Source of the DNA: Thermococcus sp.
Lineage (GTDB): Archaea > Methanobacteriota_B > Thermococci > Thermococcales > Thermococcaceae
Direction of reading: 5' to 3'
Assembly (NCBI RefSeq): GCF_027023865.1
Contig: NZ_JALVUC010000016.1
Coordinates: 1-64,000 of the forward strand
DNA: 64,000 nucleotides
Made by a program: the position numbers and the translations under genes. Under the pieces are notes generated by a model. It did not search any database and was not told the DNA's origin. It worked only from the letters and a program-made list of their open reading frames with translations. This document shows, one piece after another, positions 1 to 64,000 of this stretch (position 1 is the first letter of the stretch; each line of letters begins with the position of its first letter).

Positions 1-50
1 CCTAGATCCACCGTCGGAATCGGCGACACGATTTCGAGTTCAGCCTTCAT
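1..50 (-). CDS. 5' end of an unidentified gene running off the left edge
   Basis: An open frame begins with ATG at 50 on the minus strand and reads MKAELEIVSPIPTVDLG before leaving the window. A TATA-like CTTTTAACG lies about 40 bp upstream in a divergent spacer shared with the manC gene, which makes a start here plausible, but no clear ribosome binding site is present. Too short to identify. Confidence 0.35.
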   Translation of the reverse strand, partial: MKAELEIVSPIPTVDL

Positions 51-136
51 GGGCGAGTTCGCCCTTCGCTGATTTCTTTTCGCTATCGTTAAAAGCCAAT
101 ATGCCCAAGTGGTTTCAGGTGTTCAGGGTGATTGCC

Positions 137-1531
137 ATGAAGACGCTGATTTTGGCGGGTGGAAAAGGAACGAGACTATGGCCCCTCAGCAGGGAGTTGA
201 TGCCCAAGCAGTTCGTCCGCTTCCTCGACGGTGAAAGCCTCTTCCAGAAGACTGTAGAGAGAGCGCTTAAATTCTCTAAACCCGGAGAAATCTTCATAGT
301 CACGAACAAGAAGTACAAGTTCCGCGTGCTGGACGATCTCAACGAGCTGGGTGTTGAAGTGCCTGAAGAGAACATCCTCCTCGAACCGCTCGGAAAGAAC
401 ACCCTTCCGGCAATATACTGGGGGGTAAAGACAATCGAAGGGACCTTTGGTGACTCAATCGTCGCCGTCCTCCCAAGCGACCATCTCATCAACACAGGAG
501 AAGCCTATGAGAGGGCCTTTAGAAACGCGGAGAAATTGACCAAGGAATATCTGGTCACCTTTGGGATAAAGCCCACGAGACCGCACACAGGATATGGCTA
601 CATAAAACCCGGAAAAACCCTTAAAGATGGGAATGACCTCCTTGGCTACCGCGTCGCTGAGTTCAAGGAGAAGCCCGACATCGAAACCGCGAAGCGCTAT
701 GTCGAGGAGAACTACCTCTGGAACAGCGGCATGTTCGCCTTCAGGACGGACATTTTCATTGGAGAGGTTGGGAGGCACGCCCCCGAGATTGTCAGGGCCT
801 TCGATGAGGGAAGCATACGTAAGGCCTACGAGCTTATCCCTGATTTGAGCGTTGATTACGGAGTCATGGAGAAAACGGATAAGGCCGCCGTAGTCCCACT
901 CGATGCATACTGGAATGACCTCGGTAGCTTCGACGCCATCTATGACGTCCTCAAGAAGGACGAAAATGGGAATTCAGTGGTGATAAGGGCCAAGAAAGCC
1001 TATCACATCGGTGTGAATTCAAAGAACAACCTCGTAATGACAGAGCGTCTTACTGCAACCGTTGGTGTGGAGGATTTAATCATTATCGACACCGACGACG
1101 CCCTCTTGATAGCCCGCCGTGGGGAAGGGCAGAGGGTTAGGGAGGTGTATAGGAGGTTAAAAAAGAGGAACGATGAGAGGGCTTTGGTTCACAGGACCGC
1201 CTACCGCCCCTGGGGAAGCTACACCGTCCTTGAGGAGAATGACCGCTACAAGATAAAGCGCCTGACTGTTCTACCCGGCAAGAAGCTATCCCTCCAGATG
1301 CACTACCACAGGAGCGAACACTGGGTTGTTGTCAGGGGGACGGCAAAGGTCCGCGTTGGGGACGAAGAGATACTGCTGAGGCCTGGGGAGAGCACGTTCA
1401 TACCTGCTGGCGTCATTCATCGCCTTGAGAACCCCGGGAAGGTCCTTCTGGAGGTCATTGAGACGCAGATTGGAGAGTACCTTGGGGAAGATGACATAGT
1501 CCGCTTTGAGGACGACTTTGGGAGGGAGTGA
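137..1531 (+). CDS. manC: Mannose-1-phosphate guanylyltransferase / mannose-6-phosphate isomerase
   Basis: A bifunctional enzyme of GDP-mannose synthesis: it isomerises fructose-6-P to mannose-6-P and joins mannose-1-P to GTP. The 464-residue product opens with the nucleotidyltransferase signature (LILAGGKGTRLWPLSRE, residues 4-20, then PKQF). The last ~110 residues form a type II phosphomannose isomerase cupin (RPWGSY; PGKKLSLQMHYHRSEHW). I start at ATG 137 rather than an upstream in-frame ATG at 101 because the GGxGTR motif normally sits a few residues from the N terminus and GGGTG precedes 137. The phosphomannomutase gene two genes downstream supplies mannose-1-P, so the three genes probably form one unit for mannose-containing glycans or compatible solutes. 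Domain assignment is firm. Confidence 0.93.
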   Translation: MKTLILAGGKGTRLWPLSRELMPKQFVRFLDGESLFQKTVERALKFSKPGEIFIVTNKKYKFRVLDDLNELGVEVPEENILLEPLGKNTLPAIYWGVKTIEGTFGDSIVAVLPSDHLINTGEAYERAFRNAEKLTKEYLVTFGIKPTRPHTGYGYIKPGKTLKDGNDLLGYRVAEFKEKPDIETAKRYVEENYLWNSGMFAFRTDIFIGEVGRHAPEIVRAFDEGSIRKAYELIPDLSVDYGVMEKTDKAAVVPLDAYWNDLGSFDAIYDVLKKDENGNSVVIRAKKAYHIGVNSKNNLVMTERLTATVGVEDLIIIDTDDALLIARRGEGQRVREVYRRLKKRNDERALVHRTAYRPWGSYTVLEENDRYKIKRLTVLPGKKLSLQMHYHRSEHWVVVRGTAKVRVGDEEILLRPGESTFIPAGVIHRLENPGKVLLEVIETQIGEYLGEDDIVRFEDDFGRE

Positions 1532-1532
1532 T

Positions 1533-1943
1533 TTGGGGAAGGATGAAAAGATTAAGGTTGTGGAGTGCGGTGACGGCTGGGAGAGGTTCAGCAAATCCGT
1601 TGCTTCCCTGTCTCTCAACCTTCTGCCGACGCTCCTCTTTACGCTTATAATGACCTATGTTCTGGTTGTTGGACTCCAGCATGCCAGCTTTACCGCCACC
1701 GTCAACGGCCAGCAGGTATCGTTCAAACTGCCCCGCATAAATGTGCCCATGAACTACGCCGCCATAGAGAGCGCGGTTCTCTACCTCTTCGGTTCGGTTC
1801 TCATTGGCCTGCCGGTTCCGCTCCTCTCCGGAAAGTGGAAGCCCCTGAAGGCCCTCATAGCTCTCGTCCAGGTAGGGGCATTCATCTACGGGCTCTACAT
1901 CTTCGTGATGGTGATAGTGAACTTTGCGGTTTCACTGAGGTGA
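1533..1943 (+). CDS. Hypothetical membrane protein between manC and pgm
   Basis: A 136-residue protein of unknown function with about three hydrophobic segments (near residues 27-48, 80-95 and 110-133). The start is read as TTG 1533, because GGAGGG lies 7 bp upstream, inside the end of manC; a longer frame from 1506 lacks such a site. Its last base is about 10 bp before the phosphomannomutase start, so it is probably co-transcribed with manC and pgm. I do not recognise the family; a role linked to sugar-nucleotide use is only suggested by context. Confidence 0.7.
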   Translation: MGKDEKIKVVECGDGWERFSKSVASLSLNLLPTLLFTLIMTYVLVVGLQHASFTATVNGQQVSFKLPRINVPMNYAAIESAVLYLFGSVLIGLPVPLLSGKWKPLKALIALVQVGAFIYGLYIFVMVIVNFAVSLR

Positions 1944-1953
1944 GGTGATTAAG

Positions 1954-3324
1954 ATGGGAAAGCTCTTTGGAACCTTTGGCGTTAGGGGGATAGCCAGCGA
2001 GAAGATAACACCGGAGTTCGCCCTTAAGATGGGCATGGCCTTTGGAACGGTGCTCAAGCGCGAGGGGCGGGAAAGGCCGCTCGTCGTTATCGGCAGGGAC
2101 ACGCGCGTCAGCGGTGAGATGCTCAAGGATGCTTTAATAAGCGGCTTACTGAGCGTCGGCTGCGATGTCATCGACGTCGGTATAGCCCCTACGCCGGCAA
2201 TCCAGTGGGCAACGGACCACTTTAAGGCAGACGGCGGGGCCGTGATAACCGCCAGCCACAACCCCCCGGAGTACAACGGGATAAAGCTCCTTGAGCCGAA
2301 CGGTATGGGTCTCAAGAAGGAGAGGGAAGTGGTAGTCGAGGAGATCTTCTTCAACGAGGACTTCCACAGGGCAAAATGGGATGAGATCGGCGATGTTAGG
2401 GAGGAGGACGTCGTAAAGCCCTACATCGAGGCGATAAAAAACAGGGTGGACGTCGAGGCGATCAAGAAGAGGAAGCCATTCGTTGTCGTTGACCCCTCAA
2501 ACGGCGCCGGCTCGCTCACGCTCCCATACCTCCTGAGGGAGCTTGGTTGTAAAGTCATCAGCGTCAACGCCCACCCTGACGGCCACTTCCCAGCGAGGAA
2601 CCCCGAGCCGAACGAGGAGAACCTAAAGGAGTTCAAGGAGATCGTTAAGGCCCTTGGGGCGGACTTCGGTGTCGCTCAAGACGGAGACGCCGACAGGGCA
2701 GTCTTCATAGACGAGAACGGGCGCTTCATCCAGGGTGACAAAACCTTCGCCCTCGTTGCCGATGCTGTGCTGAGGGAGAAAGGGGGCGGACTTCTCGTTA
2801 CCACGGTTGCCACCTCAAACCTCCTCGACGATATAGCGAGAAAGAACAACGCAAGGGTTATGCGTACGAAGGTCGGTGACCTCATAGTCGCCCGCGCCCT
2901 CATTGAGCACGGAGGCACCATTGGCGGAGAGGAAAACGGTGGGGTAATCTTCCCGGACTTCGTCTTGGGTAGAGACGGGGCGATGACGACTGCAAAGATA
3001 GCCGAGATATTCGCCAGGAGCGGAAAGAGGTTCAGTGAGCTTATAGATGAACTGCCAACGTACTACCAATTCAAGACCAAGAGAAAGGTTGAAGGCGACA
3101 GGAAGGCGGCGGTGGCCAGGGCGGGGGAGCTTGCACGGGAGAAGAGATACAGAACGGACACAACCGACGGAACCAAAATCCTCTTCAGCGATGGCTGGGT
3201 TCTCGTGAGGGCCAGTGGCACCGAGCCGATAATAAGGGTCTTCAGCGAGGCGAAGGACGAGGAGAAAGCGAAAGAATACCTTGAGCTTGGACTCAACCTT
3301 TTGGAAAAGGCCATCGGGAGCTGA
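1954..3324 (+). CDS. Phosphomannomutase / phosphoglucomutase
   Basis: An alpha-D-phosphohexomutase that interconverts hexose-6-P and hexose-1-P. The 456-residue product carries the family motifs in order: FGTFGVRG at the N terminus, the phosphoserine loop TASHNPPEYNG near residue 92, the metal-binding loop DGDADR near residue 245, the sugar-binding GGEENGG near 325, and the phosphate-binding RASGTEPIIRV near the C terminus. ATG 1954 is preceded by GAGGTGATT at the standard spacing; the in-frame GTG at 1945 lies within that site and is not used. Together with manC it completes the mannose-6-P to GDP-mannose route. Mannose versus glucose preference cannot be read from the sequence. Confidence 0.93.
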   Translation: MGKLFGTFGVRGIASEKITPEFALKMGMAFGTVLKREGRERPLVVIGRDTRVSGEMLKDALISGLLSVGCDVIDVGIAPTPAIQWATDHFKADGGAVITASHNPPEYNGIKLLEPNGMGLKKEREVVVEEIFFNEDFHRAKWDEIGDVREEDVVKPYIEAIKNRVDVEAIKKRKPFVVVDPSNGAGSLTLPYLLRELGCKVISVNAHPDGHFPARNPEPNEENLKEFKEIVKALGADFGVAQDGDADRAVFIDENGRFIQGDKTFALVADAVLREKGGGLLVTTVATSNLLDDIARKNNARVMRTKVGDLIVARALIEHGGTIGGEENGGVIFPDFVLGRDGAMTTAKIAEIFARSGKRFSELIDELPTYYQFKTKRKVEGDRKAAVARAGELAREKRYRTDTTDGTKILFSDGWVLVRASGTEPIIRVFSEAKDEEKAKEYLELGLNLLEKAIGS

Positions 3325-3432
3325 CTTTCTTTTCTCCTTACCTTTGGATGTTTAGAATGTTGCACCAAAATTGTTAAATTTACTAATTTTGTATGTTATT
3401 TTGCCCCTTGACTAAGCTTTTGGGGGGGGACA

Positions 3433-3834
3433 ATGCAGAAGAAGAAACTAAGTTTGAGCCTACTTGGTGTAGTTATTGTGTTTGGTTTTTTAAGTAGTTT
3501 TGTAGGAGCAGCCAAAGTGACACCAATACCCCGTCCACAAGGTGTACACTACAGGCAGTTGGGACCCTGCACATGGTATGGAGAAGACTACGAGAGCAAC
3601 TCCCTCTCTCTTCTGGGGGGAGGTTGGGCGTACGCCTCGGCAGACTTCCACACATGTACTCCGTACTACTGGTATAACGGTCAGAACAGGGGCGGGGTCT
3701 TTGGAGATGCCGAACTAATTGCAGTCTTGCCAAGAAACGGGTTGTACTCCGTAGAGACGGATACATATTTTGATGTAGAAGGTGCTGCAATGAGGGTTAT
3801 TGCCTCCGTTGGTATGCCACCTAGAAGCGCCTGA
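3433..3834 (+). CDS. Small secreted protein of unknown function
   Basis: A 133-residue protein with a clear signal peptide (MQKKK, then about 20 hydrophobic residues ending near VGA) and a mature part of about 105 residues rich in Gly, Tyr, Trp and Ser. The mature part has two cysteines (in GPCTWYG and HTCTPYYW) that could form one disulfide. It is preceded by a G-rich ribosome binding site and an AT-rich promoter region. It sits 13 bp upstream of an anchored-protein gene and an ABC-2 exporter, so it is probably the first gene of that unit. No family recognised. Confidence 0.7.
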   Translation: MQKKKLSLSLLGVVIVFGFLSSFVGAAKVTPIPRPQGVHYRQLGPCTWYGEDYESNSLSLLGGGWAYASADFHTCTPYYWYNGQNRGGVFGDAELIAVLPRNGLYSVETDTYFDVEGAAMRVIASVGMPPRSA

Positions 3835-3847
3835 ACAGGTGATGAAG

Positions 3848-4864
3848 ATGAAAAAGAAAGCTTTTTTGATGTTGCTTCTCTTCCTGTTTCTCTTTTTGGA
3901 ACCGCTAACAACCGCGGCCCCTTACTGGCTCAAACCCGGCTCCCAACTCGTTTACTTTGCCAACGGAACAATCCCAAACGCTTACGGTGGTGGGGTTTAC
4001 TACATGAAAAACGGCTGTATCTCGAACGTCGGTTTCCAGAGTGCACGTCTAGTTTTCAGGGTCGTGGGCGTTTCCAAGGGGTGGGCGACGATTAACGTGA
4101 CGCTAATCCTTTACGGTGACAAGTCCCTTGAATGGCCCTACTCCGACGTGAACGCGTACTATCCATCCACCTGCAGTCCACCGTTTCCCAATCCTCTCAG
4201 CACAACTCCTTACACCCGCAACAACATCTCCCTAAAATGGTCCGACTACGGGACTAAGCTCGTCCTCCATGGCGTTTACAAAATATACCTCCCAACGGGA
4301 ACCGTTTACTCGATGGACGGCAAGTCCTACGGGCACACGCTGCTCTTCGGCCTGTACCCGGTCTCTAACAACACCTACGTTGCCCTGGGAAGAAAACGCC
4401 TGCCCTTCAGCCAAGTCAGCGTTTTGAACTCGACGACATACGTAACCTACTACCGCAACTTCACCGGGCCAAACGTTCTTGTCATGAGCGAGCCAGTCAA
4501 TCTCACTGACCCAGGTGGGACCACCGCTTTCCTGAGAACGGTAGTGGTGTTCAATCCAGGCCAGGCAGTGACCCTGGGTTTTCTAGGTGTCGTTCCCGAC
4601 TTGGAGGCTTCCACTGGAATAGGAGTCCTCGCGATAGGTGACAACGCGATAAAAGTCCGGCCCCAGTTCTCCGGTGGGAAGCTGGAAAAATCCGTTGCCA
4701 CCGGGATTATCCTTTACGACCTTGACTTTCCCAAGACTCGGAGTTCTGTAACACAGCGTTCCCTTCAGCTTGCGATTGCCCCGTCCGTTTCTTCACTGTG
4801 GGTTGTCGGGGTCGTAGTCAGTCTTCTTGTACTTGCGGCCGCTTTCATGCTGAAGAGGAGGTGA
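3848..4864 (+). CDS. Secreted protein with C-terminal membrane anchor, ABC operon
   Basis: A protein of about 338 residues with an N-terminal signal peptide (KMKKKAFLML and a long Leu/Phe run) and a C-terminal transmembrane segment (SSLWVVGVVVSLLVLAAAF) ending in KRR, so the bulk lies outside the cell, tethered to the membrane. The extracellular part has many N-x-S/T sites. ATG 3848 is chosen because AGGTGATG sits at the usual distance; ATG 3842 lies within that site. It is followed after 4 bp by the permease gene. Function unknown; a substrate-capture or surface role for the exporter is an inference from position. Confidence 0.7.
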   Translation: MKKKAFLMLLLFLFLFLEPLTTAAPYWLKPGSQLVYFANGTIPNAYGGGVYYMKNGCISNVGFQSARLVFRVVGVSKGWATINVTLILYGDKSLEWPYSDVNAYYPSTCSPPFPNPLSTTPYTRNNISLKWSDYGTKLVLHGVYKIYLPTGTVYSMDGKSYGHTLLFGLYPVSNNTYVALGRKRLPFSQVSVLNSTTYVTYYRNFTGPNVLVMSEPVNLTDPGGTTAFLRTVVVFNPGQAVTLGFLGVVPDLEASTGIGVLAIGDNAIKVRPQFSGGKLEKSVATGIILYDLDFPKTRSSVTQRSLQLAIAPSVSSLWVVGVVVSLLVLAAAFMLKRR

Positions 4865-4868
4865 AACC

Positions 4869-5642
4869 ATGGGACGGTTTAAAAACCTCTTTGGTTGGGA
4901 GCTTGGCGATTCTCTGAGGCTGCTGCTCTTTCTCCTTGGGGTTCCTTCCTTAACATACCTGCTGACGGTCGGTTACTTAAAATCTCAGTGGGAAGTGAGT
5001 TCACTCTCCTCTCGCTATCCCCCGGTTTACACCGCCGGTTCGCCCCTCGGGAGCATCACCGCGATCCATCTCTTTGACTATCCCCCCCTTTCAGCAGGAT
5101 TCTGGGTTCTCCTTTCCCTTCTCGTCACCCTCTTTTCAGTTATGACGCTCCGCTACGACAGGGAGAATGGCTATGCCCTCTCGGTTTATGCACTTCCCTT
5201 CACAAAAGGAGAGATGTTCACGGCGAAGGTTATCTCAGCCTTAGTGCTTTCCCTCCTCTCGCTTTATATCCCGCTTTTGACCGTGGACGTGTTCCCCAAC
5301 GCCGATATACTTGAAGCGGTGAGGGGGGTAGTCTTCACGGGGCAGTACCTTCACCTGCTCGTTTTTGCCACGTACTTCGTTTTGTTTTCCATCTCAACCT
5401 CTGTTTTGTTCTCGGTCCTTTTGGATAACATGTTCTTAGCCTTCATAGCTTCCTTCTTCCTCCTCGTCCTTCCGTTCTTTGCCGGCCTCAGTTGGCCACC
5501 CTTTTCATTTATCCCCATGCTCTCAAGATCCCTATCCTGGGCTTCTCCCTTTGGGAGCACTTGGCTCTTCTGGGGAGTTGCAGTGCCGGCGGCTCTCTTG
5601 CTCCTGTCTGGACTAATCTTTACCAGGAGGGATGTCCTGTGA
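4869..5642 (+). CDS. ABC-2 type transporter permease
   Basis: A 257-residue integral membrane protein with six predicted transmembrane segments, the usual layout for an ABC-2 permease. After the second segment comes a cytoplasmic stretch with RYDRENGYALSVYALPFTKGEMFTAK, which resembles the coupling-helix region seen in this class. GAGGAGGTGAAACC precedes the ATG. The stop overlaps the GTG start of the next gene, and the ATPase follows two genes later, so these proteins should form one exporter. The substrate is unknown. Confidence 0.8.
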   Translation: MGRFKNLFGWELGDSLRLLLFLLGVPSLTYLLTVGYLKSQWEVSSLSSRYPPVYTAGSPLGSITAIHLFDYPPLSAGFWVLLSLLVTLFSVMTLRYDRENGYALSVYALPFTKGEMFTAKVISALVLSLLSLYIPLLTVDVFPNADILEAVRGVVFTGQYLHLLVFATYFVLFSISTSVLFSVLLDNMFLAFIASFFLLVLPFFAGLSWPPFSFIPMLSRSLSWASPFGSTWLFWGVAVPAALLLLSGLIFTRRDVL

Positions 5643-6079
5643 GGAGAACTCTGTTCGTGCTCTTGCTCGCCTTTACCCTCTCCCTCCTTGGCGTCTGGGG
5701 GGCATACATCACGGTTGAGAGGAGCCATGGGTTCATAGGGCCCGCGGTCATGGCGGGTTCAAAGGGGGGTATCAGCTACGTTTCCCTTCACGCTCCAGGC
5801 TGGATGGTTCTGAACGCGAGCTTCAACGGCAATGGAGATGTTGTCGTTCTGAACCAGTTTTCCAATGAGACGGTCTTTTCCTCAAACGTCAGAGGACACC
5901 TAAACTGCCCTATAGCGTTCCCTGAAGAGGGAAGCTATGCGGTGTACACCCCCAACGGTTCCCTAACGTTTTCTGCATACTACAACGGAGTTTATCCCAC
6001 CGCCAGAACCCAGAAAGCCCTCTACGCGTCCATAACTGTCCTGGCCTTTGCACTCGCTATATGGAGGTGGCGGGGATGA
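5639..6079 (+). CDS. Membrane-anchored extracytoplasmic protein of the ABC operon
   Basis: A 146-residue protein starting at GTG 5639, which overlaps the stop of the permease gene; GGAGGGAT lies upstream at good spacing. It has an N-terminal hydrophobic segment (TLFVLLLAFTLSLLGVWGAY), an extracytoplasmic middle of about 95 residues that looks beta-rich, and a C-terminal hydrophobic segment (ASITVLAFALAIW) ending in RWRG. Its stop overlaps the ATG of the ATPase gene. Tight translational coupling on both sides suggests a structural partner of the transporter. No family recognised. Confidence 0.75.
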   Translation: MRRTLFVLLLAFTLSLLGVWGAYITVERSHGFIGPAVMAGSKGGISYVSLHAPGWMVLNASFNGNGDVVVLNQFSNETVFSSNVRGHLNCPIAFPEEGSYAVYTPNGSLTFSAYYNGVYPTARTQKALYASITVLAFALAIWRWRG

Positions 6080-6753
6080 TAACTGTCAAGAATCTAACCA
6101 AAAGGTTTGGCAAAATAGTTGCCCTTGATAACATCAACCTAGGAATCCCAGATGGAACGAACATAATCCTCGGCCCCAACGGTGGGGGAAAGAGCACGTT
6201 CTTCAAGCTCTTAACTGGGGTTTACAGGCCGACTTCAGGTGAGGTGAGGGTCTTTGGAAAGGATCCCTGGAAAGATGCCAAAGTTAGGATGAAGACCGGT
6301 GTGGCCTATGATCCTGTCTCCTTCCCTCCTTTGGTTTCAGGAAGGAAGTGGCTTGAGTTCATTGCACGCTCGAAGGGTTACAGTGAGGATGAGGTTGAGA
6401 GGGTTAACAAGCTATTCAATATAAATTTCTTGGACGAGCAGACGAGGAACTACTCCTCCGGGATGCTAAAGAAGCTCGCGGTGGCTCAGGCCTTTATTGG
6501 AGATCCAGAGCTGGTCATGATAGACGAACCCCTCTCAAACCTAGACTTTGAAAGCATGGGCGAGTTCATCAAACTCCTACGAAAAGAGCAGGGGAAGAGG
6601 AATTTCCTAATAATAAGCCACATCTGGGAGCCGTTGATGCCTGTTGTTGATAGGATTTACGTGATAGCGGGTGGAAGGCTAGTCCTCAGCGGTGAAAGGG
6701 AAGAGGTACAGGATGAAGTAAAGAGGCTCTTTAAGCTAAGGCTGGACATGTAG
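6076..6753 (+). CDS. ABC transporter ATP-binding protein
   Basis: The 225-residue ATPase of the exporter. Visible motifs: Walker A GPNGGGKST (near residue 36), signature-type YSSGMLKKLAVAQAF, Walker B LVMIDEPLSNLD and the switch histidine in IISHIW. The sequence MITVKNLTKRFGK is the normal N terminus, so ATG 6076 is used; GGAGGTG lies 6 bp upstream, and the ATG overlaps the stop of the preceding gene. It ends 18 bp inside the 3' end of the convergent cbiO gene. With the permease at 4869 it forms a two-component ABC-2 exporter. Confidence 0.9.
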   Translation: MITVKNLTKRFGKIVALDNINLGIPDGTNIILGPNGGGKSTFFKLLTGVYRPTSGEVRVFGKDPWKDAKVRMKTGVAYDPVSFPPLVSGRKWLEFIARSKGYSEDEVERVNKLFNINFLDEQTRNYSSGMLKKLAVAQAFIGDPELVMIDEPLSNLDFESMGEFIKLLRKEQGKRNFLIISHIWEPLMPVVDRIYVIAGGRLVLSGEREEVQDEVKRLFKLRLDM

Positions 6754-7554
6754 CCCTTTCTTTCTCAATATCTCCACTGATTCTTCAACACTCAGGGGTA
6801 CCTCCTTTAGCCCGAGCATGTGGAAGAGTCTGACTATCTCAGGAATATCAAGGTTCGCTTTCTTTATCAACTCTGGCCTTGAGAAGAGCTCCCTTGGGGT
6901 CCCCTTAAAGAGGATCTCCCCGTTGACGACGTATGCTCTGTCCGCCAGGCGGATGAGCCTGAGGTCGTGGGTTACAACGACAACCGTTCTTTTCTCGGCC
7001 TTCCATCCCCTTATCATGTCAAGTACAAAATTCCTGTTCTTCAAGTCCAAATCCCTTGTCGGCTCGTCGAGGAGCAGAACTTCGGGCTCCATACTTGTCA
7101 CACAGGCGATGGATGCCTTCTTTTTCTCTCCCCCACTGAGGCTGTAGGGATGCCTGTCAGCTAAGCCTTCAATGCCGAGTTTTTTGAGCTCTTCTTTGGT
7201 CCTTCTCAGGCCTTCTTCCCGTCCCCACTGGTGAACAGGGCCGAAGGCCACATCCTCCAAGACTGTCGCGCTGAAGAGCATAACGTCCGGACTCTGGAAG
7301 AGAAAGCCCACCTTCCGTCGGAACTCGCGGTCTGTCATGGTCTCCTCCGTTATGGGCTTCCCCTCGAAGAGTATCTCTCCCTCTGCTGGCATTATAAGGG
7401 CATCCATAAGCTTAAGGAGGGTCGTTTTGCCCGCACCATTGGGTCCGACTATTGCGACGGTTTCTCCCCTTCTGACTTCCATTTTGATGCCTTTCAGCGC
7501 CCATTCACCCGTTGGATAGCGGTATGAGACGTTTCTAAGTTCGTAGACCTTCAT
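6736..7554 (-). CDS. cbiO: Cobalt/nickel ECF transporter ATPase CbiO
   Basis: The 272-residue ATPase that powers the energy-coupling-factor metal transporter. Motifs: Walker A GPNGAGKTT, Q-loop FQSPDVMLFSATVLEDVAFGP (the FQ.P..QLF..TV..DVAFGP pattern typical of CbiO), signature LSGGEKKKAS, Walker B LLLDEPTRDLD and the H-loop VVTHD. Its ATG overlaps the stop of cbiQ by 4 bp (ATGA). It is the last gene of cbiMNQO. The 3' end overlaps the convergent exporter ATPase gene. Confidence 0.92.
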   Translation of the reverse strand: MKVYELRNVSYRYPTGEWALKGIKMEVRRGETVAIVGPNGAGKTTLLKLMDALIMPAEGEILFEGKPITEETMTDREFRRKVGFLFQSPDVMLFSATVLEDVAFGPVHQWGREEGLRRTKEELKKLGIEGLADRHPYSLSGGEKKKASIACVTSMEPEVLLLDEPTRDLDLKNRNFVLDMIRGWKAEKRTVVVVTHDLRLIRLADRAYVVNGEILFKGTPRELFSRPELIKKANLDIPEIVRLFHMLGLKEVPLSVEESVEILRKKGLHVQP

Positions 7555-8363
7555 AACAACCCCCTCGTGAAAGTCACCGTTAGAACAACTATGAGGGCCG
7601 TCAACGCCAAGAAGGCGTAATCGAGCCTCTCAAACCTGAACTCCCCGAGCGGTTGAACTTCGTTGACATAGCCCCTTGAGAGCATGGCGTAGTAGAGTTC
7701 CTCCCCGAGGGCGTTCGCCTTTATAAACGTTGCCCCTATATGTTTTCCCGCTTCTTTCCAGCTCTCGACCATGCCAAGCTCTCCGGTCAATCTCGCACGC
7801 CTCGCGTGCATCGCATCGAGAAGGAGCTTTGCCAAGAGGAAGATGTATCTATACGTAAGGGTTGTTATAGTTATGACCATGCCTGGAACCTTGAATGATG
7901 CCAACGCTGACACTATCTCGTTCCATCTGCTCGTCATCGTGAAAAGTATCGCGTAAGAAACGGCGGTTGCAACCCTCAGGGTGAAAAGAACCCCCCAGTG
8001 AATCCCTTCCCATGTCGCAACGAGGCCAAGAAGTTTAAACGCAGTTTCTCCGGGAATCATGAAAATTGATGGGATAGTAATTATCCCCGTAAATATTGGG
8101 ATGAATACCCAAACCCTCCTGGTAAACTCGAGAGCAGGGAGTTTTGAGAGAATCGCTAAAGCCAGCGCGAAGAAGTAAAAGGCAATCACAACCCTAATAT
8201 CCTGAAGTGAGACCACCGTTGCTACTAAAACAACCAAGCAGACAATTTTAAGCCTTGGGTCAATTCTCTGCAACAGGCCGCCTCTCCGGGCGTATCTCTC
8301 AGAGAATACGGCCTCCGTCGTGAATTCCATGACCTCTCTCGCAGTATCTTCAAGGAAGCCCAT
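7551..8363 (-). CDS. cbiQ: ECF transporter transmembrane protein CbiQ (EcfT)
   Basis: The scaffold membrane subunit that couples CbiO to the metal-binding CbiM/CbiN. The 270-residue protein has four to six hydrophobic segments and the arginine-rich coupling motif MHARRARLTGE that contacts the ATPases. I choose ATG 8363 because GGTGATGAC precedes it at standard spacing; a longer frame to 8408 would run into cbiN and lacks a ribosome binding site. It is 25 bp downstream of cbiN and overlaps cbiO by 4 bp. Confidence 0.9.
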   Translation of the reverse strand: MGFLEDTAREVMEFTTEAVFSERYARRGGLLQRIDPRLKIVCLVVLVATVVSLQDIRVVIAFYFFALALAILSKLPALEFTRRVWVFIPIFTGIITIPSIFMIPGETAFKLLGLVATWEGIHWGVLFTLRVATAVSYAILFTMTSRWNEIVSALASFKVPGMVITITTLTYRYIFLLAKLLLDAMHARRARLTGELGMVESWKEAGKHIGATFIKANALGEELYYAMLSRGYVNEVQPLGEFRFERLDYAFLALTALIVVLTVTFTRGLL

Positions 8364-8388
8364 TGTCATCACCAAAAATGAAAATGGG

Positions 8389-8721
8389 TTAGGATGGCTC
8401 TTTTCCAACAGTGAACTTCACGAGGATGTAGTAGAGGAGAATCACAAGGGCCGTCCCAACTATTGCGGAGATTATGTATCCTATTGAAGCACTGAGTTTG
8501 CTCTCCCATCCCGGGACATCATAGTTGGGAAAGATGGCGTGATTCCATATCCCCGCAAGCTTCTCCATCCCTGGGAGTCTGTGGCCTACCATGTGTTCAA
8601 CAGTATTGACATCCCACTCCCCCCATGCACCGTTGTAGTTCCAGACGAGGAGAATTCCTATCGGGGAGAGGATTATCATGATGCCAATTACCAACAATAA
8701 TGTTTTGACAACCTTGTCCAT
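8389..8721 (-). CDS. Small membrane subunit of the Co/Ni transporter (CbiN/PDGLE-like)
   Basis: A 110-residue protein with two transmembrane segments (near residues 8-27 and 83-103) joined by an extracytoplasmic loop, the layout of CbiN/NikN accessory subunits. The region YDVPGWESKLSASIGYIISAIVGTALV before the second helix resembles the C-terminal PDGLE-type domain. GGGGAGGTAAGC precedes the ATG. It lies 4 bp after cbiM and before cbiQ, which fits this role better than the weak motif similarity alone. Confidence 0.75.
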   Translation of the reverse strand: MDKVVKTLLLVIGIMIILSPIGILLVWNYNGAWGEWDVNTVEHMVGHRLPGMEKLAGIWNHAIFPNYDVPGWESKLSASIGYIISAIVGTALVILLYYILVKFTVGKEPS

Positions 8722-8725
8722 ATGC

Positions 8726-9391
8726 TTACCTCCCCGCCTTGGCTATCGTCCTCATCCCAAAAAGGTCGGGTCTGCTCTTCTTTACATACCACACAACTAC
8801 CGCAGTGACAACTGCCTCCGCTGGACCGGCAGTCACAAGGTGTGCTATTGCCATTGCGGGGACTGAAACACTTAGAGGATACGGACAGTAGCCCGGCTGT
8901 ATGTACGGCTGGATCCCAAGTTCAATTCCCGCCACTGTTGCGGCTGTGACTATGCCAGCGTATGCCCCTATTCCCGCTGAGGTTATCTCGTTAAGCTTTA
9001 CCCTCCGAGTAAGGAAACGATAGGTGTAATAACCAACGAAGGGTAGAACAACACCCATGTTGAAGACGTTGGCTGCGTAGGTCGTTATTCCACCGTCTCC
9101 AAAGAAGAGTGCCTCTATCAGAAGCACTATCGTTAGTGAGATCGTTGCCGCCCAAGGGCTAATGAGTATCGCTATTATGGTTCCTCCAACCATATGGGCA
9201 GTTGTTCCACCTGGAACCGGCATGTTATACATCATAACCAGAAACGAGAATGCCGTCAGGACTCCTAAGAGGGGCACTTGATTTGGTTTGATGTTCTTAA
9301 GCCACTTAGCGGCTTTATACCATATGGGTATCATAATCAAATAGAAAAACCCACAGGTGTACGGGCCAAGGTATCCATCCGGGATGTGCAA
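8726..9391 (-). CDS. cbiM: Cobalt/nickel ECF transporter substrate-binding subunit CbiM
   Basis: The S component that binds Co2+ or Ni2+ through its N terminus. The product has about seven hydrophobic segments and starts MHIPDGYLGP when read from TTG 9391. In this family the histidine at position 2 is a metal ligand, so the exact start matters. A GTG at 9397 would give MELHIPDGYL and move the histidine to position 4, but its ribosome binding site (GGAGGT, 9399-9404) would be one base away; the same site is 7 bp from TTG 9391. Both family knowledge and spacing favour 9391. First gene of cbiMNQO. Confidence 0.93.
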   Translation of the reverse strand: MHIPDGYLGPYTCGFFYLIMIPIWYKAAKWLKNIKPNQVPLLGVLTAFSFLVMMYNMPVPGGTTAHMVGGTIIAILISPWAATISLTIVLLIEALFFGDGGITTYAANVFNMGVVLPFVGYYTYRFLTRRVKLNEITSAGIGAYAGIVTAATVAGIELGIQPYIQPGYCPYPLSVSVPAMAIAHLVTAGPAEAVVTAVVVWYVKKSRPDLFGMRTIAKAGR

Positions 9392-9415
9392 TTCCACTAC
9401 CTCCCTCCTCGGTTG

Positions 9416-9453
9416 GTGTTATCAAATATATAGATAGTGTTATCATATAAAAA
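9416..9453 (-). promoter_or_regulatory. cbiM promoter with tandem GTGTTATCA repeats
   Basis: On the plus strand GTGTTATCA occurs at 9416-9424 and again at 9437-9445, exactly 21 bp apart, so both copies face the same side of the helix. Next to the second copy, TTATATGA on the minus strand (about 9446-9453) is a reasonable TATA box, placing transcription start near 9423. The repeats would therefore lie just downstream of TATA, a position used by archaeal repressors. A metal-responsive regulator is an inference from the downstream genes. Confidence 0.5.
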
Positions 9454-9528
9454 TTTTTTTGAAAAGAGTGTTACTAACCCTTGGTTCACAACTACAACTG
9501 AATGGATAGTGCATGATAAGAAGAGGAT

Positions 9529-10329
9529 TCAGAGGTACCCCCTGTCCTCTTCCTCCTGCTGAGGGGGCATGCCCTGCTCAAGCATCGCCCTCTGCATCTC
9601 CTGGACCTTCTGGAGTATCTCCTCGGTCTCCTTGGCCCTCTCGTCGAGTGCGGACATGTTGAGTTCGATTCCGAGTATCTTTGCAACCGCTGAGAGGACG
9701 GCTTTGGCGGCTTTGGGATCGACTATGTAGCCAAGACTCTCACCGAGAAGGCTTATCCCGTACATTGACCGGAGTTTGCCCATTCCAAGGAGTAGTCCTG
9801 CGGCACCGACTATTGCACCGCCTTCATCTTCCCTCCAGAGGATTCCAACCTGGCAGTCCTTGAGTTTCTCCTGGTAGTGTCCTACGAGTTCCTCATGGGT
9901 CACCGCCGCCAGAACCCTTGGCTCGCCTTTGAGTTCAGGAACCTGGTAGCCGCCCATGGTGATTATTTCCCTTGCCCCAAACTCTGTCACAAAGTCCAGC
10001 ATCTTCCCAACGACCTCGTAGTGGCCGGGGCTGTCAGTTGGGGCAACCTGCTGGTCACCGGTGATGATAATGATGTCCCTTCCGTTTTCAGTGGGGTTCT
10101 TCCAATAGTAGAACTCGTTCTTCATCAGCTCGACGACGGAGTTCTTCTTGATGAGAACCTGGTGCATGAAGTGCGGTGAGTAGAGCTCGGCAAACTTAAC
10201 CGCATTGAGTTCCTGAATCAGGTGGTCGGCGGCGAGCTTGCCGACGAGGCCTATTCCGGGAAGCCCCTCGATGAAAACAGGATCCTTAAGCTCGGGTCTC
10301 TCAAGAACATGGATGACAGTCTCCTTCAT
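9529..10329 (-). CDS. PAC2-family proteasome assembly chaperone homologue
   Basis: A 266-residue protein of the PAC2 (archaeal PbaA/PbaB-type) family: FIEGLPGIGLVGKLAADHLI near residue 18, the DSPGHYEVVGKMLDFVTEFGAREIITMGGY block and GISLLGESLGYIVDPKAAKAVL are typical. These proteins assist assembly of the 20S proteasome or act as ATP-independent chaperones. The C terminus is charged and predicted helical (KETEEILQKVQEMQRAML). The ATG lies 1 bp after the nop10 stop, so it belongs to the translation operon upstream. Which of the two archaeal paralogues it is cannot be told from sequence reading. Confidence 0.82.
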   Translation of the reverse strand: MKETVIHVLERPELKDPVFIEGLPGIGLVGKLAADHLIQELNAVKFAELYSPHFMHQVLIKKNSVVELMKNEFYYWKNPTENGRDIIIITGDQQVAPTDSPGHYEVVGKMLDFVTEFGAREIITMGGYQVPELKGEPRVLAAVTHEELVGHYQEKLKDCQVGILWREDEGGAIVGAAGLLLGMGKLRSMYGISLLGESLGYIVDPKAAKAVLSAVAKILGIELNMSALDERAKETEEILQKVQEMQRAMLEQGMPPQQEEEDRGYL

Positions 10330-10330
10330 T

Positions 10331-10507
10331 TTACTTCCCCCCTATACCAAGCTGCTCGCGCTTCAGTCTCCTCCGGTACTCACCGTAGGGGTCCTCCGGA
10401 GAGAAGCGCGGCGGGTGGGCTACCTTTGTCTTCGCCCCACAGACCGGGCAGATCTCCTTCAGTGTGTAGCGCCCACACTCTGGGCACTTCCTTATCCTGA
10501 AGTGCAT
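10331..10507 (-). CDS. nop10: H/ACA ribonucleoprotein subunit Nop10
   Basis: A 58-residue zinc-ribbon protein needed for H/ACA RNA-guided pseudouridylation together with Cbf5, Gar1 and L7Ae. The translation begins MHFRIRKCPECGRYTLK and continues CPVCGAKTKVAHPPRFSPEDPYGEYRRRLK, a textbook archaeal Nop10 with two CxxC pairs and the RFSPEDPY motif. The ATG overlaps the TGA of the eIF2-alpha gene by one base (TGATG). Arrangement L44e-S27e-eIF2a-Nop10-PAC2 is conserved in many archaea. Confidence 0.95.
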   Translation of the reverse strand: MHFRIRKCPECGRYTLKEICPVCGAKTKVAHPPRFSPEDPYGEYRRRLKREQLGIGGK

Positions 10508-11334
10508 CAGCTACCCCTCTTCTTGACCTTCTTTATGCGCTTCTCTTTCCTTATGAGGGCCGCCTCTCCGCCGGCATCTTTGATAACACGTAGAATTTCC
10601 TCCGCTATGTTCTCGAGGATCTCCTCGGCCTTGTAGTAGTCCGGCGCGTTTATGTCTATTCTATACCTCGGCGCACCCTGGTATGAGAACTTGACGTCAA
10701 TCTCCTTCTCCTCGTTGGCCCTGTCGCGCGCTCTAATGAGGGCCTCCCTGATTATCTCGACGCCGTTCGGTTTCGGGACTGTTATCTCGAACTCTGCATC
10801 AATCGTAACAGTCGGAATCTCAACGTAGGCCTCTATTATCGGCCTGAGAGCTTCTATCCACTCGTCCGGGATCAGGCCATTTAGAACCTCAACACCGTTC
10901 TGGGCCGCATCTTCAAACGCTGCATAAACCTCTCCGTACTCTTCCTCGAGAGGAACCCAGACCTCGCGCCAAGCGGTCTCGAAGTTCTTCCCAACCTTCT
11001 CAGCGGCCATCTTAAGCAGATTCTCAGCCTTCTGGGCGCGCTTGTACTCCTGGAGCTTGGCCTTTCTCTGTTGCTGGTTGACGCGCTTGAGACTCAGGTC
11101 GATGTGTCCCTTGCTCGGATCAACGCGGATGACTTTGGCAACTATCTTCTGGCCTTCCTTTATGTAGTCCCTTATGTTCCTCACCCAGCTCGAGGCGACC
11201 TCACTTATGTGCATGAAGCCTTCCTTTCCGGGATACTCATCGAGCTTGAGGAATGCACCGTAATTGTGAATGTTCTTGACGGTAGCGACCACAAACTCTC
11301 CCTCTTCAGGATACTGCTTGGCTTTCCTCGGCAT
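10507..11334 (-). CDS. Translation initiation factor IF-2 subunit alpha (aIF2-alpha)
   Basis: The alpha subunit of archaeal initiation factor 2, which helps deliver initiator tRNA to the ribosome. The 275-residue product has an N-terminal S1 domain (EGEFVVATVKNIHNYGAFLKL, GFMHISEVASSWVRNIRDYIKEGQ), a central helical domain and a C-terminal alpha-beta domain. ATG 11334 gives MPRKAKQYPEEGE and has GAGGTGGTT upstream; a frame to 11343 only adds residues read from within the site. Co-transcribed with S27e (upstream) and nop10 (overlapping). Confidence 0.95.
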   Translation of the reverse strand: MPRKAKQYPEEGEFVVATVKNIHNYGAFLKLDEYPGKEGFMHISEVASSWVRNIRDYIKEGQKIVAKVIRVDPSKGHIDLSLKRVNQQQRKAKLQEYKRAQKAENLLKMAAEKVGKNFETAWREVWVPLEEEYGEVYAAFEDAAQNGVEVLNGLIPDEWIEALRPIIEAYVEIPTVTIDAEFEITVPKPNGVEIIREALIRARDRANEEKEIDVKFSYQGAPRYRIDINAPDYYKAEEILENIAEEILRVIKDAGGEAALIRKEKRIKKVKKRGS

Positions 11335-11417
11335 TACAACCACCTCAAAATTTTCTCTGCCGGGTTAGGTTACGAAAAGAGGTATTTAAAGTTTAGCAGA
11401 ACGAAAAGAAGAGAGGT

Positions 11418-11615
11418 TCACTCGAGAACCTCGAGTATCTTGGCTTTGATGATTCCCTTCCCGCCGGTCGGTTCAACGAGGGTCGCACCGCAGACGAGGC
11501 AGCGAACTGGGGTCGATGGGTTGCTGAAGACTATCTGCTCGTTGCCGCAGTCGATGCACTTGACGCGGAGGAACCTGCTCTTCGGCATTGGGATGAGGTT
11601 CTTAGGGAGAGCCAT
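11418..11615 (-). CDS. rps27e: Ribosomal protein S27e
   Basis: A 65-residue small-subunit ribosomal protein with a four-cysteine zinc finger ([14 protein letters not shown] ... [16 protein letters not shown]), full length for the archaeal family. It starts 3 bp after the L44e stop and lies upstream of aIF2-alpha with an 83-bp spacer that contains a possible internal promoter (TTTAAATACC on the minus strand near 11381-11390). Confidence 0.96.
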
Positions 11616-11618
11616 TCT

Positions 11619-11903
11619 TCACACCTCCACCAGCTCAAACTTCTTAACGCGGAAGCCCTGTCCCCTGGTGTGGGCCTTGCCGCAGACCGTACAGCGGAAG
11701 CGGAGGTCGAGCTTCTTGACCGGCTTCTCCCTTCCGGCCGGGTTAGGCCTCGGGAAACCGCGGTAGCCCTTCATGATCCTCCTGAAGCGCCTCTGGCCCT
11801 GGCTGAGCTCGCTCCTCGGCCTCTTCTTGACCTTCTCGACTTTGTGAATCGTGTGTTTCTTGCAGTAAGGACAGTAGGTTCTTATCTTCTTTGGGTACTT
11901 CAT
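11619..11903 (-). CDS. rpl44e: Ribosomal protein L44e
   Basis: A 94-residue large-subunit ribosomal protein with two CxxC pairs ([16 protein letters not shown] and [25 protein letters not shown]). ATG 11903 gives the conserved [14 protein letters not shown] and has GGAGGTGAGAGA upstream; a longer frame to 11972 is not coding in appearance. First gene of the L44e-S27e-aIF2-alpha-Nop10-PAC2 operon. Confidence 0.96.
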
Positions 11904-11985
11904 TCTCTCACCTCCAGAGAGGGCCCGGTAGGCTCTTACTAACTCTTCAGATACCCCCGAGCCGTGAGGCATGACAGTGCCTTCG

Positions 11986-12013
11986 CTCTCGGTAGCCGAG
12001 AGGCTTTAAAAAA
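11986..12013 (-). promoter_or_regulatory. L44e operon promoter with adjacent palindrome
   Basis: On the minus strand CTTTTTTAAAG (about 12004-12014) is a TATA box, followed directly by the perfect inverted repeat CTCTCGG-CTA-CCGAGAG (11986-12002). With a start site about 25 bp downstream of TATA, the palindrome would lie between TATA and the start, or at the very 5' end of the transcript. It could be an operator or a leader hairpin. Confidence 0.4.
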
Positions 12014-12022
12014 GTTTTCGCG

Positions 12023-12604
12023 TCAGAGACTTAGTATCAGGGGAAGGATGAAAGGCACGGCCGCGGTTAGAATGAAGCCGTGAACGAATGCAACAACAGC
12101 CACTTCCCTTCCGCCGAACTTCGTCATGACTGCAAGGGTTGTGTCCATCGTTGTCGCGCCGCCCATCGTTACCACCACATTCCCCGGAAATCTGCGTGAG
12201 AGGAGGGGGTAAAACACGATGGTGAGTATCTCCCTCGTTAGGTTGGCAAGAAAGCCAAGAGCACCATAGACTGCCGAATACTGTCCTATTAACGGGCCAG
12301 TAAGGGAATACCATCCACATCCGGCGGAGATGGCAAGCCCCCATCTCAGTCCTATCCCAAGGAGGAGAGACGCGGCCAAGCCGCCGAGCACCGAGCCGAT
12401 GAGTGTTCCAGCTGGTAAGATGAGTGCATTCCTCCCGAGTTTTTTGAGCTCCCCAAGTTGAAAGTTCATTCCAAGATCAATCCCGATGACGAAAATGAGG
12501 ATGTAGAGCATAATCTCGTAGAGGTTTCCGAAGTCGGGGGAGTAGAAGTGGCCGGCGGCTATTCCTATGAGGAGCGCCGCTAAAACGTAGAGGACAAACC
12601 TCAT
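12023..12604 (-). CDS. LysO-type exporter, C-terminal part (DUF340)
   Basis: A 193-residue membrane protein with about six hydrophobic segments, matching the C-terminal two thirds of the lysine exporter LysO (YbjE): GAGCGWYSLTGPLIGQYSAVYGALGFLANLTRE-like and VTMGGATTMDTTLAVMTKFGG regions are characteristic. Its ATG overlaps the stop of the upstream gene (ATGA, 12601-12604), which encodes the missing N-terminal part. In bacteria LysO is a single ~300-residue chain, so here the transporter is probably made of two polypeptides. Lysine as substrate is by family only. Confidence 0.8.
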   Translation of the reverse strand: MRFVLYVLAALLIGIAAGHFYSPDFGNLYEIMLYILIFVIGIDLGMNFQLGELKKLGRNALILPAGTLIGSVLGGLAASLLLGIGLRWGLAISAGCGWYSLTGPLIGQYSAVYGALGFLANLTREILTIVFYPLLSRRFPGNVVVTMGGATTMDTTLAVMTKFGGREVAVVAFVHGFILTAAVPFILPLILSL

Positions 12605-12846
12605 TTTCTCCCCTCCATGAGTAGTGCAATTCCAATGCTCCCCGTTATTGTGAGAACCGCGAAAACAATAGAGGAGCCAAGGAGCCAGCCGGCGCTTATC
12701 TTGACATTCCCGGTCTTAATGCCCATGAAGAATATCAGCAGGAGCAGAGCGGCGCTTATTGGGACTTCAAGGTTAATCTTCCTGTTCTTAATCCTGAGAA
12801 TGTAGCCGATGAGAACCCCCACTATCAGTGGAATGAATATGTTCAT
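12601..12846 (-). CDS. LysO-type exporter, N-terminal part
   Basis: An 81-residue protein with three hydrophobic segments (MNIFIPLIVGVLIGYIL; PISAALLLLIFFMGIKTGN; LLGSSIVFAVLTITGSIGIALLM). The F-MGI-TG pattern is that of the N-terminal portion of LysO/DUF340 proteins. It is translationally coupled to the gene for the C-terminal part. The two gene products together cover the usual LysO length. Confidence 0.78.
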   Translation of the reverse strand: MNIFIPLIVGVLIGYILRIKNRKINLEVPISAALLLLIFFMGIKTGNVKISAGWLLGSSIVFAVLTITGSIGIALLMEGRK

Positions 12847-13030
12847 GCATCGAGATTGCTCTAAAGGCTAATAAAATTATCGAGGGCTCGGAGGGTGTTC
12901 ACGTCATCATCCGTGAGCATTCAGTTTGCTTGCTAATCGTCATCGCCCCGTTTCCCTTCAGCAGGTTCCTTTTAAATGTGTGGGAGAAGGTTTTTATGAT
13001 GAAACTCTCACCATTCAAATGGTGATTCCA

Positions 13031-14230
13031 ATGATAAGCCCATCGAAGAAGGCGATGGCCATTAAGTATGCCATAAGGGATGTTGTCCTCCCGGCAAGGG
13101 AGCTTGAGAAAAAGGGGATCAAGGTTATAAGGCTCAACATAGGTGACCCGGGGAAGTACGACTTCCAGCCACCGGAACACATGCAGGAGGCCTACTGTCG
13201 CGCCATAAAGGAGGGTCACAACTACTACGGACCGAGCGAGGGCCTGCCCAAGATGAGAGAGGCGGTCGTCCAGCGCGAGCGGAGGAAGAACGGCGTTGAT
13301 ATAACCGCAGATGACGTCCGCGTCACCACCGCCGTCACTGAGGCACTTCAGCTCATATTTGGTGGCCTCCTCGATCCCGGCGATAACATTCTCGTTCCAA
13401 GTCCGAGTTATCCACCCTACGTTGGTCTCGTCAAGTTCTACGGAGCAGAGCCGCACGAATACCTCACCGTTGAGGAAAACGGCTGGCAACCGGACCTAGA
13501 TGATATGAGGAAATTAATTGACGAAAGAACCAAGGCTATAGCCCTGATAAACCCCAACAACCCGACCGGTGCGCTCTATGAGAAGAAGACGGTGAAGGCT
13601 ATCCTTGCCCTGGCTGGTGAGTACGACCTCCCGGTCATAAGCGACGAGATATACGACCTCATGACCTACGAGGGGAAGCATGTCTCTCCAGGCTCGCTCA
13701 CCAAGGACGTTCCGGTTATAGTGATGAACGGCCTCTCGAAGATCTACTTCGCCACTGGCTGGCGCCTAGGCTACTTCTACTACGTTGATCCAGAGAACAA
13801 GCTCGCCGAGGTTAGGGAGGCAATAGACAAGCTCACGAGGATAAGGGTCTGTCCAAACACGCCGGCACAGTTTGCTGCCATAGCCGGCCTTACAGGTCCG
13901 ATGGACTACCTTGAGAAGTATATGAAAAAACTCCGCGAGAGGAGGGACTACATCTACAAGCGCGTCCAGGAGATTCCCGGGATAAGCGCTCAGAAACCGC
14001 AGGGTGCGTTCTACATATTCCCGCGCATCGACGAGCGCTCGAAGTGGAAGAGCGACTTCGATTTCGTTATGGACGTACTCCACGAGGCGCACGTGCTCTT
14101 CGTCCACGGTTCTGGCTTCGGTCACGCCGGTGACTGGCACTTCCGCATAGTCTTCCTGCCGCCGGTCGAGATACTGGATGAAGCCATGGACAGGTTTGAA
14201 GCCTTTATGAGAAAGAGACTTTCAGAGTAG
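13031..14230 (+). CDS. Alanine aminotransferase-type class I/II aminotransferase
   Basis: A 399-residue PLP enzyme very like the archaeal alanine aminotransferase (AlaAT), which interconverts alanine + 2-oxoglutarate and pyruvate + glutamate and makes alanine the overflow product in Thermococcales. Visible: YAIRDVVLPARELEKKGIKVIRLNIGDP, GHNYYGPSEGLP, NPNNPTGALY, SDEIYDLMTY and the PLP lysine K237 in NGLSKIYFATGWRLGYF. ATG 13031 has GGTGATT upstream and gives the family's normal N terminus; ATG 13019 is an alternative. A CTTTTAAAT TATA box lies near 12968. Confidence 0.9.
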   Translation: MISPSKKAMAIKYAIRDVVLPARELEKKGIKVIRLNIGDPGKYDFQPPEHMQEAYCRAIKEGHNYYGPSEGLPKMREAVVQRERRKNGVDITADDVRVTTAVTEALQLIFGGLLDPGDNILVPSPSYPPYVGLVKFYGAEPHEYLTVEENGWQPDLDDMRKLIDERTKAIALINPNNPTGALYEKKTVKAILALAGEYDLPVISDEIYDLMTYEGKHVSPGSLTKDVPVIVMNGLSKIYFATGWRLGYFYYVDPENKLAEVREAIDKLTRIRVCPNTPAQFAAIAGLTGPMDYLEKYMKKLRERRDYIYKRVQEIPGISAQKPQGAFYIFPRIDERSKWKSDFDFVMDVLHEAHVLFVHGSGFGHAGDWHFRIVFLPPVEILDEAMDRFEAFMRKRLSE

Positions 14231-14275
14231 GCCCGCTTTTTCTTTTTCACTCCTGTCTAAGTTAAAGAAGAAGGT

Positions 14276-14491
14276 TCATCCACCCGAAACAACAGGAATT
14301 ACCTCCACAGGGGTCCCATCTTCTATCCTCTCATCTTCCAGTACGACCCTTCCGTTAATCCTCGCTATGGCGCTCTCGGTGTTGAAGCCAACTTCCCTCA
14401 GGACGTCTGCCACGGTTAGACCTTTCCTCCATTCAAGCTCCTTCTCAATACCTCTACCGAGGATCCTTACGTGTATCACCCTAACCACCAC
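14276..14491 (-). CDS. MoaD/ThiS-family ubiquitin-like sulfur carrier
   Basis: A beta-grasp protein of about 70-80 residues ending in SGG, the diglycine tail that is adenylated and thiocarboxylated in MoaD/ThiS/SAMP proteins. The body fits the fold: WRKGLTVADVLREVGF, AIARINGRVV, EDGTPVEVIPVVSGG. The start is uncertain: GTG 14491 has AGGGAGGT upstream, while GTG 14479 would follow a GAGGTGGT. It stands alone, convergent with the aminotransferase, so molybdopterin, thiamine, tRNA-thiolation or protein-modifier roles cannot be separated. Confidence 0.8.
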   Translation of the reverse strand: MVVRVIHVRILGRGIEKELEWRKGLTVADVLREVGFNTESAIARINGRVVLEDERIEDGTPVEVIPVVSGG

Positions 14492-14583
14492 CTCGATGTA
14501 CCTCCCTCCCCTTATAAAGTCCACCCGACGCTCTCTCCAAAAAACTTAAAAACCCCCCTCGGTTCATATAACCTGGTGTGAGT

Positions 14584-14669
14584 GCCGCGGTAGCCTAGCC
14601 TGGTAGGGCGCCGGCCTGCTAAGCCGGTGGCCGCTGGCCACAGGGGTTCAAATCCCCTCCGCGGCGCCA
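14584..14669 (+). tRNA. tRNA-Ser (GCT)
   Basis: Acceptor GCCGCGG pairs with CCGCGGC, followed by G and an encoded CCA. Anticodon stem CCGGC/GCCGG encloses CTGCTAA, anticodon GCT. A long variable arm (GGCCGCTGGCC) confirms serine. A CTTAAAAA TATA-like box lies about 40 bp upstream. Confidence 0.95.
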
Positions 14670-14688
14670 AATCTTCTCCGGTCCAAAC

Positions 14689-14763
14689 GCCGGGATAGCC
14701 TAGAGGTGAGGCGGTGGACTGCAGATCCGCTTTACGGGGGTTCAAATCCCCCTCCCGGCTCCA
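14689..14763 (+). tRNA. tRNA-Cys (GCA)
   Basis: Acceptor GCCGGGA/TCCCGGC, discriminator T and encoded CCA. Anticodon loop CTGCAGA gives GCA. It follows tRNA-Ser after 19 bp and is probably processed from the same transcript. Confidence 0.94.
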
Positions 14764-15091
14764 TAACAAACTTCGCCTGTGCGATGTTGAAGCGAAGCTT
14801 TGCAGTGTTTCATCGAAAGAATAACGCTTTGGGCGCTAAGAGTAAGTTGAAACTGTTTTAACCATGGATTTTGGTTTAAACCTCTTTGGACTTTTTCAGG
14901 TGTTATGACTCTGAGCGATTTTTTACCCAAGTTCGGCTTTTCTACTAAATGGATTACTCTCAGTAGTGTCTGAAGGACACTATTCAAAGTAAAACCCCGT
15001 TTAAATGTTCAGTTAAGAGTGAAAGCCCTCACAATTAAGCGCTTAAAAACACGTATGGACTTTGACGAAACTTTGCGGGGCAAAATTTCAA
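14764..15091. other. Gene-free spacer between tRNA-Cys and tRNA-Gly
   Basis: No coding frame is convincing here. The left end carries a degenerate version of the AAACTT...AAGCTTTGC hairpin found downstream of other tRNAs. A perfect hairpin TAGTGTC-TGAAG-GACACTA lies at 14964-14982. The right end (about 15045-15091) matches the sequence left of tRNA-Thr at about 30881-30928, including ACTTTGACGAAACTTTGC. Confidence 0.5.
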
Positions 15092-15169
15092 TGGTGCGGT
15101 GGCCGGGATTTGAACCCGGGCCAGCGGCGTGGCAGGCCGCTGTCCTAGACCAGGCTAGACTACCACCGC
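15092..15169 (-). tRNA. tRNA-Gly (GCC)
   Basis: Read on the minus strand: acceptor GCGGTGG/CCACCGC, discriminator A, encoded CCA. Anticodon stem CAGCGGC/GCCGCTG region with loop CTGCCAC, anticodon GCC. Its TATA box (TTTATAAA, 15202-15209) is divergent from that of tRNA-Arg. A 68-nt copy lacking the 5' end and promoter lies at 31079-31146. Confidence 0.95.
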
Positions 15170-15201
15170 GTTCGACCCGTTACATACTCACCTCCGGCCG
15201 C

Positions 15202-15249
15202 TTTATAAATTTTTCGGTATTCTGAGACGGTTAAATTTATAAAGCGTTC
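15202..15249. promoter_or_regulatory. Divergent tRNA promoters (Gly leftward, Arg rightward)
   Basis: TTTATAAA at 15202-15209 serves tRNA-Gly on the minus strand and TTTATAAA at 15236-15243 serves tRNA-Arg on the plus strand, each about 30-37 bp from the mature 5' end. The block ACGGTTAAATTTATAAAGCG (15227-15246) recurs exactly, inverted, at 31031-31050 in front of tRNA-Thr. Confidence 0.75.
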
Positions 15250-15272
15250 CCGAGAATGGTTAGCTGGCAGAT

Positions 15273-15350
15273 GCCCCGGTGGCCTAGTCTGGATAGGGCG
15301 CAAGGCTGCGGACCTTGAGGTCCGGGGTTCAAATCCCCGCCGGGGCGCCA
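15273..15350 (+). tRNA. tRNA-Arg (GCG)
   Basis: Acceptor GCCCCGG/CCGGGGC, discriminator G and encoded CCA. Anticodon stem CAAGG/CCTTG with loop CTGCGGA, anticodon GCG. Its 3' flank starts an AACTTTTGCTTCGCAAAG hairpin and a repeat shared with the 31-kb locus. Confidence 0.95.
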
Positions 15351-15354
15351 TTCT

Positions 15355-15465
15355 AACAACTTTTGCTTCGCAAAGCGCCGCTCTCACTGTCGTTCAAGCG
15401 TCCTTACGGATGGCGGAAAATGAAGTGCCTCTTCCACAAGCTTTGGGTTCTGAAAGGCGTTTTAC
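15355..15465 (+). repeat. tRNA-flanking dispersed repeat, segment A (copy 1)
   Basis: This segment after tRNA-Arg resembles 31147-31235 after the truncated tRNA-Gly: both run CTTTTG/CTTTGT hairpin, GCAAAGCG, then GA(A/G)GTGCCT(C/T)TTC and TTCTGAAAGG.GTTTTA. The part CTCTCACTGTCGTTCAAGCG, followed by TCCTTACGGATGGCGGAAA, recurs inverted at about 40338-40375 with few changes. It has no coding appearance. Confidence 0.6.
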
Positions 15466-15579
15466 TTTTTTCTTCCCGAAAGCCTCGTCCTTTAGGATGG
15501 GGATGCAGTAAACCGCCCAACGGCCCTTAAACGGGAAAGCAAACTATTTTAAAACCTAAGAACAATACCATACTTTGAA

Positions 15580-16785
15580 ATGAAGAGAACAGTAACAATC
15601 AAACTCCAACCCTCAAAAGAACAAGAGAAAACCCTCTTCAAGTTAGCCGATACTGGCGCCAGAGTCTGGAATCGAGTGAACTACCTCCGCAGGCAAGAAT
15701 TCTTCAAAGAACAAATCGTGGACTTTAATTCAACAGAGAAAACCGTTTATGAAGAATTCAAAAAAGAAATCGGTTCCGCAACAGTCCAGCAAATTTGCAG
15801 AAAGAACACCGAAGCTTGGCGTTCATTCTTCTCACTCTTAAGGAGCAAAAGAAACAAAGAACTACCAGAATGGTTCAAACCCAAACCACCAAACTACACC
15901 AAGAAAGAAGGTTTAATCGTCCTCAGAAACGACCAATACAAAATTGAGGGTAACAAGTTAATTCTCAAAGGCCTTGGAAAATTCCAACACTTGGAAGTCC
16001 AGTTTAAAGGCCGAATACACTTGAGGGGCAAGCAAAGACGCTTAGAAATAACTTATGATGAGGTAAAGCGGAAATGGTATGCTCACGTTAGCCTCACCGT
16101 TGAAGAAGAGTTAATCAACGACGAGTGGGTTGAAGTCCCAAGGCAACCCTTGGGCAACTTCTCTGCTGGCATTGACCTCGGAGTGAACAATTTAATGGCG
16201 GTCTACGTGGAAAACGGTGAAAGCTTCCTCGTGAACGGAAGACCCTTGAAAGCCATAGACTTCTACTTCAGGAAGGTTATCGCTGATTATCAGTCAAAAC
16301 TCAACAAGTCTGGAGCGAAAACGAGTAGAAAACTCAGAAGACTGCACGAGAAGGCCAAACTCCAAGCCAAGCACTACATTAACACTACCGTGAGGCAGAC
16401 CCTCGAGAGGCTCTACCGCCTCGGAATTTCGAGAATTGTGGTTGGCTACCCCAAAGGTATTAGTAGGAACTCCGATAAGGGAACGAGGCAGAATTTCCTC
16501 CTCTCTCACGTTTGGCGGTTTAACACGGTGATTCAACGGCTCAAAGAAGTCTCCGAAGAGTATGGTATTAGTGTCGTGGTTGTTGATGAGGCTTTCACGT
16601 CTAAGGTTTGTCCCGTTTGCGGGAAGCCTCATTATGGGGCGAGGTTTGTTCGTGGATTATTTAAGTGTCCCGCGACGGGGCTTGTGTTTAACGCGGACTT
16701 AGTTGGAGCGTTTAACATTTTAAAGAAGGTGGCAAAAACGATAACCCCGAACTTGGGTTGGTCTCTATGCCCAAGTGAGGGGTAA
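15580..16785 (+). CDS. tnpB: RNA-guided endonuclease TnpB
   Basis: A 401-residue TnpB (IS200/IS605 family), the ancestor-type nuclease of Cas12. The RuvC triad is intact: D199 in GIDLGVNN, E337 in VVDEAFTS and D373 in FNADLVGAFNI. The zinc finger has C344-x2-C347 and C363, but the position of the fourth cysteine is threonine (CPATG); H351 in GKPH may be the fourth ligand, a variant I believe occurs in archaeal TnpBs. The N-terminal helical and beta-barrel region (TIKLQPSKEQEKTLFKLADTG) is complete. No frameshift or stop, so it looks active. No strong ribosome binding site; AAACTATTTTAAAACC upstream could be a promoter. Confidence 0.92.
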   Translation: MKRTVTIKLQPSKEQEKTLFKLADTGARVWNRVNYLRRQEFFKEQIVDFNSTEKTVYEEFKKEIGSATVQQICRKNTEAWRSFFSLLRSKRNKELPEWFKPKPPNYTKKEGLIVLRNDQYKIEGNKLILKGLGKFQHLEVQFKGRIHLRGKQRRLEITYDEVKRKWYAHVSLTVEEELINDEWVEVPRQPLGNFSAGIDLGVNNLMAVYVENGESFLVNGRPLKAIDFYFRKVIADYQSKLNKSGAKTSRKLRRLHEKAKLQAKHYINTTVRQTLERLYRLGISRIVVGYPKGISRNSDKGTRQNFLLSHVWRFNTVIQRLKEVSEEYGISVVVVDEAFTSKVCPVCGKPHYGARFVRGLFKCPATGLVFNADLVGAFNILKKVAKTITPNLGWSLCPSEG

Positions 16786-16911
16786 TTGGCCGGAGACCCG
16801 GCCAGAGGGGTTGAAGACCTGTTTTAGTTTGGGTTTTAATGAGACCCCTCAAACTTCCCCGCAGTTGGGTTAGGGGGTCCTCGTTGGAACCCTCGCCCTT
16901 CAGGGGGGAGG
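16740..16911 (+). ncRNA. Candidate omegaRNA (TnpB guide RNA scaffold)
   Basis: TnpB guide RNAs overlap the 3' end of tnpB and end at the right end of the element. Here three hairpins follow one another: ACTTGGG/CCCAAGT (16751-16776, inside tnpB), GGCCGG-AGAC-CCGGCC (16788-16803) and GAGGGG/CCCCTC (about 16805-16850), and then the right-end hairpin 16890-16911. The guide would be read from the flank that begins about 16912 (AAGTCAGTCGCTTTAAGG). Position and structure support the call; no expression evidence. Confidence 0.55.
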
Positions 16912-17035
16912 AAGTCAGTCGCTTTAAGGTTGAACCTCTTGAAACTTGCTCCTTGACGAGGGCATGACTGACCTCTTGCCCTTTAAGGAGAAGGATGCAC
17001 ACTTTGATCAAATTTGTTTTGCAAAGTTTGCTTGC
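16912..17035 (+). repeat. tRNA-flanking dispersed repeat, segment B (copy 1)
   Basis: This stretch matches 31300-31430 by eye with scattered differences: TTGAACCTCTTGAAACTTGC.. against TTAAACCCCCTCAAAACTTGCC.., CATGACTGACCTCTTGCCCTTTAAGGAGA against CACGACTGGCTTTTTGCTCTTTGAGGAGA, and CTTTGATCAAATTTGTTTTG then CAAAGTTTG. No coding appearance. It immediately follows the TnpB element. Confidence 0.6.
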
Positions 17036-17089
17036 CCGCCAGAGTTCCCCCGGCGCTATCCATAAATACTGTTATCCCAAGTAGAATTG

Positions 17090-18358
17090 ATGAGCGCCCC
17101 TGTGTTCAACTCGAAACTCTGTGCCATCTGCAAGGGTAGAAAGCTCCTCTGCGGCAGATCAACTTGTCCTATACTCGAACGCTTTAGGGTAGCTCGTACC
17201 GTGGAGCGAAAACTGAACAAGCGCCACCTCTTTGGCTCCTCCCCGCCAAGTGTCTTTGTTGGAGAGTATGGCTATCCCAAGGTTAGAATAGGGCCCCTTG
17301 TCCCCCCCATTGAAGGGAAAACGGATTACCTCGACAGTCCGCTCAAATGGGAGAACAAAACCATAAAGGACATCCTCTACTACCGCTCGTTACTCGTCAT
17401 GGGCGAGACCATGGCTGATATCCATGTGAGAAAGAGTGGTAGGATTCTAAGCGAGGTCCAAGAGCTGGCGATGAGCGTTAAATCCGTCGATAGCGAGATA
17501 CTCCTCAAAAGGAAGCCCGTCCTAAAGGTTCTCCCAAGCGAGTTCGCCCCTCCGTTGGGGCCAAAGGCTGAACTCCTCGACTTTGAACTGACTGAGAACC
17601 CAAAAATCCCCCGCAGAACCGACTACGTTGTGGGCGACGAGCTTAAAGCAGAGGGGGCGGTAATGCGCCTCTACAACTGGGGTTTCGACGAATACTACAT
17701 TATAAGGCTCCTTTCAGCGGGACTCCTCGGCGTTGACAAGAAGCTCGTTCCAACAAGGTGGAGCATCACCGCAGTTCAGGATACAATAGGCAAGAACGTG
17801 AGGAAGGAGATTCTCCATTATCCCCTCATCAACGACTACGAGGTCTACTTCTACCGCTTCATGGGCAACCGCTACGCCGTTCTTCTGATGCCCGAAACTT
17901 ACGCCTTCGAGCTTTTGGAGATCTGGTTAAAAGGTTCCCTCTTTGGGGCGAGTGAACCGAGCGTAATCCACGACTATGAGGACTTTCGTGGAAGGAGGGA
18001 GTACGTCAAAGAAACGGCTGGGGCTTACCATGCCGCTCGGCTGAGCGTCCTTGAAGTTCTACGCAAGAGGAAGAGGCAGGCTAGGGCGGTGGTCTTCCGT
18101 GAGGTTACCCCTGAGTACTACGCCCCCGTTGGGGTGTGGCAGATAAGGCTCGGTGTCAAGAAAGCTATAGGCAACCCCATAGGTCACTTTGGGACCCTCA
18201 ATGAGGCCCTTGAGGTCATCAGAAGGCGTCTTGAACACCCATTTGGGAAGTATCTTCAGAGGAGTTACATCCTTGGAAGTCTCGCGAAGCAGAAGACCCT
18301 CGACCAGTGGCTCGGAAGAGATATATACCGTCTTGGTGGAGGGAGAGCGGATGGATGA
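17090..18358 (+). CDS. nreA: DNA repair protein NreA
   Basis: A 422-residue protein of the archaeal Nre family, which acts with PCNA in DNA repair. The N terminus holds a zinc finger C11-x2-C14-x6-C21-x4-C26 (KLCAICKGRKLLCGRSTCPI). The C terminus holds a PCNA-interacting motif (QKTLDQWL) about 16 residues from the end. Family blocks such as SPPSVFVGEYGYPKVRIGP and YLDSPLKW are present. ATG 17090 has no ribosome binding site, but a TATA-like CATAAATAC is centred 25 bp upstream, so the mRNA is probably leaderless. Confidence 0.9.
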   Translation: MSAPVFNSKLCAICKGRKLLCGRSTCPILERFRVARTVERKLNKRHLFGSSPPSVFVGEYGYPKVRIGPLVPPIEGKTDYLDSPLKWENKTIKDILYYRSLLVMGETMADIHVRKSGRILSEVQELAMSVKSVDSEILLKRKPVLKVLPSEFAPPLGPKAELLDFELTENPKIPRRTDYVVGDELKAEGAVMRLYNWGFDEYYIIRLLSAGLLGVDKKLVPTRWSITAVQDTIGKNVRKEILHYPLINDYEVYFYRFMGNRYAVLLMPETYAFELLEIWLKGSLFGASEPSVIHDYEDFRGRREYVKETAGAYHAARLSVLEVLRKRKRQARAVVFREVTPEYYAPVGVWQIRLGVKKAIGNPIGHFGTLNEALEVIRRRLEHPFGKYLQRSYILGSLAKQKTLDQWLGRDIYRLGGGRADG

Positions 18359-18418
18359 TAACGGCTCCCCTCCGCTGAAGGTGATGAGTGCACGTCAGGC
18401 TGGACCCTGGTGGTTAAA

Positions 18419-19537
18419 ATGAGAAAGAAGCTTGCCTTAATAAGCCTCGATGGCAACGGAATCTACAACCTCAAACACATGCCCTTCCTGAGTGAGCTTA
18501 CAGAAAGCGGCGACTTTGCGGTGGTTGATTCGATCTTCCCAACGCTCACCGACTTGGTTCACACGAGTGTTATGACCGGTGTGTGGCCGAAAGATCATGG
18601 CGTCGTTGAGAATGGCTACTACGACAGGCTAAGCGACAGGAAGGTGAACTTCTATGATTATGAGGTGGCTTTTAACCCCCATAGGGTCATAAAGGCCCCT
18701 ACCATCGTGGATATCCTCAGGAGAAGAGGCGTTAGAACAGCGGCGGTGAGCGGCTACATCATGCCGCCATTCAGTGGGGCCGACATCAGAATTTTCCCGC
18801 CGTTCTTCGCGAACGATAAGATGTACCGGGAGCACGGGAGGGACTGGAGAAAGGATGTATGGGTTTTAAATTCAGCACTTTATCTCTACGAGGAGTGCAG
18901 GCCGGATTTGCTCCTCGTTCACTTCGCCTCGATAGATGGTATGAGCCACGACCACGGACCTCTGAGTGAAGGTGTACTTAAAGCGGTCGAAACCGTTGAC
19001 ACAGCCGTTAGAACACTGTGGGGGCGTCTTAATGAAGAATACGCATTCATAATCTTTGCTGACCACGGACAGGAAAAAGTGCACACTTGGGTGAACCTAA
19101 GGACTTACCTAAGAAAGCACGGAATTGAAACGTTCAGGGTTTCCTCGGGCGGTGGCGTTCACGTCTATCTGAAGGATCCAAATCAGAGCGGGGAAGCGTT
19201 TGAAGTTTTGAGGAGGGCGCCGGGGGTTGGGAATGTCTTCCTTCGCGATGAGCTCCCCTACTTAGACACTCCCAACAGCGGCGAGCTTATAGTATCGGCC
19301 AAATCCGGCTACTGGTTCTGTTCCCACAGAATGTGCAAGGGAGTTAAAGGGGTGAGCCACTGGATCAAGGGCATGCATGGCTCGATGAACGAACCTGTTG
19401 TCAAGGTTCCGCTGATTCTGTGGGGCTTTGGGAGAGTAAACCTCAAAGAAACGGGCCTTATGGACATAGCCCCGACGGTTCTGAGATTCTTCGGTGTTGA
19501 AAAACCTGCTAACATGGTGGGAAAGAGTCTAATTTAA
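18419..19537 (+). CDS. Type I phosphodiesterase / nucleotide pyrophosphatase family protein
   Basis: A 372-residue member of the alkaline phosphatase superfamily. Metal and nucleophile motifs are visible: ISLDGNG near the N terminus, the nucleophile threonine region FPTLTDLVHTSVMTGVWPKDHG, the DGMSHDHGP motif, FADHGQEK, and a C-terminal histidine (KGMHGS). No signal peptide, so it is probably cytoplasmic. ATG 18419 is preceded by GGTGGTT. The natural substrate (nucleotide, phosphonate or sugar phosphodiester) cannot be inferred. Convergent with rps7. Confidence 0.82.
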   Translation: MRKKLALISLDGNGIYNLKHMPFLSELTESGDFAVVDSIFPTLTDLVHTSVMTGVWPKDHGVVENGYYDRLSDRKVNFYDYEVAFNPHRVIKAPTIVDILRRRGVRTAAVSGYIMPPFSGADIRIFPPFFANDKMYREHGRDWRKDVWVLNSALYLYEECRPDLLLVHFASIDGMSHDHGPLSEGVLKAVETVDTAVRTLWGRLNEEYAFIIFADHGQEKVHTWVNLRTYLRKHGIETFRVSSGGGVHVYLKDPNQSGEAFEVLRRAPGVGNVFLRDELPYLDTPNSGELIVSAKSGYWFCSHRMCKGVKGVSHWIKGMHGSMNEPVVKVPLILWGFGRVNLKETGLMDIAPTVLRFFGVEKPANMVGKSLI

Positions 19538-19631
19538 CGACCACGGGTTTCATGAATTCAAGAACTCACCAATGATGATCTTGCACACGAGAAACAGAGA
19601 AAAGCAGAGATAAAGGAGAGAATCCTCAATC

Positions 19632-20279
19632 TCAGCGCGAGGACTGGGCGATCCTCTCGGTCTCTTCCTTCTTGCTGTAGGCGAAGCTCTTTGGATCTCC
19701 ATTGGCGGCGGCTATGATCTCCTCCGCGAGGGCTTGGGCGTAACTGGTCTTGTTCCTGTAGCACTTGGCCGAGGCGCCGAGGGAGATGTTTTTGAGTGCT
19801 ATGTCGAGCCTCCTGAGCGGGGAGACATCAACGGCCATGTGGTAGCGGATTCCACCGAAGGCAATGGTTGTGGTGTCCTCCCTTGGAGCTGAGTTCTCAA
19901 TGGCTCTTACAAGAACCTGGATTGGGTTCTGCTTCGTCCTGCGCTCAATGATCACGAAAGCATCCTTAACGACCTCATAGGCCTTCATCTTCTTGCTCAT
20001 GAGGGAGCGGTGCTCCCTTCTCATGAAGTGGCCACCGACCTTGTGGCCGCTTGAGCCGCTCCTCATGACCTTGTTTATCAGGCGCTCAACGATATGGACG
20101 TTGGCCTTTCCAAAGGACTTCTTGGCGTGTCTTCCGTGACTGTGCGGGAGTATGCGGGCATCGAGGTTAATGTAAGGTTTGAGTGATGGATCGTTGACGG
20201 TAACGTCCTCAACACTCCATCTGCCCATGACCTTCGGCTCATCAGGGATGAAAAAGCGCTCGGTGAGTGCCTTGCTCAT
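19632..20279 (-). CDS. rps7: Ribosomal protein S7
   Basis: A 215-residue archaeal S7, which organises the 3' major domain of 16S rRNA. Motifs: [68 protein letters not shown] and the C-terminal [34 protein letters not shown] precedes ATG 20279. Last gene of the RNA polymerase/ribosomal operon; the EF-1-alpha gene that often follows in archaea is not here. Confidence 0.96.
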
Positions 20280-20284
20280 AGATT

Positions 20285-20728
20285 TCACCTCCTCGGTTTC
20301 TCCTTCCTCCCCTTGACAAGCTCCTTGAGGGAGACCCTGTTGACCTTGACGACCTTGTACCTGATTCCCGGGATATCACCAACGGAACCGCCCTTAGGAC
20401 CGCCAATTCCTTCGATGACGACCTCGTCGTGCTCGTCTATATGGTTAATGGCACCGTCACCTGGGGTGAACGCGGTAACGACTTTGCCGTTCTTGATGAG
20501 CTGAACCCTGACGGCCTTACGCATAGCTGAGTTCGGTTGCTTTGCCTCAACCGCGATCTTCTCGAGGACTATTCCCTTTGCCTGCGGAGCTCCTCCAAGT
20601 GGGTCGCTCTTCTCCTTAAGGCGGAGGACTCTCCTCTTGTAGGTTATGTCACTCCAGCGGAACTTCTTCCTCTTGAGTTTGAGCTTTCTTCCCGCGAATT
20701 CTCCATACGGGGCCTTCTTACCAGCCAT
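20285..20728 (-). CDS. rps12: Ribosomal protein S12
   Basis: A 147-residue archaeal S12 of the decoding centre. It contains the conserved [20 protein letters not shown] segment and the [22 protein letters not shown] loop. ATG 20728 follows GAGGTGATG, within a run of MMIM; the upstream ATG is part of that site. It lies between nusA and rps7. Confidence 0.96.
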
Positions 20729-20738
20729 GATCATCACC

Positions 20739-21481
<743 letters not shown>

Positions 21482-21495
21482 TTATCCACACCTCC

Positions 21496-22671
21496 CTACT
21501 CCCTTTTCGGTCTCAGGGGGAGATCCATTGCCAGTCTGACGGTTCCCGTACCGACGGGCACAGGCTGTCCTATCAGGACGTTCTCCACGACGCCGTTGAG
21601 CGGATCAACTTCACCCCTCTCAGCGGCCTCGAAGAGGTGCTGTGTGGTAATCTCGAAAGCGGCCCTGGCAAGCACGCTGGCCTTCTCCCCAACTATGCCG
21701 TGCCTGCCGATGGGCATTATGACGCCGTCGAGCGTCATCATGTCGGCGACGAGCATGATGTGTCTAACGTCCACCTCAAGACCCTGCTCGCGCATCGTGT
21801 TGACGATTTCCTCTATGATGGCGTTCCTTGCCGCCTCAATACCTAGAACCTCGGCGATCTCCCAGATGTTGTTGGTCCTTGTCCTCGTCGGGTCGACGCC
21901 GGGAACCTTCAGAACCTGCTTGAAGTTGGAACCCTCTGTGTAGATGACGTACTCGTCGCCTTCCTTCCTTATGATAGTCTTCCCGACGCCAGAGAGACCC
22001 TTAAGGCGGTGCTTTTTAACTTTTTCGGAGAGCCTTCTGAGGTCTGAGAGCTTTCCGACTTTTTTGGGTCTCACGATAAGGGTATAACCGTCCGTCTCGA
22101 ACTCGGCGCTCTTGAAGGAGCCCTCAAGCTTCCTCTGGACTTTTTCCATGTCGAGGCCTGCCTTTTCAAGTCTTTCAGGATCAATTTCCACAACAAACTC
22201 AAAGTTGAGGATGTCTATGCTGGTCTCCCTAGCGAGGTTCTCAAGGGTGGTTCCCTCTATTCTTCTCGCCACCTCAAGGGCATTCTCGCGGTCGTAGCGG
22301 TTCTTTTCGTCGAGGTAAACTGTCATAATAGGCGTTGACGGGTTCTTCCTTGCATCAACGATCTCGATGATCCTGGGCAGACCGAGTGTAACGTTTATCT
22401 CAGCGACACCCGCGTAGTGAAATGTATTGAGAGTCATCTGAGTCGATGGCTCGCCTATTGACTGTGCCGCAACGGTTCCAATCGACTCCCCTGGCTCTAT
22501 CCTTGCCTTCTTGTACTCTCTGACTGCTTCCTTGATTATCGCTTCGATCTCTGCCTTCTTAAGCTTGTACTTCTTGTTGTACTCAACGAGCTTGCTGTAA
22601 AGCTCTTCCTGGATGTTCCTTGGCAACTCTGCCTTGTCAACCATGCTCTTAATGGTCTTCGCTGCAACCAT
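21496..22671 (-). CDS. rpoA2: DNA-directed RNA polymerase subunit A''
   Basis: The 391-residue C-terminal half of the largest subunit, split off in archaea. It contains the bridge-helix/trigger-loop region ([31 protein letters not shown]) and the C-terminal jaw/clamp parts ([24 protein letters not shown]). ATG 22671 has GAGGTGAGTG upstream. It starts 1 bp after the rpoA1 stop. No intein. Confidence 0.97.
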
Positions 22672-22672
22672 C

Positions 22673-25387
22673 TCACTCACCTCTCCTCATCTTGACAAGG
22701 GTTCTGAGAATAACCCTATTGACGTCGAGGGTTTTCCCTCCCCAACTCTTCATGGGGTCTATCCCATCCTCACCGTATTTGAACTGGACGATGATTCCGG
22801 TCGGGTCCCTCACTGTTCCGTCGTAGTTGACCTTGAGGTCCTGAAGGGCGTTGATGAGTCTTCTCTGCATGTAACCGCTCTGCGCAGTCCTGACCGCGGT
22901 GTCGACCAGTCCCTCGCGTCCACCCATTGCGTGGAAGAAGTACTCCTGGGGGGTAAGTCCACTCTTATACGAGTTTGTGACGAATCCCTTTGCCCTCGCT
23001 CCGAGGTCACCAGGCTTGAAGTGTGTCAGAACCCTTCCACGGTAACCGCGGTAGAGACGCTTTCCACGTATAGACTGCTGGCCGAGCATCGCCGCCATCT
23101 GGGTGATGTTGAGTATCTTACCCCTTGCCCCAGTTTTGGCCATAATAACCGCGTGATTGCCCATACCTAGATACCTCTCAGCCACGTTACCTGCGTCGTC
23201 ACGCGCCTCCGCGAGAACTGCCATGATGTTGCTCTCAAGGGTCTCCTCAAGGGTCTTGCCTGGCAGGGGCTCAAGCTCCCCGTTCTTATAAGCCTTAATG
23301 AGCCTGTTGACCCTCTCCTCAGCCTCCCGGATTATCTCGTGTATCCTGTCAAGGGCCTCTTTTGGAAGATCCTCATCGTCTATGGCAGTGGTGAATCCCT
23401 TGTGGGTTATTGCCCATATGGCGAGCTTTGTAACTTGGTCGAGGAACTGCCTAGCTCTATCAACCCCGTACTCCCTTACCATGATGTCGAGGAGCTTTCC
23501 GTCCTCTCTACCATAGGCCTTCTTATCCACCGCACCGCTGAGGAGTTTTCCGTTTTGGATGTAGACGAAGCCGTCGTAGGCTAGTTTCTTAACCTCCTTG
23601 GGCTCTGGGGTGAGTTTTTCTTTTATAAGGTTCTCCAGAGTCTCGCAACGCTCAGGCTCATCGCAGAGCTTGTTACGATACCAGATGGTCAAATCCTCGG
23701 GAAGGACAAGCGAGAATATTGTCTTTCCACTCCACATCTCGACACCATTCTCAATCTTGTCCGGCTCGGGGAGCTCTTTGACATCTATTCCTGCGAACAT
23801 AAGCATCTGTTCAACTTCACTCCTGGTAAAGTAGGCACCCTCACGGGTGAGCAGGTAGCCGCCGGAGATGTGATCCTGTATTCCGGCGATGAGCGGGCCA
23901 CCGTATCTTGGAGATATGATGTGGTTCTGAACCTCCATAAGTATCTTTGCTTCCGCCTGGGCCTCCTCCGTCTGCGGGACGTGGAGGTTCATCTCATCCC
24001 CGTCGAAGTCCGCGTTGTAGGGCGGGCAGACCGATAGGTTCAGCCTGAACGTCCTATAAGGCATGACACGGACGCGATGGGCCATGATGGACATCCTGTG
24101 AAGCGAAGGCTGTCTGTTAAATAGGACCACATCCCCATCCATTAGGTGCCTCTCGACAATCCAGCCGATTTCGAGCTTCTCCGCTATCCGCTCAAGGTTG
24201 TTCTCCATAAGACGTATCCTTCTTCCCTCGGGATCTATGACGTAGTTGGCTCCTGGATACTTTTCAGGTCCGTTGAGGACCATCTTCTTGAGCTTCTCGA
24301 AGTTGAACTCCGTGACCTTTTCGGGAACGGTCAGTTCCATGGCAACCGCGAGTGGAACGCCGACTTCGTTGATGCTTATCATCGGGTCGGGGCTGATGAC
24401 GGTTCTCGCTGAAAAGTTGACACGCTTACCACTGAGGTTCCCCCTAAAGCGACCCTCCTTACCCTTAAGCCTCTGGGAAAGGGTCTTAAGGGGCCTTCCG
24501 CTCTTGTGCTTCGCCGGCGGAATACCAGAGGTCTCGTTGTTTATGTAGGTTGTAACATGGTACTGTAAAAGGTCCCAGAGGTCTTCTATGATAAGTTGCG
24601 GAGCGCCGGCCTCTATGTTGCTCTTAAGGCGGTTGTTTATCCTGATGATGTCAACGAGCTTGTGGGTGAGGTCGTCCTCCGCCCTTATACCACTCTCAAG
24701 GGTGATGGATGGCCTCATGGTAACCGGTGGGACTGGAAGGACTGTCAGGATCATCCACTCTGGACGGGCCTTCTCCGGGTGGAGTCCAAGGAGTGGCAGA
24801 TCCTTGTCGGGCACCTTCTCAAGCCTGTCCCGTATCTCACTGGGCATCATCCTGTGCTTGTACTCGTTGCCTTCCTCATCCTTCCTAAGCTCATAGTAAA
24901 CGGTTGGTCTCTCAAACTTGATTGGGAACTGTGGGGCACCGCAGTGCGGGCAGACCATCCTCTCCTTGGCCTTCTTGTGTATCTCCTTGATGAGGCTGTC
25001 TCTAGCCTTCTTTCTGTCCCCCATAACCTCAAACTTCTTCATGTACTCCTCAATCTCCTCATCGGTGAGCTTTATCCTTCCGCACTCGCGGCAGGTGCTC
25101 TCGAGGACGCGCTGGATTGTCTTGGCAAAGCCGACGTGAACTATCGGTCTCGCGAGTTCGACGTGACCAAAGTGGCCAGGGCACTCGCCGGCTCTGGCTC
25201 CACAGGTCTCACAGCGGAGCCCCGGGTCGACGACACCAAGGCGCTTGTCCATGAGACCTCCTTCTATTGGATAACCGTCGTCGTCGTAGGTATCTGGAAC
25301 GGTTATCTCGGCCGCGCTCATCTTCCTGATTTCCTGCGGTGAGAGGATTCCAAAATCGATACTCCCGATGACCTTTTTCATATGCAT
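22673..25387 (-). CDS. rpoA1: DNA-directed RNA polymerase subunit A'
   Basis: The 904-residue N-terminal part of the largest subunit. The active-site [12 protein letters not shown] that binds catalytic magnesium is intact; zinc sites [17 protein letters not shown] and CRECGRI...CPHCG lie in the clamp. GGTGTGATAAC precedes ATG 25387; the ATG two codons later (25381) is a possible alternative. No intein, which is worth noting because Thermococcales often carry inteins in conserved motifs. Confidence 0.97.
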
Positions 25388-25391
25388 GTTA

Positions 25392-28300
25392 TCACACCCT
25401 ATCCTTTAACTTCAAGGAGGGTCTTATCACCATCGCCTTAAGCTCGTCAAGCAGGAGTTTGAACGCGTAGCTCATTTCCACTTTACTTATCCTCTCCTCT
25501 TCGCCGCAGACCGGGCAGTAGACCTTACCGCGGCGTTTATCCTCGATGGCAATGTGTCCGCAGTTCTCACAGACCCAGACCTCTGACTTGTCGCTCTCCT
25601 CCAGCAGTCTCTCTATAAGGAGCATTGCGGCGCCGTGTCCTATGAGGACGTCACGCTCCATCTCACCAAACCTCAGGCCGCCTTCGCGAGCCCTTCCTTC
25701 CGTCGGTTGCTTGGTGAGCACCTGAACAGGGCCGCGAGAGCGTGCGTGCATCTTGTCTGCGACCATGTGGTGGAGTCTCTGGTAGTAGATGACGCCAACG
25801 AATACGTCCGCCTCAAGCCTTCTGCCGGTTATGCCGTCATACATTACCTCCCTTCCGTTGTGCTTGAAGCCAAGCTCCTCAAGTTCCTTCCTGAGTCTCT
25901 CCTCCGGCTCGCCTATGAAAGCAGTGCCGTCAACACGTCTGCCCTTGAGCGCGGCGACCTTTCCGCCGATGGCCTCGAGGAGCTGTCCGACGGTCATACG
26001 GCTCGGGATACCGTGTGGGTTGACGATAAGGTCTGGAACGATCCCGCTCTCCGTCCAGGGCATATCCTCCTGCGGGACGATGAGTCCAATGACACCCTTC
26101 TGGCCGTGTCTGCTCGCGAACTTGTCGCCGAACTCTGGAATGCGCAGGTCTCTCGTGGTCACCTTGACGAGCTTGGTTCCGTCGCCGGTCTCGGTTATGA
26201 TGACCTTGTCGACTGTGCCCCTCTCGCTTGGCCTCACTGAAACGCTCGTCTCGCGCCTCTCCTGAAGGATTATACCTCCAAGACCACTCTGCTCCTCAAG
26301 GAACCTTGGCGGTGAGGTCCTCCCAACGAGAACGTCCTTACCGGTAACCTTTGATTCCGGGAAGATGAGGCCGTCCTCGTCGAGGTGGCGGTAGTATCTC
26401 TCGCCAAGGTAACCCTGTATTGTTGGATCCGGAACCTCAAAGCGGTCGGTCTGGCCTCCGAGGTAGCGCTTTTCTTCCGCCTCGTATGTCCTGAAGAAGG
26501 TGCTCCTCCCGAGGCCGCGCTCGATTGAGGCCTTGTTCATTATGATGGCATCTTCCATGTTATATCCGGCGTAGCTGAGAACCGCAACGACGAAGTTCTG
26601 GCCAGCTGGCCTGTCCTCGAAACCCACGGCCTTCATTATTCTCGAGTTAACGAGCGGAACCTCGGGGTAGTGCATGAGGTGTCCGCGGGTGTCGACCCTT
26701 ATGCGGAAGTTCGCACTTCCAAAGCCGAGGCTCTGCTTGGCCATGCCCGCTCCGTAGGTGTTACGCGGTGCCGCGTTGTGCTCAGGATAAGGGACGAGCG
26801 AGGCTGGAATACCGAGTATTGCGGCTGGCATAAGCTCTAGGTGAGTGTGCTCTTCCGTTACCTCCCAGGGCCAAGTAGCGACGTAGGCATTCTCCTCCTC
26901 GTCGGCATCCAGATACTCTATAACTCCCATCCCGACGAGGTCGCTCCAGGAGAGCGTTCCATTCTTCACCCCCTCGACGTGCTCTCTCGTGAGCTTTGGC
27001 TGGCCGTTCTCCACTATGATGAGAGGCCTTCTGACCCTGCCGTCGTCGCTGTTGACGTAGATTTCCTTAACGTCCTGGTCATGGTAGATTGCCACGTTGA
27101 TAACGTCGCTTATCCTGCCACTTCTCCTGTCGGACCTTATCCTGCTGACAAGAGCCCGACCGTCTTCAATTGTTCCCATAAGAACACCGTTGAGGTAAAC
27201 GCGCCACAGCTCGGGATTTGGCCTGCGCTCCTCTATCGGAACGATGCCAAGCCTGCTCAGGTACTCCCTGACCTCCTCTTCGGGAATGCCGGTGGTTATC
27301 TGAGACATCAGGGCGAGGTTCTTGACAAGACCACAGTTTGGACCTTCGGGCGTTTCCGTTGGGCAGATTCTACCCCAATGAGTTCCGTGCAAATCACGCG
27401 CCTCAAAGTGGGGCTGATCCCTGCTGAGCGGCGATGTAACGCGTCTAAGGTGCGATAGGGTTGACATGTAGTTCGTCCTATCCAGGAGCTGGCTGACACC
27501 GGTTCTCCCGCCGGGCCAGGCACCGGTAGCAAGGGCGTGCTCAATCCTCTCGCTTAGAACGTCGGGTCTTATCGAGTTTCTAACAAACCTTTGAATGTTC
27601 TCGAAGGTGTAGCGCTCGCCCTTCCTCTGGTAGGTCTTGGTCATCTGATACTGCATGTCCTTGACGAGCTGGCCGAAGGCAACCCTGAAGAGATCCCTGA
27701 GGAGGTCTCCCGCCAGTTTGAGCCTCTTGTTGGCGTAGTGGTCCTTGTCGTCCTCGCCGCGGAGGCCGAGTGAAAGCTCAAGAACCTTAAGGGCCATCAT
27801 GCCGAGGTAGTAAGCCTTTGCACGTCTGTCCTTCTCCTCGACGCCCATGTGGGGTAGGAGGTTATTGTCGGTTATGTTGTTGGCCCTCTTGAGCCTGTAC
27901 TCTTTAGGCTGACCAGGTAGGGAGAGCTTCCCAATGTAGTCTAGGGCCTCCTCTTGGGTTGTTATGTCGCTCGCGTCCTCAAGGTTGTCGAAGAGAACCT
28001 GCTGTATCCTCGGGTCGTCGCTTACAGCCTCAACTATCTCCCTGTCACTGAGAAGCCCAAGGGCGCGCATGACGTAGACAAACTTAACCGGTCTCGGAAC
28101 GTTCGGAATGTTGACGTAGAGGATGCCGTCCTTCCTCCTCTCGACGGTGATGAGGGCGCGGTAGCCGTGCCTGTAGGAGAAAACCTTCGCGATTATCCTG
28201 TTCTGCCTTTCGTCCTTCTCGACAAGGGTCTTGTTCGGGGCGAGGTCCTCGATAGAAACTATAACCCTCTCAGAACCGTTTATGATGAAGTATCCACCTG

Positions 28301-28760
28301 AGTCGCGGGGATCCTCGCCGAGCTTCTCAAGTTCCTCATCGTTGAGGCCGTAGAGGCGGCATGCTTTCGATTTTAGCATTATCGGAAGCTCACCGATGCG
28401 AACCTCAACCGGCTCCTGTTCAATGCCCTTGATAACGGGTATAAGCTCAAGGTAGAGCGGTGCAGAATAGGTGAGGTTCCTTATGCGTGCATCCATCGGG
28501 TAGAGCGGCTTTCTCTGTCCCTGGGCCTCCTGAAACTCGGGTTCTCCAAGGCGTATCTTCCCGAACTTGACCTCAAAGTCGGGTATATCCGGTTTGAGGC
28601 CGCCGAACTCGTCTATAACTCCTTGCATCCCATAATCGATGAACGCGTTGTAAGAATCAAGATGCTGCCTCACAAGGCCGTTTTCCTTCCAATAGGCTTC
28701 CATAACAACCCAAAGGCCATCTTGAGTAACATCAACAACGGTAGGTCCCCTCGATGCCAT
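25392..28760 (-). CDS. rpoB: DNA-directed RNA polymerase subunit B
   Basis: The 1122-residue second-largest subunit in one piece (fused B''/B' form, as in Thermococcales and Crenarchaeota). Conserved blocks include [61 protein letters not shown] and the C-terminal zinc ribbon [23 protein letters not shown]. It follows rpoH after 15 bp and precedes rpoA1 by 4 bp. Confidence 0.97.
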
Positions 28761-28775
28761 AATCTCACCTCAGAA

Positions 28776-29024
28776 TCAATCCTCCACCACAAGACGGTAG
28801 TAATAATAGTAGCCCGCCGTTGGGCTTTTTCTTTTTATCTCTAGAACATCACCGGGCTTTGCACCGAGTGCCACCACGGCAGGGTCTGAAACCCTAATCT
28901 GCGGGAGCTGGGATATCTTTATTCTGTACTTCTTGAGAAGCGCCTCCCGCTCCTCCTCGCTGAGGATTCTGTGCTCGGGAACCAGCTCATGGGTGAATAC
29001 ATCAAACTCTTTTTTCGTCGCCAC
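28776..29024 (-). CDS. rpoH: DNA-directed RNA polymerase subunit H
   Basis: An 82-residue archaeal RpoH (homologue of the C-terminal domain of eukaryotic Rpb5): [29 protein letters not shown] and the [30 protein letters not shown] motif. The start codon is GTG 29024. First gene of the rpoH-B-A1-A2-L30e-nusA-S12-S7 operon. Confidence 0.96.
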
Positions 29025-29086
29025 CGAGAATTGCCCCCTTAACCTTTTTTAAGAACGATACCACTACCTCCCCCTGCGGGTTTCGG

Positions 29087-29100
29087 TATATAAGCTTTTC
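29087..29100 (-). promoter_or_regulatory. Promoter of the RNA polymerase operon
   Basis: On the minus strand GAAAAGCTTATATACC contains a purine-rich BRE followed by TTATATA (29087-29093). Transcription would start near 29064 and leave a leader of about 40 nt before rpoH. No other equally good TATA lies closer. Confidence 0.65.
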
Positions 29101-29382
29101 GAGTGCTATCTCGGCAGAACGGGTTTATATCGGTTGCGTAAAGTTTAAGAATCTTTTTTAAGCCGGTTAAGGGGCTTTAATGTACTGGATGGTTCATCAT
29201 GCTCCACAAAATTTATAAACCTCAGATGACCCCCCGGACTCCTTTTCTCGAGGGAAGCTTCAATACTGGGTAAGTTGGCTGTCTAATCAACGTTGATTAT
29301 AATACAAAGACGTACCAAATCCAAAGTAGATTAAAAAGATAGTGTTGTTTTAACAAAAATATTGGGAGTAAATCGTCAGGAT
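29101..29382. other. Spacer between upp and rpoH with a perfect palindrome
   Basis: No gene is visible. TAATCAACGTTGATTA at 29284-29299 is a perfect 16-bp palindrome, close to the 3' end of upp (minus strand). A strong TATA-like AAAATTTATAAACC lies near 29208-29221 and another TTTATATC near 29123-29132, so an untranslated transcript is possible but none is defined. Confidence 0.4.
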
Positions 29383-30051
29383 CTAAAGCTTAATCGGCGC
29401 GCCAAAGGCTCTGTCACCTGCATCCCCAAGGCCGGGTAGAATGTAACCCTTTTCGTTCAGCTCCCTGTCTACTGCGGCCACAAAAACCTCGACGTCAGGA
29501 TAGATCTCTTTTATCCTTCTTATCCCATCGGGAGCCGCTAAAACGCCAACCACAACGTAGCGCTTGGCCTTTCCGTAGCGCTTCACCTCGCTGAGCACCT
29601 TCATGAGCGTTGAACCCGTCGCTATCATCGGGTCCGCTATGATGACGGTATCTTCGGGCCTCACCTGCGGCACCTTGACGTATTTCATCTCAATCTCGAA
29701 CTTCGGTGCCTTCCCGCGCGAGGCCGAAATGACTCCAACGCGTGCGTGTTCGAGAACTTTGATGAGCCCTTCCATCAGCGGTATGGCCGCGCGGAGGACG
29801 GTTATTATCACAATGTTGCGCCTGTCCTTTACGAGAATCCCCTCCGTCTCCTCAAGGGGTGTCTTCACGATGACCTTCTCGGTTGCCATGGTCTTAGTCA
29901 ACTCGTAAGCTATGTAACGGCCGAGTTTGACAAGCCCCTTCCTGAAGGCTATCGGCCCCGTCCTCTCATTGCGAAGCTCACTCAGTATCTCCATTATGAA
30001 CGGGCTGTCCTCGAAGGAGTAGACGCCTTCCCAGCGTTTATCCCTCTTCAT
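29383..30051 (-). CDS. upp: Uracil phosphoribosyltransferase
   Basis: A 222-residue enzyme that makes UMP from uracil and PRPP (pyrimidine salvage). The PRPP loop [18 protein letters not shown] and the uracil-binding C-terminal [16 protein letters not shown] are conserved; [12 protein letters not shown] is the dimer-interface/allosteric region. Archaeal Upp is GTP-activated and CTP-inhibited in the cases studied. It is transcribed toward rpoH and lies 84 bp downstream of dcd. Confidence 0.94.
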
Positions 30052-30135
30052 GTTCTCACCATTAAAACTTTGGTGGGGAGTTTATTAGACTTCCGCTCGG
30101 CAATTTTGTCATTATGTTTTTATTTTTTTGACAAA

Positions 30136-30606
30136 TCAGCGTTTCTTCCTCTTTGATAAGGCCAAATGGCGACTGCCCTGGTAGTTGCCGCGGTATGGTT
30201 TTTGGGAGGGACCCTCAAGGTGATGAAACGCTATCTGAACGAAGCGTTCACCGTAGGTCAGCTCCACAGGTTCTGAGGAGGAGTTAAAAATGGCCAGGGT
30301 CAAGTTGCCATCCCATCCGGGGTCTACCCAAGCAAAGGAACCGAGCAAACCCTCCCTTGCAAGGCTACTCCTGATTTTCATGTCACCCATAACATCGTCC
30401 GGGAGCTTCACGCGCTCAAGGGTGAGAACAAGGGCGTGGGCCTTAGGTGGGATTATGATGTTACCATCCTTCTCGACGTCGATGAGCCTTCCGTCTAGGT
30501 AAGCTTCCTCGCCAACTCGAAGGTCGTAGCCAGCGGGTTGTAGGGATTTCTCACTGAAAGGTTCTATGAGAATATCCTTTCTGATCTTCCAGTCAGGGAG
30601 CATCAT
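30136..30606 (-). CDS. dcd: dCTP deaminase
   Basis: A 156-residue trimeric dCTP deaminase/dUTPase-fold enzyme that yields dUTP from dCTP. Motifs: LPDWKIRKDILIEPFSEKSLQPAGYDLRVG, MKIRSSLAREGLLGSFAWVDPGWDGNLTLAIFN and GERFVQIAFHHLE. I start at ATG 30606 (MMLPDWK), which has GGTGGTT upstream; the 65 extra codons to 30801 are AT-rich and do not look coded. Whether it also has dUTPase activity cannot be told. Likely co-transcribed with upp. Confidence 0.92.
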   Translation of the reverse strand: MMLPDWKIRKDILIEPFSEKSLQPAGYDLRVGEEAYLDGRLIDVEKDGNIIIPPKAHALVLTLERVKLPDDVMGDMKIRSSLAREGLLGSFAWVDPGWDGNLTLAIFNSSSEPVELTYGERFVQIAFHHLEGPSQKPYRGNYQGSRHLALSKRKKR

Positions 30607-30928
30607 CCAAACCACCGGGGAGAATGGGATGTTGGATATAAAACGGTTCCGGATTGGGACGGTACCCTCTCCATCATAAACGAGCATGCTGTAGGTGAAA
30701 ACTGTCCTCGAAGAGTTCCTGTGTGCTTTGTAATGGGAGTTTAGCAGGTTTTCTTTTGGAGAGTGTCTGTTATTAATTAAGTTTTCTCTCTTCTGCACCA
30801 AGGGCAGTTATCCTCGCAGCGGAACACTACAAAACCAGCAGATGCAATAACAAACCTCCCGGACCCCTGAGATCTCCAAAAAAACACATATAAACTTTGA
30901 CGAAACTTTGCCTAGCAGAAGTTTCTTG
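30607..30928. other. Spacer between tRNA-Thr and dcd
   Basis: Holds the dcd promoter region and, at about 30881-30928, a copy of the tRNA 3'-flank sequence (ACTTTGACGAAACTTTGCC followed by GAAGTTTCTTG) directly after tRNA-Thr. An in-frame extension of dcd reaches 30801 but lacks coding character. Nothing else is seen. Confidence 0.45.
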
Positions 30929-31005
30929 TGGAGCCCCGGGCGGGATTTGAACCCGCGACCGGCGGATTACAAGTCCGCCGCCCCGCCAGGCTAGGCTACC
31001 GGGGC
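30929..31005 (-). tRNA. tRNA-Thr (TGT)
   Basis: On the minus strand: acceptor GCCCCGG/CCGGGGC, discriminator T and encoded CCA. Anticodon stem GCGGA/TCCGC with loop CTTGTAA, anticodon TGT. Promoter TTTATAAA at 31034-31041. Confidence 0.95.
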
Positions 31006-31027
31006 ACCGCCAGCTAATCCCTCTCTT

Positions 31028-31050
31028 GAACGCTTTATAAATTTAACCGT
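31028..31050 (-). promoter_or_regulatory. tRNA-Thr promoter, inverted copy of the tRNA-Arg promoter
   Basis: The 23 bp at 31028-31050 are the exact reverse complement of 15227-15249. On the minus strand this gives TTTATAAA about 33 bp upstream of tRNA-Thr. Further similarity (TTAGCTGGC before the tRNA) extends to the tRNA start in both loci. Confidence 0.75.
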
Positions 31051-31078
31051 TATGCTGCCATCTAAAAACCTATATGTA

Positions 31079-31146
31079 TCTAGCCTGGTCTAGGACAGCG
31101 GCCTGCCACGCCGCTGGCCCGGGTTCAAATCCCGGCCACCGCACCA
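31079..31146 (+). pseudogene. Truncated tRNA-Gly (GCC) copy
   Basis: From TCTAGCCTGG to the CCA end these 68 nt are identical to the intact tRNA-Gly at 15092-15169, but the first 10 nt (GCGGTGGTAG, the 5' acceptor strand) are replaced by TATATGTA-type sequence, so the acceptor stem cannot form. The TATA box seen in front of the intact gene is missing; only TATATG lies next to it. It should be non-functional. Confidence 0.85.
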
Positions 31147-31235
31147 CAACAACCCTTTGTTGGCGCAAAGCGTTGACGGAAGACGAGGTGCCTTTTCTAT
31201 ACGGTTCAGATTCTGAAAGGGTTTTATTCGCTTGC
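31147..31235 (+). repeat. tRNA-flanking dispersed repeat, segment A (copy 2)
   Basis: Counterpart of 15355-15465: CCTTTGTTGGCGCAAAGCG, then GACGAGGTGCCTTTTC and GATTCTGAAAGGGTTTTATT. It follows the truncated tRNA-Gly as copy 1 follows tRNA-Arg. Confidence 0.55.
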
Positions 31236-31299
31236 TCCTTTGGTGAGTGTTTCACTGACAAAGCGCCTTCGGGCACTGATAATGGAAGAACTGATTGGA

Positions 31300-31430
31300 G
31301 AGGGTGATTTAATATTAAACCCCCTCAAAACTTGCCTTTTGGACAGTGCACGACTGGCTTTTTGCTCTTTGAGGAGAGGGGCGCTCTTTGATCAAACTTT
31401 GTTTTGTAAAGTTTGTTTGCCTTCGCAAAG
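31300..31430 (+). repeat. tRNA-flanking dispersed repeat, segment B (copy 2)
   Basis: Counterpart of 16912-17035, ending in CTTTGATCAAACTTTG, then TTTTGTAAAGTTTG. Here it lies about 65 bp after segment A with no TnpB between, so this locus may represent the state without the insertion. Confidence 0.6.
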
Positions 31431-31720
31431 TTTCATCAAAGTTCGTAGCTCCTTCTTTAAGTGTCACTCGTAATGGCTTTCTGCTTGAATTCAATTGTTT
31501 TGGACGAGGACTCTTGTGAGTGCTCCTTGTGAAGGGGTTTAATTCTAAAATCGACGCCAGTAGGGCGTCAGGGGGAAAGTAACCCCCTTGATAAATTGGC
31601 ATTTTGTCCATTGTTCTCCTTAGGAACTGTTCTCAGGGAAAAACCTGACCCTCTAATTGCAGAACTGAGGGGAGCCACGAACTTTTGGTCAAGCTTTTTC
31701 TAAAAGCTTGTTTGCAAAGT
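31430..31720 (+). repeat. tRNA-flanking dispersed repeat, segment C (copy 1)
   Basis: Near-identical to 40677-40985 at its left part: CATCAAAGTTCRTAGCTCCTT, then YTTTAAGTGTCACTCGTRATGG, TTTCTGCTTGAATTCA, TTTTGGACGAG and CTTGTGAAGGGGTTTA occur in both copies in the same order; the right part (TTGTTCTC ... AACTTT ... AAAAGCTT) is more diverged. No convincing coding frame. Confidence 0.7.
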
Positions 31721-31746
31721 TTGTTAAAAAGATAAAAATAAAGCTT

Positions 31747-33084
31747 TTAAGCCCTCAGCTTCGCCAGTGCGTCCCCCGCGGCCTGATATATCTGATAACC
31801 CACTGGTGAGGCCGTCAAGAGCGGGTGCGTTGCTATCTGGAGCGTGTAGAGTTCACTCGCCGTCAATCTTTTCTGTATCGCTAGCGCGAGGATGTTTACC
31901 ATCTCGCCGACGCTCTTTCCACCCGCTACCTGAGCCCCCAGGATAGCGCCCCTATCGCGTGAGAATATGAGCTTAACGGTAACAGTTGAGGTGTCGGGGA
32001 ACTTCGCCGGATGCCTGTTGGGGCCCCCTCCATAACCAACTATTACCTCAAACCCTTCCCTTCTGGTTGCCTCTTCAGTGAGACCTGCCGCTGCCAGGGT
32101 CAAACCCGCCACGCGGGTGGAATAAACACCTATCGTTCTCCTGTTCTCTCTGACTATCTGGAGCTTGAACAGGTTCGCACCGGCGATTCTGGCCTCAAAA
32201 GTTGCTGTCGATGCTAGCATGAGTGGGTGGGGCCTGCCCGTAAAGAAGTCACGGTGCTCGACGCAGTCACCGACGGCGAAGATGTCTGGATGTGACGTTC
32301 TCATGTACTCATCAGTCCAGATACCGTAGCGGGTAACCTTCAGACCCGCTTTAACAGCGAGTTCAACGTTGGGGCGGTAACCTATCGAAAAGATTACCAA
32401 ATCGGCTGGAAGCTCTCTCCCATCCACCAGCTTGACCTTCTCGACATTCCTATCGCCAAGAAGTCTTTCTGCCTCTCCGTGTACTACCTTGATGCCCACC
32501 TCCTTTAACTTTTCTTCAATCCTTTCACTGAACTCCGGATCGAAGGAGTTCCGGAGGAGCCTGCTCCTCACTACTATCGTGACATCCCTTCCGAGCTTCC
32601 TTATCCCCTCCCCAACCTCGAGGGATATGAAACCGCCGCCGATTATTACCACCTTCTTAGCTTCTCCTACCTTTTTGTGGAACTCCTTAAGGTAGTGGTA
32701 ATCCTTGGGAACGGTGTAAACTCCCTCAAGCTCGGCTCCGGGGAATTCAGGCTTCACTGGCTTCGAACCTGTCGCAAGGACGAGCTTATCCCAGGCAATC
32801 TCCTTTCCAGACTTGGTTTTGAGGGTCTTGGAGTTGGGGCTTATCCTACTTACTTCATCCGTCAGAACCCCAACGCCAAGGGGCTCGAGGAACTTCTCCA
32901 CGGGCAGTATGTCATCATCAATGCTCCCGAGGGTTCCAAAGATGTAGGGAATCCCGCAGGGTATCAAGCTTACATCCTCCTTCTTTATGACGAGGACACT
33001 TTTGTCGGGGTAGAAGCGATTGGCCGCTACCGCGGTCGTTAGCCCCCCGGCGCTCGCACCTATAACAACAACGTCGTACCTCAT
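31747..33084 (-). CDS. CoA-disulfide reductase / NADH oxidase family flavoprotein
   Basis: A 445-residue FAD enzyme of the pyridine nucleotide-disulfide reductase family. It has the FAD-binding N terminus (VVVIGASAGGLTTA), a second dinucleotide fold (VVIIGGGFISLEVGEGI), and the single redox cysteine C43 in LIPCGIPYI that is typical of CoA-disulfide reductases and NADH oxidases, plus SIGYRPN and FAVGDC. In Thermococcales relatives reduce CoA disulfide or, with CoA, elemental sulfur (NSR). Which of these it does here is unresolved. Single gene, ends just beside the repeat region. Confidence 0.87.
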   Translation of the reverse strand: MRYDVVVIGASAGGLTTAVAANRFYPDKSVLVIKKEDVSLIPCGIPYIFGTLGSIDDDILPVEKFLEPLGVGVLTDEVSRISPNSKTLKTKSGKEIAWDKLVLATGSKPVKPEFPGAELEGVYTVPKDYHYLKEFHKKVGEAKKVVIIGGGFISLEVGEGIRKLGRDVTIVVRSRLLRNSFDPEFSERIEEKLKEVGIKVVHGEAERLLGDRNVEKVKLVDGRELPADLVIFSIGYRPNVELAVKAGLKVTRYGIWTDEYMRTSHPDIFAVGDCVEHRDFFTGRPHPLMLASTATFEARIAGANLFKLQIVRENRRTIGVYSTRVAGLTLAAAGLTEEATRREGFEVIVGYGGGPNRHPAKFPDTSTVTVKLIFSRDRGAILGAQVAGGKSVGEMVNILALAIQKRLTASELYTLQIATHPLLTASPVGYQIYQAAGDALAKLRA

Positions 33085-33187
33085 TGTATCACCAGTGGAG
33101 GTTGAACGCGGGGCTATTAAACCGTTTCTTAAACCGGGGGTTTAAAACGCGGGAACACACGAGGGAAGAAGAGAACGGGAGTGGACA

Positions 33188-33991
33188 TCACTCCCCGGTG
33201 GCACCCTTGAGGGCATCTTTACAGGGGCATTTCCTCTCCTTTGGTATGTACTTGATGGACTTCATGAGGAGGTACTTTATCTCCCCGCCCTTCTTGGCCA
33301 TCAGCTTGACGACCTCGGTATGGGTGAGCTTCTCAGTATTTATTCCGGCCGCAAAGTTCGTGATGATAGCAACGCTGGCATAGCACATCTCAAGCTCCCT
33401 CGCTAGGGCCGCCTCCGGGCACTGAGTCATTCCAACGACGTCGGCACCGAGTATCTTCAAGGCCCTTATCTCGGCCCTCGTCTCAAAGCGCGGTCCCTCC
33501 ATGCAGGCGTAAGTACCGGTGGGATGGTAGTCAAAGCCCAACTCCCTCGCCGCCGTTATCAAAGCCTTTCTAAGCTCCGGACAGTATGGGTCGGTGAAAT
33601 CAACGTGAGCAACGAACTTCCTTTCGTGCGGACTCTCCTCACCGTCGTAGAATGTATAGTTCCTGGTTTTCGTGAAGTCCATGAGCTGGTCGAGTATTAC
33701 AAAGTCACCCGGCTTCATGACTTCATTGAGTGAACCAACGGCGGAGGTGGAGAGTATCCTCTCAACGCCCATTTCATGGAGTGCCCAGATGTTGGCGCGG
33801 TAGTTTATCCTGTGCGGTGGGACGCTATGACCCTCACCGTGCCTGGCTAGAAAAGCTATCTCCTCGCCGTCGTATTCCCCTACTTTCATCCTGACCTTCC
33901 CGTAGGGTGTGCTCACGAACTCTTCCCTGACGTTTTGGAGCAGGTTTGGGTCGTAGACGCCGGAACCTCCAATAACTGCTATCCTTGGCAT
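33188..33991 (-). CDS. Purine nucleoside phosphorylase, MTAP family
   Basis: A 267-residue phosphorylase that cleaves purine (deoxy/methylthio)nucleosides with phosphate. IAVIGGSGVYDP, ARHGEGHSVPPHRINYRANI, STSAVGSLNEVMKPGDFV and CMEGPRFETRAE are family motifs. The base-binding segment reads ITNFAAGI, with asparagine where 5'-methylthioadenosine phosphorylases have aspartate, which points to 6-oxopurines (inosine/guanosine). A CPC pair (C255, C257) near the C terminus matches the stabilising CXC disulfide known in the Pyrococcus enzymes. ATG 33991 has AGGTGAT upstream. Confidence 0.87.
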   Translation of the reverse strand: MPRIAVIGGSGVYDPNLLQNVREEFVSTPYGKVRMKVGEYDGEEIAFLARHGEGHSVPPHRINYRANIWALHEMGVERILSTSAVGSLNEVMKPGDFVILDQLMDFTKTRNYTFYDGEESPHERKFVAHVDFTDPYCPELRKALITAARELGFDYHPTGTYACMEGPRFETRAEIRALKILGADVVGMTQCPEAALARELEMCYASVAIITNFAAGINTEKLTHTEVVKLMAKKGGEIKYLLMKSIKYIPKERKCPCKDALKGATGE

Positions 33992-34031
33992 GGTATCACC
34001 TGGAAGGGGAAAAGGTGGGAGGCTTAAAACG

Positions 34032-35333
34032 TTAGCCCTTCCCCCATAGGGCACGCTGGGACTCAGCCCTTTCTTCTATGTCTTCATTTATCTGTCCCTC
34101 CGTCTGAAGCTCCAGTATCTTCGTCAATATCTCACTGAGGAGCCAAGAGCCCCACATGGGGTCCTTAACTTCAAGAGCAGCATCTATGGCTCCGTCGATG
34201 TCTCCGACCTTGAGCTTTGCCACGGCTATGCTCCCGAAGGCCAGCGAGCGGAGGTAGTGGCCGCGGACGCGGGAGGCAAAATCCCATGCGACATCAAAGT
34301 CCCCAAGCTTCGAGAGATAAGTCGCAACCTTGACCAGGACTGAGTCCTCAGTCGTTTTCTCCCCTATATCCTTGATAACGCTTGAGAAAGACCCTTGGGT
34401 TGATCCTGAGAGAAGCTTGTCCATCGTGAAGGCAGAAATCCTCTCGAACTCCTCACCGCTCAGGAGATCAACGAGCTTTCCCAGTATTTCTGGCCTGTCA
34501 GCGGAAGTGCTCACGATGCCCTCAAAAATCTCTTCCCGCTGCCCCGGTGAGAGTCTGGAAGTTATCTCCATAACGAACTCAAGCTCGCCCTGACTGCCAA
34601 GTCCGATGAGAAGGGACTTCAGGACGTCTGAACCGGTTTTACTGGAGAGTGAGAGGGCTATGTCAACAAACTTCTCATACGTTGCCTTTGGAACCTCAGA
34701 GCTTTTGAGGTAAACGGCCACTTCCTTCATGGCCTCTCCTATCCAGTACTCACTCTTCATTTCCTTGAGGACACGAATTGCACTTCCAAACTCCTCACGC
34801 TTCAGGTGTTCCTTTACAGCTTCAACCGCCGCTATCGACCTCCATGGCTCCTCCTCAATGTTCTCAATTATAATCCGGGCCTTCCGCATGTTGCCCTCTG
34901 AGAGATATGCCCCGAGTATCTTTAGAAGAACATCGTTCCTCTTAACGGAGTCCTCGATATCGCTGGCGTAGAAGAGGGCGTCGTCCTTCAAACCAACTTC
35001 AAGGAGGCGTCTTGAAAGCTCCACGGTGAGGTCATCCCTGAGGGGCTGTGGGAACAGGGAAATTGCCTCTTGGGCCTGCTGGAAGACCTTTTTGGCAGTC
35101 CCGGAGTTGACACCGTGGATGTAAGTTGCTATCTCCATCAGGGCCTTCGCCGTCATTGCAGGGTTGTCAATGGCAGAAACCGCACTCAGAGAGTACTTAA
35201 ACGCGTCCTTGTACCTCTTCTTTTTTGCCCTGTACATATAATAGCCGATTTTAGCGTAGGTTACGGCCCGTAGGTACCGGTCCTGAATGTTTGCAGCGAG
35301 ATTGAGGGCCTCGTCATAAACATCAGTGGGCAT
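34032..35333 (-). CDS. Alpha-helical repeat protein (TPR/HEAT-like), function unknown
   Basis: A 433-residue, wholly helical, acidic and soluble protein built of about 35-residue repeats of the type YDEALNLAANIQDRYLRAVTYAKIGYYMYRA, with later units such as FDVAWDFASRVRGHYLRSLAFGSIAVAKLKVGDIDGAIDAALEV. This resembles TPR-like scaffolds. ATG 35333 has GGTGGAT upstream. A shorter relative, broken by a frameshift, lies at 50406-50869. Probably a protein-protein interaction scaffold; partners unknown. Confidence 0.7.
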   Translation of the reverse strand: MPTDVYDEALNLAANIQDRYLRAVTYAKIGYYMYRAKKKRYKDAFKYSLSAVSAIDNPAMTAKALMEIATYIHGVNSGTAKKVFQQAQEAISLFPQPLRDDLTVELSRRLLEVGLKDDALFYASDIEDSVKRNDVLLKILGAYLSEGNMRKARIIIENIEEEPWRSIAAVEAVKEHLKREEFGSAIRVLKEMKSEYWIGEAMKEVAVYLKSSEVPKATYEKFVDIALSLSSKTGSDVLKSLLIGLGSQGELEFVMEITSRLSPGQREEIFEGIVSTSADRPEILGKLVDLLSGEEFERISAFTMDKLLSGSTQGSFSSVIKDIGEKTTEDSVLVKVATYLSKLGDFDVAWDFASRVRGHYLRSLAFGSIAVAKLKVGDIDGAIDAALEVKDPMWGSWLLSEILTKILELQTEGQINEDIEERAESQRALWGKG

Positions 35334-35357
35334 GGGATCCACCATTGAGAATACCAC

Positions 35358-35513
35358 ATCAAGGTATTTAACTTATTGGGCTGGAAGTCCCCGTCCGAAA
35401 GGGCGGAATAGTTTACTGATTTCCTAACAGATGACCGTTAGTACGGCCCATAGAGAAGACGTTGCGTTTTGTAAAAACTCCAAACGCACAGATTTTAGAC
35501 AAAGAACGAAATT
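35358..35513. other. Short spacer with no recognisable feature
   Basis: Contains CTAACAGATGACCGTTAG-like inverted sequence near 35426-35444 and otherwise no gene or motif that I can support. Confidence 0.3.
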
Positions 35514-35723
35514 TCAACCAAGCTCGTCGTAAATCACACCAACGATCTCGCCGTCATCGAGGGAAACGAAACTGACCCGGGTTTTCTTCCCGCTGCGCGG
35601 GTCTACCACAACAAAGTCCGGCTTTGACAGGTACTCACTGCCCGGAATCCTCCAGACATCGCTGTAATTTCTCTTAAGTTCCTTTAAAAACCTTCCAGTA
35701 TCTCTTTTCAGTACCGTTGTCAT
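35514..35723 (-). CDS. Small conserved-looking hypothetical protein
   Basis: A 69-residue soluble protein (MTTVLKRDTGRFLKELKRNY, then a beta-rich half with VVDPRSGKKTRVSFVSLDDGEIVGVIYDELG). ATG 35723 is preceded by GGTGATATC, and TATA-like TAGTATATAC and TTTATATTT lie just upstream, so it is probably expressed alone. No family recognised. Confidence 0.6.
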   Translation of the reverse strand: MTTVLKRDTGRFLKELKRNYSDVWRIPGSEYLSKPDFVVVDPRSGKKTRVSFVSLDDGEIVGVIYDELG

Positions 35724-35847
35724 GGATATCACCAGCAGTATATACTATTTAGAAATATAAAAAGGTTTCTAATAGACATTCGTTAAAAATAATATCGACA
35801 ATCGCCTTAAAACCCGCCCGTTAGAGGTACTTCAGCCATCCAGCATC

Positions 35848-35940
35848 TCAACGTTCAAGCTCCTCTGGGTAGGCCCTTCTCCTCTTCCTCTCCATCTCGC
35901 GGGCGACCATGTACTCATAAAACGCCGACATCCACATCAT
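35848..35940 (-). CDS. Candidate 30-residue protein with strong ribosome binding site
   Basis: On the minus strand ATG 35940 follows GGGAGGTGAGAGAG, one of the best ribosome binding sites in the window. It encodes 30 residues beginning MMWMSAFYEYMVAREMERKR and ending in PEELER before TGA. The peptide looks amphipathic: an aromatic N-terminal half and a highly basic, helical C-terminal half. A CTTTAAACC TATA-like box lies about 45 bp upstream. No relatives recalled. The sharp contrast between good signals and small size makes it a plausible real small gene. Confidence 0.55.
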   Translation of the reverse strand: MMWMSAFYEYMVAREMERKRRRAYPEELER

Positions 35941-36207
35941 CTCTCTCACCTCCCACTATATTTCCGACGTTATATGGTTCTTCTTTGGGTTTAAAGAGTT
36001 TCCTGACGCCAAATTTTCAGGAATGTCCGATTAAATCCCCTCTCCTTTAAAACAGCATGGAAATCCTGACTTGTGGTTTGATGAATATTTTTGAACAGAG
36101 AACTTGGCGATACTACGCTTGTTTCACTAAAAAGAATACACTAGAACATTAACTTCAGACCCAACTGTTTATAAAGTTTGAAGGATTCTTCACTACGGTG
36201 AGAGAAA
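35941..36207. promoter_or_regulatory. Divergent spacer with the srp54 promoter
   Basis: TTTATAAA at 36168-36175 is a TATA box whose start site would fall near 36197, giving srp54 a short leader with GGTGAG (36197-36202). On the other side, CTTTAAACC (minus strand, about 35988-35996) may serve the 30-residue gene. No other feature is seen. Confidence 0.5.
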
Positions 36208-37554
36208 ATGGCCTTAGAGAAACTCGGGAAGGCACTCAATAACGCCCTCAGAAAGCTCGCTCGTTCGAGGGCCGTTGACGAGGCGATGATAAAAGAAGTA
36301 GTGAGGGACATACAGAGGGCGCTCATTCAGGCGGATGTGAACGTCAGACTCGTCCTTCAGCTCACGAAGAGGATAGAGAAGCGTGCCCTCGAAGAGGAGC
36401 CTCCGGCGGGAGCGTCGAAGAAGGAGCATATAATTCAGATTGTCTACGAGGAGCTGACCAAGTTCCTAGGAAAGGAGGCAAAGCCCCTTGATATAAGGGA
36501 AAAGCCAACTATCCTGCTCACTGTTGGTATACAAGGTTCTGGAAAGACCACGAGTATTGCCAAGCTCGCGAGGCACCTTCAAAAGAGAGGCTATAAGGTC
36601 GGCCTCGTCTGCTCCGACACATGGCGCCCGGGGGCCTACTATCAGCTCAAACAGTTAGTCGAATCCCTCGGAATAGAGGTTTTTGGTGACCCAAGTGAGA
36701 AGGACGCAGTGAAGCTCGCTAGGGAGGGCGTTGAATACTTCGAGGAGAAAGGGGTAGATGTCATAATAGTTGACTCCGCGGGCAGGCACAAGGAGGAGTC
36801 CGGCCTGATAGAAGAGATGAAACAGATAAGCAGGGCAATAAAACCCCACGAGGTCATACTTGTCATAGACGGAACCATTGGTCAGCAGGCTTACAATCAG
36901 GCACTGGCGTTCAAGGAAGCCACCCCTATAGGCTCAATAATCGTTACTAAACTTGACGGAAGCGCGAAGGGAGGTGGTGCGCTCTCGGCCGTCGCGGCAA
37001 CGGGTGCCCCAATTAAGTTCATAGGCGTTGGCGAGAGAATCGACGATTTGGAGGCCTTCGACCCCAAGCGCTTCGTCTCCAGACTTCTCGGCATGGGCGA
37101 CATAGAGGGACTCCTCGAAAAGCTTGAGGAACTCCAGAGACAACAGGAGTTCAAGGAAGAAGACATGGAGAAGTTCCTCAAGGGCAAGTTCAACCTGAAG
37201 GACATGTACGCTCAGCTCGAGGCCATGCGGAACATGGGGCCGCTTAAGCAGGTGCTCCAGATGATACCGGGACTGGGCTACTCCCTTCCGGACGACATGG
37301 TGAAAGTCGGGGAAGAGAAGCTGAAGAAGTACCGCATAATAATGGACTCCATGACGGATGAGGAGCTTGAGAACCCGGAGATAATCAACTACTCGAGGAT
37401 AAGGCGCATCGCCAGGGGCTCCGGGACGAGCACAGCTGAAGTCAAGGAGCTCCTCGCCCAGTATAATCAGATGAAGAAAATGTTTAAGAGCATGGACAAG
37501 AGAAAACTGGCCAAGATGGCCAAGAAGTTCAACCTCGGAGGATTGGGAATATGA
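36208..37554 (+). CDS. srp54: Signal recognition particle 54 kDa protein
   Basis: The 448-residue GTPase of the signal recognition particle, which binds signal sequences and 7S RNA and targets ribosomes to the membrane. N domain ([25 protein letters not shown]), G domain with [35 protein letters not shown] and [14 protein letters not shown], and the methionine-rich M domain ([26 protein letters not shown]) are all present. GGTGAGAGAAA precedes the ATG. It overlaps the next gene by 4 bp. Confidence 0.97.
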
Positions 37555-37790
37555 TAGAGACGTTTATCATGGTGGTCGTCAGGCCCGGACACGAGGATGA
37601 GGTCTACAACGCCCTCATGAAGGACGGCCGCGTTAAGGAGATATACAGGGTCTACGGTGAGTACGACATCCTCCTCCGCGTGGAGGTTCCGAACGTTGAG
37701 GAGCTTGACAAGTTCCATGATGAAGTGTTAAGAAAGATAAAGAACATCGAGATGACGGAGACCCTGATAGCGAGCGCCCATGGGAGGTGA
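37551..37790 (+). CDS. Stand-alone Lrp/AsnC effector-binding (RAM) domain protein
   Basis: A 79-residue protein that matches only the C-terminal ligand-binding/oligomerisation domain of Lrp/AsnC regulators ([51 protein letters not shown]). It has no DNA-binding domain. The start overlaps the srp54 stop (ATGA). Such stand-alone domains may sense amino acids or modify Lrp assemblies; the link to srp54 may be operon convenience only. Confidence 0.85.
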
Positions 37791-37794
37791 GGGG

Positions 37795-38295
37795 TTGGGG
37801 AAACGGTGGGTGGCCACGATTGACCTTGAAACCTTAGAAGTTGAGACAGACCCTACCTTCAAATTTAAGTGCGTTGAGGACTGCGGAAGGTGTTGCAGGG
37901 AGCTTGAGGTTCCCCTAAGGGACGAGGACATAGAAGAAATCGAGGAGCTAGGTTACAATGCTTGGGAGTTCGTGGACTACGACAAGGCCTTCTACAGGGG
38001 GGATAAATTCATTGGCTACGCGATAAAGAAGAGACCCTTCGACGATGCCTGCGTATTCCTCGATCCCGAGACCAACAAATGCCGCATCTACCAGCACCGA
38101 CCCCTTGCCTGCAGGCTGTATCCTTTTGTATTCATCAAACACGGAAAGAAGATGAAGATATATGTCAAAATGGACTCTTTCTGCCCCGGCCTGAACCATC
38201 CCGATGGTGAGCCCATCACGAAGGAGCTCCTCTTGAGGGAGTATGGGGACATTATAGAGGAGTACCATGCGAAAGTTGTGAACGGTTCCAGCTGA
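37795..38295 (+). CDS. YkgJ-family zinc/iron cysteine cluster protein
   Basis: A 166-residue protein with the UPF0153/YkgJ cysteine signature: CVEDCGRCCRELEVPL near residue 26, CVFLDPETNKCRIYQHRPLACRLYPF in the middle and a last FCPG. It probably binds an Fe-S cluster or zinc. I read the start as TTG 37795, with GGAGGTGA 4 bp upstream, rather than ATG 37780, whose only upstream sequence is the coding end of the previous gene. It is the third gene of the srp54 unit. Function unknown. Confidence 0.83.
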   Translation: MGKRWVATIDLETLEVETDPTFKFKCVEDCGRCCRELEVPLRDEDIEEIEELGYNAWEFVDYDKAFYRGDKFIGYAIKKRPFDDACVFLDPETNKCRIYQHRPLACRLYPFVFIKHGKKMKIYVKMDSFCPGLNHPDGEPITKELLLREYGDIIEEYHAKVVNGSS

Positions 38296-38349
38296 CCGAA
38301 ACCTATTTATACATTTTTTTGTTAACTTTGGGGCACCGGAGGTGATGGC

Positions 38350-39066
38350 ATGAGCCAGCTGAAGTCAGTGCAGGAGAAGCTAAGACTGGTCAGGGTCCTG
38401 AGGCTGCTCAAAAAGACCTACACGTACGAGGAACTATCGAGGGTAACGGGTCTTCCCATAACAGTGCTCAACAGGTACGTCCGCGGGAAGGTTCTCCCAA
38501 GTTCCGAGAGGACGAAGGAACTCCTCAACCTGCTCTTACCCTACATAGACATTGAGGAAGAAGTAAAAAAGAGGATAAAGTTTGACGAGTACGGGTTCTT
38601 CGACAACATGCCCGTTCTCAGCGACACCTCCCTCATGAGCCTCATAGCGGAGGAAGTTGCTGGGAAATACCTTGATAAGAACGTTGATAAAGTCCTAACA
38701 GCGGCAACAGACGGTATATCCCTTGGCGTCCACGTTGCGAGAGAACTGGGAGTTGACGTCGTTTACGCCAAAAAGAAAAAGGAAGTTGGTGTCGAGAAGT
38801 TCTACGAAGTCAGTTACGTCCCGAGTGCCTCAGGAAGCGTTACAACGCTCTACTTGCCACAGTGGGCACTCAGAAAGGGGGAGGGTGTTCTCATTGTGGA
38901 TGACGTCATAAGGAGCGGGGAAACACAGGGGGCACTTCTTGAGATGTGCAGGCAGGCAGGTGCGAGGTCAGTCGGCATGTTCTTCCTCATAAGCGTCGGC
39001 GATATCGTGGATCGCCTCAAGAAGGAGTACAGCATACCGGTGGAGAGCCTCATAAAGCTGGAGTGA
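38350..39066 (+). CDS. HTH-phosphoribosyltransferase regulator
   Basis: A 238-residue protein with an N-terminal helix-turn-helix (YTYEELSRVTGLPITVLNRYVRGKVLPSSERT) joined to a type I phosphoribosyltransferase domain with an intact PRPP loop (GVLIVDDVIRSGETQGAL). This is the layout of archaeal GfcR/PurR-like regulators that sense PRPP or a nucleotide. Its own promoter is visible (CTATTTATAC near 38303), and GGAGGTGATGGC precedes the ATG. Target genes are unknown; the small gene that follows is the only co-transcribed candidate. Confidence 0.8.
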   Translation: MSQLKSVQEKLRLVRVLRLLKKTYTYEELSRVTGLPITVLNRYVRGKVLPSSERTKELLNLLLPYIDIEEEVKKRIKFDEYGFFDNMPVLSDTSLMSLIAEEVAGKYLDKNVDKVLTAATDGISLGVHVARELGVDVVYAKKKKEVGVEKFYEVSYVPSASGSVTTLYLPQWALRKGEGVLIVDDVIRSGETQGALLEMCRQAGARSVGMFFLISVGDIVDRLKKEYSIPVESLIKLE

Positions 39067-39071
39067 TGGGG

Positions 39072-39401
39072 ATGAAGGTTTTTATATACAACGCAGACGG
39101 CCTGACAATACCGGTGGAGGTCGAACCAGGCCTCCCCTTCAAATTCCGGTGCAGTAAGGAAGAGTGCGGGAGGGAGATTGTGATAGAGGGCGTTGTGAGG
39201 CACGTCGAAGAGGGAGAGTTCACCGGAGTACTGGAGGAAACTGTTAAGGCAAATCCTGATTTTGGGAAGATACGGGAGATAACGTCGAGGAACCTGATTT
39301 TTGAGGGGATTGTCAACGGAAAGGAGATAACCCTCCCGGTTGAGAGCTTCGACGACTTCGCGAAACGCTTTCTCGACGAGGTTTTAATCCTCAAGTCTTA
39401 G
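39072..39401 (+). CDS. Hypothetical protein downstream of the HTH-PRT regulator
   Basis: A 109-residue protein (MKVFIYNADGLTIPVEVEPGLPFKFRCSKEECGREIVIEG ...). Two cysteines in RCSKEECGRE could form part of a metal site. ATG 39072 has GGAGTGATG upstream; ATG 39066 overlaps the previous stop and is possible. It ends 18 bp inside the convergent Lrp gene. No family recognised. Confidence 0.65.
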   Translation: MKVFIYNADGLTIPVEVEPGLPFKFRCSKEECGREIVIEGVVRHVEEGEFTGVLEETVKANPDFGKIREITSRNLIFEGIVNGKEITLPVESFDDFAKRFLDEVLILKS

Positions 39402-39830
39402 TCTCATATCCTCCTTTACCACCTGCATGGCCACGCTCGTGTTGGTCTTCTCCACACCCTCAAGGGAGAGGAGCCACTTAACGAAGGAGTTCATATCGGC
39501 CCTGTCCCTGAACTTCGCCACGACAAAGATGTCGTACTCTCCGGTCGTGTCATAGACCAACATGACCCTTTTGCTTTTTGCTATCTCCCGCTCTATCTCC
39601 ACTATCCTCCTCCCCTGGGCCTTTACTCCAATGACTGCGGTGAGACCGAAGCCGAGCTTCTCATAGTCAAGCACGGGAGCGAAGCCCAGTAGTATTCCTC
39701 CCTCTTCCATCCGCTTAATCCTGTTGTAGACGGTTCCAACAGCCACCCTAAGCTCTCTCGCTATTTCCCTATACGAAAGACGGGCGTTCTTCTGGAGGAG
39801 GTTCAATATCTTTCTGTCAAGTTCATCCAC
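39384..39830 (-). CDS. Lrp/AsnC family transcriptional regulator
   Basis: A 148-residue regulator with an N-terminal HTH (DELDRKILNLLQKNARLSYREIARELRVAVGTVYNRIKRMEEGGIL) and a C-terminal RAM domain (IGVKAQGRRIVEIEREIAKSKRVMLVYDTTGEYDIFVVAKF). I start at GTG 39830, which follows GGGGGTGAGAG and puts VDELDRKIL at the N terminus as usual in this family. A TATTTAAAG box lies between it and the divergent tRNA-Arg. Targets unknown. Confidence 0.88.
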   Translation of the reverse strand: MDELDRKILNLLQKNARLSYREIARELRVAVGTVYNRIKRMEEGGILLGFAPVLDYEKLGFGLTAVIGVKAQGRRIVEIEREIAKSKRVMLVYDTTGEYDIFVVAKFRDRADMNSFVKWLLSLEGVEKTNTSVAMQVVKEDMRLRLED

Positions 39831-39899
39831 CCTCTCACCCCCGAACACAATGAACCGTAAACTTTAAATATCCTTCTCCGGGAGGAAATAGCGGGCAGT

Positions 39900-39977
39900 G
39901 GACCGGTAGCCTAGCTAGGACAGGGCGGCGGCCTCCTAAGCCGCAGGTCCGGGGTTCAAATCCCCGCCGGTCCGCCA
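39900..39977 (+). tRNA. tRNA-Arg (CCT)
   Basis: Acceptor GGACCGG/CCGGTCC, discriminator G and encoded CCA. Anticodon stem GCGGC/GCCGC with loop CTCCTAA, anticodon CCT. A CTTTAAATA box about 40 bp upstream is shared with the divergent Lrp gene. Confidence 0.94.
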
Positions 39978-40504
39978 CAGCAAACTTTTCTGGTGAGAAT
40001 TCTGATCAAAAGTGTTTAACTTATTTAGGAATACAATTTCAACTGGATTTCACTGTTTAACTTGCACTGTAATGTATATTACGGTGAGGAGGTTTTTCTA
40101 ATTGAAGTTTAACTTTTTTTAATGCTCCGAAAGAACGCAGTGGAAATGAACCCCCCACAAGGAGCCCCTTCCATGAATCCCTGCTCTATTGTTTAGGGAG
40201 GTGGAAACCCAAAACTTGTTGATCTTGGGAGGAAATAATGGACTTGGAAACGCCTTGAGGAGCAAACTCATAAAACTACAAATGACGAGTAGACTAAACC
40301 TACTCAAGAATTTGGATTTTTAGAAAAGCACGCGTTCTTTCCGCCATCCGTTAAGGACACTTGAACGAGGGTGAGAGATACTGAAGCTTTTTCCAAAAGC
40401 TTCACCAAAGTGCAGAGAATAAAATGAGTGATCTAAAAGGGCTTTTTGAAGTCACTCCACCGTAAGATTTATAAATGCACTTAGTATTCCCTAAAGTGGG
40501 TTGT
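39978..40504. other. Gene-free spacer after tRNA-Arg(CCT), with an inverted repeat-family copy
   Basis: No convincing gene. At about 40338-40375 TCCGCCATCCGTTAAGGACA, then CTTGAACGAGGGTGAGAG, is a reverse-oriented relative of 15382-15418, followed by AAGCTTTTTCCAAAAGCTT, a hairpin of the type found after tRNAs. TTTATAAA near 40469-40476 is the promoter of tRNA-Asn. Confidence 0.5.
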
Positions 40505-40580
40505 GCCGCCGTAGCTTAGTTGGTAGAGCGCCGGACTGTTAATCCGGCGGTCCCCGGTTCGAGTCCGGGCGGCGGCGCCA
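40505..40580 (+). tRNA. tRNA-Asn (GTT)
   Basis: Acceptor GCCGCCG/CGGCGGC, discriminator G and encoded CCA. Anticodon loop CTGTTAA gives GTT. TATA box TTTATAAA about 32 bp upstream. Confidence 0.95.
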
Positions 40581-40585
40581 GCTGT

Positions 40586-40663
40586 GGGCCCGTAGCTCAG
40601 CCTGGTCAGAGCGCGCGGCTCATAACCGCGTGGTCGGGGGTTCGAAGCCCCCCGGGCCCACCA
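40586..40663 (+). tRNA. tRNA with CAT anticodon (elongator Met or Ile2)
   Basis: Acceptor GGGCCCG/CGGGCCC, discriminator A and encoded CCA; anticodon stem CGCGG/CCGCG with loop CTCATAA. The first base pair G-C and the absence of AGCGGGG exclude the usual archaeal initiator. Elongator tRNA-Met and agmatidine-modified tRNA-Ile2 share this anticodon; the GGGCCCG acceptor reminds me of archaeal Ile2 but I cannot settle it. It lies 5 bp after tRNA-Asn. Confidence 0.9.
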
Positions 40664-40985
40664 TAAGAAACTTTTGCTTGGCAAAAGTTTCATCAAAGTT
40701 CATAGCTCCTTATTTAAGTGTCACTCGTGATGGTTTTCTGCTTGAATTCACTCATTTTGGACGAGAACTCTTGTGAGTGGCTCCTTGTGAAGGGGTTTAC
40801 ACTAAAAAGACACCCTCCGGGCGTCGGAGGAAAGCAAACCCAATGTCAAGCCCGCCATTTCATTTGTTGTTCTCGTTGAAAGCGAGGGTTTCTCGAGAAG
40901 AGAAAAACCAAACTTTCCCAAACGAATAACTTGGAGAACTACAAACTTTCGGTGAAACTTTTGGAAAAAGCTTCAGCACCACTTT
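40664..40985 (+). repeat. tRNA-flanking dispersed repeat, segment C (copy 2)
   Basis: Starts with the perfect hairpin AAACTTTTGC-TTG-GCAAAAGTTT directly after the tRNA, then CATCAAAGTTCATAGCTCCTT and the rest of the block shared with 31430-31720, in the same orientation. It fills the whole interval to the convergent tRNA-Pro. No coding frame is convincing. Confidence 0.7.
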
Positions 40986-41002
40986 CATCAGAAAGGGCTG
41001 AA

Positions 41003-41080
41003 TGGTGGGGCCGCCGGGATTCGAACCCGGGTCACGGGCTCCCAAAGCCCGCAGGATGGACCAAGCTACCCCACGGCCCC
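41003..41080 (-). tRNA. tRNA-Pro (TGG)
   Basis: On the minus strand: acceptor GGGGCCG/CGGCCCC, discriminator A and encoded CCA. Anticodon stem CGGGC/GCCCG with loop TTTGGGA, anticodon TGG. Confidence 0.95.
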
Positions 41081-41299
41081 ATGCCCACGTTAGGTGAATA
41101 TCATTCCTTATTAAGTTTTTCGATGATCTTTGGCTGGTAAGGATCACCCCCTCGAGGTCTGACATCATCGCAACCCAACGCTCGCCGGATGTCTGTATGA
41201 AAAGATCGCGAGATATAAGTGCTGTTTTATCCTAAGAATAGAAACAGTTTTGTATTCTTCAGGTATTAACTGTTGATTATCGGGATACAGGGGATATCT

Positions 41300-41563
41300 A
41301 TGGAATGGAAGGTCTCCCTCTTTTTGACCCTCTCTCTTTGGCCTAATCTCTGCGGCACTTTACAATGAATCAAAGCTTGCAAGGGATATGACTGTTCGGA
41401 CGTTAATGGCCACATTTTACTAGGTGGCTTTCAACCTCACAGATCCAAACTTCTCTCAGTGGAGGAAGTCTCCTTCGAAGCTTACTCCAAACTGAATGAG
41501 TGCTGTGCCCTCAGCATGATGTTCCAATGGGAAAGCGGAAACGCCACCGAGGACAATTTTTAA
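41300..41563 (+). pseudogene. Decayed gene for a small secreted protein
   Basis: ATG 41300 opens MEWKVSLFLTLSL, a signal-peptide-like start, but the frame soon stops. Coding-like sequence continues in another frame (SALYNESKLARDMTVRTLMATFY, then stop), and in further frames as VAFNLTDPNFSQWRK and FEAYSKLNECCALSMMFQWE ending NATEDNF at TAA 41561. At least two frameshifts and one in-frame stop are needed to join them. The peptide pieces are compositionally normal, so a once-functional gene is more likely than chance. The upstream part 41081-41299 holds nothing recognisable. Confidence 0.5.
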
Positions 41564-41633
41564 GTCCCTGTCGCCATCTCAACGAACTCAAAAGCCTTAT
41601 AACCTTCACTTCAACCCACTAACGGTGCAAAAG

Positions 41634-42134
41634 ATGACTGGAACAGTAAGCAAGATAATTCACTTTCAGGATGAGGAGGAGTTCCTTGACGAGATAAGTG
41701 AAGCCATGGAGCACTTCTCGTACTTGGCGAGCAAGTATGGCCATAATCCTATTGGGGGGGTTCTCCTGTGGGACTATGTTGGAGTCCAGGATGAAGAAGG
41801 AGTGAAGATATTCCGCGTTGGAGAGTTCCCCTACTTCGAGGGGACATTGAAGGTTGACCTAGAGACCCTCCGCATCATGGAGCGCTACTTCGATGAGCTT
41901 GAAAGCAGATGGGACGAGCTAACGGTGGAGGAGATAAACTACTTCGTCGAGGCGTTAAACGAGACCCTTGGGGGGGAGATGGTTTACTACGAGGCCTACT
42001 CCCTTGGCCTTGACCGTAACACTGCTTACGTAATTCTCAACATCGCTAACCTCCACTATCTGGACGGCATCTTAGAAGGCCGGGACCGGGAAGTATTTGA
42101 AGAGGCCGTTGGAATACTCATGAAATACGTGTAA
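41634..42134 (+). CDS. Hypothetical protein, acidic and helical
   Basis: A 166-residue soluble, acidic protein (MTGTVSKIIHFQDEEEFLDEISEAMEHFSYLASKYGHNPIGGVLLWDYVGVQ ...), with no cysteine. ATG 41634 lies about 34 bp after a good TATA box (CTTATAA near 41597-41603), giving a very short leader with GGTG. Separate from the 42190 gene by 55 bp of AT-rich sequence. No family recognised. Confidence 0.65.
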   Translation: MTGTVSKIIHFQDEEEFLDEISEAMEHFSYLASKYGHNPIGGVLLWDYVGVQDEEGVKIFRVGEFPYFEGTLKVDLETLRIMERYFDELESRWDELTVEEINYFVEALNETLGGEMVYYEAYSLGLDRNTAYVILNIANLHYLDGILEGRDREVFEEAVGILMKYV

Positions 42135-42189
42135 TTAAGTAATAGATTAATTATGTAATTATTTAATTCTACCGCGTGGGGGTGGGGAT

Positions 42190-42450
42190 GTGCTCTTCAA
42201 GAAGCAAGGTATTTTTAATGAGGAGGACGCGAGAAAAGTCGTTGAGTGGATGAGCTCTCACCCGGAGGAGAAAGAGCTGATCGTCATGGCCGAAGGTATT
42301 ACCAGTGAGGCTAAGAGGAGGCTCTGGGACTACGCGAGGGCAGTTCAGCTCATGGCAGACATGACCGGTGAGGACAGGAGTGTTCGGGTTGAAATACTCG
42401 AGGGTTTCGTGAGCGAGAAGGTGAAGGGGCTGAACGTGAAGGAGTTGTGA
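42190..42450 (+). CDS. Hypothetical protein upstream of queE
   Basis: An 86-residue soluble protein starting at GTG 42190 (GGGGGTGGGGAT upstream). It is helical and charged (FNEEDARKVVEWMSSHPEEKELIVMAEGITSEAKRRLWDYARAVQLMADMTGED). The queE gene starts 4 bp after its stop, so they are co-transcribed. No direct role in deazaguanine synthesis is known to me. Confidence 0.68.
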   Translation: MLFKKQGIFNEEDARKVVEWMSSHPEEKELIVMAEGITSEAKRRLWDYARAVQLMADMTGEDRSVRVEILEGFVSEKVKGLNVKEL

Positions 42451-42454
42451 GACC

Positions 42455-43216
42455 ATGAAGCTTGTAATGGCCGAGGTCTTCAATAGCTGGCAGGGTGAAG
42501 GCGGGAGTGTTGATGGTTCCGCCTTCGGCAGAAGACAGATTTTCATCAGGTTCGCGGGTTGTGACCTTCATTGTGTCTGGTGTGACTCCAGGGGGTACAT
42601 AGACGCCTCAAGGGTTTCCCGTTGGCGTTACGAAGTCAAACCCTTCACCGGGAAGTTTGAGTATAGACCAAATCCTGCCTCGGTTGAGGATGTTGTTGAT
42701 GCCGTTTTGAGGCTAGATACAGAGGACATACACTCGATAAGCTACACCGGTGGCGAGCCTACCCTTCAGATAGAGGCCTTAAAGGCCCTGATGGAGCGGA
42801 TTAAAGGCCTCGGCTTCGATAACTTCCTCGAAACCCACGGCGGCCTGCCGGGGCTTATTAAGAAGGTCGCCCCCCTGACGGACTACGCGAGCGTGGACAT
42901 AAAGGACGAAACCGCCAATGCCACAGCTGATTGGAAGGATCTCGTCCTCAGGGAGGTGGAGAGCATCAGGATCCTAAAGGAAGCCGGCGCGAAGACCTAC
43001 GCCAAGCTCGTCGTTACCTCCGAGACAATGCCCGAAAACGTCCGCTGGTACGCGGAACTTTTGAAAGGCTTAGCTCCTCTCGTCATCCAGCCGAGGGAGC
43101 CGATTGACATTCCTCAGGAAAGACTCATGGAGTTCTACCGCGAGGCTTCGCTTGTAATGGGCAGGAAAAACGTCGGCCTGAGCTTTCAGGTGCACAAATA
43201 CCTCAACGTGCTTTGA
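42455..43216 (+). CDS. queE: 7-carboxy-7-deazaguanine synthase (radical SAM)
   Basis: A 253-residue radical SAM enzyme that contracts 6-carboxytetrahydropterin to 7-carboxy-7-deazaguanine, the precursor of archaeosine in tRNA. The cluster motif is C36-x3-C40-x2-C43 (AGCDLHCVWCD), preceded by the substrate/Mg region NSWQGEGGSVDGSAFGRRQIFIRF; the SAM-binding YTGGEPTLQ and SVDIKDE follow. The C terminus QVHKYLNV is typical. Upstream gene is co-transcribed; the 3' end overlaps the convergent gene by 14 bp. Confidence 0.92.
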   Translation: MKLVMAEVFNSWQGEGGSVDGSAFGRRQIFIRFAGCDLHCVWCDSRGYIDASRVSRWRYEVKPFTGKFEYRPNPASVEDVVDAVLRLDTEDIHSISYTGGEPTLQIEALKALMERIKGLGFDNFLETHGGLPGLIKKVAPLTDYASVDIKDETANATADWKDLVLREVESIRILKEAGAKTYAKLVVTSETMPENVRWYAELLKGLAPLVIQPREPIDIPQERLMEFYREASLVMGRKNVGLSFQVHKYLNVL

Positions 43217-44933
43217 ATCCCCGAGCCGAGAGGGCAATGAGGACGATTACCCCCGGTCCGCAGATTGATTTTTGTTCTCCCGCTGTGGATTTGGGTGGTT
43301 TAGTGCTTGAGGTGGCAGTTTTTGTCATTGGGGGTGTGCTCGTTTTAGTCGGTGCCTTCCGATATTTTACGAGTTCAGGATAGACCGTGAAGTTGCCCTG
43401 GACCCTGAAGAGCCCGTAAACCGTCCCGTTGCCTGAGAAGGAATAAATGGGCCAAAGAGAACAAGTGGGGAGTATTCTATCCCCAACCCTCGCGTATCCA
43501 TGGGGAAGTCCACTGAAATCAACCGAATACTTCCGCGGATACACGAACGTTCCTCCCTTTACATGGACGTAGTTCAGAGTGGGAACCGAAAGGAAGTACT
43601 TTGAATAAGTTGAGATATTTGTGAGCCTTTTTCCCTTTACCGAGCCGGCCACAAACTCGTCCCATATTTTAGGCGATACTGAGCCGTTCTTTATCCACTC
43701 ACCCTTTTCAGGAAAGAAGCGTATCAGCGTGACATTTTGGGAACCATCCTCTCGGACGCCCAGGTATGGTTTTCTGTCTATGAAGGCAACGCCGAGGTGG
43801 AATATCTCATCGTCTGCCCCTCCGAAGTAGAACGTGGGATTTCCGTATTCGTCCCTCGCTGGAGGGTTGAACTGCCTGAGTATTGACCTAAGATCCACTT
43901 GGAAAAGACTTCCATTGTACCCAAAGAGGAGGGTGTAACCCATATCGCCATACTCGTTGGGTGCGCCTGGGATCAAGATTCCACCCACGGTCATGTTCAT
44001 TAGGAAGAGAGTGATGGTTCCGTTCGTAAAGCTACCCATTGAAACCTCAACTTTCCCCGGTTCAATGTTCACGTAGGTGTAGTTCCTTCCGCCAAAAGAC
44101 ATCGCAGGTGGTTCCACGATTTTTGGAAGTTTGAGGTTTGGAAGGGAGCACTTGTAGTAGTAACCTCCGTATTCACCCTTCATCCTCTTCGTTTTGAGCT
44201 TTAAGGCAGATTTCATCGTTCCGTTCCGGTATTCCAGAATCAGCGGGGGAATAACAGGGGTGGAGTTGCTGAACCTCAGGGGGATTATCGGGGAGACGTA
44301 GCGTCCCCCAGAGTAGAATCGCTCCGGTATGAAATCCCTGCAATCCACAAGTTGAACCTGGGGAAAGTATACGTAGATCCTGCCCCCGTATGAGAACGCC
44401 CGCATTCTCTTGACAACGCCGGAGATGTTGAACCTCCCAACTAGGGGCTTCAGGTCGTTCGAATATATGTGATCCGCCAGCATGCCGGAGATATTGAGGG
44501 AAGAGAGATACCGCCGGAGAAGGTTGAAGGAGAAGGAAACCTTGGAGCCGTTGAGGTCAATTACAACCGTACCCTTCGTCAGGTTCAGAGGATACGTTTC
44601 GAGGGGAATCCCCTGGGCTTCACCGAGTTTCCCAGTAAGGTTCCCGCCCATAACTCTGTAATGAACGGTAAAATCAAGGGCATCGGCATTCAGGCACTCC
44701 AACCTGTCGGTTTCCGAGGAAATCGGACACATTCCCTCGTAGGATTGGTAGAAGTAGTAAACATCAAGGCCGAAAACGAGACTGCCATTGGACACATAAG
44801 GAGTTACCTCAAAGAGGACCGGGTCAGGGAGTTCAATTTCAGGAGGACAACCCCCCCTTCCCGAAACCGGGTGGAAAGGATACGCCAGAGAAACAATGAG
44901 AACGATTATCAGCATAAACTCCATGTTTTTCAT
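43203..44933 (-). CDS. CGP-CTERM surface protein of unknown function
   Basis: A 576-residue exported protein: signal peptide (MKNMEFMLIIVLIVSLAYPF), a long beta-rich, tyrosine-rich extracellular region with many N-x-S/T sites, then a Thr/Pro/Ser/Lys-rich stalk and a C-terminal SICGPGVIVLIALSARGFKAR. That tail matches the CGP-CTERM sorting signal, a Thermococcales-specific anchor that is probably cut and lipid-attached at the Cys. ATG 44933 follows GGTGAG at good spacing, with a TATA box in the palindrome at 44963. Ligand or role unknown. Confidence 0.78.
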   Translation of the reverse strand: MKNMEFMLIIVLIVSLAYPFHPVSGRGGCPPEIELPDPVLFEVTPYVSNGSLVFGLDVYYFYQSYEGMCPISSETDRLECLNADALDFTVHYRVMGGNLTGKLGEAQGIPLETYPLNLTKGTVVIDLNGSKVSFSFNLLRRYLSSLNISGMLADHIYSNDLKPLVGRFNISGVVKRMRAFSYGGRIYVYFPQVQLVDCRDFIPERFYSGGRYVSPIIPLRFSNSTPVIPPLILEYRNGTMKSALKLKTKRMKGEYGGYYYKCSLPNLKLPKIVEPPAMSFGGRNYTYVNIEPGKVEVSMGSFTNGTITLFLMNMTVGGILIPGAPNEYGDMGYTLLFGYNGSLFQVDLRSILRQFNPPARDEYGNPTFYFGGADDEIFHLGVAFIDRKPYLGVREDGSQNVTLIRFFPEKGEWIKNGSVSPKIWDEFVAGSVKGKRLTNISTYSKYFLSVPTLNYVHVKGGTFVYPRKYSVDFSGLPHGYARVGDRILPTCSLWPIYSFSGNGTVYGLFRVQGNFTVYPELVKYRKAPTKTSTPPMTKTATSSTKPPKSTAGEQKSICGPGVIVLIALSARGFKAR

Positions 44934-44962
44934 CGTGTTACTCACCAAAGTTGTTCTTAACC

Positions 44963-44982
44963 AAACCTTTTTAAAAAGGTTT
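44963..44982. promoter_or_regulatory. Palindromic bidirectional promoter
   Basis: AAACCTTTTTAAAAAGGTTT is a perfect 20-bp palindrome with a TATA-like TTTTTAAAAA core. Placing start sites about 26 bp from its centre gives 44946 on the minus strand (13 nt before the CGP-CTERM start, leaving room for GGTGAG) and about 44998 on the plus strand, just before the C box of the candidate C/D RNA. Both fits support a two-way promoter. Confidence 0.5.
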
Positions 44983-45000
44983 TGGAACTCTCTGCTGGCG

Positions 45001-45050
45001 ATGATGACATTGGCCTTTGGGGTGAGCGATGCCCGGGATCGACGGTCTGA
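45001..45050 (+). ncRNA. Candidate C/D box guide RNA
   Basis: A canonical C box ATGATGA (45001-45007) and a D box CTGA (45047-45050) are 39 nt apart, and GGC before the C box can pair with GCC after the D box. An internal C'-like TGAGCGA lies at 45023-45029; a D' box is not clear. The guide next to D would be GGGATCGACGGT. The promoter at 44963-44982 would start transcription at about 44998. Archaeal C/D RNAs of 50-60 nt guide 2'-O-methylation; the target is not identified, so the call is tentative. Confidence 0.35.
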
Positions 45051-45115
45051 GCCTCCGTCAAATTTTTAAATTCTCCTCTTTTAGTAACTCCTAGAAAGAT
45101 TAAGGGGGGGAGTGC

Positions 45116-46438
45116 ATGGCGGTAATCGAGGAGGTCGCGAAGGGAACCTTTGAAAGGGTTGGAATGCATTCCCACATAAGGGGTCTCGGTTTAGATGAGA
45201 ACGGAAAGGCCCTCTTCATGGCCGATGGAATGGTTGGGCAGGTTAAGGCCAGGGAAGCGGCCGGCATAGCCGTCGAACTCATCAAACGCGGCAAGCTTGC
45301 CGGGAAGGGGATCCTGCTCGTCGGTCCGACCGGAAGCGGTAAGACGGCCATAGCGATGGGTATAGCAAGGGAACTTGGAGAGGATGTTCCCTTCGTCCAG
45401 ATAGCGGGCAGTGAAATCTACTCCGCCGAGATAAACAAGACCGAGTTCCTCAAGGAGACCCTTAGAAGGGCGATAGGTGTAAGGATAAGCGAGGAGAGGA
45501 AAGTCTACGAGGGCGAGATCAAGGAGGTTAAAATTAATAAGACTAAGCACCCCTTCAACCCCTACGTGGAGGTTCCAGAGAGCGTTCTCATAACCCTCCG
45601 CACGAAGGACGACGAGAAGACCGTTAGGGCCGGCAGGGAGATAGCCCACCAGCTCCTGGATATGGGGGTTGAAGAGGGCGATGTCATACAGATCGACGCC
45701 GAAACCGGGAGAATTTCAAAGGTCGGCACCACAAAGGAGGAGGAGGGACTGTTCTTCAAGAAAAAGGTTGACCTCCCGAGCGGACCGGTTCTCAAAATAA
45801 AGGAGTTTACTTACACCGTTACGCTTCACGATCTAGATGTTGCCAATGCCCGTGGAAACATCTTTGGCCTGCTCTTCAGCACTGGCGCGGAGATAAGCGA
45901 CGAGATAAGACAGCGCGTTGATGGGACCGTCAAGCAGTGGATAGAGGAGGGCAAGGCAACACTCGTCCCGGGAGTGCTCTTCATTGACGAGGTTCACATG
46001 CTCGACATTGAAGCGTTCTCCTTCCTCGCAAGGGCGATGGAGGGCGAGCTTGCTCCAATCTTAATCATGGCCACCAACCGCGGCAGAACCACGATAAGGG
46101 GAACCGACATTGAAGCGCCGCACGGTATGCCCATCGACATGCTCGACCGCCTGCTTATCATCAACACCAAACCATACAAGGGGGAAGAGATCAAGGAGAT
46201 AGTCAAAATCCGCGCGAAGGAGGAAAAGATAGAGGTCAGCGATGAAGCCGTAGAGTACTTAGCGGAACTCGGTGAGAAGACCAGCCTCCGCTACGCCGTC
46301 CAGCTGCTGGCACCGGCGAGTGTCTTGGCCAAAGGCGGAAGAGTAGAGAGGGAGCACGTTGAAAAAGCCAAAGAATACTTTGCCGACCTCAAGAGGAGCA
46401 CGGAATTCGTTGAAAAGCTCGAAGGAATGCTGAGCTAA
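45116..46438 (+). CDS. TIP49/RuvB-like DNA helicase
   Basis: A 440-residue AAA+ ATPase homologous to eukaryotic RuvBL1/2 (TIP49, pontin/reptin). Walker A GPTGSGKT (residues 70-77), an OB-fold insertion domain between Walker A and B (about residues 125-230), Walker B VLFIDEVHMLD, sensor MATNRG and arginine-finger region are visible. In eukaryotes it works in chromatin remodelling and snoRNP assembly; the archaeal function is unknown. AATTTTTAAATT is its TATA box, and GGGGGGAGTGC precedes the ATG. Monocistronic. Confidence 0.92.
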   Translation: MAVIEEVAKGTFERVGMHSHIRGLGLDENGKALFMADGMVGQVKAREAAGIAVELIKRGKLAGKGILLVGPTGSGKTAIAMGIARELGEDVPFVQIAGSEIYSAEINKTEFLKETLRRAIGVRISEERKVYEGEIKEVKINKTKHPFNPYVEVPESVLITLRTKDDEKTVRAGREIAHQLLDMGVEEGDVIQIDAETGRISKVGTTKEEEGLFFKKKVDLPSGPVLKIKEFTYTVTLHDLDVANARGNIFGLLFSTGAEISDEIRQRVDGTVKQWIEEGKATLVPGVLFIDEVHMLDIEAFSFLARAMEGELAPILIMATNRGRTTIRGTDIEAPHGMPIDMLDRLLIINTKPYKGEEIKEIVKIRAKEEKIEVSDEAVEYLAELGEKTSLRYAVQLLAPASVLAKGGRVEREHVEKAKEYFADLKRSTEFVEKLEGMLS

Positions 46439-46506
46439 TTTTTCTATTTTGGTATTCTTTTCAAAACACTTTTAAACATTAACTTCTTAACACTCTAGGC
46501 GGGAGT

Positions 46507-47175
46507 ATGCGGGGTTGGGTCATTATCATAGTGTTGATCCTCGTTAGTGTGTTCGGTGGGGGGTGCATTTCAAGCGTGGGTCCATCCCACAGTACCTCCA
46601 GTACTTTCGAGACCGCTCTGAGCACTCTGCATCTTACCTCCGAAGGGCAGACCCCTCTGGTAACTCCTGAGATTGGCACCGTTGGGATAAACGGCACCTT
46701 CTCTGGCAATCTGACGGTACCTATGAACATTTTGGGAGAAGTTGAGGAGTTTTTTGAGGGAACGAATGCAACTCTCTACGCCTTTGAGGCTAGGATAATC
46801 AGTGAGAAGTCCAACGTGAGCGTTATCGTTTACGTCCTGAAGCTCGTCCCTCCATTTATACCCAGAAAGTTCAACGTCACCGTAAACGCTCATCTGATTA
46901 ACGGAACTGTCTTCGTTCCATACACCCAGGGAATCCCCGTTTCCGTCGAGGTCGGCAACTTCAAAACAACTTCTTATCTTGACGTTCACCCAGAGAACGT
47001 TGTGAGGGCCACTGGAGCACTAAAGAAGTCCGAACTCGATAACCTCAACGGCTCGACGATTTTAACCGTTAATGGGCTTCGCTTTGTCGTTCAAGTTTCC
47101 AAACCGGGAAGCTATACCCTCATTGTCCTCCACAACGGCACCGAGGTTTCCTCAGGCGGCCTGGAGGTTGGATAA
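46507..47175 (+). CDS. Putative surface lipoprotein
   Basis: A 222-residue protein with a hydrophobic N terminus ending in a lipobox-like GGGC (C20), followed by a short Ser/Thr linker and a beta-rich, Asn-Xaa-Ser/Thr-rich extracellular part that looks like one or two immunoglobulin-type domains (VNAHLINGTVFVPYTQGIPVSVEVGNF; PGSYTLIVLHNGTEV). The stop overlaps the start of the next gene by one base. A TTTTAAACA box lies about 38 bp upstream. Function unknown. Confidence 0.7.
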   Translation: MRGWVIIIVLILVSVFGGGCISSVGPSHSTSSTFETALSTLHLTSEGQTPLVTPEIGTVGINGTFSGNLTVPMNILGEVEEFFEGTNATLYAFEARIISEKSNVSVIVYVLKLVPPFIPRKFNVTVNAHLINGTVFVPYTQGIPVSVEVGNFKTTSYLDVHPENVVRATGALKKSELDNLNGSTILTVNGLRFVVQVSKPGSYTLIVLHNGTEVSSGGLEVG

Positions 47176-47468
47176 TGAGGAGACTTTACTGGGCCGTTCC
47201 CTTCATGGTGTACTCCATTGCCTATCTGCTCTGGGAGTTCCAGCCCACCATCGCGTTTTTCGTGGTTTTGGACTGGCTGGCTTTCCTGATAGAATACCGT
47301 TACGGGGGGGAATCAAAGGAGGGAGAGGAGCTGACGGTCTTCGGGGTGGCGGCGGCGCTTGTCATTCTACCCCTTGGAGGATACGTGACGATGTTCGCGG
47401 AGGTCCTCACGGCTTTCATGTTCTCCCTTGAGCTTGCAGGGGCCTTCGTTAAAACCCACCGGGGTTAA
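47175..47468 (+). CDS. Small membrane protein
   Basis: A 97-residue protein with about three hydrophobic segments (AVPFMVYSIAYLLW; TIAFFVVLDWLAFLI; VFGVAAALVILPLGGYVTMFAEVLTAFMFSLELAGAF). It overlaps the lipoprotein stop by one base, so the two are coupled. Its 3' end overlaps the PIN gene by 4 bp on the other strand. No family recognised. Confidence 0.65.
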   Translation: MRRLYWAVPFMVYSIAYLLWEFQPTIAFFVVLDWLAFLIEYRYGGESKEGEELTVFGVAAALVILPLGGYVTMFAEVLTAFMFSLELAGAFVKTHRG

Positions 47469-48460
47469 CCGTCCATTATCTCCATCAACTTTCTGCTCAG
47501 CTTAAGGTGGAAGCCGAACTCGTGGTAGGTCCTGTTCTCCTCTGGGAATAACAATTTCAGCTCGTTCAGCCCCTCCTTTCCACCGAACTCTCCGAACACT
47601 AGAATCCCGTTGACCTCAATGACACCGAGTACCGAGGCGAGGTTGAAGAGGAGAGTTCTTAGTTGGTAAGGAGAGACACTGTGCCTGCCAAGTTCCCCGT
47701 GTGGATACTTGAAAAGGAAGTATTCCAATCCCTCCATCTCGGCAACATCGGTAATAGCCACGTCAGCGGTGAGAAAGACTAGCAACGTCGGTGTCATGTT
47801 GTCATAGCGCTTCAGGCTCTTTATTATAAGCTCATCGTTGTTGTGCGTGTCTTCCCTCACGCTCTCGGCTATGATTATCCTACTCTTAAGCGCTTCAAAC
47901 TCCTTGAGGGCTACGTATGCGGCTTTTCTGCTCTTCTTCGTCCTCCTGTTGCTGAATTCCCTCAACAAACCTCTGTTCTGAACCTCCCGGCCGATTTCCT
48001 CCAGCTGTCTGTTTCTGTACTTATAGTTCATGGCGTTCTCTATCTCCTTCTTCACGCCCTCCGCAATGACTATCTGGTACCCATCGAGCGGTTTAAAGGA
48101 TGATATGAAGCGGTGGTAGAGCACGTTCGTGTCCGGAGCGAAGGCAACACCCTTCTTCAACCTCTCGTAAAGTTCAAGGTTCTGTGCGAACTCATCAGCG
48201 TTCTCGTAGCGGATTATGCCCGAGGAGATAAAGGTCTCGTAGAAGTCTACGTAGGTGGGAAGCTCGTTCCTCAGGTGTTCTGGAACACGCTCGCTGAATG
48301 ACCTTCTGTCGACGGTTACCTCAATCCGGTACCCATTTTCCAAAGGAAGGGCCTTAAGGAGTTCGATTCCGTAGAGGGGATAACTCACGTGCATCTCACC
48401 CAAGACGTTCATAAGTATCTGAAGCTCGGGCTTCTCAATGACTTCACTAGTTCCCCTCAT
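47465..48460 (-). CDS. PIN-domain ribonuclease with unknown N-terminal domain
   Basis: A 331-residue protein. Residues about 105-240 form a PIN nuclease fold: FAPDTNVLYH (D110), IVIAEGVKKEI (E134), NNDELIIKSLKRY (D209) and FLTADVAI (D233) supply the four acidic metal ligands, so it should be active. Residues 1-100 and the last ~90 are not recognised. ATG 48460 follows GGGGGATGAGA and lies inside the end of the CARF-like gene; a start at 48466 is possible. The 14-20 bp overlap implies coupled translation. I infer that it is the effector of the CARF-like sensor upstream. Confidence 0.82.
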   Translation of the reverse strand: MRGTSEVIEKPELQILMNVLGEMHVSYPLYGIELLKALPLENGYRIEVTVDRRSFSERVPEHLRNELPTYVDFYETFISSGIIRYENADEFAQNLELYERLKKGVAFAPDTNVLYHRFISSFKPLDGYQIVIAEGVKKEIENAMNYKYRNRQLEEIGREVQNRGLLREFSNRRTKKSRKAAYVALKEFEALKSRIIIAESVREDTHNNDELIIKSLKRYDNMTPTLLVFLTADVAITDVAEMEGLEYFLFKYPHGELGRHSVSPYQLRTLLFNLASVLGVIEVNGILVFGEFGGKEGLNELKLLFPEENRTYHEFGFHLKLSRKLMEIMDG

Positions 48461-48929
48461 TCTCATCCCCCATGAAGTTTCTTATCGGCTGCATGTGCGT
48501 GGGTATCATCATGTAAGGTCTGTCAGGAAAATCCAGGTCCAGCAGACCCATGTAGACAATGAACGCCACTGGAAAAGCCCTTATTTGGACTATCGCGGCC
48601 GCTACTAGGGCCTTCCTGCCGGAGGTTATGTCGAGACCCATCCTGTAACCCCCTCTCTCCAGCTCCGAGAACAGTCCTCTGAACTTCCTGTCGGCAACGA
48701 AGAAACCGTAGTCTGGTATCACGTCCGTTTTTATCTCAGGGTCCGAGTTGTACGCCTTGGAGATGGCCTTCAGCGCTCGGACGACCTTTGGCAGGCTGTT
48801 CCTGTAGCGCTCCTCAGTAAAGATGTATATCAGGTCTGCTTTTTTGCCCATCGTTAGGAGTTTGTAGTATGCGTTAACGACCGCCCAAGGTGACCTTCCA
48901 AGCAGGGTTATGTACGCGACCTTTGGCAT
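48447..48929 (-). CDS. Stand-alone CARF-like (cyclic oligonucleotide sensor) domain protein
   Basis: A 160-residue Rossmann-like protein made of one domain. It opens with a strand and glycine loop, VAYITLLGRSPWAVVNAYYKLL (G11-R-S-P14), and has LIYIFTEERY as strand 2 and LDITSGRKALVAAAIVQ (D100 to K106) as a later loop; hydrophobic strand VAFIVYMGLL follows. The lG.SP and D(I/V)T.GRK patterns are hallmarks of CARF domains that bind cyclic oligoadenylates in type III CRISPR systems. No HTH or HEPN domain is attached; the PIN nuclease is encoded by the overlapping next gene. No CRISPR genes occur in the window. Domain call by motif only. Confidence 0.68.
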   Translation of the reverse strand: MPKVAYITLLGRSPWAVVNAYYKLLTMGKKADLIYIFTEERYRNSLPKVVRALKAISKAYNSDPEIKTDVIPDYGFFVADRKFRGLFSELERGGYRMGLDITSGRKALVAAAIVQIRAFPVAFIVYMGLLDLDFPDRPYMMIPTHMQPIRNFMGDENEGN

Positions 48930-48938
48930 TTTTAAGCC

Positions 48939-49400
48939 CTAATCTACTAGCACCATCCCGTACAAAACGCTTTCGGAGAAGTTGATTTTCACGAGCCTTC
49001 CTATTTCTATCCCAATTGCGTCTATGCTTGGCCTGACTTTCGTTGGAAACCTACAGGGTTCGCCGCGCTCGAATGGACAGTCGTCGCAGAGATTGCATGA
49101 GCCTGGAAAGAGCGCCATAGCGTAGAGGTTGCCCTCTCTGAAAAGCTCTGTCTCTCTCTTTAGGAGGTATAGAATAGCCCTTCGTTTTTCGTTCTCGAAG
49201 TCATCCATGTCTATGGAGAACTTTATTAGGATGGCTTTTCTGAAGTGTCCTATCCACTCCCGCGCTTCCTTCCAGTCGGGCACGTGAGGCGGACAGCTCG
49301 GTCTCTTCCCATACATAGAGCAGGTGCGACACTTCCACATAGGCCGAGGTGAAACAACTATATCCTCCGCAGGGATCTCCCTTTCCCATATGACGTGCAT
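48939..49400 (-). CDS. DUF2284 predicted metal-binding protein
   Basis: A 153-residue cysteine-rich protein of the DUF2284 type: C24-x2-C27 and C36 in KCRTCSMYGKRPSCPPHVPDW, then CNLCDDCPFERGEPC further on, suitable for an Fe-S cluster. I start at ATG 49400: GTATTTAAC is a TATA box centred 26 bp upstream, so the transcript would begin at the ATG (leaderless); the frame open to 49439 would begin upstream of the promoter. It is 9 bp upstream of the CARF-like gene, so the three genes form one operon. Confidence 0.78.
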   Translation of the reverse strand: MHVIWEREIPAEDIVVSPRPMWKCRTCSMYGKRPSCPPHVPDWKEAREWIGHFRKAILIKFSIDMDDFENEKRRAILYLLKRETELFREGNLYAMALFPGSCNLCDDCPFERGEPCRFPTKVRPSIDAIGIEIGRLVKINFSESVLYGMVLVD

Positions 49401-49421
49401 GATAGTCCAAAATGGCATCCA

Positions 49422-49430
49422 GTATTTAAC
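49422..49430 (-). promoter_or_regulatory. Promoter of the DUF2284-CARF-PIN operon
   Basis: On the minus strand GTTAAATAC (49422-49430), preceded by the purine-rich AAAGG, is centred 26 bp from ATG 49400. This spacing indicates a leaderless mRNA and argues against the longer reading of the first gene. Confidence 0.55.
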
Positions 49431-49477
49431 CTTTGGCAAAACTCTTTTACGGGGAAAGTGCGTAGCTTAAACCATGA

Positions 49478-49492
49478 GGGGGCTAAGCCCCC
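49478..49492. other. GC hairpin in the divergent spacer before the PEBP gene
   Basis: GGGGGC-TAA-GCCCCC forms a perfect 6-bp hairpin, flanked by ATGA and AT. It lies about 25 bp upstream of a TATA-like CTTATAATC (49504-49512) and about 50 bp from TTG 49544. Its role (terminator, operator or leader structure) is open. Confidence 0.45.
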
Positions 49493-49543
49493 ATACTAAC
49501 TGTCCTTATAATCGGGAGCGAATGCATCTCTGGAGGTGAAAAC

Positions 49544-50023
49544 TTGAACACCCCAAAGACCCTTGAGATTGGTTCCATCTTCCATAACAACGACCACATT
49601 CCGGTGGAGTTCACCTGCGACGGCGACGATGTGAACCCACCGATCTTCATTGGACGTATAGACCCAACCGTGAAGAGCCTGGCCATAATCGTGGACGACC
49701 CCGATGCTCCGATGGGCACGTTCACCCATTGGATAGCGTGGAACATACCACCCCTAGGAGAGATTCCAAAGGGTGTCCCAAAGGATGATGTTGTTGAGGC
49801 ACCGGTTAGAATGATCCAAGGTAGGAACGACTTTGGAAGGGTAGGCTACGGCGGACCTTGTCCCCCCAAGGGACATGGAATCCACCACTACCACTTCAAA
49901 GTCTACGCCCTCGATACCGAGCTTGGTCTCCCTACTGGGGTGGCAAGAAAAGAACTGGAGAGAGTCATAGAAGGGCACGTTATCCAGTGGGGAGAACTTA
50001 TAGGCATCTATGAGAGGAAATGA
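49544..50023 (+). CDS. PEBP/YbhB family protein
   Basis: A 159-residue phosphatidylethanolamine-binding-protein homologue (YbhB/YbcL type): FTCDGDDVNPPIFIGRIDP, LAIIVDDPDAPMGTFTHWIAWNIPP and GYGGPCPPKGHGIHHYHFKVYALD are the conserved ligand-pocket motifs. The start codon is TTG 49544, 5 bp after GGAGGTGAA. No signal peptide. Physiological ligand unknown. Confidence 0.9.
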   Translation: MNTPKTLEIGSIFHNNDHIPVEFTCDGDDVNPPIFIGRIDPTVKSLAIIVDDPDAPMGTFTHWIAWNIPPLGEIPKGVPKDDVVEAPVRMIQGRNDFGRVGYGGPCPPKGHGIHHYHFKVYALDTELGLPTGVARKELERVIEGHVIQWGELIGIYERK

Positions 50024-50039
50024 GATCACAAAGTTCTCG

Positions 50040-50306
50040 TTATCTTCCTTTGCCCTTAGGTTCCATGAGTTTCACTACGAGGTTTATGGCGCTCTGAAGG
50101 GCCGACAGGAAGTTCAGCGTGAAGAATATCCAGTCACCGATTATGTAGGAGTAGGCTGTGAGGAGGCTCGCGGCAGTGACGTAGATTATTATGAACCCCA
50201 AGTTGAGGGGGCAGTGCCTTTTCTTAATCGTCTCCACCGTCTGTGGAACCCAAGAGCCGACGAGGAGTAGCATTCCAAGTAGTCCGATTATCTCTCCACC
50301 GTTCAT
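50040..50306 (-). CDS. SemiSWEET/PQ-loop-like small membrane protein
   Basis: An 88-residue protein with three transmembrane segments and one PQ motif (LLLVGSWVPQTVETIKKRHCPLNLGFIIIYVTAASLL), the half-transporter layout of SemiSWEET sugar carriers, which act as dimers. GGTGAGAAA precedes the ATG. Sugar transport is by family resemblance only; other PQ-loop proteins carry amino acids. Convergent with the PEBP gene. Confidence 0.75.
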   Translation of the reverse strand: MNGGEIIGLLGMLLLVGSWVPQTVETIKKRHCPLNLGFIIIYVTAASLLTAYSYIIGDWIFFTLNFLSALQSAINLVVKLMEPKGKGR

Positions 50307-50405
50307 TTTCTCACCTTGTTGGGGAAAGAGGGAACCTAAAAAAGGCTTGTGGATTCCTTTCTGTTAACTTTTTCCCTCAAGAAGGAGATTATAAACAGTC
50401 CGGCG

Positions 50406-50869
50406 CTAAAGCTGGCTGGCAAGCCTAGACATAGCCCATGTTTTAACGTCCTCGTCCATTATGCCGTTGATTATCCCCATGGCCTCCGAGATTTTGCCCT
50501 CCTTCGCCAAAGAGAGGGCTACCTCCGCTTCCACCTTTGCGCGCCCGGGAAGTTCCCTTATGTACCCGGCGATCTTCAAGGCCTCTTCTGATTTCCCGAG
50601 GTTCAGGAACTCAAAGGCCAGGCTCATGAGGGCCTTCGTCGATTCTTCGGGCTTCTTTATGTCGAGTGCCGCTTTAATTGCCCTGTTGAGAAACTCGGAG
50701 TAGTCGTCGTTTCTCTTGGCCGCTTCAACCGCTATCTGGGATATCGCTTTGGAGCGTATCACATCGTCGGTTATTTCCTCTGCCATATTTAAAGCCTCGT
50801 TCACCTTCCCGAATTGATGAGCTTTTGAACCGCCTCGTAGAGGCCCCTGGAGCGGTACCACTCCTGCAT
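50406..50869 (-). pseudogene. Frameshifted helical-repeat gene
   Basis: ATG 50869, preceded by GGGGGATGAAC, reads MQEWYRSRGLYEAVQKLINS, then GR and a stop. The remaining ~130 residues continue in the next frame from GKVNEALNMAEEITDD. Adding one base near 50805-50812 (GGGAAGGTG to GGGAAAGGTG) joins the halves as LINSGKVNEALN, a natural repeat. The product would be a ~150-residue protein of 35-residue helical repeats, related to the gene at 34032-35333. Either a real frameshift or a sequencing error at this short A/G run. Confidence 0.72.
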
Positions 50870-50987
50870 GTTCATCCCCCCATTACTTCGGCACTTGAAG
50901 ATTTAAACGTTCCCTACTCACTGCAGTTTTTATCAAAGGGGCGGCAGGGTTTATAACCCCTGGGCTAAACTGTAAACGGGTGATTGA

Positions 50988-51569
50988 ATGAAAAAGGTTG
51001 GGTTGGTTCTAATAGTTGCACTCCTCATCGGCTTCGCCGCGGGGTGTATATCAACCCCCTCTGGCGGAACCCACACGACTTCCACGACTTCAACAACCTC
51101 CAAAGCTCAGCCAACGAACTACGTTGTGGTCAACGGCACCAAGATTTACCTCAACGAGATCCACTTCTACATGTACGGCCTTAAGACCTGCCCCCACTGC
51201 AGACACATGCACGAGTGGATTCCCAAGGAATACGGCAACTCTTCCCTCACCTACTATGAACTCCTGAACAACGAGACAAACATGAAGCTCTTTGCCCAGA
51301 TATCAAAGCTTACGGGCATAAACGGAGTTCCAGCCATTGCGATTACATACAACGGTAGCCTGATGGCCATAATGGAGGGAGAGTTCAACGTCACCGCAAC
51401 ACCCCAGATAATCCATGCGGCAATGGTCAACAACGGCACACTTCTCTTCGTTGGCAGGGCGTATATACTCCCCCACAAAGATCCCAAGGCGCAAAAGGCC
51501 ATTAAAGAGCTCTACGACCTCTTCGTGAAGCATGAGATGCCAACCAACACCACATCTCAGGGCGGCTGA
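50988..51569 (+). CDS. Thioredoxin-like surface lipoprotein (CPHC)
   Basis: A 193-residue protein with signal peptide and lipobox-like GFAAGC (C20), a Thr/Ser-rich linker and a thioredoxin-fold domain with redox motif C68-P-H-C71 (YMYGLKTCPHCRHMHEW) and the cis-proline region INGVPAIAI. It should act outside the cell as a thiol-disulfide oxidoreductase. The next gene encodes a CcdA-like membrane protein, a typical electron donor for such proteins. An N-terminal insertion splits the usual thioredoxin beta strands little; length is slightly large for the family. Confidence 0.83.
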   Translation: MKKVGLVLIVALLIGFAAGCISTPSGGTHTTSTTSTTSKAQPTNYVVVNGTKIYLNEIHFYMYGLKTCPHCRHMHEWIPKEYGNSSLTYYELLNNETNMKLFAQISKLTGINGVPAIAITYNGSLMAIMEGEFNVTATPQIIHAAMVNNGTLLFVGRAYILPHKDPKAQKAIKELYDLFVKHEMPTNTTSQGG

Positions 51570-51589
51570 TTCAATTAACTTCTTATTTT

Positions 51590-51622
51590 AAACCTTTTGT
51601 TCTGGAAAAAGTCAAAAGGTTT
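51590..51622. other. Inverted repeat between the thioredoxin lipoprotein and ccdA-like genes
   Basis: AAACCTTTTG (51590-51599) and CAAAAGGTTT (51613-51622) are exact inverse copies separated by 13 bp. Together with TTATTTTAAAC just upstream it could be an operator at the ccdA-like promoter, or a transcript hairpin separating the two genes. Confidence 0.4.
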
Positions 51623-51639
51623 TCTCCAAAGTTCCCCTT

Positions 51640-52374
51640 ATGAGGGGTGAAATCAAAGCTTTTGGACTGATAATTGGACTGTCCTTCTTCATCAGCGCCG
51701 CGGTTCTCTGGGTCCTTGGCATTCCGGGATTTATACCCAAGTTCTACGCCCTAGCGATGAGTGATTCAATCAATCCCTGCACCTTTGTGATATACACCAT
51801 GCTCCTGATAGCAGTCTCGGTCAGAGAAGTTTCAAGGAAGCGGCTCTACGTCATAGGCTCGGCCTTCATCTTGGCTGTCTATGTTTCGTACTATCTACTC
51901 GGTGTGGGTCTTCTATTCTTGGGGCAGTACATCCCACTCTGGGCAGCGGGTGTCTTCGCAGTCGCCTTCGGTGCGTACACGATTGCCACAGGACTTCTTG
52001 AGAGGTCCCGCATAGGCGACAAGGGGAAAATCCGGAGGAGGATTTTCTCTTCCGATGCAACCTTTCTGGGGTCTTTTACCCTAGGTATGGTTGTTTCCAC
52101 GACCCTTTTGCCTTGTTCCGCTGGTAGCTACCTTGTTTACACCACCATAATAGCCCGCGGAAGCAGGGCCCTGGCCTTCCTACTTCTTGCCTTATACAAC
52201 GTCATCTTTGTCCTACCGCTGGTCATCATCCTTCTGGCAATGGGGGGTGTGAGCGAGAGCAAGCGGTTTTCGCAGGCCATGGTGAGGCACAGTGCCGGAC
52301 TTTCTGTCATAGCGGGAATCCTCCTCATCGCCATAGGCATCTGGGTGCTCTTCGCTCAGAACACCCTCGCGTAG
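51640..52374 (+). CDS. CcdA/DsbD-type thiol-disulfide transporter membrane protein
   Basis: A 244-residue protein with six to seven transmembrane segments. The two redox cysteines typical of CcdA are present in symmetrical positions, in DSINPCTFVIYTM and TTLLPCSAGSYLVY, each at the start of a membrane helix. It would pass electrons from cytoplasmic thioredoxin to the lipoprotein encoded upstream. No ribosome binding site is seen before ATG 51640. Its 3' end overlaps the convergent Lrp gene by 19 bp. Confidence 0.85.
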   Translation: MRGEIKAFGLIIGLSFFISAAVLWVLGIPGFIPKFYALAMSDSINPCTFVIYTMLLIAVSVREVSRKRLYVIGSAFILAVYVSYYLLGVGLLFLGQYIPLWAAGVFAVAFGAYTIATGLLERSRIGDKGKIRRRIFSSDATFLGSFTLGMVVSTTLLPCSAGSYLVYTTIIARGSRALAFLLLALYNVIFVLPLVIILLAMGGVSESKRFSQAMVRHSAGLSVIAGILLIAIGIWVLFAQNTLA

Positions 52375-52817
52375 CCCCACTTGCGGACGCTGGTCAGGAT
52401 TGATGTTTCCGTGCTCCTTATCCCATCCACCCTTCCGAGCTTCTCGATGAGGAAGTTCTCAAGCTCGTGCAAGTCCCTCACGGTAACCTGCATGAGTATG
52501 TCGTGAGCACCGGTCGCTATGCCGAGAACGTCAACCTCCGGCAGCTTTTCCAGCTCCTCGGCGGCCTTCTTCACTCTACTTGGCTCAACGTCAACTGCTA
52601 TGAAGGCGACTATTGAATAACCTGCCTTGAAAGGATTTATCAGCGCCGCGAACTTCCTGATGATCCCGCGCTCCGCCAGCCTCTTTACCCTAAGCCTCAC
52701 CGTGGATTCCGGTACCTTCAACCTTCTGGCTATCTTGGAGTAGCTCGCCCTCCCGTCATCCTGAAGGACGTTTAGTATCATCCTGTCAAGGCTGTCAATC
52801 TTTTCGTTACTTCGCAT
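52356..52817 (-). CDS. Lrp/AsnC family transcriptional regulator
   Basis: A 153-residue regulator: HTH (KIDSLDRMILNVLQDDGRASYSKIARRLKVPESTVRLRVKRLAERGII) and RAM domain (FIAVDVEPSRVKKAAEELEKLPEVDVLGIATGAHDILMQVTV). It is divergent from the class III aminotransferase/racemase gene, with a 118-bp AT-rich spacer between, so that gene is its likely target. ATG 52817 has GGTGATAA upstream. Confidence 0.9.
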   Translation of the reverse strand: MRSNEKIDSLDRMILNVLQDDGRASYSKIARRLKVPESTVRLRVKRLAERGIIRKFAALINPFKAGYSIVAFIAVDVEPSRVKKAAEELEKLPEVDVLGIATGAHDILMQVTVRDLHELENFLIEKLGRVDGIRSTETSILTSVRKWGYARVF

Positions 52818-52935
52818 ATTATCACCTTATTTTCTATTAATCACTTCTACTATTTTTAAGTTTTTTAGCTGAATACGTAGAATATCACCGAAATTCCTAT
52901 TAGTTCCAAACGCGTATAGCAGTATGGGTGGGAGC

Positions 52936-54279
52936 ATGGGATACCCGGATAACAAAGATGAAGTCCTTGAGAGATATTCTAAGATTTTTTCCAGGGCATC
53001 TAGAGTTACATACTCCCCAATAGTCCCGTTGAGGGCCGAGAACGCCCGTGTTTGGGATTTTGAGGGGAGGGAGTACATAGACTTTCTAAGCGATGCGGCC
53101 GTTCAAAACGTCGGCCACAACAACCCGCGGGTGGTTGAAGCGGTGAAGAGAACCGCCGACAGACTGCTTCACTTCACGTTCATCTACGGGTTCCCGATAG
53201 AGCCACTCCTTCTTGCGGAGAAACTTGCGGAGATTGCTCCGATGGAGGGTGTAAAGGTTTCCCTCGGCCTCAGCGGGAGCGATGCCAACGACGGTGCCAT
53301 AAAGTTCGCGAGGGCATACACGGGCAGAAGGGCTGTTTTAAGCTACCTTCGAAGCTACTACGGCTCAACATATGGGGCCATGAGCATCACCGGTCTCGAT
53401 TTTGAGGTGCGCTCCAAGGTCGGTCAGCTTAGTGATGTTCATTTCATTCCATATCCCAACTGCTACCGCTGTCCCTTTGGGAAGGAGCCCGGGAAATGCC
53501 ACATGGAGTGCCTGGAGTACCTGAAAGAGAAGTTTGAGGGTGAAGTTCATGCGGATGGTGTTGCAGTCCTCATGGCTGAACCTGTGCAGGGAGACGCGGG
53601 CATGGTGGTTCCTCCGGAGGAATACTTCAAGAGACTGAAGAGAATCCTAGACGAGCATGGGATTCTCCTAGCGGTGGACGAGGTTCAGAGCGGCCTTGGT
53701 AGGACCGGGAAATGGTTCGCGATAGGGCATTTCGGTGTCGAACCCGACATAGTAACCCTCGCCAAGCCCCTAGGCGGTGGCCTTCCGATAAGTGCAATAA
53801 TCGGCAGGGAGGAGATAATGGACTCAATTCCTCCGATGGGTCACGCGTTCACCCTGAGCGGAAACCCCGTCACGAGCGCTGCCGCTTTGGCGGTGATCGA
53901 GGAAATAGAAGAGCGGGATCTCCTGGAGCGCGCTGAACGGCTTGGTAGATATGCAAAGAGGAGATTGGAGGGGATGAAAAAGCGGCACGAGATGATAGGA
54001 GACGTCCGCGGCCTTGGCCTCATGCTCGGTGTTGACCTCGTAAAGGACAGGGAGACGAAGGAGAGGGCCTACGAGGAGGCAAGAAAGGTAGTCTGGAGGG
54101 CCTACGAACTGGGGCTCATAGTTGCCTTTCTTCAGGGCAACGTTCTAAGGATCCAGCCACCGTTGACGATAGAAGAGGAACTTCTTGAGAAGGGGCTTGA
54201 TATACTTGAAGGGGCCATCGAGGATGTTGAGGAGGGAAAAGTCTCGGACGAAGTTTTGAAAAAAGTGGAGGGATGGTAG
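52936..54279 (+). CDS. Class III aminotransferase-fold enzyme, possible leucine/methionine racemase
   Basis: A 447-residue fold-type I PLP enzyme of the GABA aminotransferase family. [37 protein letters not shown] and the PLP lysine in [12 protein letters not shown] are present. In Thermococcales some members are amino-acid racemases rather than aminotransferases; the synteny here (Lrp regulator, this gene, two DUF996, mbx) matches my memory of TK1211, reported as a leucine/methionine racemase. That assignment rests on memory and needs an alignment. ATG 52936 follows GGGTGGGAGC; ATG 52924 is in frame but lacks a site. Confidence 0.8.
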
Positions 54280-54918
54280 TCAGAAGACCGAGATGTCTTG
54301 CCCTCCTTTCTCCCCTTCGACGTTCAGCTCCTCGGGCATGTTGTTGAACCCAAGGATGACGAATATCCTAGCCACCAGTATCAACAGGAGCCCCACCAGT
54401 ATTATTGTGGTGATGGCCCCCCACTTGAACCAGCTGGCGGCGTCTTTGAACTCCTTCGTCCCGGTTATCTCGTACATCGCACTCCAGGCCTTCATCTCAA
54501 AGTACGCGCTGACGATGGCCACCGCGACGACGAGGAGCAACATTCCAAAGATCGACATTACGATGCCCGTGTTCGATCCACCGTAGTTCTGTGTTATTAC
54601 GACGTTTTCGCCTGGGGTTACCGTAGTGGAACCGGAGAAACTCTCGCTCGTCTGGACACCCATACTGGCGAGACCCGTGAGGCTCAACGAGACCACCAAG
54701 ACCAGGATCAGCACCGACATTAAGGTTATGACCGCGTAGAGATAGTTTCTGAAGGGTCTGCCGTCTTCAACTGCCTCCCCTACCCTGTGCAGGGCCACGA
54801 GGACGAGTATGAAGCCAACGAGTGAGATGACGATGCCCACATAGGGAATGAAACTGCCGACGAGCGCTATAACCGCACCCCACATGCCAAGGTTTTTCTC
54901 ACCTGCTACGTTGACCAT
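54280..54918 (-). CDS. DUF996 membrane protein
   Basis: A 212-residue protein with four to five transmembrane segments of the DUF996 type (GMWGAVIALVGSFIPYVGIVISLVGFILVLVALHRVGEAVEDGRPFRNYLYAV). An extracytoplasmic loop is rich in Ser, Thr and Gly. ATG 54918 has GGTGGTTT upstream. It is followed upstream by a paralogue, both transcribed away from the racemase gene. Function unknown. Confidence 0.78.
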   Translation of the reverse strand: MVNVAGEKNLGMWGAVIALVGSFIPYVGIVISLVGFILVLVALHRVGEAVEDGRPFRNYLYAVITLMSVLILVLVVSLSLTGLASMGVQTSESFSGSTTVTPGENVVITQNYGGSNTGIVMSIFGMLLLVVAVAIVSAYFEMKAWSAMYEITGTKEFKDAASWFKWGAITTIILVGLLLILVARIFVILGFNNMPEELNVEGEKGGQDISVF

Positions 54919-54979
54919 GAAAACCACCACGTACAAATTAACTTTTAGCTTAAAAAGTTTACACTAAAAAGTAAGAAAT

Positions 54980-55564
54980 TTAGAAGACGGCCACCATCTC
55001 ATCATCCTGCCCGGTTTCGATCTCCTCCGGCATGTTTGCAAAGGCGAGTATCTGGTAGATCGCCGCCACGAAGAGCAGTATAAGCCCAACGAGGATTATG
55101 AGTGTTATCGCTCCCCACATCAGGAAGTTCGCGGTTTTTTTGAACTCCTCAATTTTTGTAATCTCGTACGCTGCTCTCCAGGTCTTTATCGTGAAGTATA
55201 TCCCGATTATTGCCCCCGCAAGCAGGAGGAGTATGGCCGTCCCGAGCAGGCCGATTCCAATGGTGTTCGTGCCCGTTGGGTGGTCAACGAACCCAGGTGC
55301 AGAGACTATCCCGATCAGCATGAACACCACAGCAACGGCGGCGATGCCTATGCTAACGACGACTGCGTAGAGGTAATACCTGAACGGCCTCTCATCTCCA
55401 AGTTTGTCCCCGAGGCCTTTGAGGGCTATGAGGATGAGCACCTGGCCTATCAACGAAGTCGTTCCCAGGAACACCCCAACGTAGGGAATAATCCCAAGGA
55501 ACCCTCCGATCAGCACGAGAATAGATCCCACAAGTCCGAGGCTCTTCTCTCTTCGAACGTCCAC
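54980..55564 (-). CDS. DUF996 membrane protein, paralogue
   Basis: A 194-residue DUF996 protein (SLGLVGSILVLIGGFLGIIPYVGVFLGTTSLIGQVLILIALKGLGDKLGDERPFRYYLYAVVVS) clearly similar to its neighbour; both end in an acidic tail with AVF or SVF. The start codon is GTG 55564 with GGTGATT upstream. A tandem duplication is likely. An independent transcription unit from mbx is suggested by the AT-rich spacer 55565-55645. Confidence 0.78.
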   Translation of the reverse strand: MDVRREKSLGLVGSILVLIGGFLGIIPYVGVFLGTTSLIGQVLILIALKGLGDKLGDERPFRYYLYAVVVSIGIAAVAVVFMLIGIVSAPGFVDHPTGTNTIGIGLLGTAILLLLAGAIIGIYFTIKTWRAAYEITKIEEFKKTANFLMWGAITLIILVGLILLFVAAIYQILAFANMPEEIETGQDDEMVAVF

Positions 55565-55645
55565 AGAATCACCTCGACCTGTGGTAGATATATCACCTTA
55601 AAAAATTATCGGAAGGTACGAGGGAAATGAAAAAAAGAGGTCCCT

Positions 55646-56323
55646 TCATTGGGGCTTATCTTCGGCGGTGGAGGTCTTCTTCTCGGCAGGCTTGCCTGCG
55701 CCGGGCTCTTCCTTCTTCGCAGGAGACTTTGCGACGGGTTTTGCCGCTGGCTTTGGTCTGGCCGCCGCAGGAGGCCTCAGACCGTAGCCGAGTATCTTGA
55801 ACTCCAGCTTGTCTCCGTCGCGGAGATGGTAGACGTAAATTCCATCGCCCTTCTTTTCTATCTTCTCAACGGGGAAGCGGTAGTCCCCGAACTTCTCGTT
55901 GAGTTCCCTGACTTTGTCCGGGTGTATCGGCACCCAATCGTAAAGCTCGAGATCCTCTTCCAGTCCACTGGTAGTGAGATAGAAGTTCTCACTGAAGCCA
56001 AGCGCTCCCGTTGGGCAGACGTCGACGCAGAACTGGCAGAAGGTACAGCGACCGTAGTCCACCTTTGGGTGGGGTCTCTTCTCCCCTTCTATCCAGGTCA
56101 TCTCTATGGCCCTAGCCGGGCATATCTGGCCGCAGAAGTTACAGCCGACACAGGTCTTCCAGTTCAGCGTGTGGAATCCCCTGTACTTCGGTGCGGGCTC
56201 TATCTTCTCGAAGGGTATCTTGATGGTTACCGGCTTCTTGAACAGGTACTTTATCCCCATCCAGGGCTTGACGAAGGACTTCTTGATCTTGACTTTCTCT
56301 TCTCCAACGACTCTCGCGGGCAT
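55646..56323 (-). CDS. mbxN: Mbx/Mbs complex ferredoxin-like subunit MbxN
   Basis: A 225-residue NuoI-like subunit with two [4Fe-4S] motifs (CVGCNFCGQICP and CTFCQFCVDVCP) that carry electrons into the complex. The C terminus after residue ~185 is an unusual Ala/Pro/Lys-rich tail (AARPKPAAKPVAKSPAKKEE). ATG 56323 follows GGTGATGAA. Last gene of the mbx operon, which in Pyrococcus encodes the membrane-bound sulfane reductase that uses reduced ferredoxin to reduce polysulfide while pumping ions. Confidence 0.88.
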   Translation of the reverse strand: MPARVVGEEKVKIKKSFVKPWMGIKYLFKKPVTIKIPFEKIEPAPKYRGFHTLNWKTCVGCNFCGQICPARAIEMTWIEGEKRPHPKVDYGRCTFCQFCVDVCPTGALGFSENFYLTTSGLEEDLELYDWVPIHPDKVRELNEKFGDYRFPVEKIEKKGDGIYVYHLRDGDKLEFKILGYGLRPPAAARPKPAAKPVAKSPAKKEEPGAGKPAEKKTSTAEDKPQ

Positions 56324-56328
56324 CTTCA

Positions 56329-57513
56329 TCACCTGTCTATGTCCGGCGGGCAGTTGTCAAGGGTCTTCAATATGACCGGTACGTCCGCAATGCGTGCCCC
56401 CTTCAAGAGCTCCTCAAGCACAGTAACTCCGTGGCTCTGGCTTGGTCCGCGGAAGTGCGCTCTGTAGGGCTTGTGGCTTCCGTCACTCACTACGTAGGCC
56501 CCGAAGTCACCCTTCGTGCTCTCGACGTGGGCGTAGGCGTCTCCTTTGGGTGGCTTGAACCTTGGAAGGGCCTTTAAGCGTGCGTCCTGAACCATATACG
56601 GTCCGCTTGGCGGCCCCATGTCGAGGAGCTGCTCGAGGATGTAGAGATCCTGCTCTATCTCGTACCTTCTGACGAGGGTTCTCGCGAGGCTGTCACCCTC
56701 CTTGAGGACAGGAATCTCGAAGTCGAGCTGGTCGTAGAGATAGTACGGGTCGTCCTTCCTGACGTCGTACGGGATGCCAACGGCCCTCAGGTTCGGACCG
56801 GTTACGGCGTGCTTGAGGGCAAACCTTTTGTCCATTACCCCTACTCCCTCAGTCCTCTCGAAGGTAATGTAGTTGTCGAAGAGTATCTCGTCGAAATCTT
56901 TCATCTTGCTCTTTATGTACTCCACCGTGTCGCGGAGTTGCCTCAACCAGTGGTCGCCGGGGATGTCCCTTCTAACGCCACCAGGCACGGTGTAGATGTG
57001 GTATACCCTTCCTCCAGTGAGTTCCTCAAAGAGGCGCATGAACCTCTCACGGTATGCTGCCGCCCACTGGCCGGCGGTGTAGAGGCCTATCTCGTTTCCA
57101 AAGCCCATTATCCAGAACATCCAGGAGCTCATCCTTGCCATCTCAAGGACGACGTTCCTTATCCATATAGCTCTGTCTGGAACCTCCCAGCCGACTATCT
57201 CGTCAACTGCCATCGAGTAAATGTTCTCGGGAACGTCGCTTTCCGGAACGCAGATACGCAGGATTAAAGCGATGTTGCTGAAGTAGGGCCTACCCTCGGC
57301 GAGCTTCTCAAAGCCCCTGTGGAGGAAGCCGGGATTGACTATCGCCTTCTCTATCCTGTTGCCGTCCATTTTGAGGATTATGCTGAAGTTTTCGGTTGCC
57401 ATATGCTGTGGGCCGAAGAAAAGCTCATAGACGTCCTTGTCTATGGGGTGGAGGTACATATCATGTTGCTTTGCCTCTTCTCTCAACTCTTTTGGAACCT
57501 CGACGTTTGCCAT
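56329..57513 (-). CDS. mbxL: Mbx/Mbs complex large catalytic subunit MbxL
   Basis: A 394-residue NuoD/hydrogenase-large-subunit homologue. The two CxxC pairs that hold the NiFe centre in hydrogenases are missing: the N-terminal site reads LRICVPESDVPENIY, with one cysteine, and the C-terminal one reads DNCPPDIDR. This is what distinguishes Mbx (sulfur reduction) from Mbh (hydrogen evolution). ATG 57513 follows GAGGTGGTGAA. Partner of MbxJ and MbxN in the peripheral arm. Confidence 0.9.
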   Translation of the reverse strand: MANVEVPKELREEAKQHDMYLHPIDKDVYELFFGPQHMATENFSIILKMDGNRIEKAIVNPGFLHRGFEKLAEGRPYFSNIALILRICVPESDVPENIYSMAVDEIVGWEVPDRAIWIRNVVLEMARMSSWMFWIMGFGNEIGLYTAGQWAAAYRERFMRLFEELTGGRVYHIYTVPGGVRRDIPGDHWLRQLRDTVEYIKSKMKDFDEILFDNYITFERTEGVGVMDKRFALKHAVTGPNLRAVGIPYDVRKDDPYYLYDQLDFEIPVLKEGDSLARTLVRRYEIEQDLYILEQLLDMGPPSGPYMVQDARLKALPRFKPPKGDAYAHVESTKGDFGAYVVSDGSHKPYRAHFRGPSQSHGVTVLEELLKGARIADVPVILKTLDNCPPDIDR

Positions 57514-57523
57514 GTTCACCACC

Positions 57524-58111
57524 TCATATCACGTAGTTCGTCTTGCTCTCATCATACCTGTCGAAGTCTTCCCCATAGATGGTCTTGGCGTAGCCGAGTG
57601 TGTTGAAGTCTTTCCTGAGTGGATGCTTCTCGTACTCCCTAGGTTCGAGGATGAACGGTCCGAGGCGTGGGTTGCCCTCGAAGATTACCCCAAAGAACTC
57701 ATGGGATTCTCTCTCGTATGTCTCGGCAACCGGCCAGATGTCCATGACGGTGGGCAGTTTTGCGTTGTCCCTTGAAATCCTCGTCCTGATGAAGGCGTGG
57801 ATTCCTTCGCTCACGCTCCAGAGCTGGTAGATGAGTTCAAACTCCCCCTCCTTCAGCCAGTCCACGGTGCTTATCTGCATGAGCATCTCAAACTCCTCGC
57901 TTGCAAGCTCGAGGAAGTCGTGTAACCTCCCCGCCGGGACCTTGAATTCGACCCTTCTCTCGCGTCTGACGTTGCCCTCGGCGTACGGTGCCTTCTCGGT
58001 GAGTGCCTTAATGAGTCTCCCCTCCTTGGTGTCGGGAACTGGCTTGGCCTCTTCAACGGGTTTTGCTTCCTCGACTTTACTCTCTCCCGCCTTTTTCTCG
58101 TTCATATCCAT
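57524..58111 (-). CDS. mbxK: Mbx/Mbs complex subunit MbxK (NuoC-like)
   Basis: A 195-residue NuoC homologue: an N-terminal charged extension with EEAKPVEEAKPVPDTKEG, then the NuoC core (FEMLMQISTVDWLKEGEFELIYQL; YERESHEFFGVIFEGNPRLGPFIL; HPLRKDF). ATG 58111 (MDMNEKK) has GAGGTGGTTGGC upstream and overlaps the mbxJ 3' end by 10 bp; a longer reading to 58144 is not needed. No cofactor, structural role in the peripheral arm. Confidence 0.88.
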   Translation of the reverse strand: MDMNEKKAGESKVEEAKPVEEAKPVPDTKEGRLIKALTEKAPYAEGNVRRERRVEFKVPAGRLHDFLELASEEFEMLMQISTVDWLKEGEFELIYQLWSVSEGIHAFIRTRISRDNAKLPTVMDIWPVAETYERESHEFFGVIFEGNPRLGPFILEPREYEKHPLRKDFNTLGYAKTIYGEDFDRYDESKTNYVI

Positions 58112-58704
58112 GCCAACCACCTCTTTGCCTCCTTCTCGCGCCATCCCTCACCGAACAGTTCGTCCTGATTCTTCTTGTACCACTCGTAGTTATCATGATA
58201 GCGTTTCCAGCCGTCCGCTTTTCCTTTCTCTATCCTGCGCATTACCTCCAGTATCCCATCCATGACAGCCTCGGCCCTCGGCATGCACCCTGCTATGGCC
58301 ACGTCGATGGGTATGTATCTGTCAAGTTGCTTGACGACGTTGTAGGAATCCCAGTAAACGCCGCCGTTTATCGGGCATGAACCGTGGGCGAGGATGTACT
58401 TCGGCCCCTGCATCATCTCATACGTCACGATTATCCTTTTGAGGGTTTTAGGCGTTACATAGCCCGTTATGAGGAACAGGTCGGCCATCCTCGGCGATGG
58501 GTTGACCATGACGCCAAAGCGTTCAAAGTCGTACCTGGCGTTGGCCAGCGGCGGCATCTCGATACCGCCGCATCCGGTACAGAACGCCACTATCCAGAGG
58601 CTCTTCTTCCTAGCCCACCTGAACAGCGGCTCGAAGAGCTTGAACTCCTGGAGTTCGTAGTGTATGACGCCGTCGTTTTCGTTAACCCCTTTCATCTCGC
58701 TCAT
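58102..58704 (-). CDS. mbxJ: Mbx/Mbs complex small subunit MbxJ (NuoB-like)
   Basis: A 200-residue NuoB homologue with the [4Fe-4S] cluster ligands C42 and C45 (AFCTGCGGIEM), GSCPINGG and AGCMPRAEA, the cluster next to the catalytic site. ATG 58704 follows GAGGTGATGTGG. It is 10 bp from the mbxM stop and overlaps mbxK. Electron flow would be MbxN to MbxJ to the MbxL site. Confidence 0.92.
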   Translation of the reverse strand: MSEMKGVNENDGVIHYELQEFKLFEPLFRWARKKSLWIVAFCTGCGGIEMPPLANARYDFERFGVMVNPSPRMADLFLITGYVTPKTLKRIIVTYEMMQGPKYILAHGSCPINGGVYWDSYNVVKQLDRYIPIDVAIAGCMPRAEAVMDGILEVMRRIEKGKADGWKRYHDNYEWYKKNQDELFGEGWREKEAKRWLAWI

Positions 58705-58714
58705 CCACATCACC

Positions 58715-59608
58715 TCACACCGTGAGCAAAACGGCTATTATTCCCAGTATGGTCGGCCACTTCCAGAAGAACTTGGCCGCTTGGTCGATGGTGAACCTCG
58801 GGTAGATGCTGGCGACGAATATCGCTATGAAGAGCACCGCGAGTTGCTTGATGAAGAGGGTCAGTAGGTTGCTCGCCCCGCCAAGGAAGAGTATTGTGAA
58901 GAATGTCGTCTCCGCGAAGAGCTGTATCGCGTGCTGGGTGAAGAGTATCGCCGCCTGCTTGCCACCGTACTCCAGCATCGGACCCATGGATATTTCCGCT
59001 GGAGCACTTATGATGTCGAACGGCTCCAAACCTAGCATCGCCTGGAAGACTATGTCAAAGACTATCATCGCCAGGAGGAGCGCCGGGACAAAGATGCTCC
59101 ATCCGTGGATTCCTTGTAGGGCCACTATCTCGTTGAGCTTGAAGGTTCCCCAGTGCTGAACGAGCGCTATTATCGCCAGTCCGTAAGGTAACTGCATCGC
59201 CACCATTGTAAGTAGGCCACGCTGGACACCCAACGCTGAAAACGGGTTGCCCGAACTCATCGCACCAAGCATTATTCCAAGCATCGGCACCTCGAGTAGG
59301 TAGGCAACTACGATTAAATCGGCGTTGGTGCTGAAGAGCCTGAAGTTTGCTACCGGGATGAAGAGGAGCGCCGTTATGGTGGCTCCGAGGGCGAACACCG
59401 GTCCAAAGTCGTAGATTAAGCCGTGGCTGACGCTCTCCTTCTTCCCGAGGAGCTTGAGGGTATCTATGAGCGGCTGGTATATTGGAGGACCCACCCTCCT
59501 TTGTATCCTTGCTATAGCCTTTCTCTCGATGCCCATGAACAGGAAGCCCACCAGCGTCGCGTAGATGAGTATTCCAATCGCCTCAAGGATGAGTTTCCAG
59601 TATATCAT
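58715..59608 (-). CDS. mbxM: Mbx/Mbs complex membrane subunit MbxM (NuoH-like)
   Basis: A 297-residue integral membrane protein with about eight helices, homologous to NuoH, linking the peripheral arm to the ion-pumping modules. Conserved loop MGIERKAIARIQRRVGPP and the acidic loop LLEVPMLGIMLG / GLEPFDIISAPAEISMGPMLEYGG are present. Its start directly abuts the mbxH' stop. Confidence 0.92.
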   Translation of the reverse strand: MIYWKLILEAIGILIYATLVGFLFMGIERKAIARIQRRVGPPIYQPLIDTLKLLGKKESVSHGLIYDFGPVFALGATITALLFIPVANFRLFSTNADLIVVAYLLEVPMLGIMLGAMSSGNPFSALGVQRGLLTMVAMQLPYGLAIIALVQHWGTFKLNEIVALQGIHGWSIFVPALLLAMIVFDIVFQAMLGLEPFDIISAPAEISMGPMLEYGGKQAAILFTQHAIQLFAETTFFTILFLGGASNLLTLFIKQLAVLFIAIFVASIYPRFTIDQAAKFFWKWPTILGIIAVLLTV

Positions 59609-61450
59609 TCACAGCACCCCCCACAGCGCGAGTATAAGGAGTATTATTGCCAGATACCAGGAGTAGCTCTGGACGTTTCCGTTGTAGAAGCCCTCCCTGA
59701 GCCAGTCGGCGAAGTCCTCGAAGAGCCTGGCAAGCCTCTCATAGAAGCGGTCCCAACTGTACTTGAGCCAGAAGTCGAGTGCTTCCGCGAGCGGCCTGTA
59801 GAAGTTCTTCCTGATGGAGAGGTTGTAGTCCTCCGTAACGGGGTTACCCGACTGGTAGGTGTCTGTAACCGCTATCTTCCTCGCCCTTGCTCCGTAGACG
59901 TATATCAGGCCAGCCACGGAGAGACCGAAGAGCAGTATTACCGTAACCAGCAGGGCGTTGTATGTTCCGTGTGGTGTTATCAGCTTGGTATAGGTTCCGC
60001 CGATTACCTGGCCGCCGAGAACCTTGTTGAGGTACTTCGTCACAAGGCCGGGTGCCACACCGAAGAGGACGTTCGGTATTGCAAGTATGGTCATTGCTAT
60101 AAGGAGCGAGACGGGAGCCTCTTTAACATCCTTAAGGTCGCTCGGGGTCTGACCGTACCAGACTCCGTAGAGGAACCTGACCACGTAGGCAAAGGCCAGG
60201 CCGCTTCCGAGGAATATCGCACCAGCGACGAGCGGCATGTGAGCGCTTATAGCTGCTTCATATATGAGCCACTTGCTCGCGAAGCCGGCCATTGGGGGTA
60301 TTCCTGCGAGGCTGAGCACCGCTATGAGACCCATCGCAAAGGTGTAGGGCATCTTCCTTGCAAGGCCCCCCATGTCTTTAAACTGGGTCTTCCCTGTCCG
60401 GAGAATTATTGCGGCAGTGACGAGCCAGAACAGACCCTTGAAGACCGCATGGCTGAGCACGTGGAAGAGTCCTCCCATGAGTCCGAGGCTCGTGCCGGTT
60501 CCGAAGGCGAGGAGGATGTAACCCACCTGCCCAACTGATGAGTAGGCAAAGAGCTTCCGTATGTCCTCTTGCAGAACCGCGAGGAAGCTTGCGACCACGA
60601 CGGTGATGGCACCTATCCAGGCTATTATATAGGCGAAGGTCAGGTGGCCGTGGAAGGTCCCAAGTTCGGCGTAGAGTTTATAGCCCATCAGGATGTAGAT
60701 GAGCAGTATTCCATAAACACCCGCCTTGCTTAAAGCCCCGCTGAAGAAGCTGGTGTAGCTCTGGTCGGTCTCACTGTACGCTCCCGGCGCCCAGACGTGG
60801 AGTGGAAATGCCCCGGCCTTGACGCCAAATGCCGTGAGGAACAGCGTGAAGAGCAGTATCGTCTCGCCCTTTCCGATGGTTCCGAGGGAGACGTCCATTA
60901 GGAGGGCCTGTCTTATCGTGTTGAAGTCAAAGGAGCCGGTTTTGGCGTAGAGGATGCCTATGGCAAGGAGCATTGAGTACGCACCTATAACGCTGAGCAC
61001 GAAGTACTTGAGCGATTCGTGCCGGTTCCTCCTCAAGACCATCATGAAGCTCGCGAAGGTCATCAGCTCCCAGAGCAGGAAGAAGCTGATGAAGTCCTGG
61101 CTCAGGAAAACACCCAGCACACCGGTGAAGCTCATGAGGGCGAAGAGCCACTCGTAGCCCCGTCTTGATGTGGAAACCATTCCGAAGGCCATGGCTAGGG
61201 CTACCGTTGAGGCCACCGCGGTGAAGTACCAGCTCATAGTGCTCAGCTGGAAGTGGAGGGTAAACCCGCCCACCGTAATCGAGTAGTTCAGGGGGTTGGT
61301 CGTAACTTCGGTGTAGAGCTTGGCGAGGTAGGCTAAGGGCACCGCGGCACCGATTAGTCCTATCGTCTCCCTAACCCCCTTGAAGTCAAAGACCCACGCG
61401 AGAACCCCTGCGAGCAGGGGGGTAAATAGGATAATCGGGATCCCGTTCAT
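59609..61450 (-). CDS. Mbx/Mbs complex antiporter-like subunit MbxH'
   Basis: A 613-residue NuoL/MrpA-like ion-translocating subunit with about 14 core helices and a long C-terminal extension (about residues 540-610) ending in another membrane helix, resembling the lateral helix of complex I. Key residues: LWELMTFASFMMV (glutamate in helix 5), VWAPGAYSETDQSYTSFFSGALSKAGVY, and LFHVLSHAVFKGLFWL. It overlaps mbxH by 4 bp. With mbxH it forms the two antiporter-like modules. Confidence 0.9.
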   Translation of the reverse strand: MNGIPIILFTPLLAGVLAWVFDFKGVRETIGLIGAAVPLAYLAKLYTEVTTNPLNYSITVGGFTLHFQLSTMSWYFTAVASTVALAMAFGMVSTSRRGYEWLFALMSFTGVLGVFLSQDFISFFLLWELMTFASFMMVLRRNRHESLKYFVLSVIGAYSMLLAIGILYAKTGSFDFNTIRQALLMDVSLGTIGKGETILLFTLFLTAFGVKAGAFPLHVWAPGAYSETDQSYTSFFSGALSKAGVYGILLIYILMGYKLYAELGTFHGHLTFAYIIAWIGAITVVVASFLAVLQEDIRKLFAYSSVGQVGYILLAFGTGTSLGLMGGLFHVLSHAVFKGLFWLVTAAIILRTGKTQFKDMGGLARKMPYTFAMGLIAVLSLAGIPPMAGFASKWLIYEAAISAHMPLVAGAIFLGSGLAFAYVVRFLYGVWYGQTPSDLKDVKEAPVSLLIAMTILAIPNVLFGVAPGLVTKYLNKVLGGQVIGGTYTKLITPHGTYNALLVTVILLFGLSVAGLIYVYGARARKIAVTDTYQSGNPVTEDYNLSIRKNFYRPLAEALDFWLKYSWDRFYERLARLFEDFADWLREGFYNGNVQSYSWYLAIILLILALWGVL

Positions 61451-62934
61451 GCTCCCACCCCCATTAAGGGAACGTTCTTGATGTACTGCCCGACGTTGAA
61501 GATGTCGCTACCCGCTTTTTGGGCTAGATTCCATGCGTAGTTCGGGTAAACGCCTATTACTATCACGAGCGCCGCGAGGAAGAGCAGTATGAGGCTTATC
61601 GCCAAACCCTCGCGCACTCTCTCACCCTCGCCAACGAACCACATGGTGTGTATGAAGCGGAGGTAATAGACCGCCTCCACGACGCTCGCGCCGAGGATCA
61701 GTGCGACACCCCAAGTGTAACCGGCCTGAACGCCCGCTATGAGTATCCTGATCTTACTCCAGAATATGTTGAACAGCGGGATTCCGACGGCGGCGAGCGA
61801 ACCGACGGTCAGCGTGAACGCGGTCAGGGGCATCCTCCTCCCCAGTCCCTGGAAGTCCTCTATGGCCGTTCCGCCGAGCTTTACCCCAACGTAGCCGACG
61901 CCGAGGAACAGGAGGGCTTTGACTATTGCGTGGTTTATCATATGGAACACTCCCGCATCAACCCCTGCCTGAGTTCCAAGGGCTAGGGCGAAGGCTATCA
62001 TTCCAACCTGGCTTATTGATGAGTAGGATATCATCCTCTTGACGTCTCTCTGCCTCAATGCGGCGAATTCTGCCACCACGACGGTCAGGGTGGCCATTGC
62101 AATGAGCAGTTTTAGGACGTTGTGCCAGCTTTCAACAGCCTGCATGAGGTAGAGGAGCCTTGCGATGGCGTAGAGCCCCGCCTTGACGACGAAAGCCGAG
62201 AACATGACGGTTATCGCGTGCGGTGCTGCCTGGTAAGCATCCGGTGCCCAGGCGTTGAGTGGGAACAGCTCTGCCTCAACTGCAAGTCCGAAGATTATGA
62301 GGGCCAGACCAACCTGTGCAACCATGGGATTCATGTTCCCAGCGAGCTGGGCTATCTGGGCCATGTTGAGGGTTCCGAGGGAGCCGTAGATGAGTGTCAG
62401 GCCGATGAGGAAGAAGCTTGAGCCAATTCCTCCGAGGATCATGTACTTGAGCGAGGCCTCGGCCGCTTCCCCTGTCTTGTTGTATGCAGTGAGCGCGTAG
62501 GCCGTTATTGACGTTATCTCCATGAAGACGAAGAGGTTGAAGATATCGCCGGTTGCTATCATTCCCGTCGCTCCGAGCATCAGCAGGAGGAGGAGCATCG
62601 CGTACTTGTCTATTGGCTGCACCTTCATTGACCAGATGCTGAACACGGCGGTAAAGAAGCTTATCACCGCAACTATCAGCACGAAGAGGGCCGCGAAGTG
62701 GCCGATGTATAGGTCTATGCCGACTGGCGGCTTCCATGCGCCGGCCATGACTATAATGGGCTTGCCGGTTGTGTAAACCGTGTTGAAGACCCAGCCGGCT
62801 ATTCCTGCTTGGATGGCGGTTATTATTACCAAATAGGCTTTAATGCCCTTTTCACCGGCCCTCTTAATGAGGGGTACAAAGAACGCGCTGATGAGGGGCA
62901 GGGCTATGAGGAGTGAAGCGTACTGAACGTTCAT
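61447..62934 (-). CDS. mbxH: Mbx/Mbs complex antiporter-like subunit MbxH (MrpD/NuoN-like)
   Basis: A 495-residue MrpD/NuoN homologue with about 14 helices. The conserved glutamate in FVFMEITSITAYAL, the LFPLNAWAPDAYQAAPHAITVMFSAFVVKAGLYA region and GVFHMINHAIVKALLFL are typical of proton or sodium translocating subunits. Overlaps mbxG and mbxH' by 4 bp each (ATGA). Confidence 0.9.
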   Translation of the reverse strand: MNVQYASLLIALPLISAFFVPLIKRAGEKGIKAYLVIITAIQAGIAGWVFNTVYTTGKPIIVMAGAWKPPVGIDLYIGHFAALFVLIVAVISFFTAVFSIWSMKVQPIDKYAMLLLLLMLGATGMIATGDIFNLFVFMEITSITAYALTAYNKTGEAAEASLKYMILGGIGSSFFLIGLTLIYGSLGTLNMAQIAQLAGNMNPMVAQVGLALIIFGLAVEAELFPLNAWAPDAYQAAPHAITVMFSAFVVKAGLYAIARLLYLMQAVESWHNVLKLLIAMATLTVVVAEFAALRQRDVKRMISYSSISQVGMIAFALALGTQAGVDAGVFHMINHAIVKALLFLGVGYVGVKLGGTAIEDFQGLGRRMPLTAFTLTVGSLAAVGIPLFNIFWSKIRILIAGVQAGYTWGVALILGASVVEAVYYLRFIHTMWFVGEGERVREGLAISLILLFLAALVIVIGVYPNYAWNLAQKAGSDIFNVGQYIKNVPLMGVGA

Positions 62935-63275
62935 CCTCTCAACCTCCTTATTTCCTCAACGTTGAGAGTTCCGTATTTCTCATACAGGATTATGGCCGCG
63001 CTGAGGGCGAGGGCAGTGGTCGCGACGCCTATGACGATTGCCGTGAGGACAAGTGCCTGCGGAATCGGGTCAACTGCCTGGTTTGGACCGATCCCCTCGC
63101 TCAGGATTGGCGCGCTCCTTCCTGATATGTAGCCAATGCTCACCAGGAGGAGGTTGACGCCGCTCTCCATTATGCTCAACCCGATGAGGATTTTGAGTAC
63201 GTTCTTCTTAACGAGCACAGCGTAGAGGCCTATGAGCACGAGTGAGATGGCCCCGAAGTAGTATGCGCTAATCAT
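62931..63275 (-). CDS. mbxG: Mbx/Mbs complex subunit MbxG (MrpC/NuoK-like)
   Basis: A 114-residue protein with three transmembrane helices, homologous to MrpC/NuoK: LIGLYAVLVKKNVLKILIGLSIMESGVNLLLVSIGY, then QALVLTAIVIGVATTALALSAAIILYEKYGT. The glutamate in SIMESGVN is the conserved membrane acid. Overlaps both neighbours by 4 bp. Confidence 0.92.
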   Translation of the reverse strand: MISAYYFGAISLVLIGLYAVLVKKNVLKILIGLSIMESGVNLLLVSIGYISGRSAPILSEGIGPNQAVDPIPQALVLTAIVIGVATTALALSAAIILYEKYGTLNVEEIRRLRG

Positions 63276-63979
63276 TCCCTCACCTCCTCCTTGAGCATGT
63301 TGTCGATGATGCCGCTAAGCTCGGTGCCGACCTTTATGGCGATTAGGGTGTAGATTATCGGTATGAATCCGCCGCTGAAGAGTCTTCCTACGTTGTTGAT
63401 CCCCCAGTGCCACTGCTGCCATATCCAGTCGTAGAGGAAGTAGCTACCCAGAACAAGACCGATGAGGCCAACTAAAACGTAGCTCATCCCCGCAACTCCC
63501 TCTGTCTGCTCGAACGCCTTGTGTGGTATCTCGTACTGGGTGAACGCCAGGTAGAGAAGCAGGAACGCGGTTGCTATTGTCGCTCCACCCGGGAATCCTC
63601 CACCCGGGGTGAGGTGTCCGTGGATGAATATGTAGGCGCCGAAGACTATTATGAACGGCACGAGAAGCCTCGTTCCGGTTGTCAGGACGATTGAGCCTTT
63701 AGTTTTGGCTGTCCTCTCCTTCTTTCTCCTCCAGAGAAGCGCTCCAACGCCGGTTGAGGCTATGAACAGAACCGTAACCTCACCGAGCGTATCGAAACCA
63801 CGGTAGTTAACGACTATTGCTGTAACCACGTTGATCGCGCCGGTCTGTGCCTTAACGTGGTCGAGGTAATACTGACCCACCAACATTCTGTCCTGGCCGA
63901 AGGGGACTCCAGCAAGTCCCTGAGCTATCCAGTATCCGATTATCAGGAGGGTGATTATCGCGAGTGCGCGCTTGAGCAT
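63272..63979 (-). CDS. Mbx/Mbs complex MrpB-type subunit (fused MbhE/F-like)
   Basis: A 235-residue membrane protein joining two modules: an N-terminal part like MbhE/MrpA C-terminus (YRGFDTLGEVTVLFIASTGVGALLW) and a C-terminal MnhB/MrpB domain (LLVPFIIVFGAYIFIHGHLTPGGGFPGGATIATAFLLLYLAF). In Mbh these are separate genes. ATG 63979 follows GAGGTGGTGAAG. Immediately upstream a TGA (63990-63992) closes what is probably the preceding mbx gene, which lies outside the window, so the operon continues to the right. Confidence 0.88.
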   Translation of the reverse strand: MLKRALAIITLLIIGYWIAQGLAGVPFGQDRMLVGQYYLDHVKAQTGAINVVTAIVVNYRGFDTLGEVTVLFIASTGVGALLWRRKKERTAKTKGSIVLTTGTRLLVPFIIVFGAYIFIHGHLTPGGGFPGGATIATAFLLLYLAFTQYEIPHKAFEQTEGVAGMSYVLVGLIGLVLGSYFLYDWIWQQWHWGINNVGRLFSGGFIPIIYTLIAIKVGTELSGIIDNMLKEEVRE

Positions 63980-64000
63980 CTTCACCACCTCACCCACCAG

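What the first reader, a model, noticed from the sequence alone, without database searches (positions are those of the whole stretch)
15483..16911. Orphan TnpB element with recognisable ends and intact nuclease
CCTCGTCC-TTTA-GGATGGGG at the left and CCCTCGCCC-TTCA-GGGGGGAGG at the right bracket a complete TnpB with D199/E337/D373. Three further hairpins overlap or follow its stop, fitting an omegaRNA. The absence of TnpA implies the element depends on another for transposition or that TnpB has been kept for another use.
Basis: partly seen in the sequence, partly recalled or inferred. Interest (0 to 1): 0.65.

Follow-up and report, generated by a model that had tools for sequence, protein, structure and literature searches.

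The report
TnpB transposon with its guide RNA
This is a complete, ordinary-looking copy of an archaeal jumping gene that carries an RNA-guided DNA cutter and its guide RNA; it is one of about eleven in this Thermococcus-like genome and comes with at least a dozen smaller relatives that kept only the guide-RNA gene.

Summary
Confirmed and refined. Window 15466-16918 (1,453 bp) is a TnpB-only IS200/IS605-family element in a Thermococcus-like genome. About ten other TnpB copies and many contig-end fragments fix the ends: target TTAC (15462-15465) on the left, TCAG (16915-16918) on the right, guide from 16919. TnpB is intact; E337 is the alternative ('Ealt') RuvC glutamate. D199, E337 and D373 are conserved in 43 intact homologues, and dN/dS among copies is about 0.1. 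16741-16918 is an omegaRNA: 94.8% of cells paired, covariation 0.274 against 0.113 for shuffles. It resembles Rfam HgcC (below the curated cut-off) and haloarchaeal sot RNA. 'Orphan' is misleading: the genome has one TnpA, beside another copy, which could act in trans. Five sister insertions have empty alleles in relatives with no duplication; the window's own empty site survives in a relative, but an ~81-bp deletion 4-6 nt past the right end makes its guide chimeric. A model built only from TnpB omegaRNAs also finds at least a dozen TnpB-less ~415-bp elements here with the same ends and RNA fold, probably guide-RNA-only elements. The window copy is a new member of a known kind; the guide-RNA-only elements are the interesting part.

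The parts
15462..15465 (+). target tetranucleotide TTAC (cleavage site CL; predicted TnpB TAM), belongs to the flank
   Evidence: TTAC at the same place in about 31 of 37 left ends of this genome; empty sites in relatives
15466..16918 (+). whole TnpB-only IS200/IS605-family element (1,453 bp)
   Evidence: sequence similarity to other copies stops at these two points
15478..15502 (+). left-end subterminal hairpin (15483-15502) with GAAAG (15478-15482) at its 5' foot, the place of the IS608 guide tetranucleotide GL (AAAG)
   Evidence: comparison with IS608 from general knowledge
15535..15554 (+). archaeal BRE/TATA-like promoter GAAAGCAAA-C-TATTTTAAAA, about 26-45 nt before the tnpB start
   Evidence: sequence, kept in sister copies; inference
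15580..16785 (+). tnpB, 401 aa, RNA-guided endonuclease; RuvC D199, E337 (Ealt, six residues before C344), D373; zinc-ribbon cysteines C344, C347, C363
   Evidence: PF01385 and PF07282, NF040570 guided_TnpB 195 bits, conservation in 43 homologues, AlphaFold and Foldseek
16717..16725 (+). TATA-like ATTTTAAAG inside the FNILKK codons, about 20 nt before the omegaRNA core; possible internal promoter
   Evidence: weakly conserved; T. kodakarensis has internal start sites in the matching transposase genes (PMC4247193)
16741..16918 (+). omegaRNA (reRNA) scaffold: helices AUAACCCC/AGGGGUA, GGCC..GGCC, GAGGGG..CCCCUC and the terminal hairpin
   Evidence: HgcC 36.1 bits and sot0042 23.1 bits
16887..16918 (+). 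right end: GAAC (putative GR, 16887-16890), subterminal hairpin (about 16891-16911), cleavage site TCAG 16915-16918
   Evidence: GAAC/TCAG instead of IS608 GAAT/TCAA keeps the pairing (IS608 from general knowledge)
16919..16938 (+). guide segment TCGCTTTAAGGTTGAACCTC; only its first 4-6 nt match the empty allele in a relative because of an ~81-bp deletion at about 16923-16924
   Evidence: no second copy of TTAC+guide in the genome

Best explanation
A TnpB-only member of the IS200/IS605 family. Shown by comparison: exact ends, insertion 3' of TTAC without duplication in sister copies, an intact TnpB under purifying selection, and a covarying 3' RNA scaffold. Inferred from family knowledge: a Y1 TnpA (here probably the single one on contig C19, acting in trans) peels the single strand between TTAC and TCAG and pastes it 3' of another TTAC. 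TnpB is made from its own promoter. The RNA from the tnpB 3' end and right end, plus 16-20 nt of flank, loads TnpB, which cuts the empty donor site next to TTAC so that repair restores the element. For this copy the guide is chimeric. If the adjacent deletion happened after insertion, its own guide no longer matches the ancestral empty site, and its TnpB would rely on RNAs of other copies.
For: Multi-copy family with shared exact ends. TnpB families, and fold match to ISDra2 TnpB 8h1j. Catalytic residues conserved in 43 intact homologues and dN/dS 0.09-0.13 between genomic copies. RNA covariation. One intact TnpA beside a TnpB copy. Precise empty alleles for five sister insertions and for the window site. 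Transcripts from the corresponding region of T. kodakarensis transposase genes (PMC4247193), which Karvelis et al. cite as an earlier report of tnpB-associated RNAs (PMC8612924).
Against: No RNA or protein data for this organism. The right-end hairpin has lost two bases and the guide is chimeric, so this copy may no longer move or guard its site. The TnpA-bearing copy has lost its left hairpin and its tnpB is frameshifted. TAM function was not tested.
Confidence: 0.88

Rival explanations
1. TnpB at this locus has been kept by the host for another role (RNA-guided regulation or defence), independent of transposition.
For: dN/dS about 0.1. At least 11 genomes of the genus, 8 of them about 94-99% complete, carry intact TnpB with no detectable TnpA. 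The window guide matches the known empty allele for only about 6 nt.
Against: No conserved locus: the copies sit in unrelated places with element ends. RuvC residues are intact, whereas radical exaptation often loses them (general knowledge). Selection can be explained by the life cycle of the element.
Confidence: 0.12
2. A recently dead copy: the reading frame is intact, but the copy is immobile and without a useful guide.
For: Shortened right hairpin, deletion next to the right end, rearranged locus (tRNA-Arg and nre sides are not adjacent in relatives), only one TnpA in the genome.
Against: The ORF is open and conserved, dS to its nearest copy is already 0.58 with dN 0.065, and the RNA fold is fully kept (174 bits).
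Confidence: 0.3
3. The 3' hairpins are only DNA signals for TnpA or a terminator; there is no omegaRNA.
For: The last hairpin is a TnpA-type end; a long-range alternative pairing shows no covariation.
Against: Internal helices, not needed as DNA ends, covary strongly. The same RNA model finds TnpB-less elements. Matching transcripts exist in T. kodakarensis.
Confidence: 0.03

Closest known systems
IS200/IS605 family, IS1341-type (TnpB-only) elements
   Same: TnpB, subterminal hairpins, insertion 3' of TTAC, no duplication, no terminal inverted repeats
   Different: right cleavage site TCAG with GAAC instead of IS608 TCAA/GAAT; no own tnpA
ISDra2 TnpB with reRNA/omegaRNA (PDB 8h1j)
   Same: fold, RuvC aspartates, RNA from the tnpB 3' end and right end with flank as guide
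   Different: 18% identity; canonical Glu place holds G289 and the Glu is at E337 (Ealt); second zinc CxxC degenerate (C363..T366); predicted TAM TTAC instead of TTGAT
Rfam HgcC (RF00062) and sot0042 (RF02656)
   Same: full-length alignment over the right end; HgcC consensus holds GGAGGAGGUCAG; HgcC1-3 of T. kodakarensis lie in transposase genes (PMC4247193)
   Different: 36.1 and 23.1 bits, below the gathering scores of 50 and 88
PATEs of Haloquadratum (PMC3119063)
   Same: TnpB-less elements with IS605-type ends; 52-bp terminal-only forms match the ~51-nt mini-elements seen here
   Different: the ~415-bp Thermococcus elements keep a complete omegaRNA fold plus a further structured 5' domain and a promoter-like sequence

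Membership tests
IS200/IS605-family element | subterminal hairpins with cleavage sites, insertion 3' of a short T-rich motif, no target duplication | tested here: met
IS200/IS605-family element | Y1 HUH transposase TnpA able to mobilise it | tested here: inconclusive
   none in the element; one intact TnpA (HVH motif) in the genome; activity on these ends not testable
RNA-guided TnpB nuclease | OrfB_IS605 and TNB domains, RuvC D-E-D | tested here: met
   the Glu is in the Ealt position described in PMC10711439
RNA-guided TnpB nuclease | RNA-guided cleavage next to the TAM | not testable with these tools
   TTAC predicted as TAM from the target site only
TnpB omegaRNA/reRNA | conserved structured RNA overlapping the tnpB 3' end and ending at the right end, flank as guide | tested here: met
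   structure by covariation only:
Rfam HgcC | score at or above the curated gathering score (50 bits) | tested here: not met
   36.1 bits, E 7e-7, full length; not filed as HgcC, only as alike
PATE (for the TnpB-less relatives, not the window copy) | IS605-type ends, no transposase, no target duplication | tested here: met
   (three ~415-bp elements with precise empty alleles)

The most novel reading that the evidence does not exclude
Thermococcus genomes carry a two-part network: TnpB elements such as this one, and TnpB-less ~415-bp mobile guide-RNA genes that load TnpB in trans, so that one nuclease guards many insertion sites. Several 'HgcC' RNAs would then be omegaRNAs of both kinds, including T. 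kodakarensis HgcC4, which lies outside transposase genes.
Probability: 0.5. Interest if true: 0.65.

Novelty: new member of a known kind. Interest (0 to 1): 0.45.

Why it matters
The window copy itself adds one more TnpB element. The family around it gives exact ends, a predicted TAM (TTAC), a covariation-backed omegaRNA model and natural empty alleles for a hyperthermophilic Ealt TnpB in a genetically tractable genus. It also suggests a function for the old orphan RNA family HgcC outside transposase genes: guide RNAs that travel without their nuclease.

Tried and rejected
Searching TTAC+guide in the genome found no second target. The direct tRNA-Arg/nre empty site is not recoverable because the two sides are not adjacent in relatives; the site was recovered instead from repeats of genome G008. 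A long-range pairing of CCUCCCC with GGGGAGG, proposed by RNAalifold, shows no covariation above shuffles and was dropped. Filing the RNA as HgcC was rejected on the gathering score. HgcC in the family of the distant genome G059 gave one weak hit without TnpB nearby. Internal promoter: the TATA-like codons vary among copies, so only tentative. No paper found in the library calls HgcC a TnpB guide RNA, but Karvelis et al. cite the T. kodakarensis report, so that link is not claimed as new.

Full report
What the window is. The window is contig C16:1-64000 of a 1.92-Mb genome in 26 contigs. Nearly all named relatives of its TnpB found in public genomes are Thermococcus or Thermococcaceae.

Observation. 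The hairpins, the 401-aa ORF and D199/E337/D373 are as reported. The same genome holds 33 BLAST matches to the stretch, about ten of them near-complete TnpB copies at 74-86% identity, many others at contig ends. Lining up their ends shows that similarity starts right after TTAC (15462-15465) and stops at TCAG (16915-16918). The element is therefore 15466-16918. TTAC precedes about 31 of 37 left ends found in this genome, the others being near variants or decayed (my count).

End anatomy. GAAAG sits at the 5' foot of the left hairpin and GAAC at the foot of the right hairpin. In IS608 (general knowledge) AAAG pairs with TTAC and GAAT with TCAA. Here GAAC and TCAG differ from IS608 at matching positions, so the pairing is kept. 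This supports Y1-TnpA-type ends but was not tested biochemically.

Protein. TnpB matches OrfB_IS605, the TNB domain and NCBIfam guided_TnpB. The position of the canonical RuvC glutamate is G289 in 43/43 intact homologues, while E337, six residues before the first zinc cysteine, is invariant. This is the Ealt arrangement described in PMC10711439. The second zinc CxxC is degenerate (C363, residue 366 mostly T or E). The AlphaFold model (mean pLDDT 81) matches Cas12f and ISDra2 TnpB structures (8h1j E 1.3e-15). dN/dS between intact copies of this genome is 0.09-0.13.

RNA. From 49 TnpB copies the region 16741-16918 aligns and folds. For the 30-pair structure 94.8% of cells are paired, 131 cells have changes on both sides (shuffles 46), and the covariation score is 0.274 (shuffles 0.113, slid versions 0.096 or less). 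Rfam gives HgcC at 16785-16931 (36.1 bits, gathering score 50) and sot0042, a haloarchaeal tnpB sense-overlapping RNA, at 16739-16911 (23.1 bits). The HgcC alignment runs past TCAG into an A/U-rich stretch, where a guide would lie.

Expression in a relative. In T. kodakarensis HgcC1-3 start inside transposase genes TK0298, TK0495 and TK0850 in sense direction, and HgcC4 and HgcC5 lie elsewhere (PMC4247193). Genome G011 has a 2,088,737-base chromosome, which I recall as the KOD1 length; the identification is mine. In it the RNA model finds exactly three strong TnpB-linked RNAs and one strong TnpB-less RNA, at places that fit those gene numbers. So HgcC1-3 and HgcC4 most likely correspond to the two kinds described here. 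Karvelis et al. cite that paper for RNAs associated with tnpB elements.

TnpA. One Y1 TnpA exists in the genome, in an element that interrupts a sir2-type gene; its tnpB is frameshifted and its left hairpin is missing. Only 9 of 37 genomes of the genus have a TnpA match. In at least 11 genomes without one, an intact TnpB is present; three of these genomes are incomplete.

Empty sites. Joined flanks of sister copies match uninterrupted sequence in relatives exactly at the junction, without duplication, for the sir2 insertion, for a TnpB copy (L010) and for three TnpB-less elements (L027, L030, L031). For the window copy, a tRNA-associated repeat in genome G008 reads TTTTTAC|TCGCTTGCTCC, the empty site. 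The window has TCGCTT joined to sequence that lies about 81 bp further on in G008; two paralogues in the own genome have the undeleted form. Whether the deletion came before or after insertion is unknown; if after, the window guide matches the ancestral empty allele for only 4-6 nt.

TnpB-less elements. The genome has ~415-bp elements with the same ends, a promoter-like sequence and no sizeable ORF of their own. A covariance model made only from TnpB omegaRNAs finds at least a dozen of them here, aligned over the whole model, at 72-125 bits, and ten more in relatives above 80 bits. Folding them on their own recovers the same three 5' helices. Among 36 relatives, strong hits to this element occur in 14 of 21 genomes with TnpB and 0 of 15 without (Fisher p 6e-5; genomes are not independent and the first-look search is not exhaustive). 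They are PATE-like elements (PMC3119063) that have kept the guide RNA. Trans-loading of TnpB is an inference.

Verdict. The window copy is an ordinary but well-defined TnpB element, with a chimeric guide. The family-level picture raises interest moderately.

Noticed in passing
L024:932-1350, L027:954-1374, L028:965-1379, L030, L031, L095: TnpB-less ~415-bp elements with the same ends, an omegaRNA fold and a further ~150-nt 5' domain with apparently covarying hairpins of unknown role.
   Followed up: partly
G000:C22:26751-26795, C11:19765-19817 (L034) and others; G024 and G008: About 51-nt single-hairpin mini-elements TTAC..TCAG; 21 pattern hits in G024; three identical copies in G008, which shows neither TnpB nor TnpA hits, suggesting they spread as such. 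Similar to 52-bp terminal-only PATEs.
   Followed up: partly
L016:418-2019: The TnpA-carrying element sits in a sir2-type gene; its tnpB has lost the stop and runs in frame into the 3' part of sir2 (533-aa ORF).
   Followed up: no
window 15350-17040; L226, L227, L228: The element lies in a repeated intergenic sequence of several hundred bp found next to tRNA genes in Thermococcus genomes; its nature is unknown.
   Followed up: no
window 17087-18358: Archaeal Nre gene (PF04894/PF04895) directly right of the element; in relatives it is not next to this tRNA-Arg, so the site is a rearrangement point.
   Followed up: no
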